Below, piece by piece: positions 1 through 64,000 of a DNA stretch of 64,000 nucleotides. Source of the DNA: Liolophura sinensis (Eukaryota > Mollusca > Polyplacophora > Chitonida > Chitonidae). The position numbers and the translations under genes were made by a program. The stretch covers positions 13,319,335 to 13,383,334 of the forward strand of contig NC_088297.1 of NCBI RefSeq assembly GCF_032854445.1, read 5' to 3'. Below the pieces are notes generated by a model. That model did not search any database and was not told the origin of the DNA. It saw nothing but the letters and a program-made list of their open reading frames with translations. Every line of letters starts with the position of its first letter. Position 1 is the first letter of the stretch.

Positions 1-313
1 TGAGAGTGTTGTGGAAACCGTCGGTGTAATATAGCCTGACTTACACATGGCAAATGACTGGTGAACTGAATGTATTTTTGTATTTTGCATATTTGTATAG
101 TATAGAGGGTATATATCCCCTCGTACACTCGTCAGTTTCATATGTGTTTTTGAGTTCTCGTTGTCAACTGGATCTTGCTCTATGCATAATTATGTATCGT
201 TTATATGGGTTAAATTGTGTCAAAGGAAATAACTACTGTAGATCTAGAAAGATAAGCTAAAATATGACGCATAATGGTGAGATTTAATTGCATGGAGTAA
301 TCTGTCCCTGGTG

Positions 314-388
<75 letters not shown>

Positions 389-440
389 GTAAAAAAATAA
401 GCATCTCTGATTCATTTGTCGCAATTTCCAATTTTTCCGG
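1..440. other. Intergenic stretch, no gene seen
   Basis: AT-rich sequence whose only structure is a long (TA)n run. Reading frames through it, including one that is almost pure Tyr-Ile, are products of the dinucleotide repeat. Confidence 0.7.
315..385. repeat. (TA)n microsatellite
   Basis: About 35 uninterrupted TA dinucleotides, followed by AT-rich sequence. Such a run is expected to be length-polymorphic and able to form cruciforms. Confidence 0.98.
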
Positions 441-690
441 GATCGGGTCTAGTGGTTAGAGAGGTATGCCTTTCAATCACCAGGACCCATGATGTACAGG
501 TTCAAACCTGGTCTTGGACAGGGCATTTGTAGATTGCACTCATTTGCACTTGCGCAGCCTAACTTTCGTGGAAGATCACTTGTAGGTTTACGCTGGGTTG
601 TGCGGTTTCTTCCATTTATAAAGCTGATCACTACAGCACAAGTGAAATATTCCTGAGATTAATATTCCAATTAATCAAATAGTAAATAAA
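441..690 (+). repeat. tRNA-headed SINE, second family
   Basis: The head reads like a tRNA: an A-box-like segment (GGTCTAGTGGTTAGAG) and a B box (GGTTCAAACCTGG) about 45 bp apart. The 3' end carries AAGTGAAATATTCCTGAG, then AATCAAAT and an A/T-rich tail. The tail resembles the main SINE family of this window, but the head is clearly different. The two families therefore seem to share a 3' module, as SINEs mobilised by one partner LINE often do (inference). Confidence 0.65.
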
Positions 691-947
691 ATAAATTCTA
701 GCGTAATGATTTCTGTTAATGGTGTATGGTTTATTCGTACCTTTTGCGATCACGTTTTATGGGTGAACCGGTAACCTATTATACTTGGACCCGAGTCACA
801 ATTGCGTGGGAAAAAGTATGTATGGAGCCTTCGTACACAGGTGGTCGATTTACCAAAACCTGTCCGCATATATATATAAACCTATATATCTCAGTTTCAC
901 CAAGACCTCATAAACTGTGAGAGCGTGAGAATATTCAACTCCAATGT

Positions 948-1002
948 CCAAGGCCGGGTTTGAACCCGCACTTTGCGTGCACCTCACTGGGCTATATCTC
1001 GC
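948..1002 (-). repeat. tRNA-like fragment (SINE head or tRNA pseudogene)
   Basis: On the minus strand there is a B-box-like GGGTTCAAACCCGG preceded by an A-box-like TAGCCCAGTGAGG. No complementary acceptor stem is evident, so this is a derived fragment and not a functional tRNA gene. Confidence 0.45.
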
Positions 1003-1010
1003 TCCCTTCA

Positions 1011-2109
1011 ATTGAGAATATTTGTGGTTAAAGATCCACGCAGGAAAAGTATGTTGGTTGTTTGTTCAGTTCTTAAGGACGTGCTATTTATAGAAAAGCG
1101 GGTGTTCTTAGGAACAGTAACCGTTGCAACAAATTAACTATGACATAAGTGTGTCAAACTGTATACCTACACAAATATATGGATATATATATACTTGCAC
1201 AACGAACTTTAAGTAGTCATTAGCTAACACCCTAGCTCACCATCCGTAATACCGCATGAGTAGGTTTTCAAATATCTGAAAGCCAATACGAGCAAGATCT
1301 GTTAACGCAGTTTTCCTGTGATACATGTATACGTCATACAGTCTATGACGTTGTCCACGTGCTGCATGTGTCAATTAAGACACGTTGGAATGCGCACCGT
1401 GTAGCTAAAGATCATGCATGATGAACGAGTACATCATCTGCATGTAAGGTTAACGACGGTTGCTTCTTCAGAATATAGGGTAAACGGCTAAAAATTTCGC
1501 CACCCACAAAGAGAGAGAGAGAGAGAGAGGCCTTAATATATTACTTTTGGTGCTGAATCTTATATTTTCCCATTAGGATAATATAATGCTGAACCCACCA
1601 AACAAACTTTTAAAAACTTTTCCAAAGTCAATGTAGAACTTAGAATCAGGAAAAGCAGACCGCATACTGATGGTCGAATAATAGGTCAATTACGGTACAT
1701 ACATATCTCCCGCAGAGACGCTGTAGAATTGTACAACACCACAAAACTTGACACTTTCTTGTGGGGCTTTCCTTACCACGTGACGGCTGCATTATACTTC
1801 ACAGTTATCCATCTGGTATAGTTTACCCAGGCACCCTACGCAAAAAAACAACACAATTTATGTTTTTATTCACTCTGTGTGTCAGCTAGATTTGCTAGTG
1901 TGGTGTATGAACACAGGACTGTAAATGAACCGTGGCCATAGCATACTTAGCCCACTACATATATACACGTTTGTTACACGGCAGTAAGATGGTCTGTAAA
2001 GGTTATAACGCTAAAATGTTCCGACTGGAAAGGGTAAGTGTCGACGAAAAATGCTTTGTTTATCTCTCCAATGCACGCTGCCAAGCCTTAGCATTGCTAT
2101 AAGGTTTAA
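1011..2109. other. Intergenic stretch, no gene seen
   Basis: No coding-like frame or recognisable element. The only structure is a short (GA)n run at 1511-1530. Confidence 0.6.
1511..1530. repeat. (GA)n microsatellite
   Basis: About ten GA dinucleotides in a row. Confidence 0.9.
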
Positions 2110-2245
2110 GAAATGTTCAGCCATTCATGTCGAGACTTTCAGTCATGCACGTCGAAGCGTCTAGCCATGCATGTGGAGATATTCATCCATACATGCCGAA
2201 ACGTTCAGCCATGCATGCCAAGATGTTCAGCCATGCTTGCCGAGA
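2110..2245. repeat. 22-bp tandem repeat, six degenerate copies
   Basis: Six consecutive 22-nt units of the type GA(A/G)ATGTTCAGCCATGCATG diverge by a few bases each. The two overlapping small reading frames here are read straight through the repeat and are not genes. Confidence 0.8.
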
Positions 2246-3403
2246 TGTGTTTATCCCAAGATGGAATGCATGTGCACATGCGTTTTAACTCATTATGAAG
2301 ACGCCTTAAATCCACAACCATATGCACATCCAAATGTACTAAGATGGATTCTGACTTCAATGTACCATTCATAAACGATGAAGTGGCCTCCTAGAAAAGA
2401 TGGAATGTAGATTATGTCAGCATATATAGCTGTTATATATATTCCTCTGCAAAGTGGGAATCTCAGTTGATTTTCCTCTTTAGTCATATGGTTGTGTACA
2501 TAGATATAAAAGAGCATTTTGAATGAGTCGTGGCAAAGTCCTGACAAAGTAAAATCAGCAACAGTAACAAAACGGTATAGAGTTACAAACCTTTGCAGGA
2601 AAGAAGAGACTTTATGCTGATCTAACTTTGTGTGACTTGTGTATACCAACTGATGGGGAATGGTGGGTGCTTATGGTTTGATATTTTAGCGCAGTTGGAG
2701 TTATGTGAACACACCGAGAATGGAACTGTTCAGGAACCTTTTTCACACAGCAATTTTGAACCAAATTCCAAAACTTCTAAAGGCAAACAAAACACAAACG
2801 TGAAGTGTATGTCAGATTGAAGACTATGCACTGTTCACAAAAATAGCTGAGTTCGGTTTAGTTTTTTGGAATTCTTTTCAACCTATTAAAATGCATTTGA
2901 AACTTTGCACTCCACAGTGGCCTTTTCTGCCCACACTGGGACTAATGACTTCTTATCACGTTTTCGCAACTTTTTTGCCACGCATAGGCCGCTAAATTTC
3001 ATACTTCAAAATGCGTATACATATAGATCTATCAATGCATTTCCCAAATTGACATTGGAATGAACTATTTCAAGCAAAAATATGAATGTGACTGGGTTGG
3101 AAAAACTCTCAAAAATTAAATCGAACTATTTTCATGGATAGAGTTCAATGGCCATTCATCTACTAGTACTTCGTTTTCGTATTTCCTTTAATCTTGTTTT
3201 CAAAACAAAATATTTGAAGCTGGATGATCAGAGTTGCCTGAAATTGTACGGGACGAGATGTCCTCATCGGGATTCCACAGTCAAAATTTATGTTGAATGT
3301 ATGTATTTATTTGCTTTTTTTTACTTTGGACGCCGTACTAATGGGTTTCATTTTCACTTCGACAAAAGCGTAAATATGTTGAATGTAAGTTTAGCATAAA
3401 ACA
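2246..3403. other. Intergenic / 5' flank of the fucosyltransferase-like gene
   Basis: AT-rich and without a convincing exon. Any upstream non-coding or first coding exon of the next gene would lie here, but none could be pinned down. Confidence 0.5.
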
Positions 3404-4663
3404 ATGCAAAAAGCAAAGCAAGCTAAACAGAAAGCAATCGATTTTCAATTCGTGTTCTGTTTTCTTTTCTCACAGATATTTGCATTCTTACTCCTCGGAT
3501 TCTGTATCTTCGCTGTTGCCTTCTACACAAAGTTTGTGTACACGACACAAAGGAGTGTTCGCGATGGTGTCAATGTAAGACCTGATGAAAGAAAAACTGA
3601 GATTAATTTTCTGAACAATGACCAGTACAGTCAAAAAGACAACTCTTTTGTCGATGGTGTCAATTCACAGGACGAAAACTGGAGTTTCAATGACGAAATC
3701 CAGCCTGAAAGCCGGAAATATTTGGTGTATTCCTGCTCTGGTAGATCACCATGTGGTGGCTGGGGCGATAGACTGCGCGGCATTGTCTCCACCTACGTCA
3801 TGGCGGTGTTGACCAATCGAGTCTTCGTAATCAACATGACGTCACCGTGTCCATTGACAATGTGGCTCCACCCAAATTTAATCCCTTGGACAGTACACAT
3901 CAAACCGGAAAGCCAGACAGACGAAATATTCATTGACGTTCACGACAACACTCGCTTTTCTGAACTACTCAAAAGCGTGGATCTATCCAAATTCTTCATC
4001 AAAGACGTGGTGAGGCTCACACCGAACTACGACTTGTTCTCTCGACTGAAACTTAACCCAATTTATCAAACACAGCTTACAGAGATGAGCAAGCCGGTGC
4101 CAGGAAAACCGGTGTCGCTTTTCTCGCGAATATTCGAAGATTTATTCGCAATGAATCATAACCTAGAATTCCAAGTGTCCAAGTTTTTAGCTGGATTGTA
4201 CGAACCCAAGCGACATCGAACGTTGATATGTGCTCAAATAAGGATGGGAAGAAATCCCAGCATTCCACGCGACACAGAAATCAGAACGAGGCCATCTGAA
4301 CTAAAGGCTTTGTGGAACTTTTTGCAGGAGTACAAAAACGACAATAGGTTTAAAATATTTGTGACTACAGATTCAGAATCAGTCCGGAAAGAAGCTAAGA
4401 AATTATTTTCCTCTCAAATCTTGGACACTTCCGGTCCCATAACACATCCGGACTATCGCCATGGCAACGATAGCTGTTTGGGTCTGGGGAAGATAATTTT
4501 GGACCAGTATCTGTTGCGGTTCTGTGACACCTTGGTGATTAGTAAAAGTTTGTTTGGTGTCATTGGTGCTCATTTGAGAGGAAAAACGAGCAATCTGTAT
4601 CAATTTTCGAATGGAACTGTTGATAGGATGGCTTTGAGTGCCTATCATTTGTTTAACTTTTAG
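3404..4663 (+). CDS. Fucosyltransferase-like type II membrane protein
   Basis: This 419-aa open frame begins with a short cytosolic stretch and one hydrophobic segment (about residues 24-42), the layout of a Golgi type II glycosyltransferase. A variable stem follows (about 45-105). The motif CGGWGDRLRGIVST then leads into AVLTNRVFVI (about 117-144). It resembles the Gly-x-Gly-(D/N)-R motif and following helix of the GT11/GT23/GT37 fucosyltransferase fold, where it takes part in GDP-fucose binding. CAQIRMGRN, TTDSESVR and the C-terminal SKSLFGVIGAHLRG fit the later motifs of that fold. Function and acceptor sugar are inferred, not known. A strong acceptor (TTTTCTCACAG, ending at 3474) lies inside the frame upstream of the membrane segment. 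The coding exon may therefore start at 3475 with the start codon in an unseen upstream exon, and ATG 3404 may be spurious. The catalytic part is uninterrupted. Confidence 0.75.
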   Translation: MQKAKQAKQKAIDFQFVFCFLFSQIFAFLLLGFCIFAVAFYTKFVYTTQRSVRDGVNVRPDERKTEINFLNNDQYSQKDNSFVDGVNSQDENWSFNDEIQPESRKYLVYSCSGRSPCGGWGDRLRGIVSTYVMAVLTNRVFVINMTSPCPLTMWLHPNLIPWTVHIKPESQTDEIFIDVHDNTRFSELLKSVDLSKFFIKDVVRLTPNYDLFSRLKLNPIYQTQLTEMSKPVPGKPVSLFSRIFEDLFAMNHNLEFQVSKFLAGLYEPKRHRTLICAQIRMGRNPSIPRDTEIRTRPSELKALWNFLQEYKNDNRFKIFVTTDSESVRKEAKKLFSSQILDTSGPITHPDYRHGNDSCLGLGKIILDQYLLRFCDTLVISKSLFGVIGAHLRGKTSNLYQFSNGTVDRMALSAYHLFNF

Positions 4664-5128
4664 AACTTTGATCCACATAAATGGCTATTGAAGTTACAAA
4701 TTTGTTCAAAAAGACAAAAATTAAACAATGTTGATACAGCATCTTCTGGATGCGTCTTTTGCTGTTGTTTAAGAAGAATGTAGGGGGCGTGGATCAACAT
4801 GAAAGAATACAGCATGCATGGAGAGAAAAAAACAGAGAAGCGACGACAGTGGGACAGTTGGCAAACTGAATAATCATCAATGAAATCTTGTATCTTGTCA
4901 TTTTGCCTCATTTAGTGATTTATTTTTCTTTGAGCACGACCGGGATTAGGATGACCTCTATCTTAATCCTAGAGCAGGATTATAAAAGACAGAAAAAAAG
5001 GAGTTAACTGCAATTTGTTTTTAGTCGTTGAAGTAGTAGGCACTCTTCCAGCTAAAGTCTATTATCAATAAGATGTCGGTTCAAACCCAGTTAGTGCCAA
5101 TATGTTTATATAGTTAAGTTTGACTTAT
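4664..5128. other. 3' flank, no gene seen
   Basis: AT-rich sequence after the stop codon. No canonical AATAAA was spotted close to the stop. A weak B-box-like patch (GGTTCAAACCC, near 5080) may be a decayed tRNA-type repeat. Confidence 0.5.
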
Positions 5129-5129
5129 T

Positions 5130-5230
5130 TTACAGCCAACCTTGTGGTGGTTGGAAACCGGAGAGAGCACGAGAGAAACCCACGACCATCCATCCCGCAG
5201 GTTGATGACAGACCTTCCCACGTAATGATA
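5130..5230 (-). repeat. Main-family SINE fragment (body only)
   Basis: Contains the body segment AAACCCACGACCATCC...CAGACCTTCCCACGTA in the complement orientation. The head and the AT tail are missing or eroded. Confidence 0.6.
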
Positions 5231-5404
5231 TTTGCCAAATTTGACGCACTTGTCGATGTAGGATTACCGAATGGGATAGCGCAAAATTTTCAATTTTTTT
5301 AAATATACTTTACAGGCTGTCTATAATTCATATCTGGGGCGCTTGTCAATAGTATCATAGAATCTCGTCTGGCATGCGAGACCGACATTTTCAGTCTAAC
5401 AGAT

Positions 5405-5580
5405 TTTTATATTTATTTGATTGGTGTTTTACGCTGTGCTCAACAATATTTCATATATACGACAGTGGCGAGCATTATTGTGGGTATAGGCCACAATAAT
5501 GTAAGGTTGCTGCAAGACCTTCCGATCTACGACAGGAGAGAAAGCCAGCATAAGCTGGACTTGAACTCACAGCCTAAAAC
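5405..5580 (-). repeat. Main-family SINE, 5' truncated
   Basis: Read on the minus strand, it has the body from CCAGCTTATGCTGGC through the conserved TGAAATATT segment to the ATAAATA tail. It is diverged from the better copies. Confidence 0.85.
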
Positions 5581-5707
5581 CGTTACCATGCAGCGGAAAG
5601 TCTCGTCGCGGGAGATCTCAGATCCTGTTAATGTTCCATTAGCGTTAAAGTTAACGTTTAGTGCTGTAACTGAGCCAGAAGCATTCCGTGCCTTCCTTGA
5701 ACAACCT

Positions 5708-5820
5708 TTGATTTACTTATTTACTCGATTGATTAATTACGCCATACTCAAGAATATTTCACTTATACGATGGCAACCAGCATTATGGTGGGGGTAAACC
5801 CACCAGACCAGAGAAACCAG
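5708..5820 (-). repeat. Main-family SINE, 3' part
   Basis: Tail plus the conserved core (CTCAAGAATATTTCACTTAT on the plus strand). It stops within the body, about 130 bp from the previous copy. Confidence 0.8.
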
Positions 5821-6282
5821 AGAAAGCAGCCATGACATAATTTGACCGTCAAAATATGGACCTTCCTATGCCAGCAGCTGGAAGGGGTGTCTATCTTTAC
5901 TCGCAGCCTCATTACTACCTGACACCTTGTGTCTTCTTCTTTTTCAACAGTATGGTTCATACCTGCTCAAAAATGGCCGGTTGGCGGCGAATAAACACTT
6001 TACACCATAATGTGCACAGAATTACATTTTTTTTTACATGCAAATTTTCAAACACAACTGTAACATATGTCATACTCCACATAGATCATCCCCGCTCTCT
6101 ACCCTTGCTTTACATCACTGCCACCACTAGACAAGTTTAACCTTTGAAGCCTCCGCAACGCACGTGGGCTTGTTTAGACATAGCTTCATAATTTCGTATA
6201 AAGAGAATGCCTGTGTATAAAGTATAATTAGAAACAAAGCTTGAGGCAAAGCGATTGTGTTTTCTGACATCACTTCCGCGGT

Positions 6283-6472
6283 ATTCTGCTATTGCAGCAG
6301 ATTGTTTTGTTAAATACAACACACATATTCTATTAATTCAACATAAAGATCCTATTAGACTAACGGGACATTATGTTGAATATGACAGAATATTATGTTA
6401 TATTGACAGAGTATGTTTTAGTATCACTCAGACAACACACTTTCTGTTAAAATTAACAGACTGATATTTTGA
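6283..6472. mobile_element. MITE-like repeat, degenerate copy
   Basis: Aligns by eye along most of its length with 43309-43493. Shared blocks include ATTCTG..AT.GCAGCAGA, ATTCAACAT, the GACAGAATATT stretch, and the terminal TTTCTGTTAAAATTAACAG. The left inverted repeat seen in the other copy is poorly preserved here. No coding capacity. Confidence 0.6.
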
Positions 6473-6807
6473 GGCTATCGAACGGAAAAACAATATCCAA
6501 ATCTCTTTAAGATATATATAATTTTAACCGAAGATGGAAGTTAACGCTACCAGTAGTTCCTAGGAACGTCGGATGTAAAATCCTATGATTCAAATTCAGT
6601 GCAGCAGTTCTCAACACCTCTTGTTTAAACATTGGAACGCGTCCATATTTGTATTACACACACACACTCTGCTATAAAGCAAGAAAAAGCAAGCAAAATT
6701 ATCTTAGTTACGCTTTCATTGTAACTATTCCTATAAACACAGCTTTAATATAAAAAACAGAGCCAGGAACCAGCTAGCCCTTATAATTAGATTTCCACTT
6801 ACAAAGC

Positions 6808-6900
6808 CAAGGGCACTGCCCGGTTGTCTCACACCATCATGCTGGGCACCGTCGTAAAATGAAACATTCTTGAGTGCAGATAAATGAAATGGTAAAAAAA
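6808..6900 (+). repeat. Main-family SINE, 3' remnant
   Basis: Recognisable as TGCCCGGTTGTCTCACACC, ATCATGCTGGGCACCGTCGT and ATTCTTGAGTGC, followed by an A-rich tail. Strongly diverged. Confidence 0.65.
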
Positions 6901-7035
6901 AAATAAAGCATAGCACCAAAGATGGTTCACACTTTGTTCATAAAGAGATTATCATCAGCTCCAATTGTGTATGTCCAGCCTTCAGTATCACCAGTATTAG
7001 GGATGGAGGCGGTTCCACTCACTGCCATAATTAAT

Positions 7036-7135
7036 TTATTGATTTATTTATTTGTTTATTTATTTGATTGGTGTTTTGCACCATACTCTAGAATATTTTA
7101 CTTATACGACATCGGCCAGCATATTTGGGATATCT
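7036..7135 (-). repeat. Main-family SINE, 3' end
   Basis: A long (TTTA)n tail, then GATTGGTGTTTTGCACCATA and TTACTTATACGACATCGG. It breaks off in the body. Confidence 0.8.
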
Positions 7136-8075
7136 GCATCTACCAGAGCCTCTGTTCGACAGATTTACACCAAAACCCTATGGGGGGTCAGCGAAATCTG
7201 TATATTTCAGGTTATTCTTTACGGGTAACCTGAAATTACAAGAAAAAAGAATTAAAATCTTCCTCAGGACACAACGAACTCTGAAACTGTCTGAGGAATT
7301 CTGGTCTAGTTCCTCTCTGGAGCAAGCAAACCGTGCGTTGTAAAACCCTTGTAATGTGTTTAACTCCATGTGAGGCTACCCGTTGTTGTCTACGATTTTA
7401 ATCAACATCGCAATTTATTGCTGCAAAAACTAGTGTGTCAAGGTTATTCCATCAAACGCGTTCATTCCGAGTTTCTTAAGTTTTACAATGAGTATAATTC
7501 TCTTGTAAGTAAATATGGACAGAATGTCCAGAATCTCTGGCGCTCTGCTTCATGATTGTGTCTAATTCCGCTTGGCCCCTGGCTAGGGTCAGTATATTCA
7601 TCGTGCTGCTTGTACACTGTGTACTGGTAGACAAATTACAATCAACTACAGGCACGTGTAGGTATAGCAATTTTATATATGAAGTGAAAACAAAACAATA
7701 CTTTGCCCACTAAAAGAGATGTTCATGTAGATATTCACGACACCGAAATCCACCAACCGCTCCAGGTATGTACACGCTTCAGTGTGTTTTGGAGAATTCA
7801 GTGTATAGGCCAATTTAGTGTTTTTCACATAAAAATGAGTCTATTAATCTCCAATTTTTTAAGAAAAATATTTTAGGAGAAAACCATGTGTCTTTCTGCT
7901 TGTGCTTCCTACACGTGTAACTAAATTAAATTCAGTTTTAAGTTTTCATGTTATTAGCTGCAAGTTAAATATTTTGTGGATGATGGCGTCCTTTCAAAAA
8001 CCTTACAGCAACTGATATGGTTCGGTGCACGTCACGGAAAAGTGGCTTCTGAGTCATCTTCTTTTGTGTAACCAC
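7136..8075. other. Intergenic stretch, no gene seen
   Basis: Several short frames overlap here on both strands. None has family features or splice context that would support it. Confidence 0.55.
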
Positions 8076-8076
8076 T

Positions 8077-8082
8077 TTTATT
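8077..8082 (-). terminator. Candidate poly(A) signal for the TNF ligand gene
   Basis: TTTATT on the plus strand is AATAAA on the minus strand, about 610 bp past the TNF stop codon. Use of this site is not shown; it is one plausible 3' end. Confidence 0.3.
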
Positions 8083-8689
8083 TACTATACATATTCATGT
8101 TATTGTTTATATAACATGCTCAAGTCTGAGAACTCTCTTTTAAAAACGCCCAATTCTTTTTGAAAACTGGTGCATGTTTAGAAATGCGTGAAACGTCCTT
8201 GTGTACCCAAGAACATGTGAGCAGTGTGTACTCAAGTACATATAGGTGGCGTTTCAGCCTTCAACATACAGAAAACTGGGAACATTCTCGCACTGGCGAT
8301 CAGTTCGAAGATTTTTCCAACATGTTAGGTATAGATTTCTATGCAATATTGCTGGAGGATTGAGAAGCTACAATTTCCCTGCCCAATTCCGGATTGAACA
8401 CAGCTGATACGACAGAACGACTTCAAACAACTGATAACATCAAACCCACGCGAGCCGTGTGGAACTGCTGCGACGAATCAGAGTGCTCGTCCTAAGTGTA
8501 CATGGCTAACTTAAAGTCTCATCATCACTTGACGAATAATAGGAAAGATAGCCAGTGTGATCATCTCATTGGATGACCTACTGAAGACAGGACAGTGACT
8601 GGATCGAACTACATGTAACTACAACGTTGAAAGGAACCAAGAGATCGTCAGCATCGAGGAGGAAAAGACTCTGAACATTGTGAAGGCGC

Positions 8690-11600
8690 TTACTGTTTTG
8701 ACAAGCCGAAGAAGCTGTCTTCATAGGACGAGAACACAGATGAGATGTCAGACACGTTCACAAACAGCGTATCACCGCTGTTGACGTTGATCTCCGCCTG
8801 GAAATACGACGGCTGGAGGATTCTGGCGTCGGTGACGTTCATCTTAGTGGTCTTCGAACAGATGACGACTTTTCCCTCTTCATGGTGCGCGCGCACACGG
8901 AACAGACAGTGTATGTAGAGGGTGGGACCGGATGCCCTGGGTAACTGGCGAAATGTCACCTGACTGTATACCTTGTACACGCCGTTCTCTGGGGCGATCA
9001 GTCCACCGTATTTTCTGTTGTACTGGAGAGAGTCAGACAAATGACCAGTGCCTTCGGAAAATGGTGTCTGTGTGCACCAATGCATTGCATCACCCATTTC
9101 TGTAACATACAAAAAGTTAGCAGTCAAATGGATTTGAAATCCAAATCTGAAATCACTGCAATATGCCTCAATGTCATATTATACTCCAGTGAAGATTTAG
9201 TTCAAGACAGCTGATCTAATAAAGATCTGATAGGCCGTTCACGGATAGAGAATTCCACGCCGTTTAGTCTTAGGAAATTCAGATTCTGGAGTTTTTATTG
9301 ACAAAGGCAAAATTTAAAACCTCTATACAAGATAAAAAAAAAAACTACAGCATAAAGGGTAAAACAAGATCAGCGACCACAGTGTGATAGGAGGCAACTG
9401 GTCAGACGATAGCGGTGAAATCCGGCCTCTTGTCCGTTTACCTCAGTTAGGGTTTTATGTTAGCTGTTAAATACAGAAATAGTAGCAAATTACACGCCCC
9501 ACAGAACCATGACTTAAGCAAAATTATCTAAAATAAGTATGCAGAGATGATAACTGCAACACATTAGACGTCACTGGTCTTGAATTACTCACTGAGTACG
9601 GATTACGGCTAAAAACCCAAAGACGTATGGCTACGGCTTTACATCAGGGGTTACTATCAGTTACAAGCTGATGTGCGGTAGATTCTTCTTAGTAAACAAG
9701 AGACCATTGTTCAGCTATGAATTGGTTTATTCCGACGTGAAAGTAGTTTTTTACCTCCTGTTTTTGGGTAGTCCAGAAACAGAAAAGCTGACGACCTGCT
9801 GGAAACACTTTGATTGCACTTTGGTCTGTCTGGAATAACATAAAAAATATCATGAAATGAAATGTAAGAAACCCGAATTTCAGACCGTTATTTCCGAGTA
9901 AAGGTAAAGATACATAAAACACAGTCATTCCACCCACGGCATAGCATTTCGATAAAACAAACTGTTAGCACAAATCCTGTTATTTAGAAATCACATGAAA
10001 CCAAACTTACCGTTCTTTTCTTGTTCAAGATCCTGAGCTGCTTTGCTGGAAAACTATAAAATAAAATAAAAAACAAAACAAAAAAAAAACAAAACAAAAA
10101 AAATACAGATAAAAAGAAGGCTGTTATCATGGAACAAAGAACAATTAAAGACCATTATGTTCACAACTTTTTTCAATGACATTTACAAGTTGAGTTGGAT
10201 AACAAAAACAAATATATGCATTATACATGATATCGATATTAGTACCTGTCATAAAACGTCGCTCTCTGAATAAACAGAAGTTGTGATCGACATAATTATT
10301 ATGTTATAAGGTTTTTCAGGAAGTATTACGGTATAATATCATTACATGCATAAATAATCACGAAATTATTATATATATGGTATAACCGTGTATCTGAAAA
10401 TGCGATCGGTAAATGGTTCAGGGACTTAACACGCCCTTTAATAGATTTCTGCAAATTAGGGTTTAACTAATCAGGCCCCCCTCCCTCTCCAACGTATCCA
10501 TAGCAACACGGTTAAACGGCATTGTCATCAGAGTGGGAAAGCGTGGGCATACAATTTCTATGATAAGGAATTAAGTAGTTGTTAGTATTTATAGTATTGA
10601 AATGACATGGGGGGAACCCTGATGATCAAACTCCAAGGGTCGATTCCACAAAGATTTTTTTATGACTCTTATTTTTAGTCGTTCGGTACTGGAAATTGCT
10701 TAGTTTTTGGTACTGGGAATTCAAATTTGGCGCATTTGTACAAAGATATATTTATTTGATTGTTTTTTTACGCCGTACTTAGCAATATTTCACATATACG
10801 ACGGCGGCCAGCATTATGGTGGGAAGAAACCGGGCAGAACCCGGGGAAAACCCACAACCATCCAGAGGTTGTTGCAAGGCCTTTCTACGTACCGTCGGAG
10901 AGGAAGCCAGCATGAGCTGGACTTGAACTCACAGCCACCGCACTGGTGAGAGGCTCCTGAGTCATAGTGAATTTGTATAAAGATAACACTGGAGAGGTGG
11001 CATGACGAAAGATTAAAAAATAGGCTCTAAAGTCATATTTCAAATCCTGGCTTAAATCTTCAGTAATGTTCAGTAAGCAGCTTTTGGTCCCAGCTGTTCA
11101 AAATTTGACGGGTGTCATAAGACGTCGTACGAGGGGTGATTAAATCACATTGTAACTTTAACTTTACAACTGCCTTTGTGTAGTCGACACCAAGTCGCTC
11201 TAAAATGTATTTGTTTACTATTTGATTAGGGTCATACGGTTTTCCAATAAAAGGCTCACTTATTTAACGGCGCCGAGATAATTAATAAAGTCAACGTAGA
11301 CAAATTACCTCACTCTCTAACTATTTACTTACCGAAGTATAAGGAACTTGGCTATTTCCTTTGCTGAAGCAACACAACACAGATAGTTCCTTTTACACTG
11401 GTTAACACATGGTCAAGCTTAATTCCTTTGTTTGAGCTGACCATACCAGCTTCCAGTAGCTACAGACATGTGTATTACCGCAGTGTATGTAAGCAAGGTG
11501 GCAGCACATCTGGAAGGGATTAATTTCTCCTTGGCATCTATTGCCCCTGATGACCCCTGCTGGTTAATCTCATCCTATCAGCCCAGCCTCTTGATAGAGG

Positions 11601-14600
11601 CTAATCAAGATGGTTGCACCAGCAGTACACAGGCCAAACGAAAACTCAGTACAACAGCAACCACTTGTAACTGTTCTGAGTCTTTGTATTTAGTTATGCC
11701 TCAGTGGTTGTCCTAACACAACACAATCCTCAGAAATTACATATCACTGCAGATGCACATATACTGGAATTTATCATGCTTTGACATTTTGAGTCCAGTG
11801 TACATATTCTCTATGGCCAGTCAGTAAGCATTTGTTATTTTTGTTGATAAATACATATATATAGATATTAACTTTGTATATACAGTTAATATGCATATAG
11901 GCTCTCGCATGGTAATATTGTATTTAGTTTATAGATATTATCAAAATACCCTGCGTGACCCGTATCATTGTTCCTCATGCGGTAACCGTTCTGGGTTGTA
12001 CAATATGTATACAGCCCATAAAAATGTACCACTCAGATTATTATTGCATACATTAGCCTACACTATTGATTTGTAACCTGTATGTTAAATGATCGAAAGA
12101 GTAATTTACGAATGTTATGTTTTGGTTGGAGGTGAGGGTCAGCTGGCATAGACCAGTATGTCTTGTTATATATGAGATATAACCTGGCATCATAAAATGC
12201 ATTTGTACCCATCATGTGGCTACACTGAGTCATCTAAATTTCTAATGCGAGCCTGGCCCCTTATTAGCCTGGCAACGTACTCGACATTATGTTCAGATGC
12301 CTCTCTTAAACAGGATACCGGTAACCCTGTGACCCTTGGCCTCTCTAGTTGTTACGGTATTGAAAACAGCAACAGAAAACAGACTCAGTGACTCAATATT
12401 ACAATGTAAACAATGTTTTATATATAAAATGAGACGTACAGTTTTACAGACAGTTCAACAACAACAACATAAAAAACATACACATCAGTATTACCGTTCT
12501 TTAAAAGTTTCCAGTTCACCTTTGCATCCCAAGGAACGTATTCCAGGAGATCCAACGTAAAGACCATGGGATAAACACACAATTGACACAAGTCACAGTC
12601 AGGTACTTCGCTAGGTTAGCGAACGCGAAAACAGTATGTAGCGATTTGTTTTTATATATATATATCTTCTTAACGATACAGATATCCCAGTTCCAAATCA
12701 CACCATTTACTACAGGGGAAAGCACAATATTGGTAGCGTGAATCACCCAGTGTCGAACTCTGGAACAATATCTGTATACTGCTGGAGACGTTCGCTACTA
12801 TGGATTCTTTTGAATGTCAGCTCGGTCAGTCCGTGTCATTCAGTAGTATGTTTGGGAAAACCACTAGTTAGCTCTGAACTTCGAATAACCAAGAAAAGTC
12901 CGATTTTTAAGGTTCAACAAACAGCAGCAACAGTTTTATTAAAATAGAGTGACAGGAGTATGTTGATATATATATATAGGTAAAAGTGCCAGTACTGTGT
13001 ACAAGCACAACATCTGTACTTCAGATGGTTCAGATAACTGTGTTAGGGATATCTCAGAAAGGTATTAAACCTAGTACTGCTGTGATAGTGGTATGTCCTA
13101 CTGGTGTCATATAGACAATATGTCCGCCATGTGTGGGGACATTATCCGTAAATAATACTTTCAGGTCTTCTCTGGGAGTAACAGTTCCAGAATTGGTCCA
13201 GTAATAACTTGGGAAAACAAGTTCCAAATTCTGGGACTCGGCGTCTCACTGTGCCGAAACTGGGAATCCCAGTCCCACTATTGCTCAGGGGCACTTATGC
13301 ACAAATTCTCCCAGTATAAATGTTTCAGCTCATACTTGGGAATTATAAAATTTTGGTCCAGAAAATCCCAGTGACAAACTATTGAGATATACTGTCTCAA
13401 TCATGGTTGGGAATATCAGTCTCACAGCCTGGGAAAGTCAGTCCCACAGCCTGGGAACACTTGTGTCACAATTTGGAACTAGCAGTCCCACTGTCTCTAG
13501 GTATGCTCTAAAGCTGAAATCCCACTGCAGTGCTGACAACTTATCTAGCTACCACTTCACACTGCTTATATACATGTAAAATACCTGCCTTAGAAAGCTA
13601 ACTAGGTGGAAATTTAGATGTTAACACGACGGTGGTCCGAGATCATCTGGGACTAAAAAGTGGGAATTTGCCCGGTATTTATAGTCTCCGCTCATAAATA
13701 TTCATGAGTACCAAGGCTGGTACTCAGAGCACTGATTGGCTAATACCAAAGTAACAACATCTGTGTATAGAAATACTATACATGTACATGCGTATCTAAT
13801 GTCATGGCACATTTTTCTTTCTTTTCTTAATAATGGAAAGATGAACAATAACTTGCAGGTAGAAAGAAGATGAGCCTGTGGAGTGAAACTATTTACTTTC
13901 GCAAATACAAGTTAATGCCCCTTTTGAAACTCTTCAATATGAGTTTAACACTAAAGGATGTCGTAAAGTAGACAACCTCGTCTAGCGGCAGTTCCCCGTG
14001 AACGACGATCGTGCGCGGCGAAGCAACAACAACAACCACAAAAAAAAATGATTTAGTGTCTTAAACTTGGTACAAAGGACGTTTTATGCCAAAATCATGC
14101 CACAGTCAGTGAGTACTAATGTTGTTTTCACTGGAAAGATGCCGTACGTGGTTTGTTACAGCAAAAATATGTCCAAAAGTAATGGAAACTCTACTCGAAT
14201 TTGTCACTTCAAAATATTAACAATGGCGGATGTTTCGCCAAACTTAAGGTCGCTAAAAAAAACTGTTGTTTGCAACCTAGTCAAACAATATCTGATCACC
14301 AAGCTTGGAGAGAAACTCCTTCAACATGTCAGTGTATTATACGTGAAATATGGTGTTCTAATTAAGTCATCAAATGTTAATATTCTTACGTTGGAAGGGA
14401 CAGAGGTCCACGGAAACTATGTCCTTCAAAAGTTACATTAAGGCGCCAAAAACAACTTGCTCTCATGAGTCCACAAAATATCCTGTCTCTGTATGTTACA
14501 AAAAAAAAACAAAAAACATATATACATATTTCAAAATATTCCACAAAAATTCTAATTTAATTTGAGGATATGTCTAACCCATAAAAATTTACATTCTACT

Positions 14601-16405
14601 GGTAAAACCTGTGTCTACGTTATGGACAAGGCAGAAAATTAACCCCTAACCTACCATGCAATTATATGAAATCATATACTGTCTCCAACAAAATCGCCAC
14701 AAGTACACAGGTTACACAGAACTGGAACAGTCAAGCCTTTGAATGACGTCACACCCGCAGAGCACAACACAGGGTAAATACAGGCATGGAGGTATAATCC
14801 ACTTTAGAACGGTCACAGCTCCCGCAGAAACTCACAAACTAGCCGTTCAGAGACGTAGAGTAATGTCACCTTGTGGCAGAACGAACGTCCTTTGTGCAAA
14901 ACTGAAAACTTCAGTTTAGAGTCCTTGACAACCTTGTCGGTCAGGTGAGGTCAGCGTGTTAAACAAACTACACAGTCAACACTGTATAATCATAATAAAG
15001 ATCCGAACACCAATAAACGTGACTTCCGCAGAAATTCACATAAACCAGACATCAGTACAACTGTGGTACACAAACGGTGCCAGCATAAAAATCTGTCCTC
15101 CCAAATGAAACTGGCATCACCAGCTCATATCAAAATAATGGACTCGATACGAGAGCGTCGCATACTCTCCTGGCTCCCAGTGGATGCAGCAAAAATACCT
15201 CCCCTCTCTGCACAGAAAACACGGCTTATATACGTTCCAGGTGGATTCAACTATTTTTAAACACAGAATTAACAGCCAATGAACAGCCAATAAAATAAAC
15301 AAAGCATTGAACAAGGTGCTTTCCATCCGGTCCGCGCTGTACATATATAACAGGGCCTGTTATGCTTTCACAAAGATCCGCAGACTAACAGTACATGAAA
15401 ACGTTAAATAGTCATACATAACATAGTATTGACTATATTGCAATCATTGTTAGCATGATGTCACTTGGTTTCTAGATGTCATGCTTAAACGTTACATGCA
15501 TTATGGTCTGACTGTCAGGCTGACCTCTCAACTTCAACCTACCTTGACCTACATGTATGTGTACAGGTCACTGTGTACACATATGGACACACATGTAACA
15601 TGTCTATTATATAATTGGGTTAATAATCATGTCCAACACCTTAACTTGTTTAACTTACCTGTTATGACCATATGGCGCTTCTATTAAGTCTTTGTAAGCT
15701 AAGTTCTAAATTATTTACTCATTAATACTTGAAAGCTCTAGTAGCTCTCCTGATTCCCTCCAAGACAGCCGAGCAGTCAAGACGTGTTTTGCTAAGATCA
15801 CAGCCAGTCTTCATTCATTTCACCCAGGTGCTGTACCGTCTTGACTGCCAGACGTTACCCTCCAGGCTGCTTCTCCTTGTGAGTCCCTCAGCGGGAACAC
15901 TATCCAAACTCAGAAGGAAGGGAAAGGAACATATTTACAGATACCCCTACTCTTATACTGATTACCTCTGTCTCAAATAATAAATTCTCAGGCTGTGGCA
16001 CTTGTGAAAACCCACCAGAGCATTTGCGTTCTTTGTCCAGCATATATTTAACACTTGTTCCCCCAAAAGCCAGTCACGTGTCCACCCGACAACGTAAGAT
16101 AGTCTCGTAGGTGATTCAACCGCAGACAAACAGGTCTTACACTTACACGGTACACACATGAGGTTTTGAGGTGCCGAATAGGAGTCCGTGGGTCCGTGGG
16201 ACCTTCTAATGCTTTGAAAGACTAGAAAACCAACAACGCCAGCCAAGAGCATCAAAACCAACGTCAGTAAGATGCAGCGAACACTTTTGGTGTACGAAGG
16301 TTTGTGTCTAGGAGTTCTTCTGCCAACACGGTCCTGTTCCACATCGGTATCTGCCGACAACGTCTGTGTCACACGACGCGGCAAAGCCTTCTCCGCGGAT
16401 GCCAT
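8690..16405 (-). CDS. TNF-superfamily ligand (five exons, 269 aa)
   Basis: Type II membrane cytokine. Exons in transcription order are 16405-16147, 11363-11333, 10045-10011, 9829-9755 and 9099-8690. Every junction has GT-AG ends, and phases 1, 2, 1, 1 agree, giving 810 nt with one stop at the end. Residues 1-42 are cytosolic and basic, and 43-64 form the membrane anchor (ILLTLVLMLLAGVVGFLVF). Residues 87-109 form a short alpha-helical stalk (KAAQDLEQEKN). The TNF homology domain runs from about residue 120 (SSAFLFLDY) to 269. It includes NGVYKVYSQVTF, the family's most conserved strand pair, and ends FFGLSKQ, a typical TNF C-terminus. Two cysteines (CSK near the middle, and the HWC segment) could form the usual disulphide. 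The orthology group (TNF/TRAIL/Eiger-like) cannot be set by eye, and receptor binding is inferred. Intron 1 is about 4.8 kb. Confidence 0.93.
10745..10968 (-). repeat. Main-family SINE, near full length, in TNF intron
   Basis: On the minus strand it includes ATGACTCAGGAGCCTCTCAC and GAGTTCAAGTCCAGCTCATG (B-box side of the head), the body, the TGAAATATT core and the ATAAATATA tail. It lies between TNF exons 2 and 3. Confidence 0.9.
13190..13510. repeat. Degenerate short tandem repeat around CAGTCCCACAGCCTGGGAA
   Basis: The words TGGGA, CAGTCCCAC and CCTGGGAA recur every 20-27 bp across about 300 bp inside TNF intron 1. Period and phase are irregular, as in an old minisatellite. Confidence 0.5.
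13600..16146. other. TNF intron 1, remainder
   Basis: The stretch holds a 124-aa plus-strand frame (14067-14441) with no recognisable domain and no good splice context. I see no other structure. Confidence 0.5.
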
Positions 16406-16407
16406 AC

Positions 16408-16416
16408 CTACACCAT
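16408..16416 (-). promoter_or_regulatory. Minimal uORF (Met-Val-stop) before the TNF start
   Basis: Reading toward the TNF start, ATG-GTG-TAG is followed by two bases and then the TNF ATG. If the transcript includes it, ribosomes would have to terminate and reinitiate, or leaky-scan, to reach the ligand frame. That is a common way of damping cytokine translation (inference). Confidence 0.5.
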
Positions 16417-16493
16417 GCTGCTGGTCTCACTACTGACGAACTAGAAGTGGGCAAACTGGGCTTTGCCACGCACGTGAGTGGGCTTAGAAGAGC

Positions 16494-16521
16494 TTGTTGG
16501 ACTCAATCAGATCTTACAAAC
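16494..16521 (+). repeat. Dispersed repeat segment (mate at 40721-40753)
   Basis: The segment beginning TTGTTGGACTCAATCAGATC matches the minus strand of 40721-40753 almost perfectly apart from a 3-4 base insertion there. It is part of an unnamed dispersed repeat; its limits were not found. Confidence 0.55.
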
Positions 16522-16923
16522 AAAGCATGGCAGGGCGTCATTCGACCAATCAAATGGCACAATACAAAGCCCAAATTCACAGCGAAGTAGAAAATGGTGA
16601 AACAACAACCACGTGTATATTATTTACACATACGTACAGCTATACATGTAGATTAGGTACCTGTGTGCAGTACTGGTGTGGTACCGAGCATTTATAGTTT
16701 AATAATAACATATTTTTATTAATGCATGTACCTTATAGCATGAAAAAAATCATTTAATCGCATTTGGTTCGCCTTTAAACGTGTGAATTTTAAACCTTGA
16801 AATTCCGACTGGGGATCAGGATTCATATATTGTTTCGAGCACCCGGGATCCTGGCAGTGACCAGTACGTCATAAGTAACAGAGAGGTAAATGGACCTAAA
16901 TGCTGATTTTTCTGGTGCAGCAA

Positions 16924-16937
16924 TACACCGATCCATT
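16924..16937 (+). repeat. 14-bp motif, left member of an inverted pair
   Basis: TACACCGATCCATT. Its exact reverse complement is at 21180-21193. The pair brackets the SWIM-YqaJ and THAP genes, each copy lying 70-195 bp upstream of a start codon. It could be a terminal or subterminal inverted repeat of a transposon, or a shared binding site in the two promoters. Confidence 0.7.
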
Positions 16938-17003
16938 TCCGCCGCGTAGGCCACGCCTCCCTTGCCGACGCCATAGCAACGCCCAAGGTCGGACATAAAA
17001 TGT

Positions 17004-17014
17004 AAACATGGCGG
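17004..17014 (+). promoter_or_regulatory. YY1-like element over the SWIM-YqaJ start codon
   Basis: AACATGGCGGC fits the animal YY1 consensus (AAnATGGCGGC) that often sits at or just after the start site of TATA-less promoters. An X-box-like half site (CCATAGCAAC) lies 24-33 bp upstream. Motif match only. Confidence 0.35.
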
Positions 17015-19575
17015 CCGGTTCAAATTTCAACTTGCTGCCTCAGGAAATTTCTACCGATTATTTTGGCGATGCCAACGATTTAACCAAGCGTGCCAAAGAG
17101 AGGGGGTATAATTTTTTCGTTAATGGTTACGTTCATGCGCTCAAAGTGAACAGTTCCAGTAAAAATATTGTCGATATCAGTGCTAAATGCTATCGTTCTG
17201 TGAGGAAAAGCGAGCAACCTCATCGAATTGACATGACTATTCATACCCAGGAGAGAAGAATCACGGACAGCCATTGTTCATGTAAAGCTGGGTATGTGTG
17301 CTTTTCCTGTTTATGTATTGAATTGGTGTATAATTATAAATATCTTGTAATGTTCATAAATGTAGATTTAAGTTTAACATGCCGCGGCAGGTATTTTAAC
17401 TGTTGTCGTTGTTGTTTCGACGTTAGCCTTGGATTTAGACTTATAGTTTGTCATCCAAAGCGCGTTGGCGCCTTCAATTTTGTTGTATACGTTATAAAAT
17501 AAAATCTGTACCATAGAAACTAATAGAGACCTAGCTTGTACTTCTAATTCTGAGGTTAAGACTGTCCAGCGATGGTTCACTTACGTTGTATATTTGCATA
17601 CTACGAAAAAATGCTGTTGAGCCCATAACTTAACTCACACTAGTGTTATGGTACCGGTATCTTCTTTTTCATTTTTACAGAATAACTGGGCTATGTTCTC
17701 ATGCTGTTAGCGTCGTCTACACAGTTGGCCACTATAAACGTTTGGGACTGAAAGATATCCCTTCACAGCTGGCTTGTACCAGTTTGCCTCAACAGTGGCA
17801 CAAACCGCGGGGCCCAAAGATCAATGCCGAGCCCGTAGCTGCAATAGTTTTCGCTAAACCAAGGCCAACACCTCGCCGAAAAAGGCCAGTGTGTTGTTCT
17901 ATACCAACACTTAGGTAATTATTAACTGCAGTGTGAACAGCAGTGTAAAATCCTTCCTCTCATCAGTGACCAGCCTGTGCAGCCCAGTTTATTGGCCTGT
18001 AGAGCATCACTAATTGGCTGAGAGAACCAGGTTAAACCCTTTGTCAATTCAGTAGGAGCTGCTGTTAGGGTAACCTCTCTGTTTAAATTCCTCAGTCTGA
18101 CACTGTTTATCGCACTTATTAATATTTAGAAGTTCCCTCTTGGCAAAGTCTCTGATCAATTTATTGTTTTCCTCTTCCAGCTGCCTGATTCTTGCAACCA
18201 TGGAGAACACATCCAACTCAGAATAGACTGAAATGGTAAATAGTGAACAGGATTGATTAACTGACTGGGCAGTAATGCAATTAAATAGCTACTGGAAAAT
18301 TTCTCACAACAACGAAACTCAGTTTGGAATGAGATGGATATTCCCCGTTTCCAGAGTATGGAGTTATCTTTCCTTTAGACCCGGTATCTGCCTTCTGTCG
18401 TGTCCCACAGTGACCACATACTAAGCATACCATCTTTCAACTGTCTGGCTTTACAATATGAAATAGGGAGTATTCACCCACTACAAGGGAAGTAAAGGTG
18501 TCACTCTCAGTACAGTGGAGACCTCTGTTTCATTGACTAAGAAAGCCAGATAGGTATTCATGGGATTTTGTTTTTGTCAGTCCGTGAGATAGAGGTCTCC
18601 AGTGGACTGTGAATATTCCCCATTAGAACAGATGTTACTAAGGGCAAATAACTCCTTATTCTGCAAATGGGGAATACTGTCTGAAATATTTACTCTCCTT
18701 TCAGTGTTTCCTGCACTTTCATTCCTTGTGATATTAAACCTATACATTTCATATTTCAGCTTTCACATTACAGAGATGTACCAAATCTTGCACCAAAGAC
18801 GACAACTTGTGGAAGAACTGTATTTCCCCAACCCAACAATGAAATGCAGCCAGCCATTAACAATCAGATGTGCAGCCTTATCAACGCAATATTTGGCACA
18901 ACTCAAGAAGAGGCTGAAAAAATTGAGATGTCAACACGGGACCAAGCAGACAGCGCTATGTGGTTTGAGGAAAGACGAAATGGTCTGACAGCTTCACAGT
19001 TTGCAAAAATTTGTAAAAGGAAAAAGGATATCAATGAAAAATTCATTAACAGTTTATTTGGAGAAGTTAATACCTTTACATCTCCAGCAACATCGTATGG
19101 TAGGGCCAATGAATCTGTTGCCAAGCAAGTATACTTGGCCAAAAATACAAACATTCACATTCATGACTGCGGGCTGGTTGTCAATCCACAATTCTCGTTT
19201 TTAGCTGCAACACCTGATGGTAAAATTTGTATCAATGGCCAGACGGGAATACTTGAAATAAAATGTCCTTACTCAGCCAGAGATTTGACGATTTCAGAAG
19301 CTGCAAATACAGTTCCAAATTTCTGTCTAGTGAAACTGGGAACAAGTCATACCTTAAACCAGAATCATGACTACTATTTTCAGGTGCAAGGGCAACTGTT
19401 GGTAACTGGAGCTCCTTTTTGCTTATTTCTGGTGTATACAAAGAAAGACATGTTTGAAGAACAAATACTGCCCAATTTAAATTTCAGGACAGATATGTAC
19501 AAGAAGTTGTTGAGGTTTTACTCTCAGTATGGCCCGAAGAGTATATCATTACATTCTCCTAGTGGAAGTGAATAG
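17008..19575 (+). CDS. SWIM zinc-finger + YqaJ-type nuclease protein (three exons, 439 aa)
   Basis: Exons are 17008-17291, 17681-17914 and 18774-19575. Splice sites are G|GTATGT, TTTTTACAG|A, AG|GTAATT and CATTACAG|A. Phases 2 and 2 agree, giving 1320 nt with a single terminal stop. The SWIM finger (CxC...CxH) is split by intron 1: C90-S-C92, then C100-S-H102. The YqaJ/PD-(D/E)xK nuclease domain occupies about residues 230-425. Candidate catalytic residues are E286 (GRANE), D321 (ATPDG), E334 and K336 (LEIKC), and Q376/Q378 (FQVQGQ). All expected motifs are present, so the enzyme could be active. YqaJ domains resemble phage recombination exonucleases. In animals they are found in many SWIM-containing proteins and, as I recall, in the accessory protein of ISL2EU/IS4EU DNA transposons. 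The opposite strand carries the THAP gene, with interleaved exons. Confidence 0.9.
17988..17993 (-). terminator. Candidate poly(A) signal of the THAP gene
   Basis: AATAAA on the minus strand, 56 bp past the THAP stop and still inside intron 2 of the SWIM-YqaJ gene. If used, the THAP transcript would end before reaching the sense exon 17681-17914. Confidence 0.5.
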
Positions 19576-20985
19576 GACATACTTACTCTGTTCTTCAGTC
19601 TGGCTTGCAGAATCACAACTGTGAGAAGAACCTTCTGGTGGTGATGAGTCTGTAATATCACTGGGAATTAAGCAAACACAGTCACTATTTACTGTAACAC
19701 ATGTCTTGATTAACTTGTCCAGATTTATAATTTATTACAATCATTATTTCTGTATTCATTTATGTGACCAGATTTATAAATTAACTTGCTACTAATGGCA
19801 AGTGGTGTTGTGTATCCAGATTAAGTAAACTGTGCCAAAGTTCCTATAAGCCTCAATAAATTTTAGCTGGACACTTAACTGTGTGAATATTCAGAGTTAA
19901 TAACACACTAATGAAATACTCTTGGTTATTGTTTACATAATGATAAATATTGTTCATATCAACCTACTGTGATTGCTTATAATAAAATATTAATGTTACC
20001 TATTGCTGGAAACAGATAATGTGTTGTTCTGGGCATATGATACATGGCGGCGTGATTTTCTAAATTCCCCACTTAAAGCATCATTTGGATCAGGATATTC
20101 TTCATTAGGTCCACTGAGAGATATGAAATGCTGCAAGTAAATAAAGACACATATGAGTTGGTATTCGTGAGATTTCATTAAAAGTGAGCGAGTGCTTGGG
20201 TTTAACAACCTAATGAACAGTATTTCAGCCATATACAGACGGTGTCTCCTTGTTGCAGGATGGATTTCCTCCGCTCTTTTAAGGTGCTACAGCTGTACCT
20301 CAGCAAGAGAACTTGCCTAAAAAGACACCCAGCAAGCCCCCTCACCCAGTCACATTATGCTGACACCGGGCCGACCAGTCGCTGCTCTAACCCCACAACA
20401 GCTCCCACTGTTAGAGTTTCTGGTCTGACTAGACCCAGGTTTGACCCTGGATCTCCCAGCCCAGAAGCGGACATGCTAATCAATAATGACAGACTTAACA
20501 TGTTAACGCAATCCCTCCCCTCTCCTATACCCCATAAAATAAAATAAAATAAAAATAAAAAAATATTGCACTTAGGGACGTGTGGACAGTGGAACATTAA
20601 CAAAAGAGTCTAAATTTCGGACACAACTTTGTTACAAGGAATATTCGCAAACGCACATGCACAGGCCTTTTACATGTACAACAACACCACCGCCTTATGA
20701 ATATCTGACAGATAAGCGGCGATGGAGCCTCACAGAAAGTTACCAAGCTTCGACAACCATTACATACATCAAAATAGATTCACTTACCTTTGAACAAATA
20801 TATATATGCTTAGTTATTTTTTCCACGTTGAGATGGGAATGTGGACGGCAACACAAAGCTATCCAGCGCAGGCATTTTTGCAGGTCAGACTTTGGCTTCG
20901 GGAAAGGAATAAATTTAGCTCCTCCTAACTTTTCCGGGTACCTGCTATCAGATTTGCAAGTCCCATATGAACAATGCTTCACCAT
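18049..20985 (-). CDS. THAP-domain protein with C-terminal coiled coil (four exons, 193 aa)
   Basis: Exons in order are 20985-20788, 20130-20000, 19660-19587 and 18227-18049. Junctions are AAG|GTAAGT, TTGCAG|C, AG|GTAACA, TCCCAG|T, A|GTAAGT and ATTTCAG|T, with phases 0, 2, 1. The 582 nt contain one stop. THAP zinc-finger ligands are C5, C10 and the ICSKH pair. The zinc-binding His is the first codon of exon 2, which supports the splice. Conserved landmarks CLRWI and KFIPFPKPK are present, with RPHSHLNV between helix and C-terminus. After a Ser-rich linker containing two (S/C)QTE motifs comes a leucine-zipper-like helix (MVARIRQLEEENNKLIRDF). Such THAP N-termini are common ahead of Harbinger/ISL2EU-type DDE transposases, but no DDE domain follows. 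It is expected to be a nuclear DNA-binding protein. Exon 4 lies inside intron 2 of the SWIM-YqaJ gene, and exon 3 lies 11 bp beyond that gene's stop. Confidence 0.9.
19855..19860 (+). terminator. Candidate poly(A) signal of the SWIM-YqaJ gene
   Basis: AATAAA about 280 bp past the stop. A 3' UTR reaching it would contain the complement of THAP exon 3 (19587-19660), so the two mature transcripts could pair. A second AATAAA lies near 19983. Confidence 0.4.
20240..20567 (+). repeat. Retroposed-looking repeat with (AAAAT)n tail in THAP intron 1
   Basis: About 280 bp of GC-richer, CC-rich sequence with a B-box-like GGTTTGACCCTGG ends in an (AAAAT)n/A-rich tail. The layout is that of a SINE or a retroposed fragment. 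It is not the main SINE family of this window. Confidence 0.5.
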
Positions 20986-21179
20986 TTTCACAAGAGGCAA
21001 ACATTCAGACAGTATATAGGATGTCTTGAGGCTGAGTTTACTTAGACTTCTGCCACCAGTTTCACGCGTCACGCAGTACTGTATCAGCCATGTCGGAGTT
21101 TTGTCCAACCTGTGGGCGGAGCTAAAGGGTGAACGTGTTGTGCAATTTGATTGGCTTATCGCCCGTCAATCATATCGCG

Positions 21180-21193
21180 AATGGATCGGTGTA
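21180..21193 (-). repeat. 14-bp motif, right member of an inverted pair
   Basis: AATGGATCGGTGTA on the plus strand, the exact reverse complement of 16924-16937. It lies about 195 bp upstream of the THAP start codon. Confidence 0.7.
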
Positions 21194-21213
21194 ATAGTTT
21201 AGTTCCCCATTTT

Positions 21214-21230
21214 GCCACTAGGGGGCGTTA
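21214..21230 (+). promoter_or_regulatory. CTCF-like motif
   Basis: GCCACTAGGGGGCGTTA closely matches the core CCAC(T/C)AGGGGGCG recognised by CTCF in bilaterians. It is 20 bp outside the right copy of the inverted 14-bp motif. Motif match only. Confidence 0.4.
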
Positions 21231-21313
21231 TCTGGTAACTCCTGTCCATCCCCCAATTTTATCAGTGGGTGCAGTATTACAAGACAGTGTAATTGCAAAA
21301 CACCGTGGGGTCG

Positions 21314-21364
21314 CTGAGTTAAATTATGATTTAATTATAATTATATAATTACAATTTAACTCAG
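21314..21364. repeat. Inverted repeat, 12-bp perfect arms
   Basis: CTGAGTTAAATT at the left and AATTTAACTCAG at the right, separated by 27 bp of AT-rich, itself near-palindromic sequence. It could form a hairpin and may mark an old element end. Confidence 0.75.
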
Positions 21365-21678
21365 TTATAATTCATGTACAACGCACAGAGCATATTCCTG
21401 CAATCGCTGCCCTTCACAACTATACTTTAACTTCAGTTTCAATTTTGGCTTTCAATACTTGTTTGCAACGTAAAACACGAATCAAATGAATAATATAATC
21501 AACACATGTTTACGTACATGTATGTTGGCACGGTAACTTACAAATCTTGTAGGTAAGGTGCATTAGTCAGGGCTTTAGGTCACCGGGTGTTGTTCTGAGT
21601 GGCTGTGTAAACAAACATATGTTTCATTGACAACTGGGTTCCTCGGCAGTGTATATGTGTAACTGGAGCAGCTTTCCA

Positions 21679-21885
21679 GTGCTTATACTAGCAGTAGTTA
21701 GCAGGAATTGCCCGTTAGCTCAGTTGGTAGAGCGCTGGACATCAGCTGCAGAAACCCGAGTTCGAATTGTGACCGACGTAGTGAAATCTTTCAACCATTC
21801 CACTGGTACCTTGACCCAACAGGTTCCAAGAAGCGCGGAGCTCTGGGCCAGTGATCGTGGGTGTGTTTTGGGAGAGTGGGGAGGA
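21679..21885 (+). repeat. tRNA-headed insert flanked by 22-bp direct repeats
   Basis: Contains GCCCGTTAGCTCAGTTGG (A-box region) and GAGTTCGAATTG (B box), but no acceptor-stem complement, so it is a tRNA-derived SINE head and not a tRNA gene. It is flanked by GTGTAAC(T/A)GGAGCAGCTT-type repeats at 21657-21678 and 21886-21907 with one mismatch, consistent with a target-site duplication. Confidence 0.65.
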
Positions 21886-22233
21886 GTGTAACAGGAGCAG
21901 CTTTCCATTTCACTCACAAATATTAAAAGTTACCGTCAAGTTCCTTTATGTCAAGCTTTCTCTGATATTCATATTGTTTTCTGTTTCAGTGTGCACGAAG
22001 TAGGACCATACAATGTGCACTCTCATCAAATGCGCTGTGAAGTTCACGCTGTCAACTCTAAAGTCACATCGATGCACATTGTCAAAAATTCAGGCTTGTT
22101 TGTACTCTCTATTTTTTTCGTGTGTATAATTTAAACGTAGTAGTTGAACTATGTCTAGTTATGTTAAGCATTTAGATACTGTGTATTCCATCGCTGTTTT
22201 CTTTCCTGCCTATAACCTAGAGTTCCTCTTCAG

Positions 22234-22395
22234 CCGTAAGTGGGAAGGTCTGTCAGCAACCTGCGGATTGTCATGGATTTCCCCCGGGCTCGGCCCGGTT
22301 TCCACCCACCATAATGCTGACCGCTGTCGTATAAGTGAAATATTCTTGGGGGTACGGCATAAAACAACAATCAAATAAAATAAAGAAATAAATAT
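22234..22395 (+). repeat. Main-family SINE, 5' truncated
   Basis: Starts at the GTGGGAAGGTCTG body block, runs through CATAATGCTGACCGCTGTCG and the AAGTGAAATATTCTTG core, and ends in an A/T-rich tail. Confidence 0.9.
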
Positions 22396-22999
22396 AACCT
22401 AGAGTGTTACTTTACATACTACTAACGCTAATAATCAGTTTATTACACACATATTTTCTTTTCTACCATTTCATCATTTGTTTTGTATGCACGTGTAATT
22501 CAGCTGCCAATATCATTTTAATATCTAAACAGTGTTTCAAATTCTTGGGTGACAAAATAATAACTCTTGTTACAGGTTATCCCCTTCATATGGACCCCAC
22601 CAATTCTCTAAGCTGATGTGTCTAACTACTCAGTGCTCACAAGTGGGGGTACAGGGGGTAGTCACTTAATTGGTTTTCACCTATTCATTCATATTGTTTG
22701 TGCTTCATTTTTACATATTACTTAGTTTGTAAGGTTGTTTGTCTTGTAAGTACATCTGTAATCAATACTCATCTTAACAATTTAGGTTTAAAAATTTTTG
22801 GCTATAAGTATTTGTCATACAAGTGTGCCATTTAATGTATTTGCTTTCAGTATACATATTAATAACTGGGTCATACCTAGTATCTCCACATTTCTTTGGG
22901 GTATTATAATCCATTTAAATGTTTTTTGGTAATGTAATTTTCTGTTCATACACTCCCCTCAAAATTTTCTTATCTGCATCAGTGGGGAACTCGTTCACG
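22396..22999. other. Intergenic stretch, no gene seen
   Basis: AT-rich sequence without a recognisable element or coding signal. Confidence 0.55.
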
Positions 23000-23489
23000 C
23001 ATGAATCAAAACATTCCCAAACGTGAACTCCTTTATTTTTTGTTCTTTCCTTTATTAAAACACAGTTGTCAGGGACAGAAGAAAACAGTGCATTTTAGTG
23101 TCATTGAGAGCTTGTGTGTAGCTCATCCTCAAATCTCCCATAAAAGTGTATGTTGCTCAGGCCTAAGCATTTCACAATGGCCTTTGTGGCAGAGGGTTTA
23201 GCTCTGTCTGTTTTCCTCCCTTCCAGGCAGCTGTGTGTTCTCTCTTCAAAATTTTGAGAGAAAAGTTTGTTTTTGGGAACTCATTTACTGATGGCCAGGT
23301 TAAAAGCCTCTGCCTTGTTAGTACTCAGCAAGTGGCTTGTTTTACTCAGAGCAGATTGTCCAAGGCTAAAAGCCACACGTTGCCTGATTGTATAGTCAGT
23401 CTAAGGGCTAGCAACAAGTTGAAAATTGTCACTCACTAAACACTATTTTTAATGCAGTTATCTCCTTTGGTTCCTCCCCACACATATTA

Positions 23490-24757
23490 ATAATATGATA
23501 ATAATAATATCTTTATTTATTGAAGGTAGCTCGGTCAATTTCCACTGAAACTGTTCTTCCCAAAGACCTTCAAAGAGAAAACAATATGTAGGAAATGTAT
23601 GAAAAGATTAAAATACATAAAAAAAATACATCAGTATTTATAAAACAAAAGAAAGCATTGTGTATTTTGAAAAGTGACATACATTCATACATACACGCTC
23701 AACAACACAACCAATAGTGCTGTCACTGCAACTGTCCCAACCAGCGGGGGAAGTAGGGTAGTGGAAGACGGCCCATTATCGACCCTTTTCTGCCCTCCTG
23801 CTGTCTGGAACCCTGACACGCATATACAGAGAACAAGCCAAATGAGTGGAAGATTGCCCCTTTAGAAATAATTAGAAATAATAAAATTGTTCTTTAGAAA
23901 TAATGGTAGATCATTTATGTATAGTATAAAAAGTAAAGGCCGCAATATGGAGCCAGCCTTACAAGAGACTGGCTTTAATATCCTTAGCATTATACATTTC
24001 TCCTCCACAAACAACCATTTGTTGTGTGTTAGATAGGTATCACTGGAAGAATGTAAGAGCAGTTGAGTGAATTTGTATGCTTTAAGTTTTTTAAGTAATA
24101 TATTGTGATTAACAGTATCAAATGCCTGCTTGAAGTCTACAGGTACAGTTCCAATAACTTCAGTGTTATCTCTCGCCGTAAACCAGTGTTTAACCATTTT
24201 CAGCAATACAGTTCCACAAGAGCGTAAGAGGGGCAAAAACCACATTTATTTTTGCTCAATAATTTAAAATTTGAGAGATACTCATATAAACAGTTATGTA
24301 AATGTCGTTCAGTGATTTTTGAAAAACTGAGTAGGACAGATATTGGATGATAGTTTTCAACTTTGAACCCCTTTTGTGAAGAGGGATAACCATGTCTGGT
24401 CATAACACATTTGTTTATTAGCATGGTAAAAGATTTTGCAATAATATGGGCAGATGATGAAAGAAATTTAGAATTGACATTGTCTAGATCTCTAGCCTTA
24501 TCTATATCAAGCCTTAAAAGGTATTGTAAAACAGAAACGTACAAGATATTTGGTATGGAGTAAAAAGTATCATGAAGAACTTTTCCCTCAACTTGTTCCC
24601 TGAGTTTTTCAAGACTTTGAACAAAATTGTCCTTGTTTATATTATTAATATCTATTAAAGAATGGGGACAGTTGAGAAGAAAGTATTGAAAATATGGAAA
24701 ATTTTAGCTGGATCATCTATTAAATTGCAATCCTTCTCAGTCATAGCCAAGTACTGC
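23490..24757 (-). mobile_element. Non-LTR retrotransposon (LINE) fragment with reverse transcriptase
   Basis: On the minus strand a jockey/CR1-like reverse transcriptase can be followed. It opens with DDPAKIFHIFNTFF (start of the RT region). IDKARDLDNVNSKFL, YHPISVLLSFSKITER and VDFKQAFDTVNHNILLKKL come next, and RPLLFILYINDLPL comes last. The frame is broken by at least two shifts, and the catalytic (F/Y)xDD box is not preserved beyond IND. The element is 5' truncated with no endonuclease domain. The far end near 23490-23530 is rich in AT and TTTATTTATTGAAGG, which could be the 3' end of the element. Confidence 0.8.
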
Positions 24758-25261
24758 TTGCACAAACAGTGATCTCCCTGATAACACAGGACAATGGCAT
24801 CTGTTACGAAAGTCAGGTTTCTACATATGAAGTCCTGTGTGTCACTTGGAGTCTGTCAGTTGGCCTCTGTGCACTCACTGTTTCACCTAGATGCAAAGTC
24901 GTCCGCAAAGCCAGTTTCCTGTCTTTCTTTCACTCCGCTGTCCTTGTGGGGAACACATTGTCACAGAATGCCATCACTTTCACCCTGCTGCAATGGCTTT
25001 TCCCCAAGTGGTGTGTCCAGATGGTGCACTGACTCAGTGGTCCATGGCTACTGCGTATAATGAACTGTCCGCATTGGTTGTTATGTGTTTCACCTTATCT
25101 GTACTATTGATGCCTCATTGTGCTTGACTAGACTATCTCAAACTACATTGCAATGAGTGCAACAAACGGCATGCAAGTTCAGCGTGTTCAGTAACTGACC
25201 CATTTTCATTGCTAGTGTGGGTTCATTCCAACTAGCAGACATTTTCATTGTCTTTGCCTGC

Positions 25262-25408
25262 TTGGGGTCGCTGTGAGTTCAAGTCCAGCTCATGCTGGCT
25301 TCCTCTCTGCCCAGTTTCCACCCACCATAATGCTGGCTGTCATCGTATAAGTGATGTATTCTTGAGTACTGCGTAAAACACCAATCAGATAAATTAAATA
25401 AATAAAAT
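25262..25408 (+). repeat. Main-family SINE inserted in the MULE remnant
   Basis: Begins at the B box (GTGAGTTCAAGTCCAGCTC) and runs through the core AAGTGATGTATTCTTGAGTA to an AATAAATAAA tail. It lacks part of the body. Confidence 0.9.
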
Positions 25409-26749
25409 TTTGCCTGATAGTATCTCCATGGTACAACTTTCTACTTTTAGAAGAGAAGCCGCACTCAGCACAGGCAAACCTCTCTGTGACGCACACACCC
25501 CAAGGCACCTCGCTCTTCAAATCTCAGTTCAGCCCTTCAGGACAGTATGATGTTGTGGTCCAGTGGTAGGCAAATGCGGTATTCTACAGCTCGGCGGTCT
25601 TTCCCAGGTGCAGCAGTCTGTAGGTGTTTTGCTCAGCTTTTGATCTCTGGCGTTCAGCCTGCCGGTAAGAGTCCATGACAGTGGGAGCGAATGGGCCAGT
25701 ACACCAACATCATAGGGCTGTAGATCGCAGTCCAACAAGTTCACACATTCAATTTTTGTCCAATCCATGCAATCTCACACAGCTGCTGTTGCTCATATGT
25801 ACATATGTTTTTGGCACATTCCTACCAGCCTGAGTGTTGCTTTATTGCCTCTGATTGAATAGTTTTTTGTCTTTTCCTAAACCTTGACACCTGTCTCTTT
25901 CTCTGTCCTTTGGCCTTGGCAAACACTGTGTTTCTCAAAAAGTACAAAATCTCATATCTATTGTGAGCTTCACTGAATAATTTTATTCTGCCAGGCATAT
26001 CCAATTTCAGAGTTTATATGCACCAAAAGCACTTATGTGTTATGTATCCCGGACATCCATTGACACCTTCAGAACCTATCACTTATGCACCACTTGACAG
26101 TTAAACATTTACATTTAAAACCTCAAGTTTTCCTTTTTGACAGTTTTATTTGATTGGTGCTTCCTTGTGCTAAAGCAGCATAAGTTTCAGTCAAGTCAGT
26201 CAGTTCAACCACAAAATTAAGGTTCAGTCTTACAACAAATCACAGGAATCTGGGAAGATGTCAAAGTGACACGTCAGTAGTCACTGTTGTCTGCAGCACC
26301 CGTCACACTATACAAACTAGCCTCTATTATGATTAGTCAATGTCTCTTAATATCATTGGCTCTTTTCATATATTCCCACTGAAAAAATGAATAAAAAAAA
26401 ACAATCTGAATGTAGTGCCTGTAACATGGAATTGACCAATCACAGGATTGCAATTGACACAAACAGTACACGGATTGCCAAACGCAGTTCACCATGTGTA
26501 TACAAATACCACAGTCCACAGTGGCATCTTTTACAACCACAACGATTTACAAATCTATAACATATGAAGTCACTGCTCTGCATTCTTTATGCATCTTATG
26601 AACGGTCATATTTAAGACAGTGTAATATTTTATGCCTTTTTTGTTTATTTCATGGCAAGATCTTAATTAGGTGTTCAAGCCATTCCGGGTTGATTCCCTC
26701 TTGTGTTCGTTAAGATTATTTGTCTTTATTATTATTCTCACCAAAATTG

Positions 26750-27560
26750 TGCCGCGTTTCTGGTGAAGTCAAGTGACTTGGCGGCCATCTTGGATTTTGA
26801 TGAAAACCTGAAAAAAATCTTCTTCTCCAGAACGGCTGATGTGACTGAGCAGAAATTTCAACTGAATGTGTACAAAGCCTAGGCTTGTTAAGTTTGAGAA
26901 TGAGAACTTTCTTGGTTGAAAATTGTACAAGCTTGCTATTGGGTTAAATTGTCTTGTAACCCCAAATTTCGTGTTTTGCTAATAATGTCTACACTTGTTC
27001 AGGTGATGTTCTGCAAATAGTCCTGTCATATGCAGTTTTTGACGCTGATTCCGAAAATGCAATTTTTGCAAAACCGGAAATGACATTATCAAAACCAGAA
27101 GTGGGTATACCTCCTTAACCAGTGAAGCTAGAGATGCAATCATCCCAAGGCAGGCAGACAAATTTTACATTACCAGAAGTGACGTCAACAACCCGAAAGT
27201 AGTACATGCCAAAAAATTTGCCGTTTTTTCATTCTCAAAATTGAAAAACTTCTAAGCGAAAGAGGCTCGACAGAAATGCGTGAAACTTAGATAGGTGACA
27301 GACCTGGAGATGTGCTCTTACGAGTAAAAATTTGGGTGTCCTCAAGTCATGTGATGTGGCGGACATATACATTTGATATGAAAATGTTTGAGAGTCATTT
27401 TCTCCAGAACCATGTCTGATTGTCTTGAAATTTAGCACACGTAACAAGCGTTCCCTGGAGACTGTTTGACATTTTCTTGACAAGGTTTAATGCGATTAAG
27501 CTGAAATTTAAAATGCAGATAGAGCATGTTCAAATAAATGAAGGGTGCAGAAATTAGTTG
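26750..27560. repeat. Degenerate repeat in two direct copies about 580 bp apart
   Basis: TTCTCCAGAAC followed by a TGAC/TTG..GAAATTT context occurs at about 26823 and again at about 27402. The preceding GTGACTTGGCGGCCAT and CATGTGATGTGGCGGACAT also correspond. Inverted relatives lie at 29341-29710. Confidence 0.5.
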
Positions 27561-28252
27561 TTTATCTTGAAAACTGTGGAAATGCGCTGATCACTGAATT
27601 TGTCACAGAATCAATATTTTCTGAATTTAAATATTTTCTGTATTCTACTTTATGTAGTTTGATGACCTGACCACGAAGCTGCTCTGAAACCTATATCTGC
27701 TATGTATATAATAAACAGTCATATTTCTGACAGTGCATAATAATTTTCGCCTTTCTTTTTTATTTAATTCCGACATCTTAGTACTATCTAGTGTATGAAT
27801 GACATGTGTATGTGTCACTCTGCTGTATTTTGGTTTAGAGGACAGGATTTGAACATATCTCGCTGAACATTATACAGTTTTATGAACTGCTCAGTCAGGA
27901 GAGCTACAGGTGTTCACTGACTGCCTTGTTTGCCATTAATCACATTCTTCAAAATCAGCAACAGACATTAATTTTGATTTGTCATTCTGTCTGCTCACCC
28001 GTACTCTGTCCACCTATCTGTCACACAGGTCTCATTGTCTCATTCTCATAAAATTTTGTGTGCATGTGTTCATTTTGTGTAACCTCACATCAAGTTTGAA
28101 ATCCAGCTTACTCCATGAATAATTGTTGCATATTTCGTGTGTCGTATTAATCTTAATTTGCCATAATTATGACCTTGAAGGGTGCTTTACTTTTCAACTT
28201 CATGCATATCATTGATTCTGTTAACTTTATTCTTAATGTTATATTCGTATCC

Positions 28253-28386
28253 TTGAAGGTCTGCCAGAAAGCTGAAGATGGTCGTGAGTTTTCCCCAAGC
28301 TTTGCCCGGTTTAATACTGGCTATCATCATGTAAGTCAAATATTTTTGAGTACTGTATAAAGCTCCAGTTATATAAATAAATAATG
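28253..28386 (+). repeat. Main-family SINE, strongly diverged
   Basis: Recognisable from GAAGGTCTGCCAG, GATGGTCGTGAGTTT, AAATATTTTTGAGTAC and an ATAAATAAATAA tail. Confidence 0.75.
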
Positions 28387-29340
28387 GTAATGTTATAAAT
28401 AGTCTTTAAGGTCACGCCAACTTGCTTTTTTAAAAAGGTTTTTCCCTCGCTCACAGCTTGGGGCACATTGGTAACAGTAAGCATTTGACAACATATGGGT
28501 TTTCTCCAGCTTCCTCCACCCATAAAAGTTACTGCCATCACATTAGTATGTCACTAAACAACAGTTAAGTTAGTAAAGAAATAAATACACAAGGTTAAAA
28601 AAGAAAGTTACATAATAAAAGCTACAGAATACACAAATAATAACAAAGCATGTTCATTTTTACATTCATTTTTCGTTTTTTTTTTTTTTTTTTTGTAGTA
28701 GCTGTCTGGTTGAATAACAAATATTCATGAATTTCATCATATTTGGCCACTGTCCTAACCGGTTTGTTTATCAATTTCATTCATATAATTTACCCCTAAA
28801 GGGTACATTTATCGTACATATACCTCACCCATCCAAGCTTACTCAACAAAGCTCTGTGAGTGTAGATAATGTAAATACTTCAGAGTTCCACATTTCATGC
28901 ACACTAATTACTTTGATGAGCAATTGTATTGAAATCTTTATTTATTTAGAGGACAAGTTTCTCTTTTTTTTCCTATTCTCACATTGTATTCTTCTTTTGT
29001 TTTTCTTCGATCTACAATATTTACAATTGTAGTTTACAAACAAATTTGAAGGTTTATTATACTTTCTTTGCTCCAGTCTGTGTCAGCTACCGGTGTATAA
29101 ACCCTTTGTTTGCTTAGTTTCAAAAGATCCATTTTCAGTTATTTTCATTGCATTTTTTCCACTTGTAGTAAAATAAAATTGCTAACTTCTGGTGACTTGC
29201 AATCAGCATCTCAAAGTTCATCAGATAGCATAGTTTTTATGTACTGTTTTCTAATAACTGGTTGCAAAAAACATAAAAAGGATTTCACAATTTCCAAATT
29301 TTAGTGACTTATATAGACTAGCATGCTATTAAAGGTTTTG

Positions 29341-29710
29341 CACTAAATTCAACATGGCCACCAAGTCACATTACCCAGTTTGATCATGGACATATTGCAT
29401 TTTTTTTCCAAATAGCATCAGCTGATGGGATGTTACATGTGCTAAATATAGGAGTTTAAGGAGATATACCCACTTCTGGTTTCAAGGATGTCACTTCAGG
29501 TTATGTGTTTGTATATTTACAATCATCGTCCAAAACTGCTACACATACAATTATTTTGCAGAAAGTGCAAGTTGTTTGTTTGTTTTTTTTCTATGTCCTA
29601 CTTTTGGTTTGCAAAGGTAAAATTTGTGTCTTTGCATTGGCATTATGCTGGGCCATCATTTGTTAAGGAGATGTACCCACCTCCAGCTTTTAGGATGTCA
29701 ATTTCAGTTT
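29341..29710. repeat. Inverted relatives of the 26.75-27.56 kb repeat
   Basis: TTAAGGAGATATACCCACTT (29457-29476) and TTAAGGAGATGTACCCACCT (29663-29682) match the complement of the CCAGAAGTGGGTATACCTCC block at 27095-27114. CATGGCCACCAAGTCACATT matches the complement of the GTGACTTGGCGGCCAT block. Confidence 0.5.
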
Positions 29711-30035
29711 TATACAAATTGCCAGAACTAAATCAGACAGTGTAGAAACTATGGCACAAAGGCTACACAAAAGGCAAAACTGTCCAGTGTGGCAAAATAG
29801 TTACAACACACTAAAATAAAGAGTGTTAGTTTATCTACATGCTTACCACTTTTTAGCCTCACCGTAGCAATGGGTCCTGGTTGTGTGACTTTTAAGAATG
29901 AGAAAAACAGCAGTTTTTGAGTGTTATCTGCTGTTCTCTGGGCATCGCAGAAAGAAATGGAACGATATTTAAGTTCATCAGGCAAAACTTCAATCTAACT
30001 GTGTACAGGTTATTTTTGATGTCACACGACTGAGT

Positions 30036-30148
30036 TTTTTATTTTATTTGATTGGTGTTTTATGTCATGCTCAAGAATATTTCACTTATATGATGGCAGT
30101 CAGTGTTATGATGAGAGGAAACCGGACTGAGGGAAACCACAACCTTCT
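30036..30148 (-). repeat. Main-family SINE, 3' part
   Basis: ATTTTATTTGATTGGTGTTT tail, the GCTCAAGAATATTTCACTTA core, then AGGAAACCGGACTGAGGGAA, where it ends. Confidence 0.85.
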
Positions 30149-31319
30149 CTTACTTTAAGAGGAATACCACATTCCAGTTGTAAATGCCATAAATGTTACC
30201 AAAAAGTATACTTTTTGTGAACCAAAGCAGTCATGTTTTCTTAATTTCTCCTGATTATGGGTATTAATTCAATGAGAGGCATTACCTGCTGTCAGTAGAC
30301 ATAATGTGGACACTTTCAACACCAAGTGCACAGCATGTCTTCAAACTGGGATTCTGGTTTGCGTAAACAAGGATTTGCATTCAGTGTGTATGAAACATAT
30401 ATGGGTGTATCATTTTCCTTCTAGTGTTTGATTTGCCTGATGAAAAATGTTTTCTTCATGCAGCTCTGCCAAATATATATTTTCTCATTAACATCTGTGA
30501 TATTTATTGGCAGATTGACAACTCCATTTTCTGATATGGTGGAACAGTTTGCACTGTCATCGTTGTCTTCATCTCATTGAACTTCAAGCAAAATGCAAGC
30601 CATCAATCCAGGACCTCCTACAGAAATGCATCCTACACCTTTCACAGACATAAATGTACTGTGTGCAGTAATGCTCGAATGACTATACTCGGCAACGTCC
30701 AAATATGGAGAAGAGTAAACATTAATAACATATTTGTAATAATCAGCTCATTACATATTATTCACGCTGATAGTATGAGTACATCAATGCAGAAATTGCA
30801 AAGTTCTTGCCCACTTGTTAAAGTGAAGGTAGAAAGTGATAATATTTAAATTGTGTAATATATATTACATATAGGTGAATGACTTAAAATTTTACCCCAA
30901 AAGTTCATTTTTAGAGGCAAATAAATGTTGTCAGATATACTTTTGGTGCGATAACTTACCTATTCCTTAGGATATCGTCCTACTTTCCAAACAAACCCCA
31001 AAACACCTTTATAACATTAATAGAACTCTCAGAATAAGACACAAGGTACAATTTTTGTGATGGTCCAAATTTAAGGTCATATACCATAAATTTCCAAAGT
31101 ACTTTAACTGCCTTATTGGTGTAAACGTTCAAATAATATGTCTTTGTTCATGTTCATTTGTAATATTTTTTGGTTAAATAAGTATAAATAAAGGGTTCAA
31201 AGTTTATTTGTGTTGTGATCAAATTAATTTATTTCTTCATGAGTGTGCATGCTCAGTTGACAACAGTGTCCTTTCATCCCTTTCACAATGGTGTCAGAAC
31301 AGATAAGGTAAACTGATAA
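30149..31319. other. Intergenic stretch, no gene seen
   Basis: No frame with domain features or credible splice sites. AT-rich unique-looking sequence. Confidence 0.5.
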
Positions 31320-31516
31320 GGCCTCCGTGGCCGAGATGGTTAGCGGCACAATGACCCAGGAGCCTCACACCAATGAGGTCGGTGTGAGTTCAAGTTTAGC
31401 TCATGGTGGCTTCCTGTCTGACCATATGTGGGAAGATCTTCCAGCAACTTGCAGAGGCCAGTTGGTTTCTCCAGGCTCAGGCTCTGCTCAGTTTCCTACC
31501 ACCAAATAAATAAATA
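31320..31516 (+). repeat. Main-family SINE with tRNA head, 3' core deleted
   Basis: Complete head: GGCCTCCGTGGCCGAGATGG (A box region), ATGACCCAGGAGCCTC, GTGAGTTCAAGTTTAGCTC (B box). The body runs to GCTCAGTTTCCTACCACC and jumps directly to an AAATAAATAAAT tail, so the TGAAATATT core is missing. Confidence 0.85.
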
Positions 31517-32712
31517 TAAACTGCATATGTATATCATACCTGCACATATATATCATACCTCACAATATATATATTGTGAGGATTGTGCTCATTCAGGCAC
31601 TTCTTCCCAGTGACTACTGTATCCTGTTTGGTGTTATGTGTGGTCTATACTTCAGCCAAATATATACTGAAACTTAGCATATTAAATGCATGTCATTTTA
31701 TCTGTAGTTCAATGCCTTCACAATATTTCAACTTGGTCAATGGAAATGGGACCAATGGAAACAAGACAAAGGAAGCTGTTTGAATAAAGGCCTACCACTC
31801 CCTGTGTTTTCGGTGTTTAATGTTACGCCATACATATACTTAGGCATCAGTAGTCATTAAAACTAACTGTATTTCAGTGTGGTTGTAACAAGCTGTAAAA
31901 ATTTTAAAAAAACTAGGAAATAATTTAAAAGAATTGTAAGGCTGATGTATTCACTATTTCTCCATTATTTGGTGTTCAGAGGCCGGTCACCCCAGTGAAG
32001 AAACTGTTTAGCAGAAAATCTGCCACCTGAATCACAAACTTGTAGCTTTTAAAATTTACATCATGTACATCCGATGTGTAACAACGCCATTCCAGTGTAA
32101 TAAATAATTACTGTATCATTAATTAATAACTAATACTGTTAAAAATTTCGAATTTAAAGTTTTAATCTGGCAAAAAGAGAACTATATCCCCATTATTTGT
32201 GCATACCATAAACCAGGCTTTTCTCTCTAAGTTTTATGCAACCTTTGACCGTGTGAAATCGAAACAAATAAAGAATATCAAGAAGAAATACGTCAAGTTT
32301 CATACAATTTTCTGCGCTCACTCTGTTGGCTTATATTCGTGTTTTCAATGAAGAAATGTTTTCATGTCAAAGTAAAGGCAGAAATCATTTACAAGAAACG
32401 CTGTCCAGCAAAATAGGTCCATGGATTTTTTAAAAATTTTTTCCAACCATTTTATGGGTTTTAAACATCAAGTTCTAAAGTTGGATGTAGCGACCCCAGA
32501 GGGTATCCGTCACACAGTATAACGCCAACCATATGTTTATTTACAGTGTTTAATGGTCTTTTACCTGATATATTCTTCATGTTAATGTTCCTTCGTCTTT
32601 AACGGTTCTGTGAAGTGGTGATGTTGCGAATCCAAATTCACTTCAAACCAAGACATAACCAAATCGAAATTTATTTGTCAATATGCGCTATTTCTCTGAC
32701 ACTGTGCCTGAT
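31517..32712. other. Intergenic stretch, no gene seen
   Basis: AT-rich sequence with a small perfect palindrome around 31562-31580 (CACAATATATATATTGTG). No coding signal recognised. Confidence 0.5.
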
Positions 32713-32860
32713 TATATATTTATTTATTTGAATTGTGTTTTACGCCGCACTCAAGAATATTTCGCTTGTAGGGCGGCGGCAAGTGTTATGGTGGGAGGAC
32801 ACGGGGCATACCCCAGTCGAAACCCACGACCATCCGCAGGTTGCTACAGACCTGCCAAAG
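32713..32860 (-). repeat. Main-family SINE, 5' truncated
   Basis: Tail, GTGTTTTACGCCGCACTCAA core, GGTGGGAGGACACGGGGC, and AAACCCACGACCATCCGCAG, ending near CAGACCTGCC. Confidence 0.85.
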
Positions 32861-33485
32861 GAATATATAGTATGTTATCTACAGCAAGAAAATGGATGAA
32901 AGTACGTGTGATACAGAATTTGTTTAATTTGAGCCCTGCTTATAATATGAGGTAGGGCTGATATTTATACACTGGTTTTCACTCAGATAGCAGTGCTCAT
33001 ATGTCTAGGTTAGGTAAATCTACCTTTTCCTGTTTCCAAAACTATATTCATATAAAATCAAGAAAATACACAACTTATTCTGCCTACGTATATAAAGAAT
33101 GGACTCGGTAACAAGTGGCTGAGGAGCCCGAAGTGCCGGTTCATCACTCAAATAGCAGGTGTCTCTGTCCAGGGTTAGGCTAGGGTTAGGTGAATACTAC
33201 CTTTTTTCCTATTGAAATGCGATGTTTTATTCAAATTAAGAAAAGGTGTGACATACTGTGTCCACATTACTTACATAAAGTATAAATTCAGCAGCACTAG
33301 TACGAGTCAGCAGTGGCAGCTTATAACTCAGTTCGCAGTGCGTATATATGGGTTAGGGTTGGGTCATTGTTAGCCTGTTATATTTGAAATTCGACATACC
33401 GGTGAAATTAAAGAAATACACGGCATATGCAATATATTAATTGGATAAACAATCCATATAGAGCAACACGTGGCTTAGTACCACT

Positions 33486-33770
33486 GAGGACCGCTAGCTC
33501 ATCTCTCGGAATGCCCTGGAGATCTCCTAAGTTAGCTATTGCAGCATTATTATCCAAGAGCCCTCTCACCAGTGTTGATAGCTGTGAGTTCGAGTCTAGC
33601 TTATGCTGTCTTTCTCTCCAACTTTAATTCGGAAGACCTGGGACCACCCTGAGGACTGTCGTAGGTTTCTCCCGGGCTCTGTCGGGTTGCCTCTCATCAT
33701 AATTCTGGCCGATGTGGCATAAGTGAAATATTCTTGTGTACAATGTAAACTTCCAAAGAGATAAATAGCT
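33486..33770 (+). repeat. Main-family SINE, full length but diverged
   Basis: A weak head (GAGGACCGCTAGCTCATC), a CTCTCACCAGTGTTGATAGC block, B box GTGAGTTCGAGTCTAGC, body, and core AAGTGAAATATTCTTGTGTA, ending in AGATAAATAG. Confidence 0.75.
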
Positions 33771-34249
33771 ATGTATGTATCTATGCTTGCGGTTTAACGT
33801 CGTACTTCACAATTTTTTAGATAAATAACTAAATTTGCCAACGAAATGCTATAACATATGAACGTTGTACGTGGTGTTTTCCTCAGAAATTAATTGATGA
33901 CAGATATTATATATGCAATTTGACGCAAATATTTACGACTTTAACGTGTAAAGAATCAGTATCTATATTTGGTACCTCTTGTTTTGAAATGCGCAGATCA
34001 ATGTTACATACTCTAACGTTTTAGGCATTCAAACTAACTGCATTCACTGTCATCTTCAGACGGGTAAAATGTTCATTCTCCTTTCTGGATGTTCGCGAAG
34101 GAAAAAGACCACCAAGCAACGTTTGTAACGTGGCAAAACTGCTTAAATATGACGCTAAATAGCAATCAGTCAATAAAGCGGCTTACTACAGCATGTCCTG
34201 CCATGAGACCCCTAAATTAACATCAACCAATGTTTATCAGATATTCAAT

Positions 34250-34509
34250 CATTTATTTATTTATTTATTTGATTGGTGTTTTAGGCCGTACTCAAGAATA
34301 TTTCACTTATACGACGGTGGCCAGCATTATGATGGGAGGAAACCGGGCAAAGCCAGGGGGAGACCCACGACCATCCGCAGGTTGGTGGGAGACATCCCAT
34401 GTACGTCTGGAGAGAAAGCCAGCATGAGCTGTGCTTGAACTCACAGATAACAGGCTCCTGGGTCATTACGCTGCGCTAGTGCACTATCCAACTGAGCCAA
34501 GGAGGCCCC
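34250..34509 (-). repeat. Main-family SINE, full length, with probable target-site duplication
   Basis: Best reference copy. On the minus strand: head GGGGCCTCCTTGGCTCAG... (A box), AATGACCCAGGAGCCTG, B box GAGTTCAAGCACAGCTCATG, body with TGGTCGTGGGTCTCCCCC, core AAGTGAAATATTCTTGAGTA, and (AATA)n tail. About 260 bp. It is flanked by GATATTCAAT (34240-34249) and GATATTCAGT (34510-34519), a 9/10 match that fits a target-site duplication. SINEs are non-coding, transcribed from the internal A/B boxes by RNA polymerase III, and moved by LINE enzymes. Confidence 0.95.
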
Positions 34510-34519
34510 GATATTCAGT

Positions 34520-36124
34520 GCGCCGTGTTTTCGTTTATAATATCCATTGCTATGACATATTAAACAAAACGAGACATTTCAAAACACCAGAGCAGTTAGT
34601 AATTGCATGTTTATTACACATCAATAACATTAATCTAACCACGTTGTACAAAAAGCTCTGAAATAAATATGTAAACAAGGAATACAAAGTCCATGATAAA
34701 TTTTATAAACATTCCTGTCCTATTTCACTGAGAGCTTGCAGTCTTACCATATAGTCAGTCTCAGTATGCTGATAAAAGTACAACAGAATAATATAGTGTA
34801 TATCAAGTATTTCACAGCTAGTGTGGGTCTTGCCACAATGAATAATCCACAGTAATATGCACCGTGAGATGTAAGCAACATAGATTTCTAAGTAATCTGC
34901 ATAAATCCAGTATAGCCTACATGATGACACAAACATGTGCCTTTATTAAACATTTATCAAACAATATGAAGATATTGGATATGAAGGTTTTTGCGTCTAC
35001 ATTTGTACACAGCATAAAAGTGTACAAAAGCTAAAACAAAACTTTTTCACCTGTATAACTCAGCTGCAGTCTGGGATACGACTCAGTTGTGAGCCGCATA
35101 AGTTACAGACAAGTTTCATAAGGCATTCAGGGAACACCAACTGCTCGCGTGATTGAACAGTTCGTAAAACGCATGATGTTTAAGTCAGGTGATACAATCA
35201 AATACTGTCTAAACCAAAATAAAAGAGAATGACATCATCATACACAGATATCATTCTCTCATTAGATAGTGCTACAAGAATTTGTCATTGATTCAACAAC
35301 AAACGGCAAAATTATAATACTATCATAATTATAACTGTTTATGGTATGCTTAAGATTGCAGAGCAGCCACTTATAATCCGTTGAGGTGGAAAAAGACATC
35401 AATGTGGGAAGTTGGTAATGGTCTTTGATATGCATATGTTGAGCTATGATAGTAAAAAAATTCCTTGTAAGGAGTTCCAACGTCGACCCGCAGGAGTAAT
35501 TTATAATATGCAAATCTCTACGCATGATTGGCTATCCGTGTCCTATGGGTGGCCACTGCAAGTCTATGATTAGCTGTACATGACAACAGTCACTGACTGT
35601 GTGAATGGTTTAAATATTCGGTCGAGGTATAGGTATGGGCCAGTGTAACAGGCTCCTAGTACTAATACAGGTGTGGACAGCTTTGACACTCCACAAATGT
35701 CGTAAAGTTGCTTAGAGAGACAGTAAGTTTCTCTAGTTTGGTGTTTGTCTGAGAAACTCTAACCATACTTGGATGGTTTATAGAAATATTTGCTTACAGT
35801 CCACAAAACAGAAAAATGCCAGGGAATCATGGCTGTCAATATCGTTCTTGGTAGGTCAGTGCACAAAAATTGTAGACATAAGTGTAAGTTTTCGTGATTC
35901 AAAGAAATAGGTAAGCACAGACAGGGAGTCACTGAGCATATATCTCTCTGTTGCTATCCACTGGTACACAGTTTATACGCACAGACAGGGAGTCACTGAG
36001 CATGCATGATCATTTGTGGATTGTGATATTGTGGGATAAGACAATTTGGACCTATATACTGTCCGCACCAGTGAGGGCTACGTTGACTCTACAAGTAAAA
36101 ATATTTGTCTTCCTTTCATTCCAG
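34520..36124. other. Intergenic stretch, no gene seen
   Basis: Holds a perfect 25-bp direct repeat, GCACAGACAGGGAGTCACTG plus five more bases, at 35915-35939 and 35979-36003. Otherwise no recognisable structure. Confidence 0.55.
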
Positions 36125-36475
36125 ATATAAATCATGAGTTGCAGAAAGAATCAGAAATGAGACTGGCTGAGGTGAGCTCGTATGTATTTTATGCATTGGA
36201 GAAAGGAGTTGAACTGTTCACTTTTCTCAGTATTTACCCCTTGCAATGTGGTTATGTGAGATGACCTGTAATTGTTTCCTAATTTGTGAGAAAATCCATG
36301 AAAGAGATCATGACCATAGGGCTAAACCACAGGAACAAGTGGGACCAGCCTACCCAAGACACCTTGGTACAGCGCTTCTCACACTTCTGTTCATCCGATG
36401 GAGAAGTCATAGTTTTGCTTCATGCCAATGGTGTAGGATGGCAGCTGTCGTACACGATTTCCATGTGTGCTGAAA
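36125..36475 (+). other. Possible coding exons of an unrecognised gene
   Basis: A 47-nt segment (36125-36171) has a good acceptor (TTCATTCCAG) and donor (GAG|GTGAGC) and reads INHELQKESEMRLAE. About 115 bp on, an open frame (about 36285-36475) reads GLNHRNKWDQPTQDTLVQRF, then VLLHANGVGWQLSY, which looks protein-like. The two could not be joined with a clear acceptor, and I recognise no family. A 47-bp minisatellite begins directly after. Confidence 0.25.
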
Positions 36476-36479
36476 TAAT

Positions 36480-38500
36480 ACGCCACTCCATCTTCAGCAT
36501 TGTACAGACTATGTTTATTATACAGACCTGGGTGGGCTGTGGAAGGTGGGTTGTATAATGTTTATGGTACAGACCCAGATGGACTGTGGAAGGTAGGTTG
36601 TTGAGTGTTTATTACACAGACCTGGGTGGGATATGAAAGGTGGGATGTACTGTGTTTATTATACAGACTTGGGTGGGCTGTGGAAGGTGGGTTGTAGAGT
36701 GTTTACTGTATGGACCTGGGTGGGCTGTGGAAGGTGGGTTGTAGTGTGTTTAGGGTACAGACCCAGATGGACTGTGGAAGGTAGGTTGTCGAGTGTTTAT
36801 TACACAGACCTGGGTGGGCTGTGGGAGGCGGGTTGTAGAGTGTTTATGGTACAGACCCAGATGGACTGTGGAAGGAAGGTTGTCAAGTGTTTATTATACA
36901 GACCTGGGTGGGCTATGAAAGGTGGGTTGTAGTGTGTTTATTATACAGAACTGGGTGGGCTGTGGAAGGTAGGTTGTTGAGTGTTTATGGTACAGAACTG
37001 GGTGGGCTGTGGAAGGTGGGTTGTTGAGTGTTTATTATACAGACCTGGGTGGGATATGAAAGGTGGGTTGTAGTGTGTTTATGGTATAGACCCAGATGGA
37101 CTGTGGAAGGTAGGTTGTTGTGTGTTTATTACACAGACCTGGGTGGGACATAAAAGGTGGGTTGTTGAGTGTTTATTACACAGACCTGGGTGGGCTGTGG
37201 AAGGTGGGTTGTAGAGTGTTTATGGTACAGACCCAGATGGACTGTGGAAGGTAGGTTGTCGAGTGTTTATTATACAGACCTGGGTGGGCTAGGAAAGGTG
37301 GGTTGTAGTGTGTTTATTATACAGAACTGGGTGGGCTGTGGAAGGTAGGTTGTTGAGTGTTTATGGTACAGAACTGGGTGGGCTGTGGAAGGTGGGTTGT
37401 AGAGTGTTTACTGTATGGACCTGGGTGGGCTATGGAAGGTGGGTTGTAGTGTGTTTATGGTACAGACCCAGATGGACTGTGGAAGGTAGGTTGTTGAGTG
37501 TTTATTACACAGTCCTGGGTGGGATATGAAAGGTGGGTTGTAGTGTGTTTACTGTATGGACCTGGGTGGGCTGTGGAAGGTGGGTTGTAGTGTGTTTATG
37601 GTACAGACCCAGATGGACTGTGGGAGGTAGGTTGTAGTGTGTTTATGGTACAGACCCAGATGGACAGTGGGAGGTAGGTTGTTGATTGTTTATTATACAG
37701 ACCTGGGTGGGCTATGAAAGGTGGGTTGTAGTGTGTTTATTGTACTGAGACCTGGGTGGGCTGTGGAAGGGCAGTTGTCAGGGGTTTATTAAACAGACCT
37801 GGGTGGGATATGAAAGGTGGGTTGTACAGTGTTTATCATACAGACCTGGGTGGGCTGTGGAAGGGCAGTTGTAGCGTGTTTATTATACAGATCCGGGTGG
37901 GCTGTGGAAGGTGGGTTGTTGAGTGTTTATTATACCGACCTGGGTGGGCTGTGGACGGTGGGTTGTAGTGTGTTTATTATACAGACCTGAGTGGGCTGTG
38001 GACGGTGGGTTGTAGTGTGTTTATTATACAGACCTGGGTGGGCTGTGGAGGGGAAGTTGTAGTGTGTTTATTATACAGACCTGGGTGGGCTGTGGAAGGG
38101 CAGTTGTAGTGCGTTTATTATACTTAACTGGGTGGGCTGTGGAATGGCAGTTGTAGTGTGTTTATTATACAGACCTGGGTGGGCTGTGGAAGGGCAGTTG
38201 TAGTGTGTTTATTAAACAGACCTGGGTCGGCTGTGAAAGGTGGGTTGTAGTGCGCTAATTATACAGGCCTGGGTGGACTGTGGAAGGTAGGTTGTTGTGT
38301 GTTTATTACACAGACCTGGGTGGGCTGTGGAAGGTGGGTTGTAGTGTGTTTATTATACAGACCTGGGTGGGCTGTGAAAGGTGGGTTGGAGTGTGTGTAG
38401 AGGGACCAGGGTGGGTTATGGGCAGTGGGTTGTAGTGTCTGTACACTGTTAAATGGGATATGGAAGTAGGTGTGTAGTGACCTGGGTGGGCTAAAGAGTG
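36480..38500. repeat. 47-bp G-rich minisatellite, about 40 copies
   Basis: Unit of the form GTGTTTATTATACAGACCTG + GGTGGGCTGTGGAAGGTGGG + TTGTAGA, 47 bp. It keeps register for about 1.9 kb and then decays to about 38600. Main variants carry GGTACAGACCCAGATGGACT in place of the middle (left part only, 36.55-37.68 kb), or AAGGGCAGTTGTAGTG (right part, about 37.76-38.22 kb). The plus strand is strongly G-rich. As 47 is not a multiple of three, the long frames through it cycle with a 141-bp period and are not genes. Confidence 0.97.
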
Positions 38501-38604
38501 TGCATTGTGCGAATATTTGGATGAGCTACGGAAGGTGGGTTTAATATGTGAAGTGTGTTGATTGTACAGAGAACTGGGTGGGATTTGAAAGGTCTGGTGT
38601 AGTG

Positions 38605-38805
38605 TGTGCATTATACAGAGAGAATATTGAGTAGACGGTGTGTAAAATGGCATGTGATGGCAGCAGATGATTCTCCATAGAGAGGAGAGCTGTGTTTTGA
38701 TGAGAAAACACGCCAGACTGCTTCAGCATCTTCTCAACATTCCACTCAAGCTCAATGGCTCCATCAACTTGGTCCAGTTGTTTGGGATAAACAGTTTCTA
38801 TAAAA
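38605..38805 (-). other. Possible coding exon of an unrecognised gene
   Basis: After an acceptor-like TATTTTATAG, the minus strand reads ETVYPKQLDQVDGAIELEWN and then EKMLKQSGVFSHQNTALLSM, with codon use that looks coding. No clear donor and no recognised family. It sits just beyond the decayed end of the minisatellite. Confidence 0.3.
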
Positions 38806-38819
38806 TAGAACAATACACT

Positions 38820-39635
38820 ACTTCTTGTATCCTGTGAATATTGTTAGTAAGGATGGCACAGACTAAAGCCATTGTAAACATGACTGTAGTGCAGTGGGAC
38901 ACTTTGAATGGGACTATGGCTTCACAATAAACATATGTAACGATTAGTGTGTACTTACAGTTGGTATACAGCGTCATAGTGCTCTACACTAACTGACTTG
39001 CACAATTGCACAGTATTACATGGCAAACTACACTTGGTCACATAAATAACAATGCCATTGTTTATATGCACACGTTATATTTAATACTACTTATAATAAG
39101 GCATAAAATTATAGTTGTGTTAATTTGTTTTAGCAGTACTGGACACATGTTTAATATTTTACTCTTTTATATATTAAAAGAAAATAAAAGCTTTTTAATA
39201 AATATATTGAGAGAATGATACCCAGGGACTTATCTGGAAACATAGTCATGTAGCACTGTTCTACAACAAGTACCAAGCTCAGGTCAGAGAGAATGCTCCC
39301 CACGGGCATCCTACATTTGGTACAACAGTTAACCATTGGGGCTGGTTTGAAAGCTTGCCATGATGATACATGTAATTTAACATGTAAAGGTAACATGAGA
39401 AAACCATGTACAGTGTGACAATTGTTTGTTTGGGATTTGAAATTATGAAAGAGTTTTCTGCCTATTGAACTTGAGCTCAACACATAAAGTACTGAGGTCG
39501 TGAATTTGGTAATTTACGGTACTTAATACACTTACAAAGCACAAAGGATATGAACTTAAACAAGTGTCTCCTTAAAAGAGGAAGTTGTAACTTTTAGCAT
39601 GAAGGGGATAGTGCAACTACTGATTGACCCGTATC
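38820..39635. other. Intergenic stretch, no gene seen
   Basis: A 110-aa minus-strand frame (39151-39483) shows no domain and no splice support. Confidence 0.5.
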
Positions 39636-39835
39636 AGTATGATGGCTCGGGGCGGGCGCCTTACTTCCCTTCGGTAAAGCGACTCAGTGAAGCAGCACTA
39701 GACAAAAGAGCGGTGGAATTCCGTCCTGCAACAAGGAAGCACATTACCTACACTCTAAGCATTCCCTCATCGTCATATGACTGTAAAATTGTTAAATATG
39801 ACTTTAAGCCCCAAGCCACTCACTCACATGGCTAT
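39636..39835 (+). repeat. SINE-like repeat of another family, CACTCACTCAC end
   Basis: GC-rich body followed by TGACTGTAAAATTGTTAAAT, ATGACTTTAAGCCCCAAGCC and ACTCACTCAC. That 3' signature (a short -TTAAA(C/T)ATG- box, then CAC/CTCA repeats) is familiar from molluscan SINEs. The small frame covering it is accidental. Confidence 0.45.
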
Positions 39836-39839
39836 ACCA

Positions 39840-40720
39840 TCTAACGAACAACATATCTTTACTTTTCCAAAAAGCCAGGAAAGAAATTTAATATTATGCT
39901 TTCAGCACTTGTAATAAATGTCCCAAAAATTACAAGAATTTGGGTAGCTAAAATGTTAACAGAGCATGAGCTATGGAACATGTCTTTGTGTTGTGTTCCC
40001 CATGTGAGCAAAACCTGAGCTTAGTACATGCCGTACATATGCCTGCAAGATGTGCATAAATATTTTAGCTTTCTGAATAGCCGTGCTTTATGTGCATTCA
40101 GGACGAATCTAAAACGCATGCATTTGAATTGAACGAGGTTGTAGCTCTTTGTAAGCAATATTCCGAAATCGGGTGCAGACAACTCTCGGGCTAAAGATGG
40201 CTAGCGGTCCAGTATATATAAGCCACTCTTAGACCGAGGTCTCGGGCTAACTGTGGACAACACCAGTGTGTTGAGGATAGCACACTGAGAACCAAAGAGT
40301 GCGGGGAAAGTAAATGCTTACATATATTTCTGCACAAACCTAGCCACATAGAGCTACCACCAACCTTACGTTTGCATCTACTAAGTTGGACTTATTAAAT
40401 ACTGAGGATGAGTACGTGATGCACCAACATTGCTAAAATAAAGAGCACAACAACAACTTTGACAGTTTGCGCTGTTGTAACTAGCCTACATTGTACACTG
40501 ATGAACTCAAATGGCACAGAATGGCAAGCGTAATTCACACATTGGCGAGCACTGTTTGGATTAATTATGACGCGTATAAATTTTTACTTAAAAAATAGTA
40601 AAAATAAGTGAGCTTACATCAGCTGAGGTAGCAACACCTTCCATTGAACTGAAGTTACATGTGGCACTGATCGACCCGAATGCCTGAGTAAGAACTGCTG
40701 TGATTGGACGAAACAGCCAG
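39840..40720. other. Intergenic stretch, no gene seen
   Basis: No recognisable gene or element. Confidence 0.5.
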
Positions 40721-40753
40721 GTTTGTAAGATACGATCTGACTGAGTCCAACAA
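40721..40753 (-). repeat. Dispersed repeat segment (mate at 16494-16521)
   Basis: Minus strand matches the TTGTTGGACTCAATCAGATC segment with one substitution, then a short insertion before TTACAAAC. Confidence 0.55.
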
Positions 40754-40917
40754 TTTGCGGTCAAGCCATGGTGGGAATTTCTTGTCTGTTCCTCTACTCT
40801 AGTCCCGCAAAACCTCGTAATATCTCGTGTTACCTGTTGTCCAGACCCTGAAATGGAATAGACAACATATATATGTAGCTGAACGCTTGACAAACGAGAT
40901 TCTGCGAGACCAAAACA

Positions 40918-41000
40918 CTGTCTAGCGAGAGCTGGATTCGAACCTGCGACCCCATTTGGCACAGGCCAGCTGGCCGAGTCCTGATACAGCTCCGTAAACA
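40918..41000 (-). repeat. tRNA-like fragment (SINE head)
   Basis: Minus strand has GGACTCGGCCAGCTGGCCTG and B box GGTTCGAATCCAGC about 30 bp apart. No acceptor-stem pairing, so not a tRNA gene. Confidence 0.5.
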
Positions 41001-41118
41001 AATGACTATATGGCGATCTGAACAGTTAAGGTCGCTGGTCAACTATCTAGGATATATCTATATCCTAGTTAGATAAAATCTTGCTGGTCTGATTCCTGAA
41101 AGATATGACGCAGAACTT

Positions 41119-41235
41119 TTTTATTTATTTATTTATTTATTTATTTGACTGGTATTTTACGCCTCACTGAAGAATACTTCAGTTATACGACGGCGATCAT
41201 TATGGGAACGTTTGCTGGCAGACCTTCCCGAGACC
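41119..41235 (-). repeat. Main-family SINE, 3' part, internal deletion
   Basis: A seven-unit (TTTA)n tail, TTTTACGCCTCACTGAAGAA core, then a jump from ATTATGGGAACG to CTGGCAGACCTTCCCGAG. Confidence 0.8.
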
Positions 41236-41967
41236 GAGAGGAAACTGATAGTATTTCTGGAATCAGTACACTGTATTAGCACTTCCGTTCCTTGGGCGGG
41301 AATGTAATTCTGTGTATTTTAGGGTATAAAGACTTTTTTCGCTGCCGGTTTGCCATTTTTGGTGTACGGGTGAATGTTTGGTATCAAAATGATGGAAATG
41401 ATCCAAACTTTGGGCAAGTGTGAGTTTTAAATTTCGGGCGAGAGGACACAAGGAGACAGATGATGACGAGGCTAAGAGTGACGTCCCCTTGGCGTTGCTA
41501 GGCACCTCTCGTAGCTGCCGGCATAGAAAGGTCCAGATTTTGACGGTCTATTTATGTCAAGATTTTTATGGCTGCTTTCCCACAGGCTGGGCCAGGTATG
41601 CGCTAAAGCTAATTGGCCACGGAGTGTTTTAGACTGAGTTACGGCACAAAATCTTAACCTTGTCGGTGATAATTTTAGGGGTCTGGGACTTTCTGCCCCA
41701 CGGAGGTACCCCACTCTCTATCTGAAATCCGCCATGTCGATAATTTCCCACTTTTTGGATTGGACTGCAACCGTTGAATTTATGCAGCGTTCGTTCTTTA
41801 GCTTCATTCGTTGCGTCTTTCCGACATCATTGAAAGCATTTGACTCTCTTCTCCGTGCATGAATCTCTCTTAATTTCATACTTTATACAGGCTACTTCTT
41901 ATTTCTTTGGTGGTTTGTGTTGAATTTTGGAATTTTTAAAATTTTCCTTGTATGACTGTCTGTTTTG

Positions 41968-42205
41968 TACAGGTACAATTCTGTATGAGGTAGAGATACA
42001 TTTCTGCATGAGATACAGTTACAGTTCTGTGTTAGATATAGATACAGTTCTACATGAGGTATAGGTACAGTTCTACATGAGGTATAGATACAGTTCTGTA
42101 TGGGTATAGATACAGGTCTACATGAGGTAGGCCCTATAGATATAATTTTGCATTAAGTATAGATAGAGTTCTGTATGAAGTATAGATACAGTTCTAATAT
42201 GGCAC
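41968..42205. repeat. About 23-bp minisatellite
   Basis: Roughly ten imperfect units of ATAGATACAGTTCTACATGA plus GGT. The array is AT-rich and diverged. Confidence 0.85.
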
Positions 42206-42269
42206 TCTGGTTTCCTTCCCCATTATATAATTGACACCGTTATGTACGTGTCAATTTTCGAGTATATAC

Positions 42270-42710
42270 GAGATTAAACATCAATCAGTCAGTGAGTCAG
42301 TGAATCAATCAATCAGTCAGTCAGTGAGTCAATCAATCAATCGGTCAGCCAGTGAGTCAATCAATCAATCGGTCAGCCAGTGAGTCAATCAATCAATCGG
42401 TCAACCAGTGATTCAATCAATCAATCAATCGGTCAGCCAGTGAGTCAATCAATCAATCGGTCAGCCAGTGAGTCAATCAATCAATCGGTCAGCCAGTGAG
42501 TCACTCAATCAATTGGTCAGCCAGTGAGTCAATCAATCAATCGGTCAGCCAGTCAGTGAATCAATCAATCAGTCAGTCAGTGAGTCAATCAATCAATCAA
42601 TCGGTCAACCAGTGAGTCAATCAATCAATCGGTCAGCCAGCGAGTCAATCAATCAATCTGTCACCCAGTCAGTGAATCAATCAGTCAATCAGTCAGTCGG
42701 TAAATCAATC
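42270..42710. repeat. 28-bp minisatellite with nested CAAT/CAGT tetranucleotides
   Basis: About 15 units of TCAATCAATCAATCGGTCAG plus CCAGTGAG. The unit itself is built of the tetranucleotide TCAA/TCAG, suggesting growth from a microsatellite. It follows ATACGAGATTAAACATCAAT, which looks like a SINE 3' end that may have seeded the array. Confidence 0.93.
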
Positions 42711-42735
42711 TTAGCGTAGGCTTTATGGGTTCTCC

Positions 42736-42830
42736 AGGCTGACCACTAGCTCTTGAGCACTGGGATATAGTGTGTTCAAATCCAACTCCCGCTCGTTTTG
42801 TTTCGGCTTTTAGTCGGAAGATATGACATG
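42736..42830 (+). repeat. tRNA-like fragment (SINE head)
   Basis: ACTAGCTCTTGAGCACTGGG and GTGTTCAAATCCAACTC resemble A and B boxes. Degenerate. Confidence 0.4.
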
Positions 42831-42892
42831 TAAATGACGAGTTGCGGTAGTGTCATACCGGCTGTGTCTGTAGGTTTTCAGAAACCTGAAAA

Positions 42893-43038
42893 TTTATTTA
42901 TTTATTCCATTGGTGTTTTACGCAGTACTCAAGAATATTTCACTTATACGACGGTAGCCAAGGTGGGAGGAAACCAGGCAGAGCCCCGGGGAAACCCACT
43001 ACCATCCGCAAGATGCTGTGAGACCTCCTCCCGGCAAC
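42893..43038 (-). repeat. Main-family SINE, 5' truncated
   Basis: Tail, ACGCAGTACTCAAGAATATT core, GGAGGAAACCAGGCAGAGCC, and ACCATCCGCA, ending near CCTCCTCCCGG. Confidence 0.85.
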
Positions 43039-43261
43039 AACCCGACCATCAACATTTATAACTGTGAAATACTTGGCCACATATTTATAAAGACCAAATA
43101 AATGAATAAATTACATAGGCCTAATCGTGATGAGTAAACGTTATAAATTACATTGCCCCACACAAATATGTGTCATGTAGCATTTCCTCAACACTGGACT
43201 GTTGAAATGTCACAAAGTAAGAGTGGCAATATCAATCAATAAATGAATTCCAAAAATTAAT

Positions 43262-43485
43262 CCGTTAATTTTAACACAAAGCTTGTTGTCTTAGTGATGC
43301 TAGGATGTATTCTGTTATCGCAGCAGACTGTCAAATAGAACACCATTTTCTTTTCTTTTAATTCAACATTAAGATTCTATTAGAATAACAGAATGTTGTG
43401 TTGAATGTGACAGAATATTGCGTTGCAATAACAGAATACATTCTAGCTTCACTCTGACAACAGACTTTCTGTTAAAATTAACAGG
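43262..43485. mobile_element. MITE with about 42-bp terminal inverted repeats
   Basis: Left end CCGTTAATTTTAACACAAAG (43262 on) and the complement of the right end, CCTGTTAATTTTAACAGAAA, continue in parallel for about 42 bp with roughly six differences (43262-43303 versus 43443-43485). The 224-bp element has no coding capacity, as expected of a non-autonomous DNA transposon. The inner half matches 6283-6472. The target-site duplication is not clear, so the superfamily is unassigned. Confidence 0.8.
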
Positions 43486-43499
43486 CTAATTTTTTGATT

Positions 43500-44461
43500 G
43501 AACCAACGAGTTATTAGCTAGTGAAGGCACAAAGTAGGGTACAGAATACAGGTACATGCCACCCTGGTCGTGATGTAAGAAGGAATATAATAACAGGCTG
43601 TATATGGTTAACACATTGGAAAACTTTTAATGGCCTTCAGCATTTCATACATTCACTATAACACAATTGAAACACCACAGAAAACGGGACAAAGGTGGCT
43701 TATGTACACAAAATGAATGAATGAATGAATGAATTAATGATTACGAATACATATCACACGAGGCCTGTTATGATGATACATGGAACAGAACATAAGGGTG
43801 TAATATTTGATGAAATCAATTAACAATTCACCATCATATATGTTTTAACAAAGTTGAATGTTTGTATATATTTAGAAAGATTTCTTATACCTTCAGATGG
43901 AATGAATTTGGGATCGCTTTTGCCGTTCGCAATATATGTGAAAATGACTGTACAGAAGTGGATGGTTGCACTTGTCTCCATAAAGGTGTATATACGTCAG
44001 AGCCTTTACGTCATAGCCTAAATACGTCACGGGAATTCCATAACAATCGCAAGTCATTGGCCATGAAGAGTATATTAATTTTAATTACAACATACATGAC
44101 ATAATAAAACAAAATAATTTTGTAATTTTCCTACGTGGACACGAAACTATTTAATAGCACAAATTCGTGTAAACAATGTAGATCTTTAAAATCCACATAC
44201 GCCCCGCCACTCCTGGGTGAGAACCCTCAGTGTCGATATCCCAACGATTTCTGCAACACAGACGTGTTTCTATATTAAACAATAAAATATAAAATAAATG
44301 ATTTACTTTTTGTAGTTTACAGTGGGATCGAAATATAAAATAAACGACTGGCTTTCTGTAGTTTACAATGAGTATTTAAAAAAAAATGAAACTCTAATTA
44401 CATGAAGTGAGTAGCTGTAAAAATACCTGATATATTTTAGTGGAACGAAATTTATATTAAT
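43500..44461. other. 3' flank of the zinc-finger gene, no gene seen
   Basis: Contains a short (GAAT)n run near 43713-43740. I looked for a further zinc-finger exon on the minus strand and saw none. Confidence 0.5.
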
Positions 44462-47400
44462 TTAAATCATTGTTTCATCATAAATTAATGGGAAGTTTTG
44501 TCCTCTTACCTTTCCAGTATGTGTATATGAATGAATTTTCAAATCCACCTTCTGGTTGAAACCCTTTCCACACCACGTGCACGTAAACGGGCGATAGTTA
44601 GCGTGAGTGCGCATGTGCGTGTTGAGATTGGATGCTCTGTTGAAAGCCTTGTTGCACGTGGGACAGACGTACGGTTTGACAGACGTATGCGTCAGGCGAT
44701 GACGTGTCAGGTTGCCAGGTTGGCGAAACGCACGCCCACAAATTTCACATTTAAATGGCTTTGCTCCGGTGTGAATTCTCTGTAAACAAAGAAGAGAAGA
44801 CATTTTATTGTGTACAAACGATGATAGGCTCTAGTAGAAACAAATAAACATCGCTTAAGGTTGTCTGTTTCTGGCTTCGTTATATTCACCACGAAATGAA
44901 AATAAACGATGTAAAATTTTTCAAAATATATAATCACTCACATTTAACCATGAGTCAAAGAAACCCGTGTGACTTTTCAACCTAAGTCAGGTTACGTACA
45001 ATATCGATTGCTCACATTTCACCCCAGTAAAGTTAGCAAACACCAGCGTGTTGAAAAGCTATTGTGGTGTATGGCAGAGTACCCTGCTCATTCCAGTACT
45101 TTACAAAGGTCAGCAGTCACCTTATTATCGAATGCGTTCGGACAGTAGCCTGGGTTTCTCAGGATCTGTTGCATCATTGATTAATTATTTAGCATTATAA
45201 ACAAATATTAAATAAGACTGCACACATTATGCAAATGCCACTATATAACCCTTGTACATGTGTGCATTGCAATGAGGAGTTTATGAACAAGTAACATTTT
45301 CGGTGACCGTTCTTTTTGTGTGTGTGATAAAGTATCAAGCATCACATGGTCGTCATCGATTTGGTGTAACTATCTTTAGCGTTGATTGTATACTTCGGTC
45401 AGTACTGCCTGTCGACTGATTCCTGTTGCGCTTGGGGGTCTTCGTGGCCGAGGTGGTTAGCAAGCCAGCGCGGCACAATGACTCACGAACCCCTCACCAA
45501 AAAATGCGGTCGCGAGTTCAATCCCAGTTCATGCTGGGTTTCTCTCCGGTCGTACGTGGGAAGGTCTGCCATCAGCCTGGTGGATGGTCGTGCGTTTCCT
45601 CCGTGGTCTGCGCGGTGGCCTACCACCTTAATGCTGGCCATTGCCGTATAAGTGAAATATTCTTGAGTACGGTATAAAACACCAATCAAATAAATAACTT
45701 ACAACCTAGCTGGGTACAAGATTACACTAATAAATTTACGTGCCTAGAACAATCCTTGAACGTTTCTGGTGTCAGTAAAAACTGCTGATTGCTTCTCCTT
45801 ACTTCATTTTTAAACATAAACAAGGGTTGTCGTTTTTGTCCAGCATGAAATGATCCACATTTGGCTTTTGCATATGAGCCATACCCACTGTCCTGCAAAG
45901 ATGTCTAAATTGAAATTTTCACTTTTCCATTTATTGGGGACTTTCATACGTCAGTTACTTGTTATGTTTTATATGTACCTTATGGTTTTATATTATATTT
46001 GTATTTTAATTTATCCTTGGGAAATAAAAAAAAAAAAAAATGAGTGTTAAATACTGTTCTCATCGCCATTAGGGTTTGAGTAATGGAATTATATTCCCTG
46101 ATTTTCCAAGTCTCCAATCCGAGGTTTAACAGTTTGGGGACGGTACCAGGCACTTTTTCACAGTTTCACTGTTAATTTGGTTTAAGTACGTTCAATATTC
46201 ATGAAAAGTTGTTTTAAACGTATTCACCACTGACCAGCGATGTGGTCAAACACGCTGTGGTCAGTTACTAAAACAAACACTGAGTATAAATCTTAACCAG
46301 AGCCATCAATATACGACTTTGTGGTTATGTTTTCCTGAGACTGGGAAGATTATCCAGTAATCCACCTTAATCCGTGTATATTATCCCTTAATCGATGTTG
46401 TGTATAGAATTTGTTTAATCCAATCAGATTATTCAATTAATTTCAACTGCATCGACTTCAGATCACTACAGTGGTAGTGAAGGGCCCAAAACGAAACGTA
46501 AGGAATGTAGATGTGCAATATTAGGAAAGCCGTTTGACGCCTTTTAATCCAAGGGAACGACCAAGCAAAGGCCATGCACGTCGTGTGGTTTTTCCTCGCT
46601 ACTGGATTAGCTCGTTCTTCCCAACAATCCCCCCGATTATTCTACATTTTATCCTTGCGGTAAGCCCCTAACACTGCTAATTCAATTAATATATTCTAAT
46701 ACATTATATTATTAAGGGATATAACTTGACGAGATTATCCTGCAAATCTAGTTAGCATTTATGCAATCTATTCGAGGCCATTTTCTGTGGTAATTCGATT
46801 TGTTGATAACAAGGAATTATTCTTATTAAAAACAAATTTATCCTCATCGGATTAGTTTCGTTTCGTTTTTAATATTCAAAGTTGGCGAGGGAACGTTTTC
46901 TCGAGACAGTGTTTTCCCCGGTCGCGAGATTGATATGTCAGTGTCGGAAATTCAGTGTTTACCAGAATCTCTTATCTAGACAACCTCTTACATTATTAAA
47001 GAAATATTTATTTTTGTCCTCATCCTATAAAATCATGGAGCAGCAATTTGCACATTTACTTACCTCCTAAAATATCAACATTATGTGCATATTTTCTCCA
47101 CTAATCTGATCACCGGTATTCCACCAGTAAAGCCGTTGTGCCACAGTAGATTATTTTTTTTTCATATGGATAACTAGTCTTACGAGGAAAACGTATATTT
47201 TTCAAAGAAATGAAATTCCGTACAAGTATGTGATTTTTTTTTCAACCACAAAGCGTGTTAACGTCATAACCAATAAATCTCTTCTTCCTTTTTTTTTAAT
47301 ATCGACATTAGTTATTGCACGTTTATACAGCAGACCTTGCAATACGGTACGTTTGTTTTGTTTATATTTGGCGCTAACATTTCACAAATATTTAGCGAAA

Positions 47401-50179
47401 CCTTTTGCTGATTTGTTTTACTAAAAAACGCTAGATGTTTTGCATATAGCAAGTTTCCTTTGTAAATGTGATGATCTTTACCAAAGCAAATTTGTACTTT
47501 GCCTTTTTACCCATTCATATACCAGTAATGCTGGTCTAGGTAAAATAAAGAACCTGTCACTTGTGAATTGCATGCAAGACTTACCTTGTGAGTCACCAGT
47601 GTATTGGATCTGGAGAAGGCTTTCCCACACACGTCACATTTGTACTTCTTCACCGGCAAACTCTTCCCTGTTTCCGGATGCTGGAATCGAAATCCGGACA
47701 TTGGCACGTACGGGCTGTGACGTAGCAAAGGGTAGGCTCCTGGGATAGGATAAGAGTGATGGTGCCCAGCGGGGGAGGAAGAGAATTGAGGAAGCGGTGG
47801 CAAGAATGACTGACCCAAATTTGGAGACGTTTTCAAAAATTGTGGAGACCGTACAAAATGTCCGCTCAAAATCGGGCTCCCCTCAGCAGTGGACATCCTG
47901 TTGACGTCACTGTTAATGGACTGTGGTGACTTCATCGCCGATCGTTCATCGTCAGACTCAGACCTATCAGAGTTGCGGGAGTCACTCGACTCTGACTTTT
48001 TCTGCGACGAATTCATCTCATCCAAGTTTTCATCCATTGCGTATGACGACTCGGTTTCTCCCGAATTTGTGTCCCAGTAAAAATTGAAAACATTTTTCTC
48101 CGTCGTCGAAAGATTTCTGGATTTCCCTAGTTGACCCTTTGCCGCAGCGCAGTGTAAAAGTTTCACCAGGTTGTTAAAATAGTTGGCGAAAGGGATTCTA
48201 GTGTCCGAGTGGAGAAATACCGATGGGTCGTTGTCGAGGACGCGTGGTGATCTGTACTCGGACGATGTTGAAGATACAGGCTCCACAGATCCACCTGTGG
48301 TCTGGGCAAAGTAAGGTGTCGACAGATGTTCGGGGAAATTCCCACCGGTCTGAGGAGGGTAGTGGAGCTTTCTGGAGTAAACCTTTCCTCTGAAGTCAGA
48401 ATCGTTTGGCGGAGAGATCGGAATGAAGGATGTCATGGAACTGTCACTGACGGAATTAGCATTTGATTGGTTATCGTTGGGTGTCGTCTGCGTTCGGTAA
48501 ATTCTTTGAAATGCGGAATTGCTTGAAGATGAAACTCCGGAAAATTCATTGTAAGGCATGGAAATGGAGTCGCTCTTTGATGACTCCCTTCCAAAGTTAC
48601 CGGTCTCGCACGTCCCGCTCGTGTCTGGTGTGACGTCATCAGTGCCCCAGCTTGGACTGGGACTCTGGGAATAGGGCATCTCTGGAATCAGATGCATTTG
48701 ATTAATAAAACACCCGCATGGTCAACTCTACCAAAAAAAAGGTAAATAATAAAGAAGCGTTGGTTTAAAAAAAACATGCAATTAAACATGTATACCATGA
48801 GCGCTGAAAAAGATTTTGTTTTATAAATATTTCGCATTGAAAAGATACGTTCACATTATTAAGAAACAGGTAGATATTTGACGGAAACAAATAAAATTTA
48901 TGACCTTCTGATAGTTTGTCCTTTTTAATGCCACTAAAATCTGCACTTTACATTTGATTTCACAATTCTTTTACAATACTGTCTACATCTTTTGCTATCA
49001 TTTAGAATCCGGTATAGTAAAGGAAATTGATAATTTTATTGTCATCATGTCGTGTCCAACTAAATAGTCTTATGCACGTGTCACCTAATTTGCATAAGAC
49101 TACAAGTCATTAATTTCTCGTGTGTCAAATGATTCATTTAACATGTAAAGGGTGTGGTATAAACTTGATTGGCCCTGGGGTGGTTAAACGTTATGAACAC
49201 GTATGGCTCTTATAGAAAAACACACTTATGGTTTGCAAGAATTATTTCAGCCACATACGGCAAACGATATTTTCAGAATTGCCTTCTGAAATCCCGTGTA
49301 TTCCTTACATTTGTGAACCATGCATTAAATCAAAGAAAGCAGTTCTAGCTTGTTTTAAAAAAGAGAAATAAGAAAATATAACAACCTCTACATTAGTTAG
49401 TACAATTTATATTGTGTAATGTATGTGGGAAGGTCTGCCGTCGTATAAGTGAAATATTCTTAAGTGAGGCGTAAAATCAAAATATATTGTGTATTCATAT
49501 AAGGATTATTTATTTCTAAAGGTATCTGATACTGGCGAAAAGGCATTGCTTTTTTATTCATTTAAAAGCCTATTCCAATACATTTTATGTATATATGTGC
49601 AAGCAAAAACACATGGTAGTAATGGAATAAAGGAACAGAATATTATTGGAAAATTTTTTCCAGTTGAAATATAAAAATATACATATACTATAAAATATTG
49701 GTATAAAATCTACTGAACATTTCTTCCATAAAACTTGCCTTGATATACCTTCCAAGTTATATATAAGTAACACATTTTCTTAAAATTCTGTGGCGGCAGT
49801 CGTGCATGATATTGCATGGTACTTAAATAATATATTTAAAAAATCATAATTATTAAATGATTACGACTTATCTCCAGTTTGCCATTGTTGCAGCCATATT
49901 GTTATAATTTACCTCATAACGGTCATATATATACAAATGAACTATCACATAAAGCCTAAAAATTGATACTGGTGAACTTAATGTAAAAGATGTACAAAAT
50001 AATGTCAGTTATCATTCCGATAACAAATAATATTAATGCAAAATGAAATGTTAGGAACAATTATTACCATAATCATACTGATATGTTTATAAAAACATAT
50101 CTAAATAAACAGAGCACTTACCTGAATCGGAATCTGAAATGTCCGAAGTTTTGTCGAAATTGAGAAATGGTCTTGGCAT
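44462..50179 (-). CDS. C2H2 zinc-finger transcription factor, SNAG-like N-terminus, Fez/Gfi-like fingers
   Basis: Exons are 50179-50122, 48681-47585 and 44779-44462. Junctions are CAG|GTAAGT, ATTCCAG|A, AAG|GTAAGT and TTTACAG|A, with phases 1 and 0. The protein starts MPRPFL, fitting the MPRxFL core of SNAG peptides (Gfi1, Snail, Insm, Scratch) that recruit LSD1/CoREST repressors. Positions 7-10 (NFDK) depart from the usual VKK. Residues 20-360 are low-complexity and rich in Ser/Thr/Pro. Four C2H2 fingers follow (about 366-473), linked by HTGAKPF, HTSVKPY and HANYRPF. The last two (KAFNRASNLNTHMRTH, CGKGFNQKVDLKIH) resemble Fezf fingers 4-5 and Gfi finger 4. A strong donor (AAAG|GTAAGA) at 44510/44509 lies right after the fourth HTGK. 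The 490-aa reading to stop 44462 may therefore be intron read-through, with more fingers in an unseen exon. Likely a nuclear transcriptional repressor. Confidence 0.88.
45435..45698 (+). repeat. Main-family SINE, full length, in zinc-finger gene intron 2
   Basis: Head GGTCTTCGTGGCCGAGGTGG, B box GCGAGTTCAATCCCAGTTC, body, core AAGTGAAATATTCTTGAGTA and AAATAAATAA tail. Antisense to the host gene. Confidence 0.95.
49422..49483 (+). repeat. Main-family SINE remnant with internal deletion
   Basis: TGTGGGAAGGTCTGCC joins directly to GTCGTATAAGTGAAATATTC. Lies in intron 1 of the zinc-finger gene. Confidence 0.75.
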
Positions 50180-50285
50180 CTTGAGATTCTTTCAAAGATT
50201 GTGGTAACAATGTTTTCCTCGAAGTTTTTGTGGATCCCTCAAAGTCTGTCTAAAGCTGTTTGCTACTGTTAAGCTACTGTTAAGC

Positions 50286-50295
50286 CTTATATAAA
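50286..50295 (-). promoter_or_regulatory. TATA box of the zinc-finger gene
   Basis: Minus strand reads CTTTATATAAGG about 107 bp upstream of the start codon, a canonical TATA placement allowing a short 5' UTR of about 75-80 nt. Confidence 0.6.
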
Positions 50296-50466
50296 GTTGT
50301 GATTGAGCACATCGACACCGTTCCTTCGACATTCCCAAGGAATCTCTGAATGCCAATACCATTTTTACGTCAGGTATATATACCGACTTGGCCAATCAAC
50401 GCTCAGTTTTAATGCGTCGCCGGGCGCATTGTCTGAAGCGCCGGTCACTTGACGAAGGTGTGATAT

Positions 50467-50474
50467 GATTGGCT
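50467..50474 (-). promoter_or_regulatory. CCAAT box upstream of the zinc-finger gene
   Basis: Minus strand AGCCAATC about 175 bp upstream of the TATA box. Motif match only. Confidence 0.35.
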
Positions 50475-50559
50475 GGCCCCCGTCCCCGTCTGGCCCGGCA
50501 AAGACCATATGTTCAGGAATGCCTGTATGCGGAAATACGGGTGTCGGCAAACTTCAAAG

Positions 50560-52430
50560 ACACACAGGTGAAGAGAACAATTGTTAATCAGGTAAGGTTG
50601 GTTATTTGTTCTGGTTAATCGACGCAAACAGAGAGACCATAAAGACAAATATTAAACTTTTGCCCCCGCCCGTTCCCCATGGCTAACACCAGCATCGCCC
50701 ATGCCTGAGACAATGGATTATAACACGTGAGCAGCAAAATAAGATGACTGCATGGTCTATTAGGTCAAACATAGATGCATATAAACTATATAAAAAAAAA
50801 TAAATAAACTGCACATCTTAATTTAGAAATTTTCTTCAGAAACTTTTGCAGTGCATGGACAGGATCAATTTTTAACTGGAAGCCAGTTCACTTTCTGAAA
50901 ATAAATGGCAGTCTGGCAATTTAACAAAATGAAATAAGTCAAGATTAAGTAAGATTTTGTTCCAAAAATTGTGTGGAGCCTTTTATTTCAGAAAGAAGAT
51001 ATTATATGTAATATTTTAAAAGTTAAATATTTTATTAACACGAATTTTTATTCATTTAATTTATTAAATTGAAACATTCACATGCTTTCCATAAAATATG
51101 TAAATGAAATCGACAGTTTAAACAGTATATATGTATTCGTAAGATATCAGCAAATCCATAGAGAAAAATATATCAACATATTAAATCTTTTTGTGTTTCT
51201 ATTTGTATTGTGGGTGAACATTATATAGATTAATGTGTGAGGGTTGGCCTGAGTTTTGCTGAGGTGGGGTGCGGTGGGGGAAAGGGGGTGATGCAATGAA
51301 ATAAGGAAACGGGGTGGGGGGGGGGAATAATCGCTTATAGATGGAAGTCAACGACGATCTGCCACCGAAATGATGTGAGCTGTGGTCATAAAATTGTGCA
51401 AATTACCAATTAATACATGGAGCGAGATGGATCGTATTCGATCATGTTACTTCGTTGTTGTGGTCCTCTTTGCGATGAGATATGTACATATATGGTCTTT
51501 CAATGTTAGTAATGTAGTCAACGATTCGTACTATTTCATGATGCCCAGAAAAGTGTATATCCCCAGTAACAATAGCACTTTTATTTCATCATATATACAA
51601 ATTTATTAAACAAGCAAGCACTAACCAATGGGGACCTGTCAAACGCCAGGCAGCAGGACATTGGCGTCATTTTATTAACGTCACGTGTTCCTTTCCAGCT
51701 CATCATGATGACGTGGCATTAAAGACATTACGACTTTAAAACAGAAACTGATACATTGTAACGGTGTAGATGTTAGGCTACAATCCATTTTTGACGTAAC
51801 AATGGCTCAAAGTCCTGCTCCACACTAGCGCCACCTCACGGGATTATAAAATATGCCGCCTTCCCATTATTCAAGTAAAAGTTTAATTACACTGAACAGG
51901 TATAATGAACCCAGAACATTATTTTCAGTTCCTAATGAAATGAAATTAAGCAATAAAAAAAAACTATACTAACAATCACTACCGGAACTATACATGTAAC
52001 ATATAAAGTCCATTATATTTCCCTGCGATACGCACTTTTACCTCCTGCTGGTTAACGCGGGACAGATTCCACAAATCCAGGTATGAATTAAGTCAAAACT
52101 TTGAAATGTGATTTTAGATCTTAATTTTGAGCCCTGTAAATTAAAATGTTGGCCACCTCATCAATGTTATCATAAGGCAAACGAGTCAAAATTTCAACTT
52201 CCATTATCGAAAACGAAACAACGTTTTAAATTTTGACTTAAGTCAGAGATGTCTTTGAGAGATCGACTCCTGGTAAGGTTTTCCTGAGCAAAATGTCTAA
52301 TTTCTGAACATATGAACTATGGTTATTTCCTAACTACGTTTTAGCGGGATAATTTCAATTTACATGCGCATGTGCAAATGTTCGAATTGACAACACTGCC
52401 CTCAGATGGTAAACTATGGTTGAATTTAGC
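50560..52430. other. Intergenic stretch, no gene seen
   Basis: Apart from a G-rich block at 51259-51325 nothing is recognised. Confidence 0.5.
51259..51325 (+). other. G-run cluster (potential G-quadruplex)
   Basis: Runs GGGG, GGGGG, GGGGG, GGGG and a run of ten or more G within 67 bp on the plus strand. It satisfies the usual four-run criterion. Structure not tested. Confidence 0.6.
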
Positions 52431-52447
52431 ATGCCTGCTGTGTCCGT

Positions 52448-52608
52448 TGCTCGTCTCTATGAATTGTTTGCCGATGTATATCGATGTGGAATTCTTCATA
52501 GATATACCATATTTTTATTGTTTTATTTCTGTTTTTATGCTCGTCTATGTTATGAATTGTTTCCAGATGTATATGGATGTGATATTTTACACATACAATA
52601 TTTTTAAG
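52448..52608. repeat. Tandem duplication, about 91-bp period
   Basis: TGCTCGTCTCTATGAATTGT...GATGTATATCGATGTG at 52448 recurs as TGCTCGTCTATGTTATGAAT...GATGTATATGGATGTG at about 52539. The small frames here are read through the duplication. Confidence 0.7.
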
Positions 52609-53194
52609 GCCAGATCACAGACGTGTTAACTCCGTACTTTGCACAGGTAATTGGTAAATCTGTTGCAACTCCACAGGCTCACCTGTATCACCGTAATTAA
52701 CGTGGTGTTAATTCGTTAAGCTGGTAATTAGACTGGTTTAATCGACGGTGAAATCTACTCAAAACTGACGCGTCGTAGTTCGGCTATATACGGAACAAGA
52801 TAAAGTCGAAGACGCATTCTTATATTGAAAAAGTTCACACCAAACTCACCTGTTAGGCATATTGATAAAAACACCGCTCTTTCCAGGTAAAATAACCGTA
52901 ATAAGCTAGTTCGCTGAATCTACGGTGCCATAATGAAGAAAAACATGCAACGTATTTGAATGGGAATTTTAAATATTCTTCCGTTTCTTTATGCGGGTTG
53001 CGTTTTCATTGTTCAAAATCGCTGAAAAGAAAATTATGAAAGTCTTAATTTGATTCAACCGAGAATCAGTTGTATTCACTGTCGCGACTCAGTTTTCAGT
53101 TATTAAAATACTTTATTGTGAAATGGAAACCATGGTATGAAGTTTGCTTTAAATATGTGTCTTTCTTTATTGGGTCCTTCAATTGTTCTTTCAG

Positions 53195-53330
53195 AATTTA
53201 GAACCCCAAAACTGGCGCTAAAAATCTGCGCGGTAACTGCCAGATAACTCATAACATCCAATGGCTGACTATTTTGGCGCGTCATATTTTGTCGCGTCGC
53301 CATGGTACGGCAAAATGGATAAACTTTTGA
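53195..53330. promoter_or_regulatory. CpG-richer block with E2F-like sites
   Basis: TTTTGGCGCG, CTGGCGCTAAAA and TTTTGTCGCG lie within about 80 bp in an otherwise AT-rich area. E2F sites read TTTSGCGC. It may be a promoter, but no gene was found on either side. Confidence 0.25.
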
Positions 53331-53997
53331 ACAACATAAGCTAAGTCTGCATTCTGCTAACAAGCTATCTTGCCGTTGCTCACGCGACACAACGATTGAA
53401 TAATTTATTGACCTATTGATTACAATCGATTCAGGAACTCGTAATCATATTATCACTTTAAATTATTGCATTGTTGTCTAATCAGATACTGCGACATGAC
53501 GATGGGTTTGGAACCAAAACACAGATGCAACACTCACACAGATTGGCCCATTGTTCTCCAGGCGAGTGCGTTGATTAGTTAACAAAGCCTGATCTGAGCA
53601 GTGTAAATTAACTTGTCTGTTTTAAAGACTATGATAAACAGATGATATAGTCTGTTGGGAATGTTTGTACAGTTGACGCTTAAATAGAGAGACCGCATTG
53701 CAGCAGTGCTACTAAGCTATAATCGCTCCCATATGTCGGACGTGCTGTTATTCTATAAGATTGATACTGTTAAAGTGCCCAGCATGCAAAGGCGACAGGC
53801 TGGTGGATGATGTTATCTTTTTACAATGTAGCGATATAGTATTTTTTTTGTTACAATGATGTACCCAATATATAGAAAGGAAAGGTACCTAGATTGACTC
53901 AGCCTTTACCTCAGCTTGACATTATTTTTGGATATCCTTCGATTAGTGAGAAAAAGTTCTTTCTGCAGTGGCGTTGTACATTATATTTTTAGGATTC

Positions 53998-54062
53998 GTT
54001 TTAAAACGTCCGAAATATAACGTTTTAAAACGTCCTAAATATAACGATTTAAAACGTCCATT
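53998..54062. repeat. 24-bp tandem repeat, 2.7 copies
   Basis: GTTTTAAAACGTCCGAAATA plus TAAC, repeated with single substitutions. In frame on the minus strand it would give an 8-residue repeat (GRFKTLYF), but no gene context supports translation. Confidence 0.75.
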
Positions 54063-54549
54063 TTTCTTTATATTGGGGATTAAAAACAGGCAACCAAGTA
54101 AATCCAAAGTAAATGCCGCTCTTTTGTGGTGTACATAATTTTTGTTTTTTTTTAACATGGTGATAAGCTAAAATGACTAATCGCAAGATTTTTTTTTTGA
54201 TTTTTTTTTAAGGTATATCTCTTCTTGATTCCATCAGAAAAGATCACCTGTACAGGTGTTTGGGATTTGTAACACAAGGCAAAATTTTCGAGTTTGATCA
54301 CAAAATTGAGGTCAAAATTTAGAAAATATTGAATGACTACAATGTAGTTGACCTTGGGTTGTCATGGTACAAATAATAATGCAATGACACGCAGCATAAA
54401 AAAATACTATTTTAAATTATAAACATTTTATTCAGACTTAGGCAAATATTCACAACAATGTGCTCATGGCGGAACAGTATACATTTTAAATAGCAGCGAT
54501 TAATCTAGCATATAGAAGTGAGGATTGACTGTTGTACAACAACTTAAAT

Positions 54550-54724
54550 TTATTTATTTATTTATTTGAATGGTGTTTTACCCCGTACTCAAGAATATTT
54601 CACTTATACGACGGCGGCCAGCGTTATTGTGGGAGGAAACCGGGCAGAGCCCGGGGGAAACCCACGACCATCTGCAGGTTGTTGCCAGACCGTCCCACTT
54701 ACGGCCGGAGAGGAAGCCAGCATG
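54550..54724 (-). repeat. Main-family SINE, 5' truncated, perfect 14-bp target-site duplication
   Basis: Contains tail, core and body up to GGCTTCCTCTCCGGCCG on the minus strand, but no tRNA head. It is bounded by ACAACAACTTAAAT at 54536-54549 and at 54725-54738, identical copies. This is what target-primed insertion of an incompletely copied RNA leaves. It is among the youngest copies in the window. Confidence 0.96.
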
Positions 54725-55113
54725 ACAACAACTTAAATGACATCTACATATTAATTAAAGCTATTATAAGTTAAGAAAAGGGTGCAAAAAGAAATTGTGC
54801 ACCTTTCACTTCATCCCGTTTTTAGTACCATTGAAAGATAAATATACTTTGCAAGGTTATTTCGAACCTGTTTGGAAAGAAAAGTTGATCAACACTTTTG
54901 AACATATAGCAGGTCTATCATGGATAATGTCAGTCCTTGCAATTACCTATCTGAGACAAACGCTATACCGTTTGCGAGAATTAAATTATACATGCTGAAA
55001 CTTTTGGAAAATTTTTTAATTAAATGTTTAAGCCATGTCACTTTATGCATAATAAAACTTTCTTGCACCGGGCATTGTTTGTAAGAAATCTTAGAAAATA
55101 AATTCTAATAAAT

Positions 55114-55131
55114 CCCCCCCCCCCCCTCCCC
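55114..55131. repeat. Poly-C tract
   Basis: About 13 C, then TCCCC, directly before a SINE fragment. Confidence 0.9.
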
Positions 55132-55238
55132 ATTCCCTTCCTGGCTCTACCCCGTTTCCTCCGGCATCCCGCCATCGTATAAGTGAAATACTCGTAATTG
55201 AGTGAGGCTTAAAACAACGATGAAATAAATAAATAGAA
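55132..55238 (+). repeat. Main-family SINE, 3' part
   Basis: CCCCGTTTCCTCCGGCATCC, CGTATAAGTGAAATACTCGT and GATGAAATAAATAAATAG. Confidence 0.8.
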
Positions 55239-55245
55239 AAACAGT

Positions 55246-55269
55246 TCTCTCTCTCTCTCTCTCTCTCTT
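55246..55269. repeat. (CT)n microsatellite
   Basis: About eleven CT units. Confidence 0.9.
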
Positions 55270-55635
55270 TTAACTCAAACACATTTACTACACTGACTCG
55301 CGTGATCACGCTGTGTCGGTGAGATCAAAGGTCGACAGGCTTGATGTACTTTAAGCTACTTATCTCCTCTTAGGTAATATATATGTTATACACCCCTTAG
55401 TCGAAATGTCTAAGACACTTCATCTCATAGTCCTTGACTTATGACACCTTGGATTTTATTTTTGCCACACAATGAACATATTAAAAAAAAGTTAATACAG
55501 TTTTAATTTATTTCGTATCACACGTTTCTGTTCTTTAATACGAAACCAAGTTGAACAGACGTATTCGACATTTATACCATTGTACTGTATTTTTTATTGG
55601 CGGTAGTTATTAATGAGGCAGGCACGTACACACAA

Positions 55636-55735
55636 ATATATTTATTTTCTTTATTTGATTGGTGTTTTACGCCGTACTCAAGAATATTCCCCCCCCCCTC
55701 CCCCTCCCCCCCCCCCTCCCCCCACACACACACAA
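55636..55735 (-). repeat. Main-family SINE tail fused to a C-rich tract
   Basis: TTTATTTGATTGGTGTTTTA and CGCCGTACTCAAGAATATT, then the SINE breaks off into about 45 bp of C with scattered T, followed by (CA)n. Confidence 0.85.
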
Positions 55736-55828
55736 ATGTAACATTGCTCGCCTATAACATGGGTCCATATATGGCGGACTATATATTTACTATATGCAAA
55801 TTGTGCTTGTCTGTTATATATCATTGTA

Positions 55829-55932
55829 AGCGGTCCCTGGCCGAGTGGTTAGCGTGCTAGTGCAGAACGACCCAGGAGCCTTTCACGTACGCGATCTCTG
55901 TGCGTTTAAGTCCAGCTCCTACTGGCTTCCTG
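55829..55932 (+). repeat. Main-family SINE head only
   Basis: CCTGGCCGAGTGGTTAGCGT (A box), ACCCAGGAGCCTTTCAC and GCGTTTAAGTCCAGCTCC (B box). It stops at CTGGCTTCCTG, where a second SINE starts. Confidence 0.85.
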
Positions 55933-56125
55933 TGGCCTCCGTGGCCCAGTTGGATAGCACGCCAGCGCGGCGCAATGATCCAGGAGTTTCTCACCAATGC
56001 GGTCACTGTGAGTTCAAGTCCAGCTCATTCTGGCTTCCTATTTGGTCGTAAATGGCAAATGGTGGTGGGATTTCCTTCCACCATAATGCTGGCCGCCGTA
56101 GTATAAGTGAAATAATTAATAATAA
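55933..56125 (+). repeat. Main-family SINE, abutting the preceding head
   Basis: Head TGGCCTCCGTGGCCCAGTTG, B box GTGAGTTCAAGTCCAGCTC, a shortened body, and core GTATAAGTGAAATAATTAAT. The two heads stand in direct tandem with no spacer. Confidence 0.88.
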
Positions 56126-56774
56126 TGTTTTTGGCAAAATTCTGCTCGTAAAGCGAAACAAATATTTTGGTCTATAACATGTCCCTCTAAGCCGTCGTCG
56201 TGGCTATTTGTCAGTTTTCATATTTCCGTCTCTTTTCTAGGTGTAAGTTCTTTGCTATATATTGTCATTTATGTCACATGTATATGGAAAGCATGCACAA
56301 ACTTTTGTCACAGTGGTTTAAAATCAAATGTGGCCGTTAATATCCCAGACGACATCACAAAATGAGGTTCGTTATAGACAATACAGCTAATCTGCTCCGG
56401 CGTTGTTTACACGCTCGGAAACCACATGGCTTGTCTCTCGACTGATTTGATTGGACAACAATAGTCTCGATTAAAGGCCTGTTGAAAGTATGACAAGTAT
56501 CTGTTTATGATTCCGTGTTAATGCACTAATCTCATTTGCAGCCAAATGTCGGGAAAATGTTATAGCTTTGCTCCATGGTCAGTCTCGTGGGAGATCTACC
56601 TGTGTAAGTGATTATGTTTACGTGTAATTAACCTGTTTGTCAGGTGCTACCGTCCACCTGAGAGTCCCATATGTACACCTGAAAGACGCTTTAATCTCTG
56701 GTCCTACGTCACGGATCATAGACTCATTCACTTATGGCCGAATTACATAAAGATAAAGGTGTTCATCTAATCTG
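56126..56774. other. Intergenic stretch, no gene seen
   Basis: No coding frame or repeat recognised. Confidence 0.5.
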
Positions 56775-56900
56775 TACGTGGGGAGGTTTGCCATCAGCAA
56801 CCTGTTTATGGTTGTGGGTTTCGCTCCGGGCCATGTCGTAAGTGAAATATTCTTGAGTACCTACGGCATAAAACACCAAACATAAATAAATAAATAAGTA
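56775..56900 (+). repeat. Main-family SINE, internally shortened
   Basis: TACGTGGGGAGGTTTGCCAT, GTTTCGCTCCGGGCC, AAGTGAAATATTCTTGAGTA and (ATAA)n tail. Confidence 0.85.
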
Positions 56901-59000
56901 TACTTTATATGGAGTTTCACACACTAATTAAACCGAGGTATAAGTGAAACAGTTCTTGAATACTGTAACCATTTGGTCAAACGATAACCGAATGAAAAAA
57001 AATAAATAAATGACGAGGAACTTCGTATATATATAGGCGGGGGAGCTTAAGTTTTGGAAATTCACGCAAAAAATGTAATCCCTAGTTTTGTTTGACGACA
57101 GTTTTACAAACCCAAACTAGACCATATATATAGACATTTGATTTACTTCTTAACTTAAACTATTTAAGGATTATAGTATAGAAAGTTAAGAAGCAAAGAT
57201 GTTAAAGGCTTGTTTAGAACACATTACCCGTATATTACAGATATAATGTATGAAGATTATCGGATTACCACACCCCTAATCCTCTTGCTGCTGTGCATGT
57301 AAACTTGACCTCGTCTTTTAAGCGGATTAATTCGCCTCAGATTTTTCTTTGATCAGCCGCATATATCTCTTCTCTGATTTCTGCCAAAATGGGCAGTTCG
57401 TCACCTTGATTTCAGCTTTTAAGTGTAACAACTTAATCGACAAATGACCATGGCCCTTATAGCTTCCCAAAATACAGAATTATTGGTTACCAAACAGATT
57501 TTAATAGCGGCTAAGAAAAGACGCCTATACTACAGTGTTATTAGATGAAGGTAATTCAATTAAGGTAATGCTATGTATGCGTCGACACAGACATTCGTAT
57601 ACCAGCCCTCAACCAAAATGGACGTTCCGGGTCAATAATCGCAAGGCTAATTCCAAAAACGATTTCAGACACTAAGTACCAAAGAACTAAGAAGTATATA
57701 AAGTACGAAATTAGGACGGAATATGTAAAGAGAAAGCAGTCAACAGTTTCCATTGATTGGCGAATGAGTGAAATCAGTATTCAAATCGTGTTGAATGCTG
57801 TACTATATAAGTTGACGGTAATCAATGTATATGCAACTGTTCACATATCCAACGAGGCGATTTAATTCAACATGATGAATACCCATACTATAGGCCTGTG
57901 TTAAGGACCAGTCGATATTTGATGTTATATGATAAGGAATAACGCCTTTGAGGCCATTTGCGCGGTGAAGACAGCGTCTTATAGTACAGCACTCCTTGAA
58001 AACCTTGTGTCTTCCACCAGTGTGGTGTGCATATCTGTAGGTAACACGTTGGCAAGTTCGTCAATAACTTTATTGCCAGAGGTCCGCTATCCAACACCAA
58101 TAAGAATGATCACCATCGCACAAGGGACACACTCTTCAATACTGCGTTAAACAACAATGATGTAAATAAATGAAATGTCATCACTATGGTGGGGTTTTTT
58201 TTTTGGGATATACCCGCAGACTATCCAATGAATGTGATATCTTTTTGAATCTTTAATGACGATTTAAGGTTCATGTGTAGCAACCTGATTACTATCTTCA
58301 GCCAGACGAACCCTATGACACCAGCTGAGCCTCGGTTCAGTTCTTCGAGGCCTTTTTCATTTTTAATCTTGCTTTTTAAAACCTCATCAACATGAATGGA
58401 TTTTGGCACTGAAAGTTAAAACTTTCACACAAAAGTTCAAAATTCAGTATTTTAAATTTGACTTGGGAGAAAAGTGGTTTTGTGGAATTGGCGGGGCCCC
58501 TGCAATTCTTTCCGCACGGAGGATTCATATGTGACAATGAATGTGGGTGTCATGGGACAGGGGTAGACTCTGCATGTCCGGTCATTTCAGACGCTAACTT
58601 GACCATCATCATATAATTCTTATCAAGTGTGGTATGGCGACATATTCATAGTTCTAGATGAAGATACCAGGGCCTGGTCGAGATCAGGCAGTTGTAAACA
58701 TGTAGTTCTGATAATCCTGAATTGGGCTGGAGCTGCCACGAGAGCGGTTACAATGCGACAGGCTTTTTAAGGTGTTGTTCTAGCCGAAGAAACATATTTC
58801 TCAAGTGATTTCCAACAAAAAAGTAAATGCCAACTTAAGCAAATTTGCTGAACTTCCTGTAGTTGCCTGAAACCAGACGCAAATCGGAGACTCCATCAGA
58901 CTCAGTACACTTGTACCGAGCCAACTAGTAATGTACCGGGCCGACTAGTGATGTATTTGGCCTTTCCCCCGTAAGCTGAGATAGTACCAAGTGTACCTAC
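56901..59000. other. Intergenic stretch, no gene seen
   Basis: A very decayed main-family SINE tail may lie at about 58075-58172 (ATACTGCGTTAAACAACAAT, GTAAATAAAT). Near 58915-58955 the phrase TACCG(A/G)GCC(A/G)ACTAGT occurs twice. Nothing else recognised. Confidence 0.5.
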
Positions 59001-59002
59001 TG

Positions 59003-59212
59003 GTATTTACTTATTTATTTGATTTGATTTGGTGTTCTACGCCATACTCAAGAATATTTCATTTATACGACGGCGGCCAGAATTGTGATGTGAGGAAACC
59101 AGGCAGAGCTCGTTGGAAACTCACGACCATCCACAGGTTGGTGGCAGACCTTCCCACGTATTGCCGGAGAGGAGCTTGACTTGAACTCACAGCGACCGCA
59201 TTGGTGAGGAGT
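59003..59212 (-). repeat. Main-family SINE, nearly full length
   Basis: Tail, ACGCCATACTCAAGAATATT core, body, TTGACTTGAACTCACAGCGA and CCGCATTGGTGAG on the plus strand. The outer part of the tRNA head is missing. Confidence 0.9.
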
Positions 59213-59440
59213 GTGTGTGTCTATTAGTGTAAGTTCAAGAAATGGCTCAGGATTGAATCAGGGTGTACTGTTTACCAGGCCAGGGCGCTCTACAATGACT
59301 TGACCAACGCATTGAGCTCACAATGCATAACAACAGACGCCAAAATGTGGATTTTAATAACTACAAAATGTAAAAAAAAAAATAATAAATAAATAAATTC
59401 AAAAAGAAAGCAACATGCACAATAAATTTTCCACTCGTAA

Positions 59441-61314
59441 TTAAGTGACATAAAACTCTTCTAGATTCAGATAGCTCTTGAGTTTCTCCGGAAGTGGAAG
59501 ATGGGTAATTTTTGCACGGATGCCCCGTCCTAAAGACTTCCGGATAACGTATCTGCATTCTTTTGTCAAAGATGGCGGTTCTAGTCTGCAGCAGTCTAAC
59601 CACTGAAGAATTTCCGAGAAACCTTTTTGGACAGCAACAGAGCGGTAAATTTCCTGGTTCAGCCACGGTTCGTTGTTCAGCCTTGTACCAGCATGCACCA
59701 AAAACTCTACAAGTCTGATGTTATAACCGAAAAAGAGAGCTAAGTAAAGTGGCGAGAACGATTCATTGTTTAGGATATTGACTTCAGCACCTTTATCCAC
59801 CAGAGCTTCAATGATCTCAAACCGGCTAGTAAAATCTCCGCGTGCGAGATCTTCCTCAAAATCTGGAAAGGGAATCCGTTTTCGTCTCCGTACCGGATCC
59901 GGAGAGGCCGATAGCAGGATTTTTGTAATCACGGGCCGAAGTCGTGCGCACGCAGCGTGAAGAGGCGTGTTTCCGGTGTTGCTGACAGTGTTTACATCAA
60001 TTCCACGCGATAGAAGCAAATGCACCATATCCGGTTTGTCACAAATGACTGGATGAAACAACGCCGTCCAATTAAAACGGTCCGCTCTGTTTACGTCCGC
60101 CCCCGCGGACAAAAGGGCGTCAACCACATCTCCATGGTTACCTTCCACGGCACGATGTAATGGCGTCCGACGGAAGTCATCCTCGGCGTCTTTGTCTGCG
60201 CCATTTTGTAGGAGCCAGGATACAGTGTCCAAGTGACCTCGCCATGCAGCGAAATGTAAGGGCGACATGGCTGTGGCCTCACGGGCCCCTACGTCCGCGC
60301 CGTGATCGTGAAGTTCCTGCAGGGCCTTTACCATTCCGTTCAGAGCGGCAATGTGAACAGGGTTTCGATATGGAAACGTCCTCTCCGCCATGCTGACATC
60401 TGCGCCCCCTTGCGTGAGAACGATGGCGATGTCTTCATGACCGTCCTCGAGCGCGTGCACGAGCGGAGTGCGCGTGAAGAGGATGACGGCATTCGTGTTT
60501 ACGCCTTCCTCAATTAGTGCCCGGATGAGACCTTTATCCTCGTTCTCTATGGCGCCAACTAACTGGAATTGCATCTCTTTCTGTCGACACACACCTGTGG
60601 GAGGAAGACAACATATGTGACGAAGGTCAAGAAATGTCCAAAATATACCCCTCACCCTTCTGAACCACCACGCAAACCCCAGTAGATCTCTTAACTTGAT
60701 CAAAGGATCTTAAGACAAAGAAAAGCTTTGCACTAGGTTACTTGAAGGCCTAATTGGGGGTACATTTCATGTAGTCTGAAACCCCCCTCTCAACTTAAAT
60801 TGTGTCCAAGACTGACACGTGAACACGAGGTCTATATTTGATGTGCAAATCTCGCTCAAAGACGTAATTTCGCCTTACAAGAATTCCACGCCTCTGATTC
60901 AAACCACCCATGCAAAACACCACAAGACGAAATCTTGTTTGGTTAGACAAGATATAAGTGTGTTTTGACATGCGACAAGGCACTCAACGTTTTGATATGT
61001 TTCAATTAACTTATGTACATCAACTGAATCTTCGTAAAACCGCCGTTATGATAATTAAACATTCTTAAGTGCGGAGTTTAGTACCAATCAAATAAATTAA
61101 ATGTAGAAATAAAAGATATGTTATCTTTTGACAAAATGTATACGTATTTGCTTAAAATTAGTCACACACTTGCATAGTCGGCCATGTTTGCCTGCACTAT
61201 TTTTTCCTGAGCCTCATAGCGCCTGCGCACAGCCTCTTGTTCTTCCCGTGTGGGTTGTGGCGGTAAAGGGGGCGCTCGAGGTGGGGATTTCCGGAGAGCT
61301 GATCCTTCAGCCAT
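59441..61314 (-). CDS. Ankyrin-repeat and SOCS-box protein (ASB-like, 432 aa)
   Basis: Exon 1 is 61314-61170 and exon 2 is 60594-59441, with phase 1 at the junction (A|GT gives Ser) and one terminal stop. Exon 1 supplies MAEG, a Pro-rich stretch and a helical EEQEAVRRRYEAQEK segment. Exon 2 has about eight ankyrin repeats (for example TPLVHALEDGHEDIAIVL, SPLHFAAWRGHLDTVSWLL, TPLHRAVEGNHGDVVDALL). It ends with a SOCS box (about 390-430): CRYVIRKSLGR, then ITHLPLPEKLKSYL, with the Leu-Pro-Leu-Pro-x-x-Leu core. ASB proteins are substrate receptors of Cullin-5/Elongin B-C ubiquitin ligases, with the ankyrin repeats choosing the substrate. The acceptor of exon 2 (TCCTCCCACAG) is strong. The donor of exon 1 (CAA|GTGTGT) is weak, so that join is less certain than the rest. 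The exon-2 frame is open upstream of the acceptor, but that part looks intronic. Confidence 0.87.
61036..61103 (+). repeat. Main-family SINE 3' end, in ASB-like intron 1
   Basis: ACCGCCGTTATGATAATTAA, CATTCTTAAGTGCGGAGTTT and ACCAATCAAATAAATTAAA. Confidence 0.75.
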
Positions 61315-61374
61315 GTTGACCCTCGTGGCTTTCGTTAAACCCCACAAGGTGCTACTATCTGTGTCAAAGAACAA

Positions 61375-62700
61375 AATATTTAAATACAGAATGTTTTATA
61401 TAAATCACTCAACCCCCTCCCCACCCCAAACTAGAAATCAACAATAAGTCACGCAAACTGCTTCAGCAATGAACCGTAGAGTTTTGTATATATTTTAGAG
61501 ATATTTTACTCATTTGGGGCCAACGTAATAAATTTTTAATTTTGACGCTAGTCATGACAGGCGCAAAAACAATATAAACAGCAGACCAAATACATAACGT
61601 GTGAATAAACAACGTTGGATTATAACTTCGATTGATTTATTCCTTCACTTGACTGCTTCTTAATTTTTCACTTATAGTATTCATGTCGGTTGCCTATCCC
61701 ACAAAGCCATTTCCAGCATTTGGAGAGGTCGGATAGATTATTTTGATTGACAGCGGCGATCGGTTATATGTAGTTTAACCTGTAGATACGAACACAATTA
61801 TAAACCATTTAACCCTCTGAATGTATGTTCAAAGTATATATAAGTACGATGTAAACCATCCTAATATATAAATATCGATTTGTTTATTCTACGTCAACAG
61901 GCCTACGGTTGACTGGTTGTCATTCCACACTTGTATACTTGTATATAGTCTTAACCTTGATATACAGTCGGTCTGTGACTGAGACAGCTAATTTAGATAA
62001 GGTTGATTATAGATCTAGAAAGTTCCTCTAAAGTAACTGAAACTCCCACCCCCCCCCCCCCCCTCCCAAACAAATCATCCTACCAGGCATTGTGGTATAT
62101 ACGGTTAATTACACACCTTCCTCAGTCCAAAAATATTTGGCCACATCTCCACGTTGCTGCTGGTTTACCATATTTATAAGTTTACCTCCCTTTGTACATG
62201 TTATTCGATCCAAGCTATTTTAAGTAACTTGCAGAGTGATATTAAACTTCCCAGTGCCGGTAGCCAAACTCGACCGTTTGCATTTGGAGTTGCTGTCTTT
62301 GTGAAGCGGTCTGACGACTACACGGAAGACTTTAGTACTTGCACAAACTAACCTTTATGCTCAATAACTCGACATAGCACTCGTGAAACAGAAAACGGCA
62401 GACGTACCTTTCTAGCTTTACGGAGACACGCACATCTTCTTAATCGGCCATGGCTGTTATTGTGAGACAGGGGAGACAACTTTTGACAATCTGAAATGGG
62501 GAGTGCTCAGATTTGCTTTTACATGGCGGTTCATGTACAGTAGAAACCTGGACAGGGAATTTGTACTTTCGATCTCGTTCCACTGCGGCTTTAAATCAAG
62601 ACATTTTTTATGTAGTCGTCGAGGTGTGGTGTGTGGCTTACCACTGTTCGCTGCAGTAATAAATTAAAAAAAAAGAGAATACGACATTTTAATTAACACA
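61375..62700. other. Upstream flank of the ASB-like gene, no gene seen
   Basis: An acceptor-like TTTGACACAG at about 61360 on the minus strand suggests that the start-codon exon is preceded by a 5' UTR intron, so the promoter would be somewhere here. A poly-C tract lies at 62049-62067. Confidence 0.45.
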
Positions 62701-62702
62701 AA

Positions 62703-62925
62703 TTTATTTATGTATTTATTTGATTAGTGTTTTACGCCGTACTCGGTAATATTTGACTTACGACGACGGCCAGGAAACCGGCAGAGCCAAGCGGAAACCC
62801 ACGACATTGCATCCGCGAGATGGCGACATACGCCTACTTTCCCACGTACGACCGGAGAGGAAGCTAGCATAACCTGGACTTGAACTCACGGTCATGGCAA
62901 TGGGTGAGTGGCAGCTGAGTCAAAC
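62703..62925 (-). repeat. Main-family SINE, left arm of an inverted pair
   Basis: Tail, ACGCCGTACTCGGTAATATT core, body, and CTTGAACTCACGGTCATGGC, ending in TGAGTGGCAGCTGAGTCA. Confidence 0.88.
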
Positions 62926-62934
62926 ACCAATCAA

Positions 62935-63080
62935 AACATAGCTCCACGAATGACTTATGGGTTTCCCTCAGGATCTGCCCGGTTTCCTCCCACCGTAATG
63001 CTGGCCGCCGTCGTATAAGTGAAATATTCTTGAGTACGGTGTAAAACAGCAAGCAAATAAATAAGTAAATAAATAAAATA
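62935..63080 (+). repeat. Main-family SINE, right arm of an inverted pair
   Basis: GATCTGCCCGGTTTCCTCCC, TAATGCTGGCCGCCGTCG, AAGTGAAATATTCTTGAGTA and (ATAA)n. It faces the preceding copy head to head, so a transcript through both would fold into a long hairpin. Confidence 0.9.
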
Positions 63081-63337
63081 AAGGAACTAATGAATAACCA
63101 TTGAATAGAGAGTTAAACAACAATCAATCAATCAACCAATCAATGGATCAGGGCTGGTCATTCAGTACACTATTCTCACCAATTAAATGTTGATACAAAT
63201 CAATATTGATGTCGTTAATTAAAGTTTACGTCCAACATGCACCGAGCGATCTGTTCCACTACGGCATTACACACTGCATAGTACATAGTATTTATGTGGT
63301 AAGGTAAAATAAGCGAGCAGGTAAACTAAAACAAACA

Positions 63338-63465
63338 ATGGCCTGCAGCAACCTGCGGATGGTCATGTGTTTCCTCCGAAGTGTCCCCGGTTTCCTCGCA
63401 TCATAATGCTGGCCGCCGTAATATGAGTGAAAGTAATGCGTAAAACATAAATCAAATAAATCAAT
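63338..63465 (+). repeat. Main-family SINE, 3' half
   Basis: GCAGCAACCTGCGGATGGTC, CCCCGGTTTCCTCGCATC, then a shortened core AATATGAGTGAAAGTAATGC. Confidence 0.85.
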
Positions 63466-63599
63466 GCCATACAACAAACAATCAATTACCATTTCATCTG
63501 TTTATTATATTATGGCACAGCAGTTTAACACGCCATCTGTGACCACACCACACTTCTACAGGCTATGAGCCCATGCAAATACACGTATTAATGTTCCAG

Positions 63600-63703
63600 G
63601 GTATAGCTCCCAGTTTCCTCGCACCGTAAAGCTGGCCGCTGCCATATTAGTGAAATATTTTTAAGAACAGCGTAAAACATCAATTGAATTAATAAATAAA
63701 GAA
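63600..63703 (+). repeat. Main-family SINE, 3' end
   Basis: CCCAGTTTCCTCGCACCG, TAAAGCTGGCCGCTGCC, AGTGAAATATTTTTAAGAAC and AATTAATAAATAAAG. Confidence 0.8.
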
Positions 63704-64000
63704 ATAACGGTAGAGCAGTTTAATACGCTATGTGTGACCATACCACACTTCTACAGGGTATGGGCTAATGTACACACATAGAATAATGTTCCTGGAATAG
63801 CTTTATGCTGTCCCGAAGAATTTTTCTCTTTGTTATGGGTGTTGTTAAATGGTTGAAGGAAACCGCAGTGCTTAGAAGAAGATAAAAAAAACAGGACCAA
63901 CACCGCCATTCACTTGCACACAAAAACACTTGCGAAAATGAGATAATTTATGAATATCATGCGCGGTTTACCTAACTTGTGTTCGTACAACAAAAACACA

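Follow-up and report, generated by a model that had tools for sequence, protein, structure and literature searches.

A probable ISL2EU-type DNA transposon with mutually nested nuclease and transposase genes, shortened by an internal deletion, in the chiton Liolophura sinensis

The window, by which we mean the whole stretch of 64,000 nucleotides of Liolophura sinensis DNA that was analyzed, contains, at positions 16924-21193, an element that terminates in inverted repeats of 13 bp and sits in an AATT-type target. Two genes occupy it on opposite strands. The nuclease frame lies on the forward strand, from an ATG at 17008 to a stop codon ending at 19575, and is composed of two exons that contribute the SWIM part (17008-17291 and 17681-17914) and a last, open exon encoding the YqaJ catalytic domain (18760-19575). 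The TPDG, LEIKC and FQVQ motifs reported in the preliminary description are all present. The nuclease matches the Pfam YqaJ family (PF09588; E=1.7e-16), and this profile in turn matches lambda-type exonucleases (PDB 3syy, 1avq), with which the YqaJ core and its PD and ExK motifs can be aligned; the chiton protein differs from these in carrying a SWIM half in front and in belonging to a eukaryotic transposon gene. In the comparison with Pfam, SWIM stayed below its cut-off (13.1 against 19.6 bits). All three SWIM cysteines are invariant across an alignment of 11 rows.

The THAP frame runs on the reverse strand from an ATG at 20985 to a stop codon ending at 18049. Exon 1 (20788-20985) encodes the THAP zinc finger (Pfam THAP, E=2.8e-7) and is followed by exon 2 (20000-20130), exon 3 (19587-19684) and a remnant of transposase exon 4 (18049-18227) with a stretch that, judged by eye, is coiled-coil-like. 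A public gene model (P0121, LOC135463831, 193 aa) has the same four exons, placing the acceptor of exon 3 at 19660 instead of 19684. Intron 1 houses a dispersed repeat (20183-20472) with 24 diverged matches elsewhere among the matches listed. The HTH-DDE part of a transposase was not found within the element, an absence that had been missed previously. Weak DDE matches at 4274-4513 of the window fall in an open reading frame that scores as a fucosyltransferase, and were taken as chance.

The two frames, whose ATGs are about 4.0 kb apart, converge and are mutually nested, each having exons inside the introns of the other; the interdigitated arrangement of opposite-strand SWIM-YqaJ and THAP frames was found as had been claimed. 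Preservation of phase is in itself weak evidence, since fourteen nuclease and sixteen THAP junction combinations within the junction ranges tried maintain it.

Comparison with a full-length relative of 5.7 kb elsewhere in the genome (L009), which is 98.6% identical to the window copy (4136 of 4193 aligned bases), reveals what has been lost. A single gap of 1,493 bp, with its junction at 18072/18073, accounts for these losses. The lost segment held the conserved third exon of the nuclease gene, which exists in L009, together with the HTH-DDE part of the transposase. What the window copy retains are both ends, the SWIM and YqaJ exons of the nuclease, and the THAP exons as far as the coiled-coil-like stretch. 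The final residues of the exon 4 remnant (YPNSSSY and the stop) derive from beyond the deletion junction. L009 has an open HTH-DDE exon and a frameshift in THAP exon 1, and its locus also matches PF09588. The protein P0152, which matches both HTH_Tnp_4 and DDE_Tnp_4 in Pfam, aligns to L009 in one block over 355 of 355 residues, with exon 4 passing straight into HTH-DDE; an intron directly after exon 4 was consequently rejected. A sequence alignment of the transposase against the PDB gave no match up to E=0.1.

The two frames had been described as complete, with all seven exons keeping phase. Neither statement was confirmed, given the absence of the conserved nuclease exon and of the HTH-DDE part, and given that the native last exon of the nuclease, which starts at 18760, does not follow exon 2 in frame. 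The frame originally proposed was rescued by an AG located 14 bp inside that exon. Because the native exons are out of frame after deletion of the conserved exon, the proposed exon 2-3 splice is most likely an artefact. The linker between SWIM and YqaJ would measure 19 aa in the window, as compared to 66-73 aa in 10 of the 11 relatives measured; in the eleventh (P0004) the linker was mis-measured by the search pattern, and the segment is present in its alignment row. The sole database nuclease shown for the locus, a 243-aa piece (P0001), begins inside the last exon and therefore gives no backing to the splice.

The ends of the element, on which the preliminary description was silent although its stretch stops exactly at the inverted repeats, were examined together with those of sister copies. 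The left terminal inverted repeat, ACACCGATCCATT (16925-16937, forward strand), is a perfect match to the right one (21180-21192, reverse strand), which recurs in sister copies. The left repeat is also identical in the other left ends examined, with the exception of one substitution in copy C7. Length alone proves little here, since the window contains 39 inverted repeats of at least 14 bp at spacings of 300-8000 bp (against 0-7 in 20 runs of Markov controls); it is their position outside both gene starts and their recurrence in sister copies that identify these repeats as transposon ends. The left repeat is preceded by the dinucleotide AT (16923-16924), itself preceded by A, and the junction reads AAT|ACACC in 9 of 9 left ends examined. 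On the right, the dinucleotide at 21193-21194 is AA in the window, one base off the AT pattern, and AT followed by T in the other right ends (ATT in 7 of 8, the window copy being the exception). A target of the form A|AT|T fits 9/9 left and 7/8 right ends of the family. From the window alone, duplications of TA, AAT or A are each compatible; AAT and A were ruled out by the ends of sister copies. Since the ends in themselves do not separate AT from TA or from an absent duplication, we adopted the AT of A|AT|T because it is the duplication reported for the ISL2EU group (PMC4482050).

Searches of the genome recovered at least eight long copies of the element including that in the window, the other seven being 96.0-98.6% identical to it. 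Copy counts are lower bounds, since 40 of 1214 candidates were scored. Among the 49 matches listed, 24 belong to the element family, and the remaining 25 (66-87% identity; 24 covering only the intron 1 repeat and one THAP exon 1) were dropped from the counts. Six sister copies share a deletion of 1,279 bp that corresponds to 18498-19776 of the window and includes the YqaJ exon and THAP exon 3; these copies retain the DDE region, in which the frames are broken. Since the genes are mutually nested, both large deletions affect both genes. The transposase region is present in all seven other long copies, with the gene interrupted in each, and in none of the eight long copies were both proteins found intact. 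All exons remaining in the window copy are open, which is unexceptional, since the five exons compared are likewise free of lesions in two (C12 and C7) of the six other long copies that have no assembly gap. In a midpoint-rooted tree of copies, the window copy and L009 fall together with C7 and C11a and are not set apart from the six copies that lack YqaJ; the forks among the window copy, L009, C7 and C11a are unsettled. It is the identical limits of the 1,279-bp deletion that speak for its single origin, which the tree neither proves nor excludes.

The preliminary description had linked the THAP and YqaJ genes to ISL2EU transposons, and rightly so, as indicated by the full-length sister copy, by THAP-HTH-DDE relatives and by published accounts. 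ISL2EU elements encode a THAP-HTH-DDE transposase and a second gene with a YqaJ exonuclease domain, generate a 5'-AT-3' duplication in an A|AT|T target, and have terminal repeats of 6-259 bp that usually start with GG (PMC4482050). L009 likewise has two genes, THAP-HTH-DDE (with exon 1 frameshifted) and YqaJ, in an animal host, and the ends of the family are consistent with an A|AT|T target. At 13 bp, the repeats fall within the published range of lengths. The chiton repeats, however, begin with AC and not GG, and the window copy is without HTH-DDE. The chiton genes are mutually nested by means of introns. Two details count against an ISL2EU-type assignment: the right target dinucleotide that is one base off in the window, and the AC start of the repeats. 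In the portions of the literature surveyed (ISL2EU with THAP, and YqaJ with mollusc transposons, including PMC4482050, PMC9179366 and PMC10225492), the chiton family was not described.

We conclude, with a probability of about 95%, that the window holds a non-autonomous copy, with an internal deletion, of a low-copy cut-and-paste DNA transposon of the ISL2EU type (PHIS superfamily). At about 5.7 kb, the full-length element carries antiparallel, mutually nested genes, one encoding a SWIM-YqaJ nuclease and the other a THAP-HTH-DDE transposase. Its THAP domain may have bound the element ends, its DDE domain may have cut and joined at AATT, and the lambda-exonuclease-like YqaJ enzyme could have assisted, as an accessory, in the processing of ends or gaps. 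The 1,493-bp segment may have been lost when a gap left by excision was incompletely repaired, or else in place, and any later movement of the window copy would have needed transposase from another copy. The autonomy of the family is something that we infer, since none of the copies recovered has its two genes intact.

An improbable alternative is that the shortened THAP protein acts as a regulator comparable to Drosophila KP, binding the element ends and repressing transposition of the family. The KP protein retains the THAP part; the P element belongs to another transposase superfamily and is not known to carry a YqaJ gene. According to PMC7776569, the P transposase has THAP and dimerization domains at its head, and KP is a 207-aa protein of internally deleted P elements that represses transposition. 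This precedent is matched in the chiton by an internal deletion that leaves THAP and the coiled-coil-like stretch and removes the HTH and catalytic parts, and by the public model that predicts the 193-aa protein. However, repression is reported for KP in that source, whereas the likeness of the chiton copy is one of predicted domain make-up, its coiled coil being assigned by eye. Furthermore, none of the seven sister copies has an intact transposase to repress, and the derivative, of which there is a single copy, shows no sign of having been favored by selection. The wider proposal that deletions in mutually nested antiparallel genes crippled both, one derivative becoming a KP-like THAP repressor independent of P elements, is also unlikely.

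The original proposal of a two-gene cassette kept by the host, a nuclease with a DNA-targeting THAP partner, could draw on the open state of the remaining frames, on the public model of the THAP gene, and on a pN/pS of 0.53 in THAP exons 1-2 between the window copy and L009, a value that derives from only three changes. The same comparison gives 0.81 and 1.07 (that is, about 1) for two parts of the nuclease, its reference being one decayed copy and the window's own branch not being isolated; no purifying selection was seen, the number of changes being small. Loss of mobility signals, a mark of domestication, was not observed, the transposon ends still being there. These persisting ends, the seven or more other long copies at 96.0-98.6% identity and a single deletion that struck both genes, removing the conserved nuclease exon and leaving its neighbors out of frame, make such a cassette very unlikely, and we found no sign of host retention of the element for its own use. 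An intact, ordinary autonomous transposon, suggested by intact ends and open remaining frames, is refuted for the window copy by the failure to find HTH-DDE in the element; the near-identical copies and ends that had been named as marks of an active transposon do exist, but the transposase gene is interrupted in all seven.

Interpretation of the window copy as a deleted ISL2EU-type transposon explains the striking arrangement of its two genes and cautions that phase-keeping exons are not proof of genes that have been kept. The genome holds complementary deletion derivatives, one with YqaJ and without DDE and six with the DDE region and without YqaJ, which could help ask whether the ISL2EU YqaJ nuclease is needed in cis. 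A second family in the genome (L010 and L011, 99.1-99.6% identical over three blocks) encodes relatives of both proteins, SWIM-YqaJ and THAP-like HTH-DDE, on opposite strands, and its ends also lie in AATT sequence. Its proteins share about 28-31% identity in long matches with those of the window family and their relatives. Unlike the nested genes of the window family, each of the genes here is one long open frame (502 aa; 527 and 513 aa), and they lie tail to tail, un-nested.

The stretch 16924-21193, first interpreted as a cassette of two kept genes, belongs to a known group of transposons, as a copy that has decayed and undergone internal deletion. The limits originally drawn for it are exactly those of an inverted repeat whose two terminal arms, each TACACCGATCCATT, match perfectly; a 13-bp terminal repeat (ACACCGATCCATT) remains once the target dinucleotide is set apart. 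Note that such a repeat length is not rare on its own, since the window holds 39 inverted repeats of at least 14 bp (0-7 in Markov controls). In copies of the family, AAT precedes ACACC at 9 of 9 left ends and ATT follows GGTGT at 7 of 8 right ends, the right end of the window copy being followed by AAT. The ends therefore fit insertion at A|AT|T, the target given for ISL2EU elements in PMC4482050. The same paper states that ISL2EU terminal repeats usually begin with GG, whereas those of the window family do not, and describes a gene content of THAP-HTH-DDE plus YqaJ; PMC9179366 gives the same content, with HTH or THAP.

Two spliced frames occupy the window copy, a nuclease frame on the + strand (17008 to 19575) and a THAP frame on the - strand (20985 to 18049), and all exons that remain are open. 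Pfam identified YqaJ (E=1.7e-16) and THAP (E=2.8e-7) in their products, with a SWIM match under the cut-off. The YqaJ profile can be aligned to exonucleases of the lambda type, PD and ExK motifs included, and the closest THAP protein is LOC135463831 of the same chiton, Liolophura sinensis. The full-length sister copy L009 (contig C11; 5,703 bp) has the same ends and is 98.6% identical over 4,193 aligned bases. Alignment with this copy revealed a 1,493-bp segment (L009 1769-3261) that is absent from the window at junction 18072/18073. Both genes are cut short in the window copy because this segment holds a nuclease exon (L009 1927-2070, +) and the HTH-DDE part of the transposase (L009 3261-2326, -).

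The long transposase relatives P0144, P0145 and P0149 carry THAP, HTH and DDE within one protein of 505-514 aa. In the Liolophura relative P0152, 42 of the first 43 residues match window exon 4 and are followed by HTH and DDE, a continuation for which a search of the window element gave no match above chance. By this comparison the transposase of the window copy is truncated, with a predicted product of 193-201 aa. No intron separates exon 4 from HTH-DDE in L009; the final residues of the window THAP protein therefore derive from beyond the deletion. Judged against its relatives, the nuclease is also cut. The splice model of the preliminary description lacks the segment linking SWIM and YqaJ that 10 of 10 aligned relatives possess; the native last exon begins at 18760 in a phase that differs from exon 2, and the proposed exon 2-3 junction held frame only through an AG 14 bp inside that exon. 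Within the ranges tried, 14 nuclease and 16 THAP junction combinations keep phase. P0001, the database nuclease that the search showed for this locus, corresponds to a 243-aa part of the last exon.

Nesting of the two genes was correctly recognized. Along the + strand, L009 has nuclease exons 1-3, then transposase exon 4 joined to HTH-DDE (-), the nuclease last exon, and THAP exons 3, 2 and 1 (-), so that each gene has exons within an intron of the other. Since the full-length copy shows it, nesting is not a product of deletion. In contrast, a second family in this genome (L010, C6:16129500-16139400; L011, C7:23745000-23754900) carries relatives of the two genes tail to tail in long open frames, THAP-like HTH-DDE frames of 527 and 513 aa opposite a SWIM-YqaJ-like frame of 502 aa. 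Its copies are 99.1-99.6% identical across three aligned blocks, five YqaJ matches score equally in the genome, and the family looks younger than that of the window. A SWIM nuclease (P0038, KUTeg_015673) and an HTH-DDE protein (P0146, KUTeg_015671) of the clam Tegillarca granosa are assigned to one 78,368-bp contig, so these genes are probably neighbors there too.

A DNA search of the 609-Mb, 632-contig genome, with 40 of 1214 candidates scored, recovered at least eight long copies (the window copy among them) and at least two left-end fragments. No long copy among the eight has intact coding sequences for both proteins, nor an uninterrupted THAP-to-DDE frame. Six of them (L042-L047) share a 1,279-bp deletion with identical limits, corresponding to window 18498-19776, that takes out the YqaJ exon and THAP exon 3; thus each of the two large deletions (1,493 and 1,279 bp) damages both genes. 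Copy C6b, which belongs to this set, contains a gap of 200 Ns and lacks the left end. All six retain the HTH-DDE region, but its frame is broken in each, as shown by translated matches that are split or contain stops. That the deletion has the same limits at all six loci suggests a single origin followed by copying through transposition; the tree of copies is unrooted and does not decide this. Since one YqaJ-removing deletion is common to six copies, it appears that a lineage devoid of the nuclease core has spread in the genome.

The proposal that the two genes were kept for host use is not supported. Between window and L009, nuclease exons 1-2 differ by 4 synonymous and 11 non-synonymous changes (pN/pS 0.81), the nuclease last exon by 2 and 8 (1.07), and THAP exons 1-2 by 1 and 2 (0.53); in the exon 4 part the counts are 0 and 1. 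Divergence in six non-coding stretches is 0.4-2.1%. These small counts give no sign of keeping, and they cover both branches jointly, the window's own branch not being isolable because L009 is itself decayed. Nuclease exon 1 and the YqaJ exon of that copy carry one stop each, THAP exon 1 is frameshifted and THAP exon 2 ends in a 44-bp gap; its HTH-DDE exon is open. The exons that remain in the window copy are all open, but of the six other long copies free of assembly gaps, two (C12 and C7) likewise show no lesion in the five exons compared.

In the working we propose, the THAP domain would have recognized the element ends, the DDE domain would have carried out cut-and-paste at AATT, and the YqaJ enzyme would have been accessory; that six copies lack YqaJ suggests that this enzyme is dispensable in cis. 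Lacking DDE, the window copy could have moved solely in trans, if it moved after its deletion. A bolder reading takes its shortened THAP protein as a candidate repressor. In Drosophila, as PMC7776569 describes, some repressors, the 207-aa KP protein among them, can be products of small deleted P elements, and P transposase is headed by THAP and leucine-zipper dimerization domains. The window copy encodes the corresponding part of a different kind of transposase; however, none of the copies seen retains an intact transposase on which a repressor could act.

The surroundings of the element contain a TNF-family exon (8693-9178, -; PF00229, E=5.4e-13). Upstream of it on that strand lies an ORF encoding a hydrophobic stretch (15965-16426, -), which could be the start of a TNF-type ligand gene that includes the exon; if so joined, the transposon would lie about 0.5 kb upstream of the first ATG. 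A reverse-transcriptase fragment (23865-24245, -), which at 27.3 bits falls slightly short of the 29.6-bit Pfam threshold, is perhaps from a LINE-like element, and a tandem array at 36512-38396 comprises about 40 copies of a 47-bp unit. A dispersed repeat with the motif TATAAGTGAAATATTCTTG, complete or partial and in either orientation, occurs at 22330, 30072, 33719, 42925, 49438, 54591, 55672, 56843, 59045 and 63020; its head may be a tRNA-like stretch near 21710.
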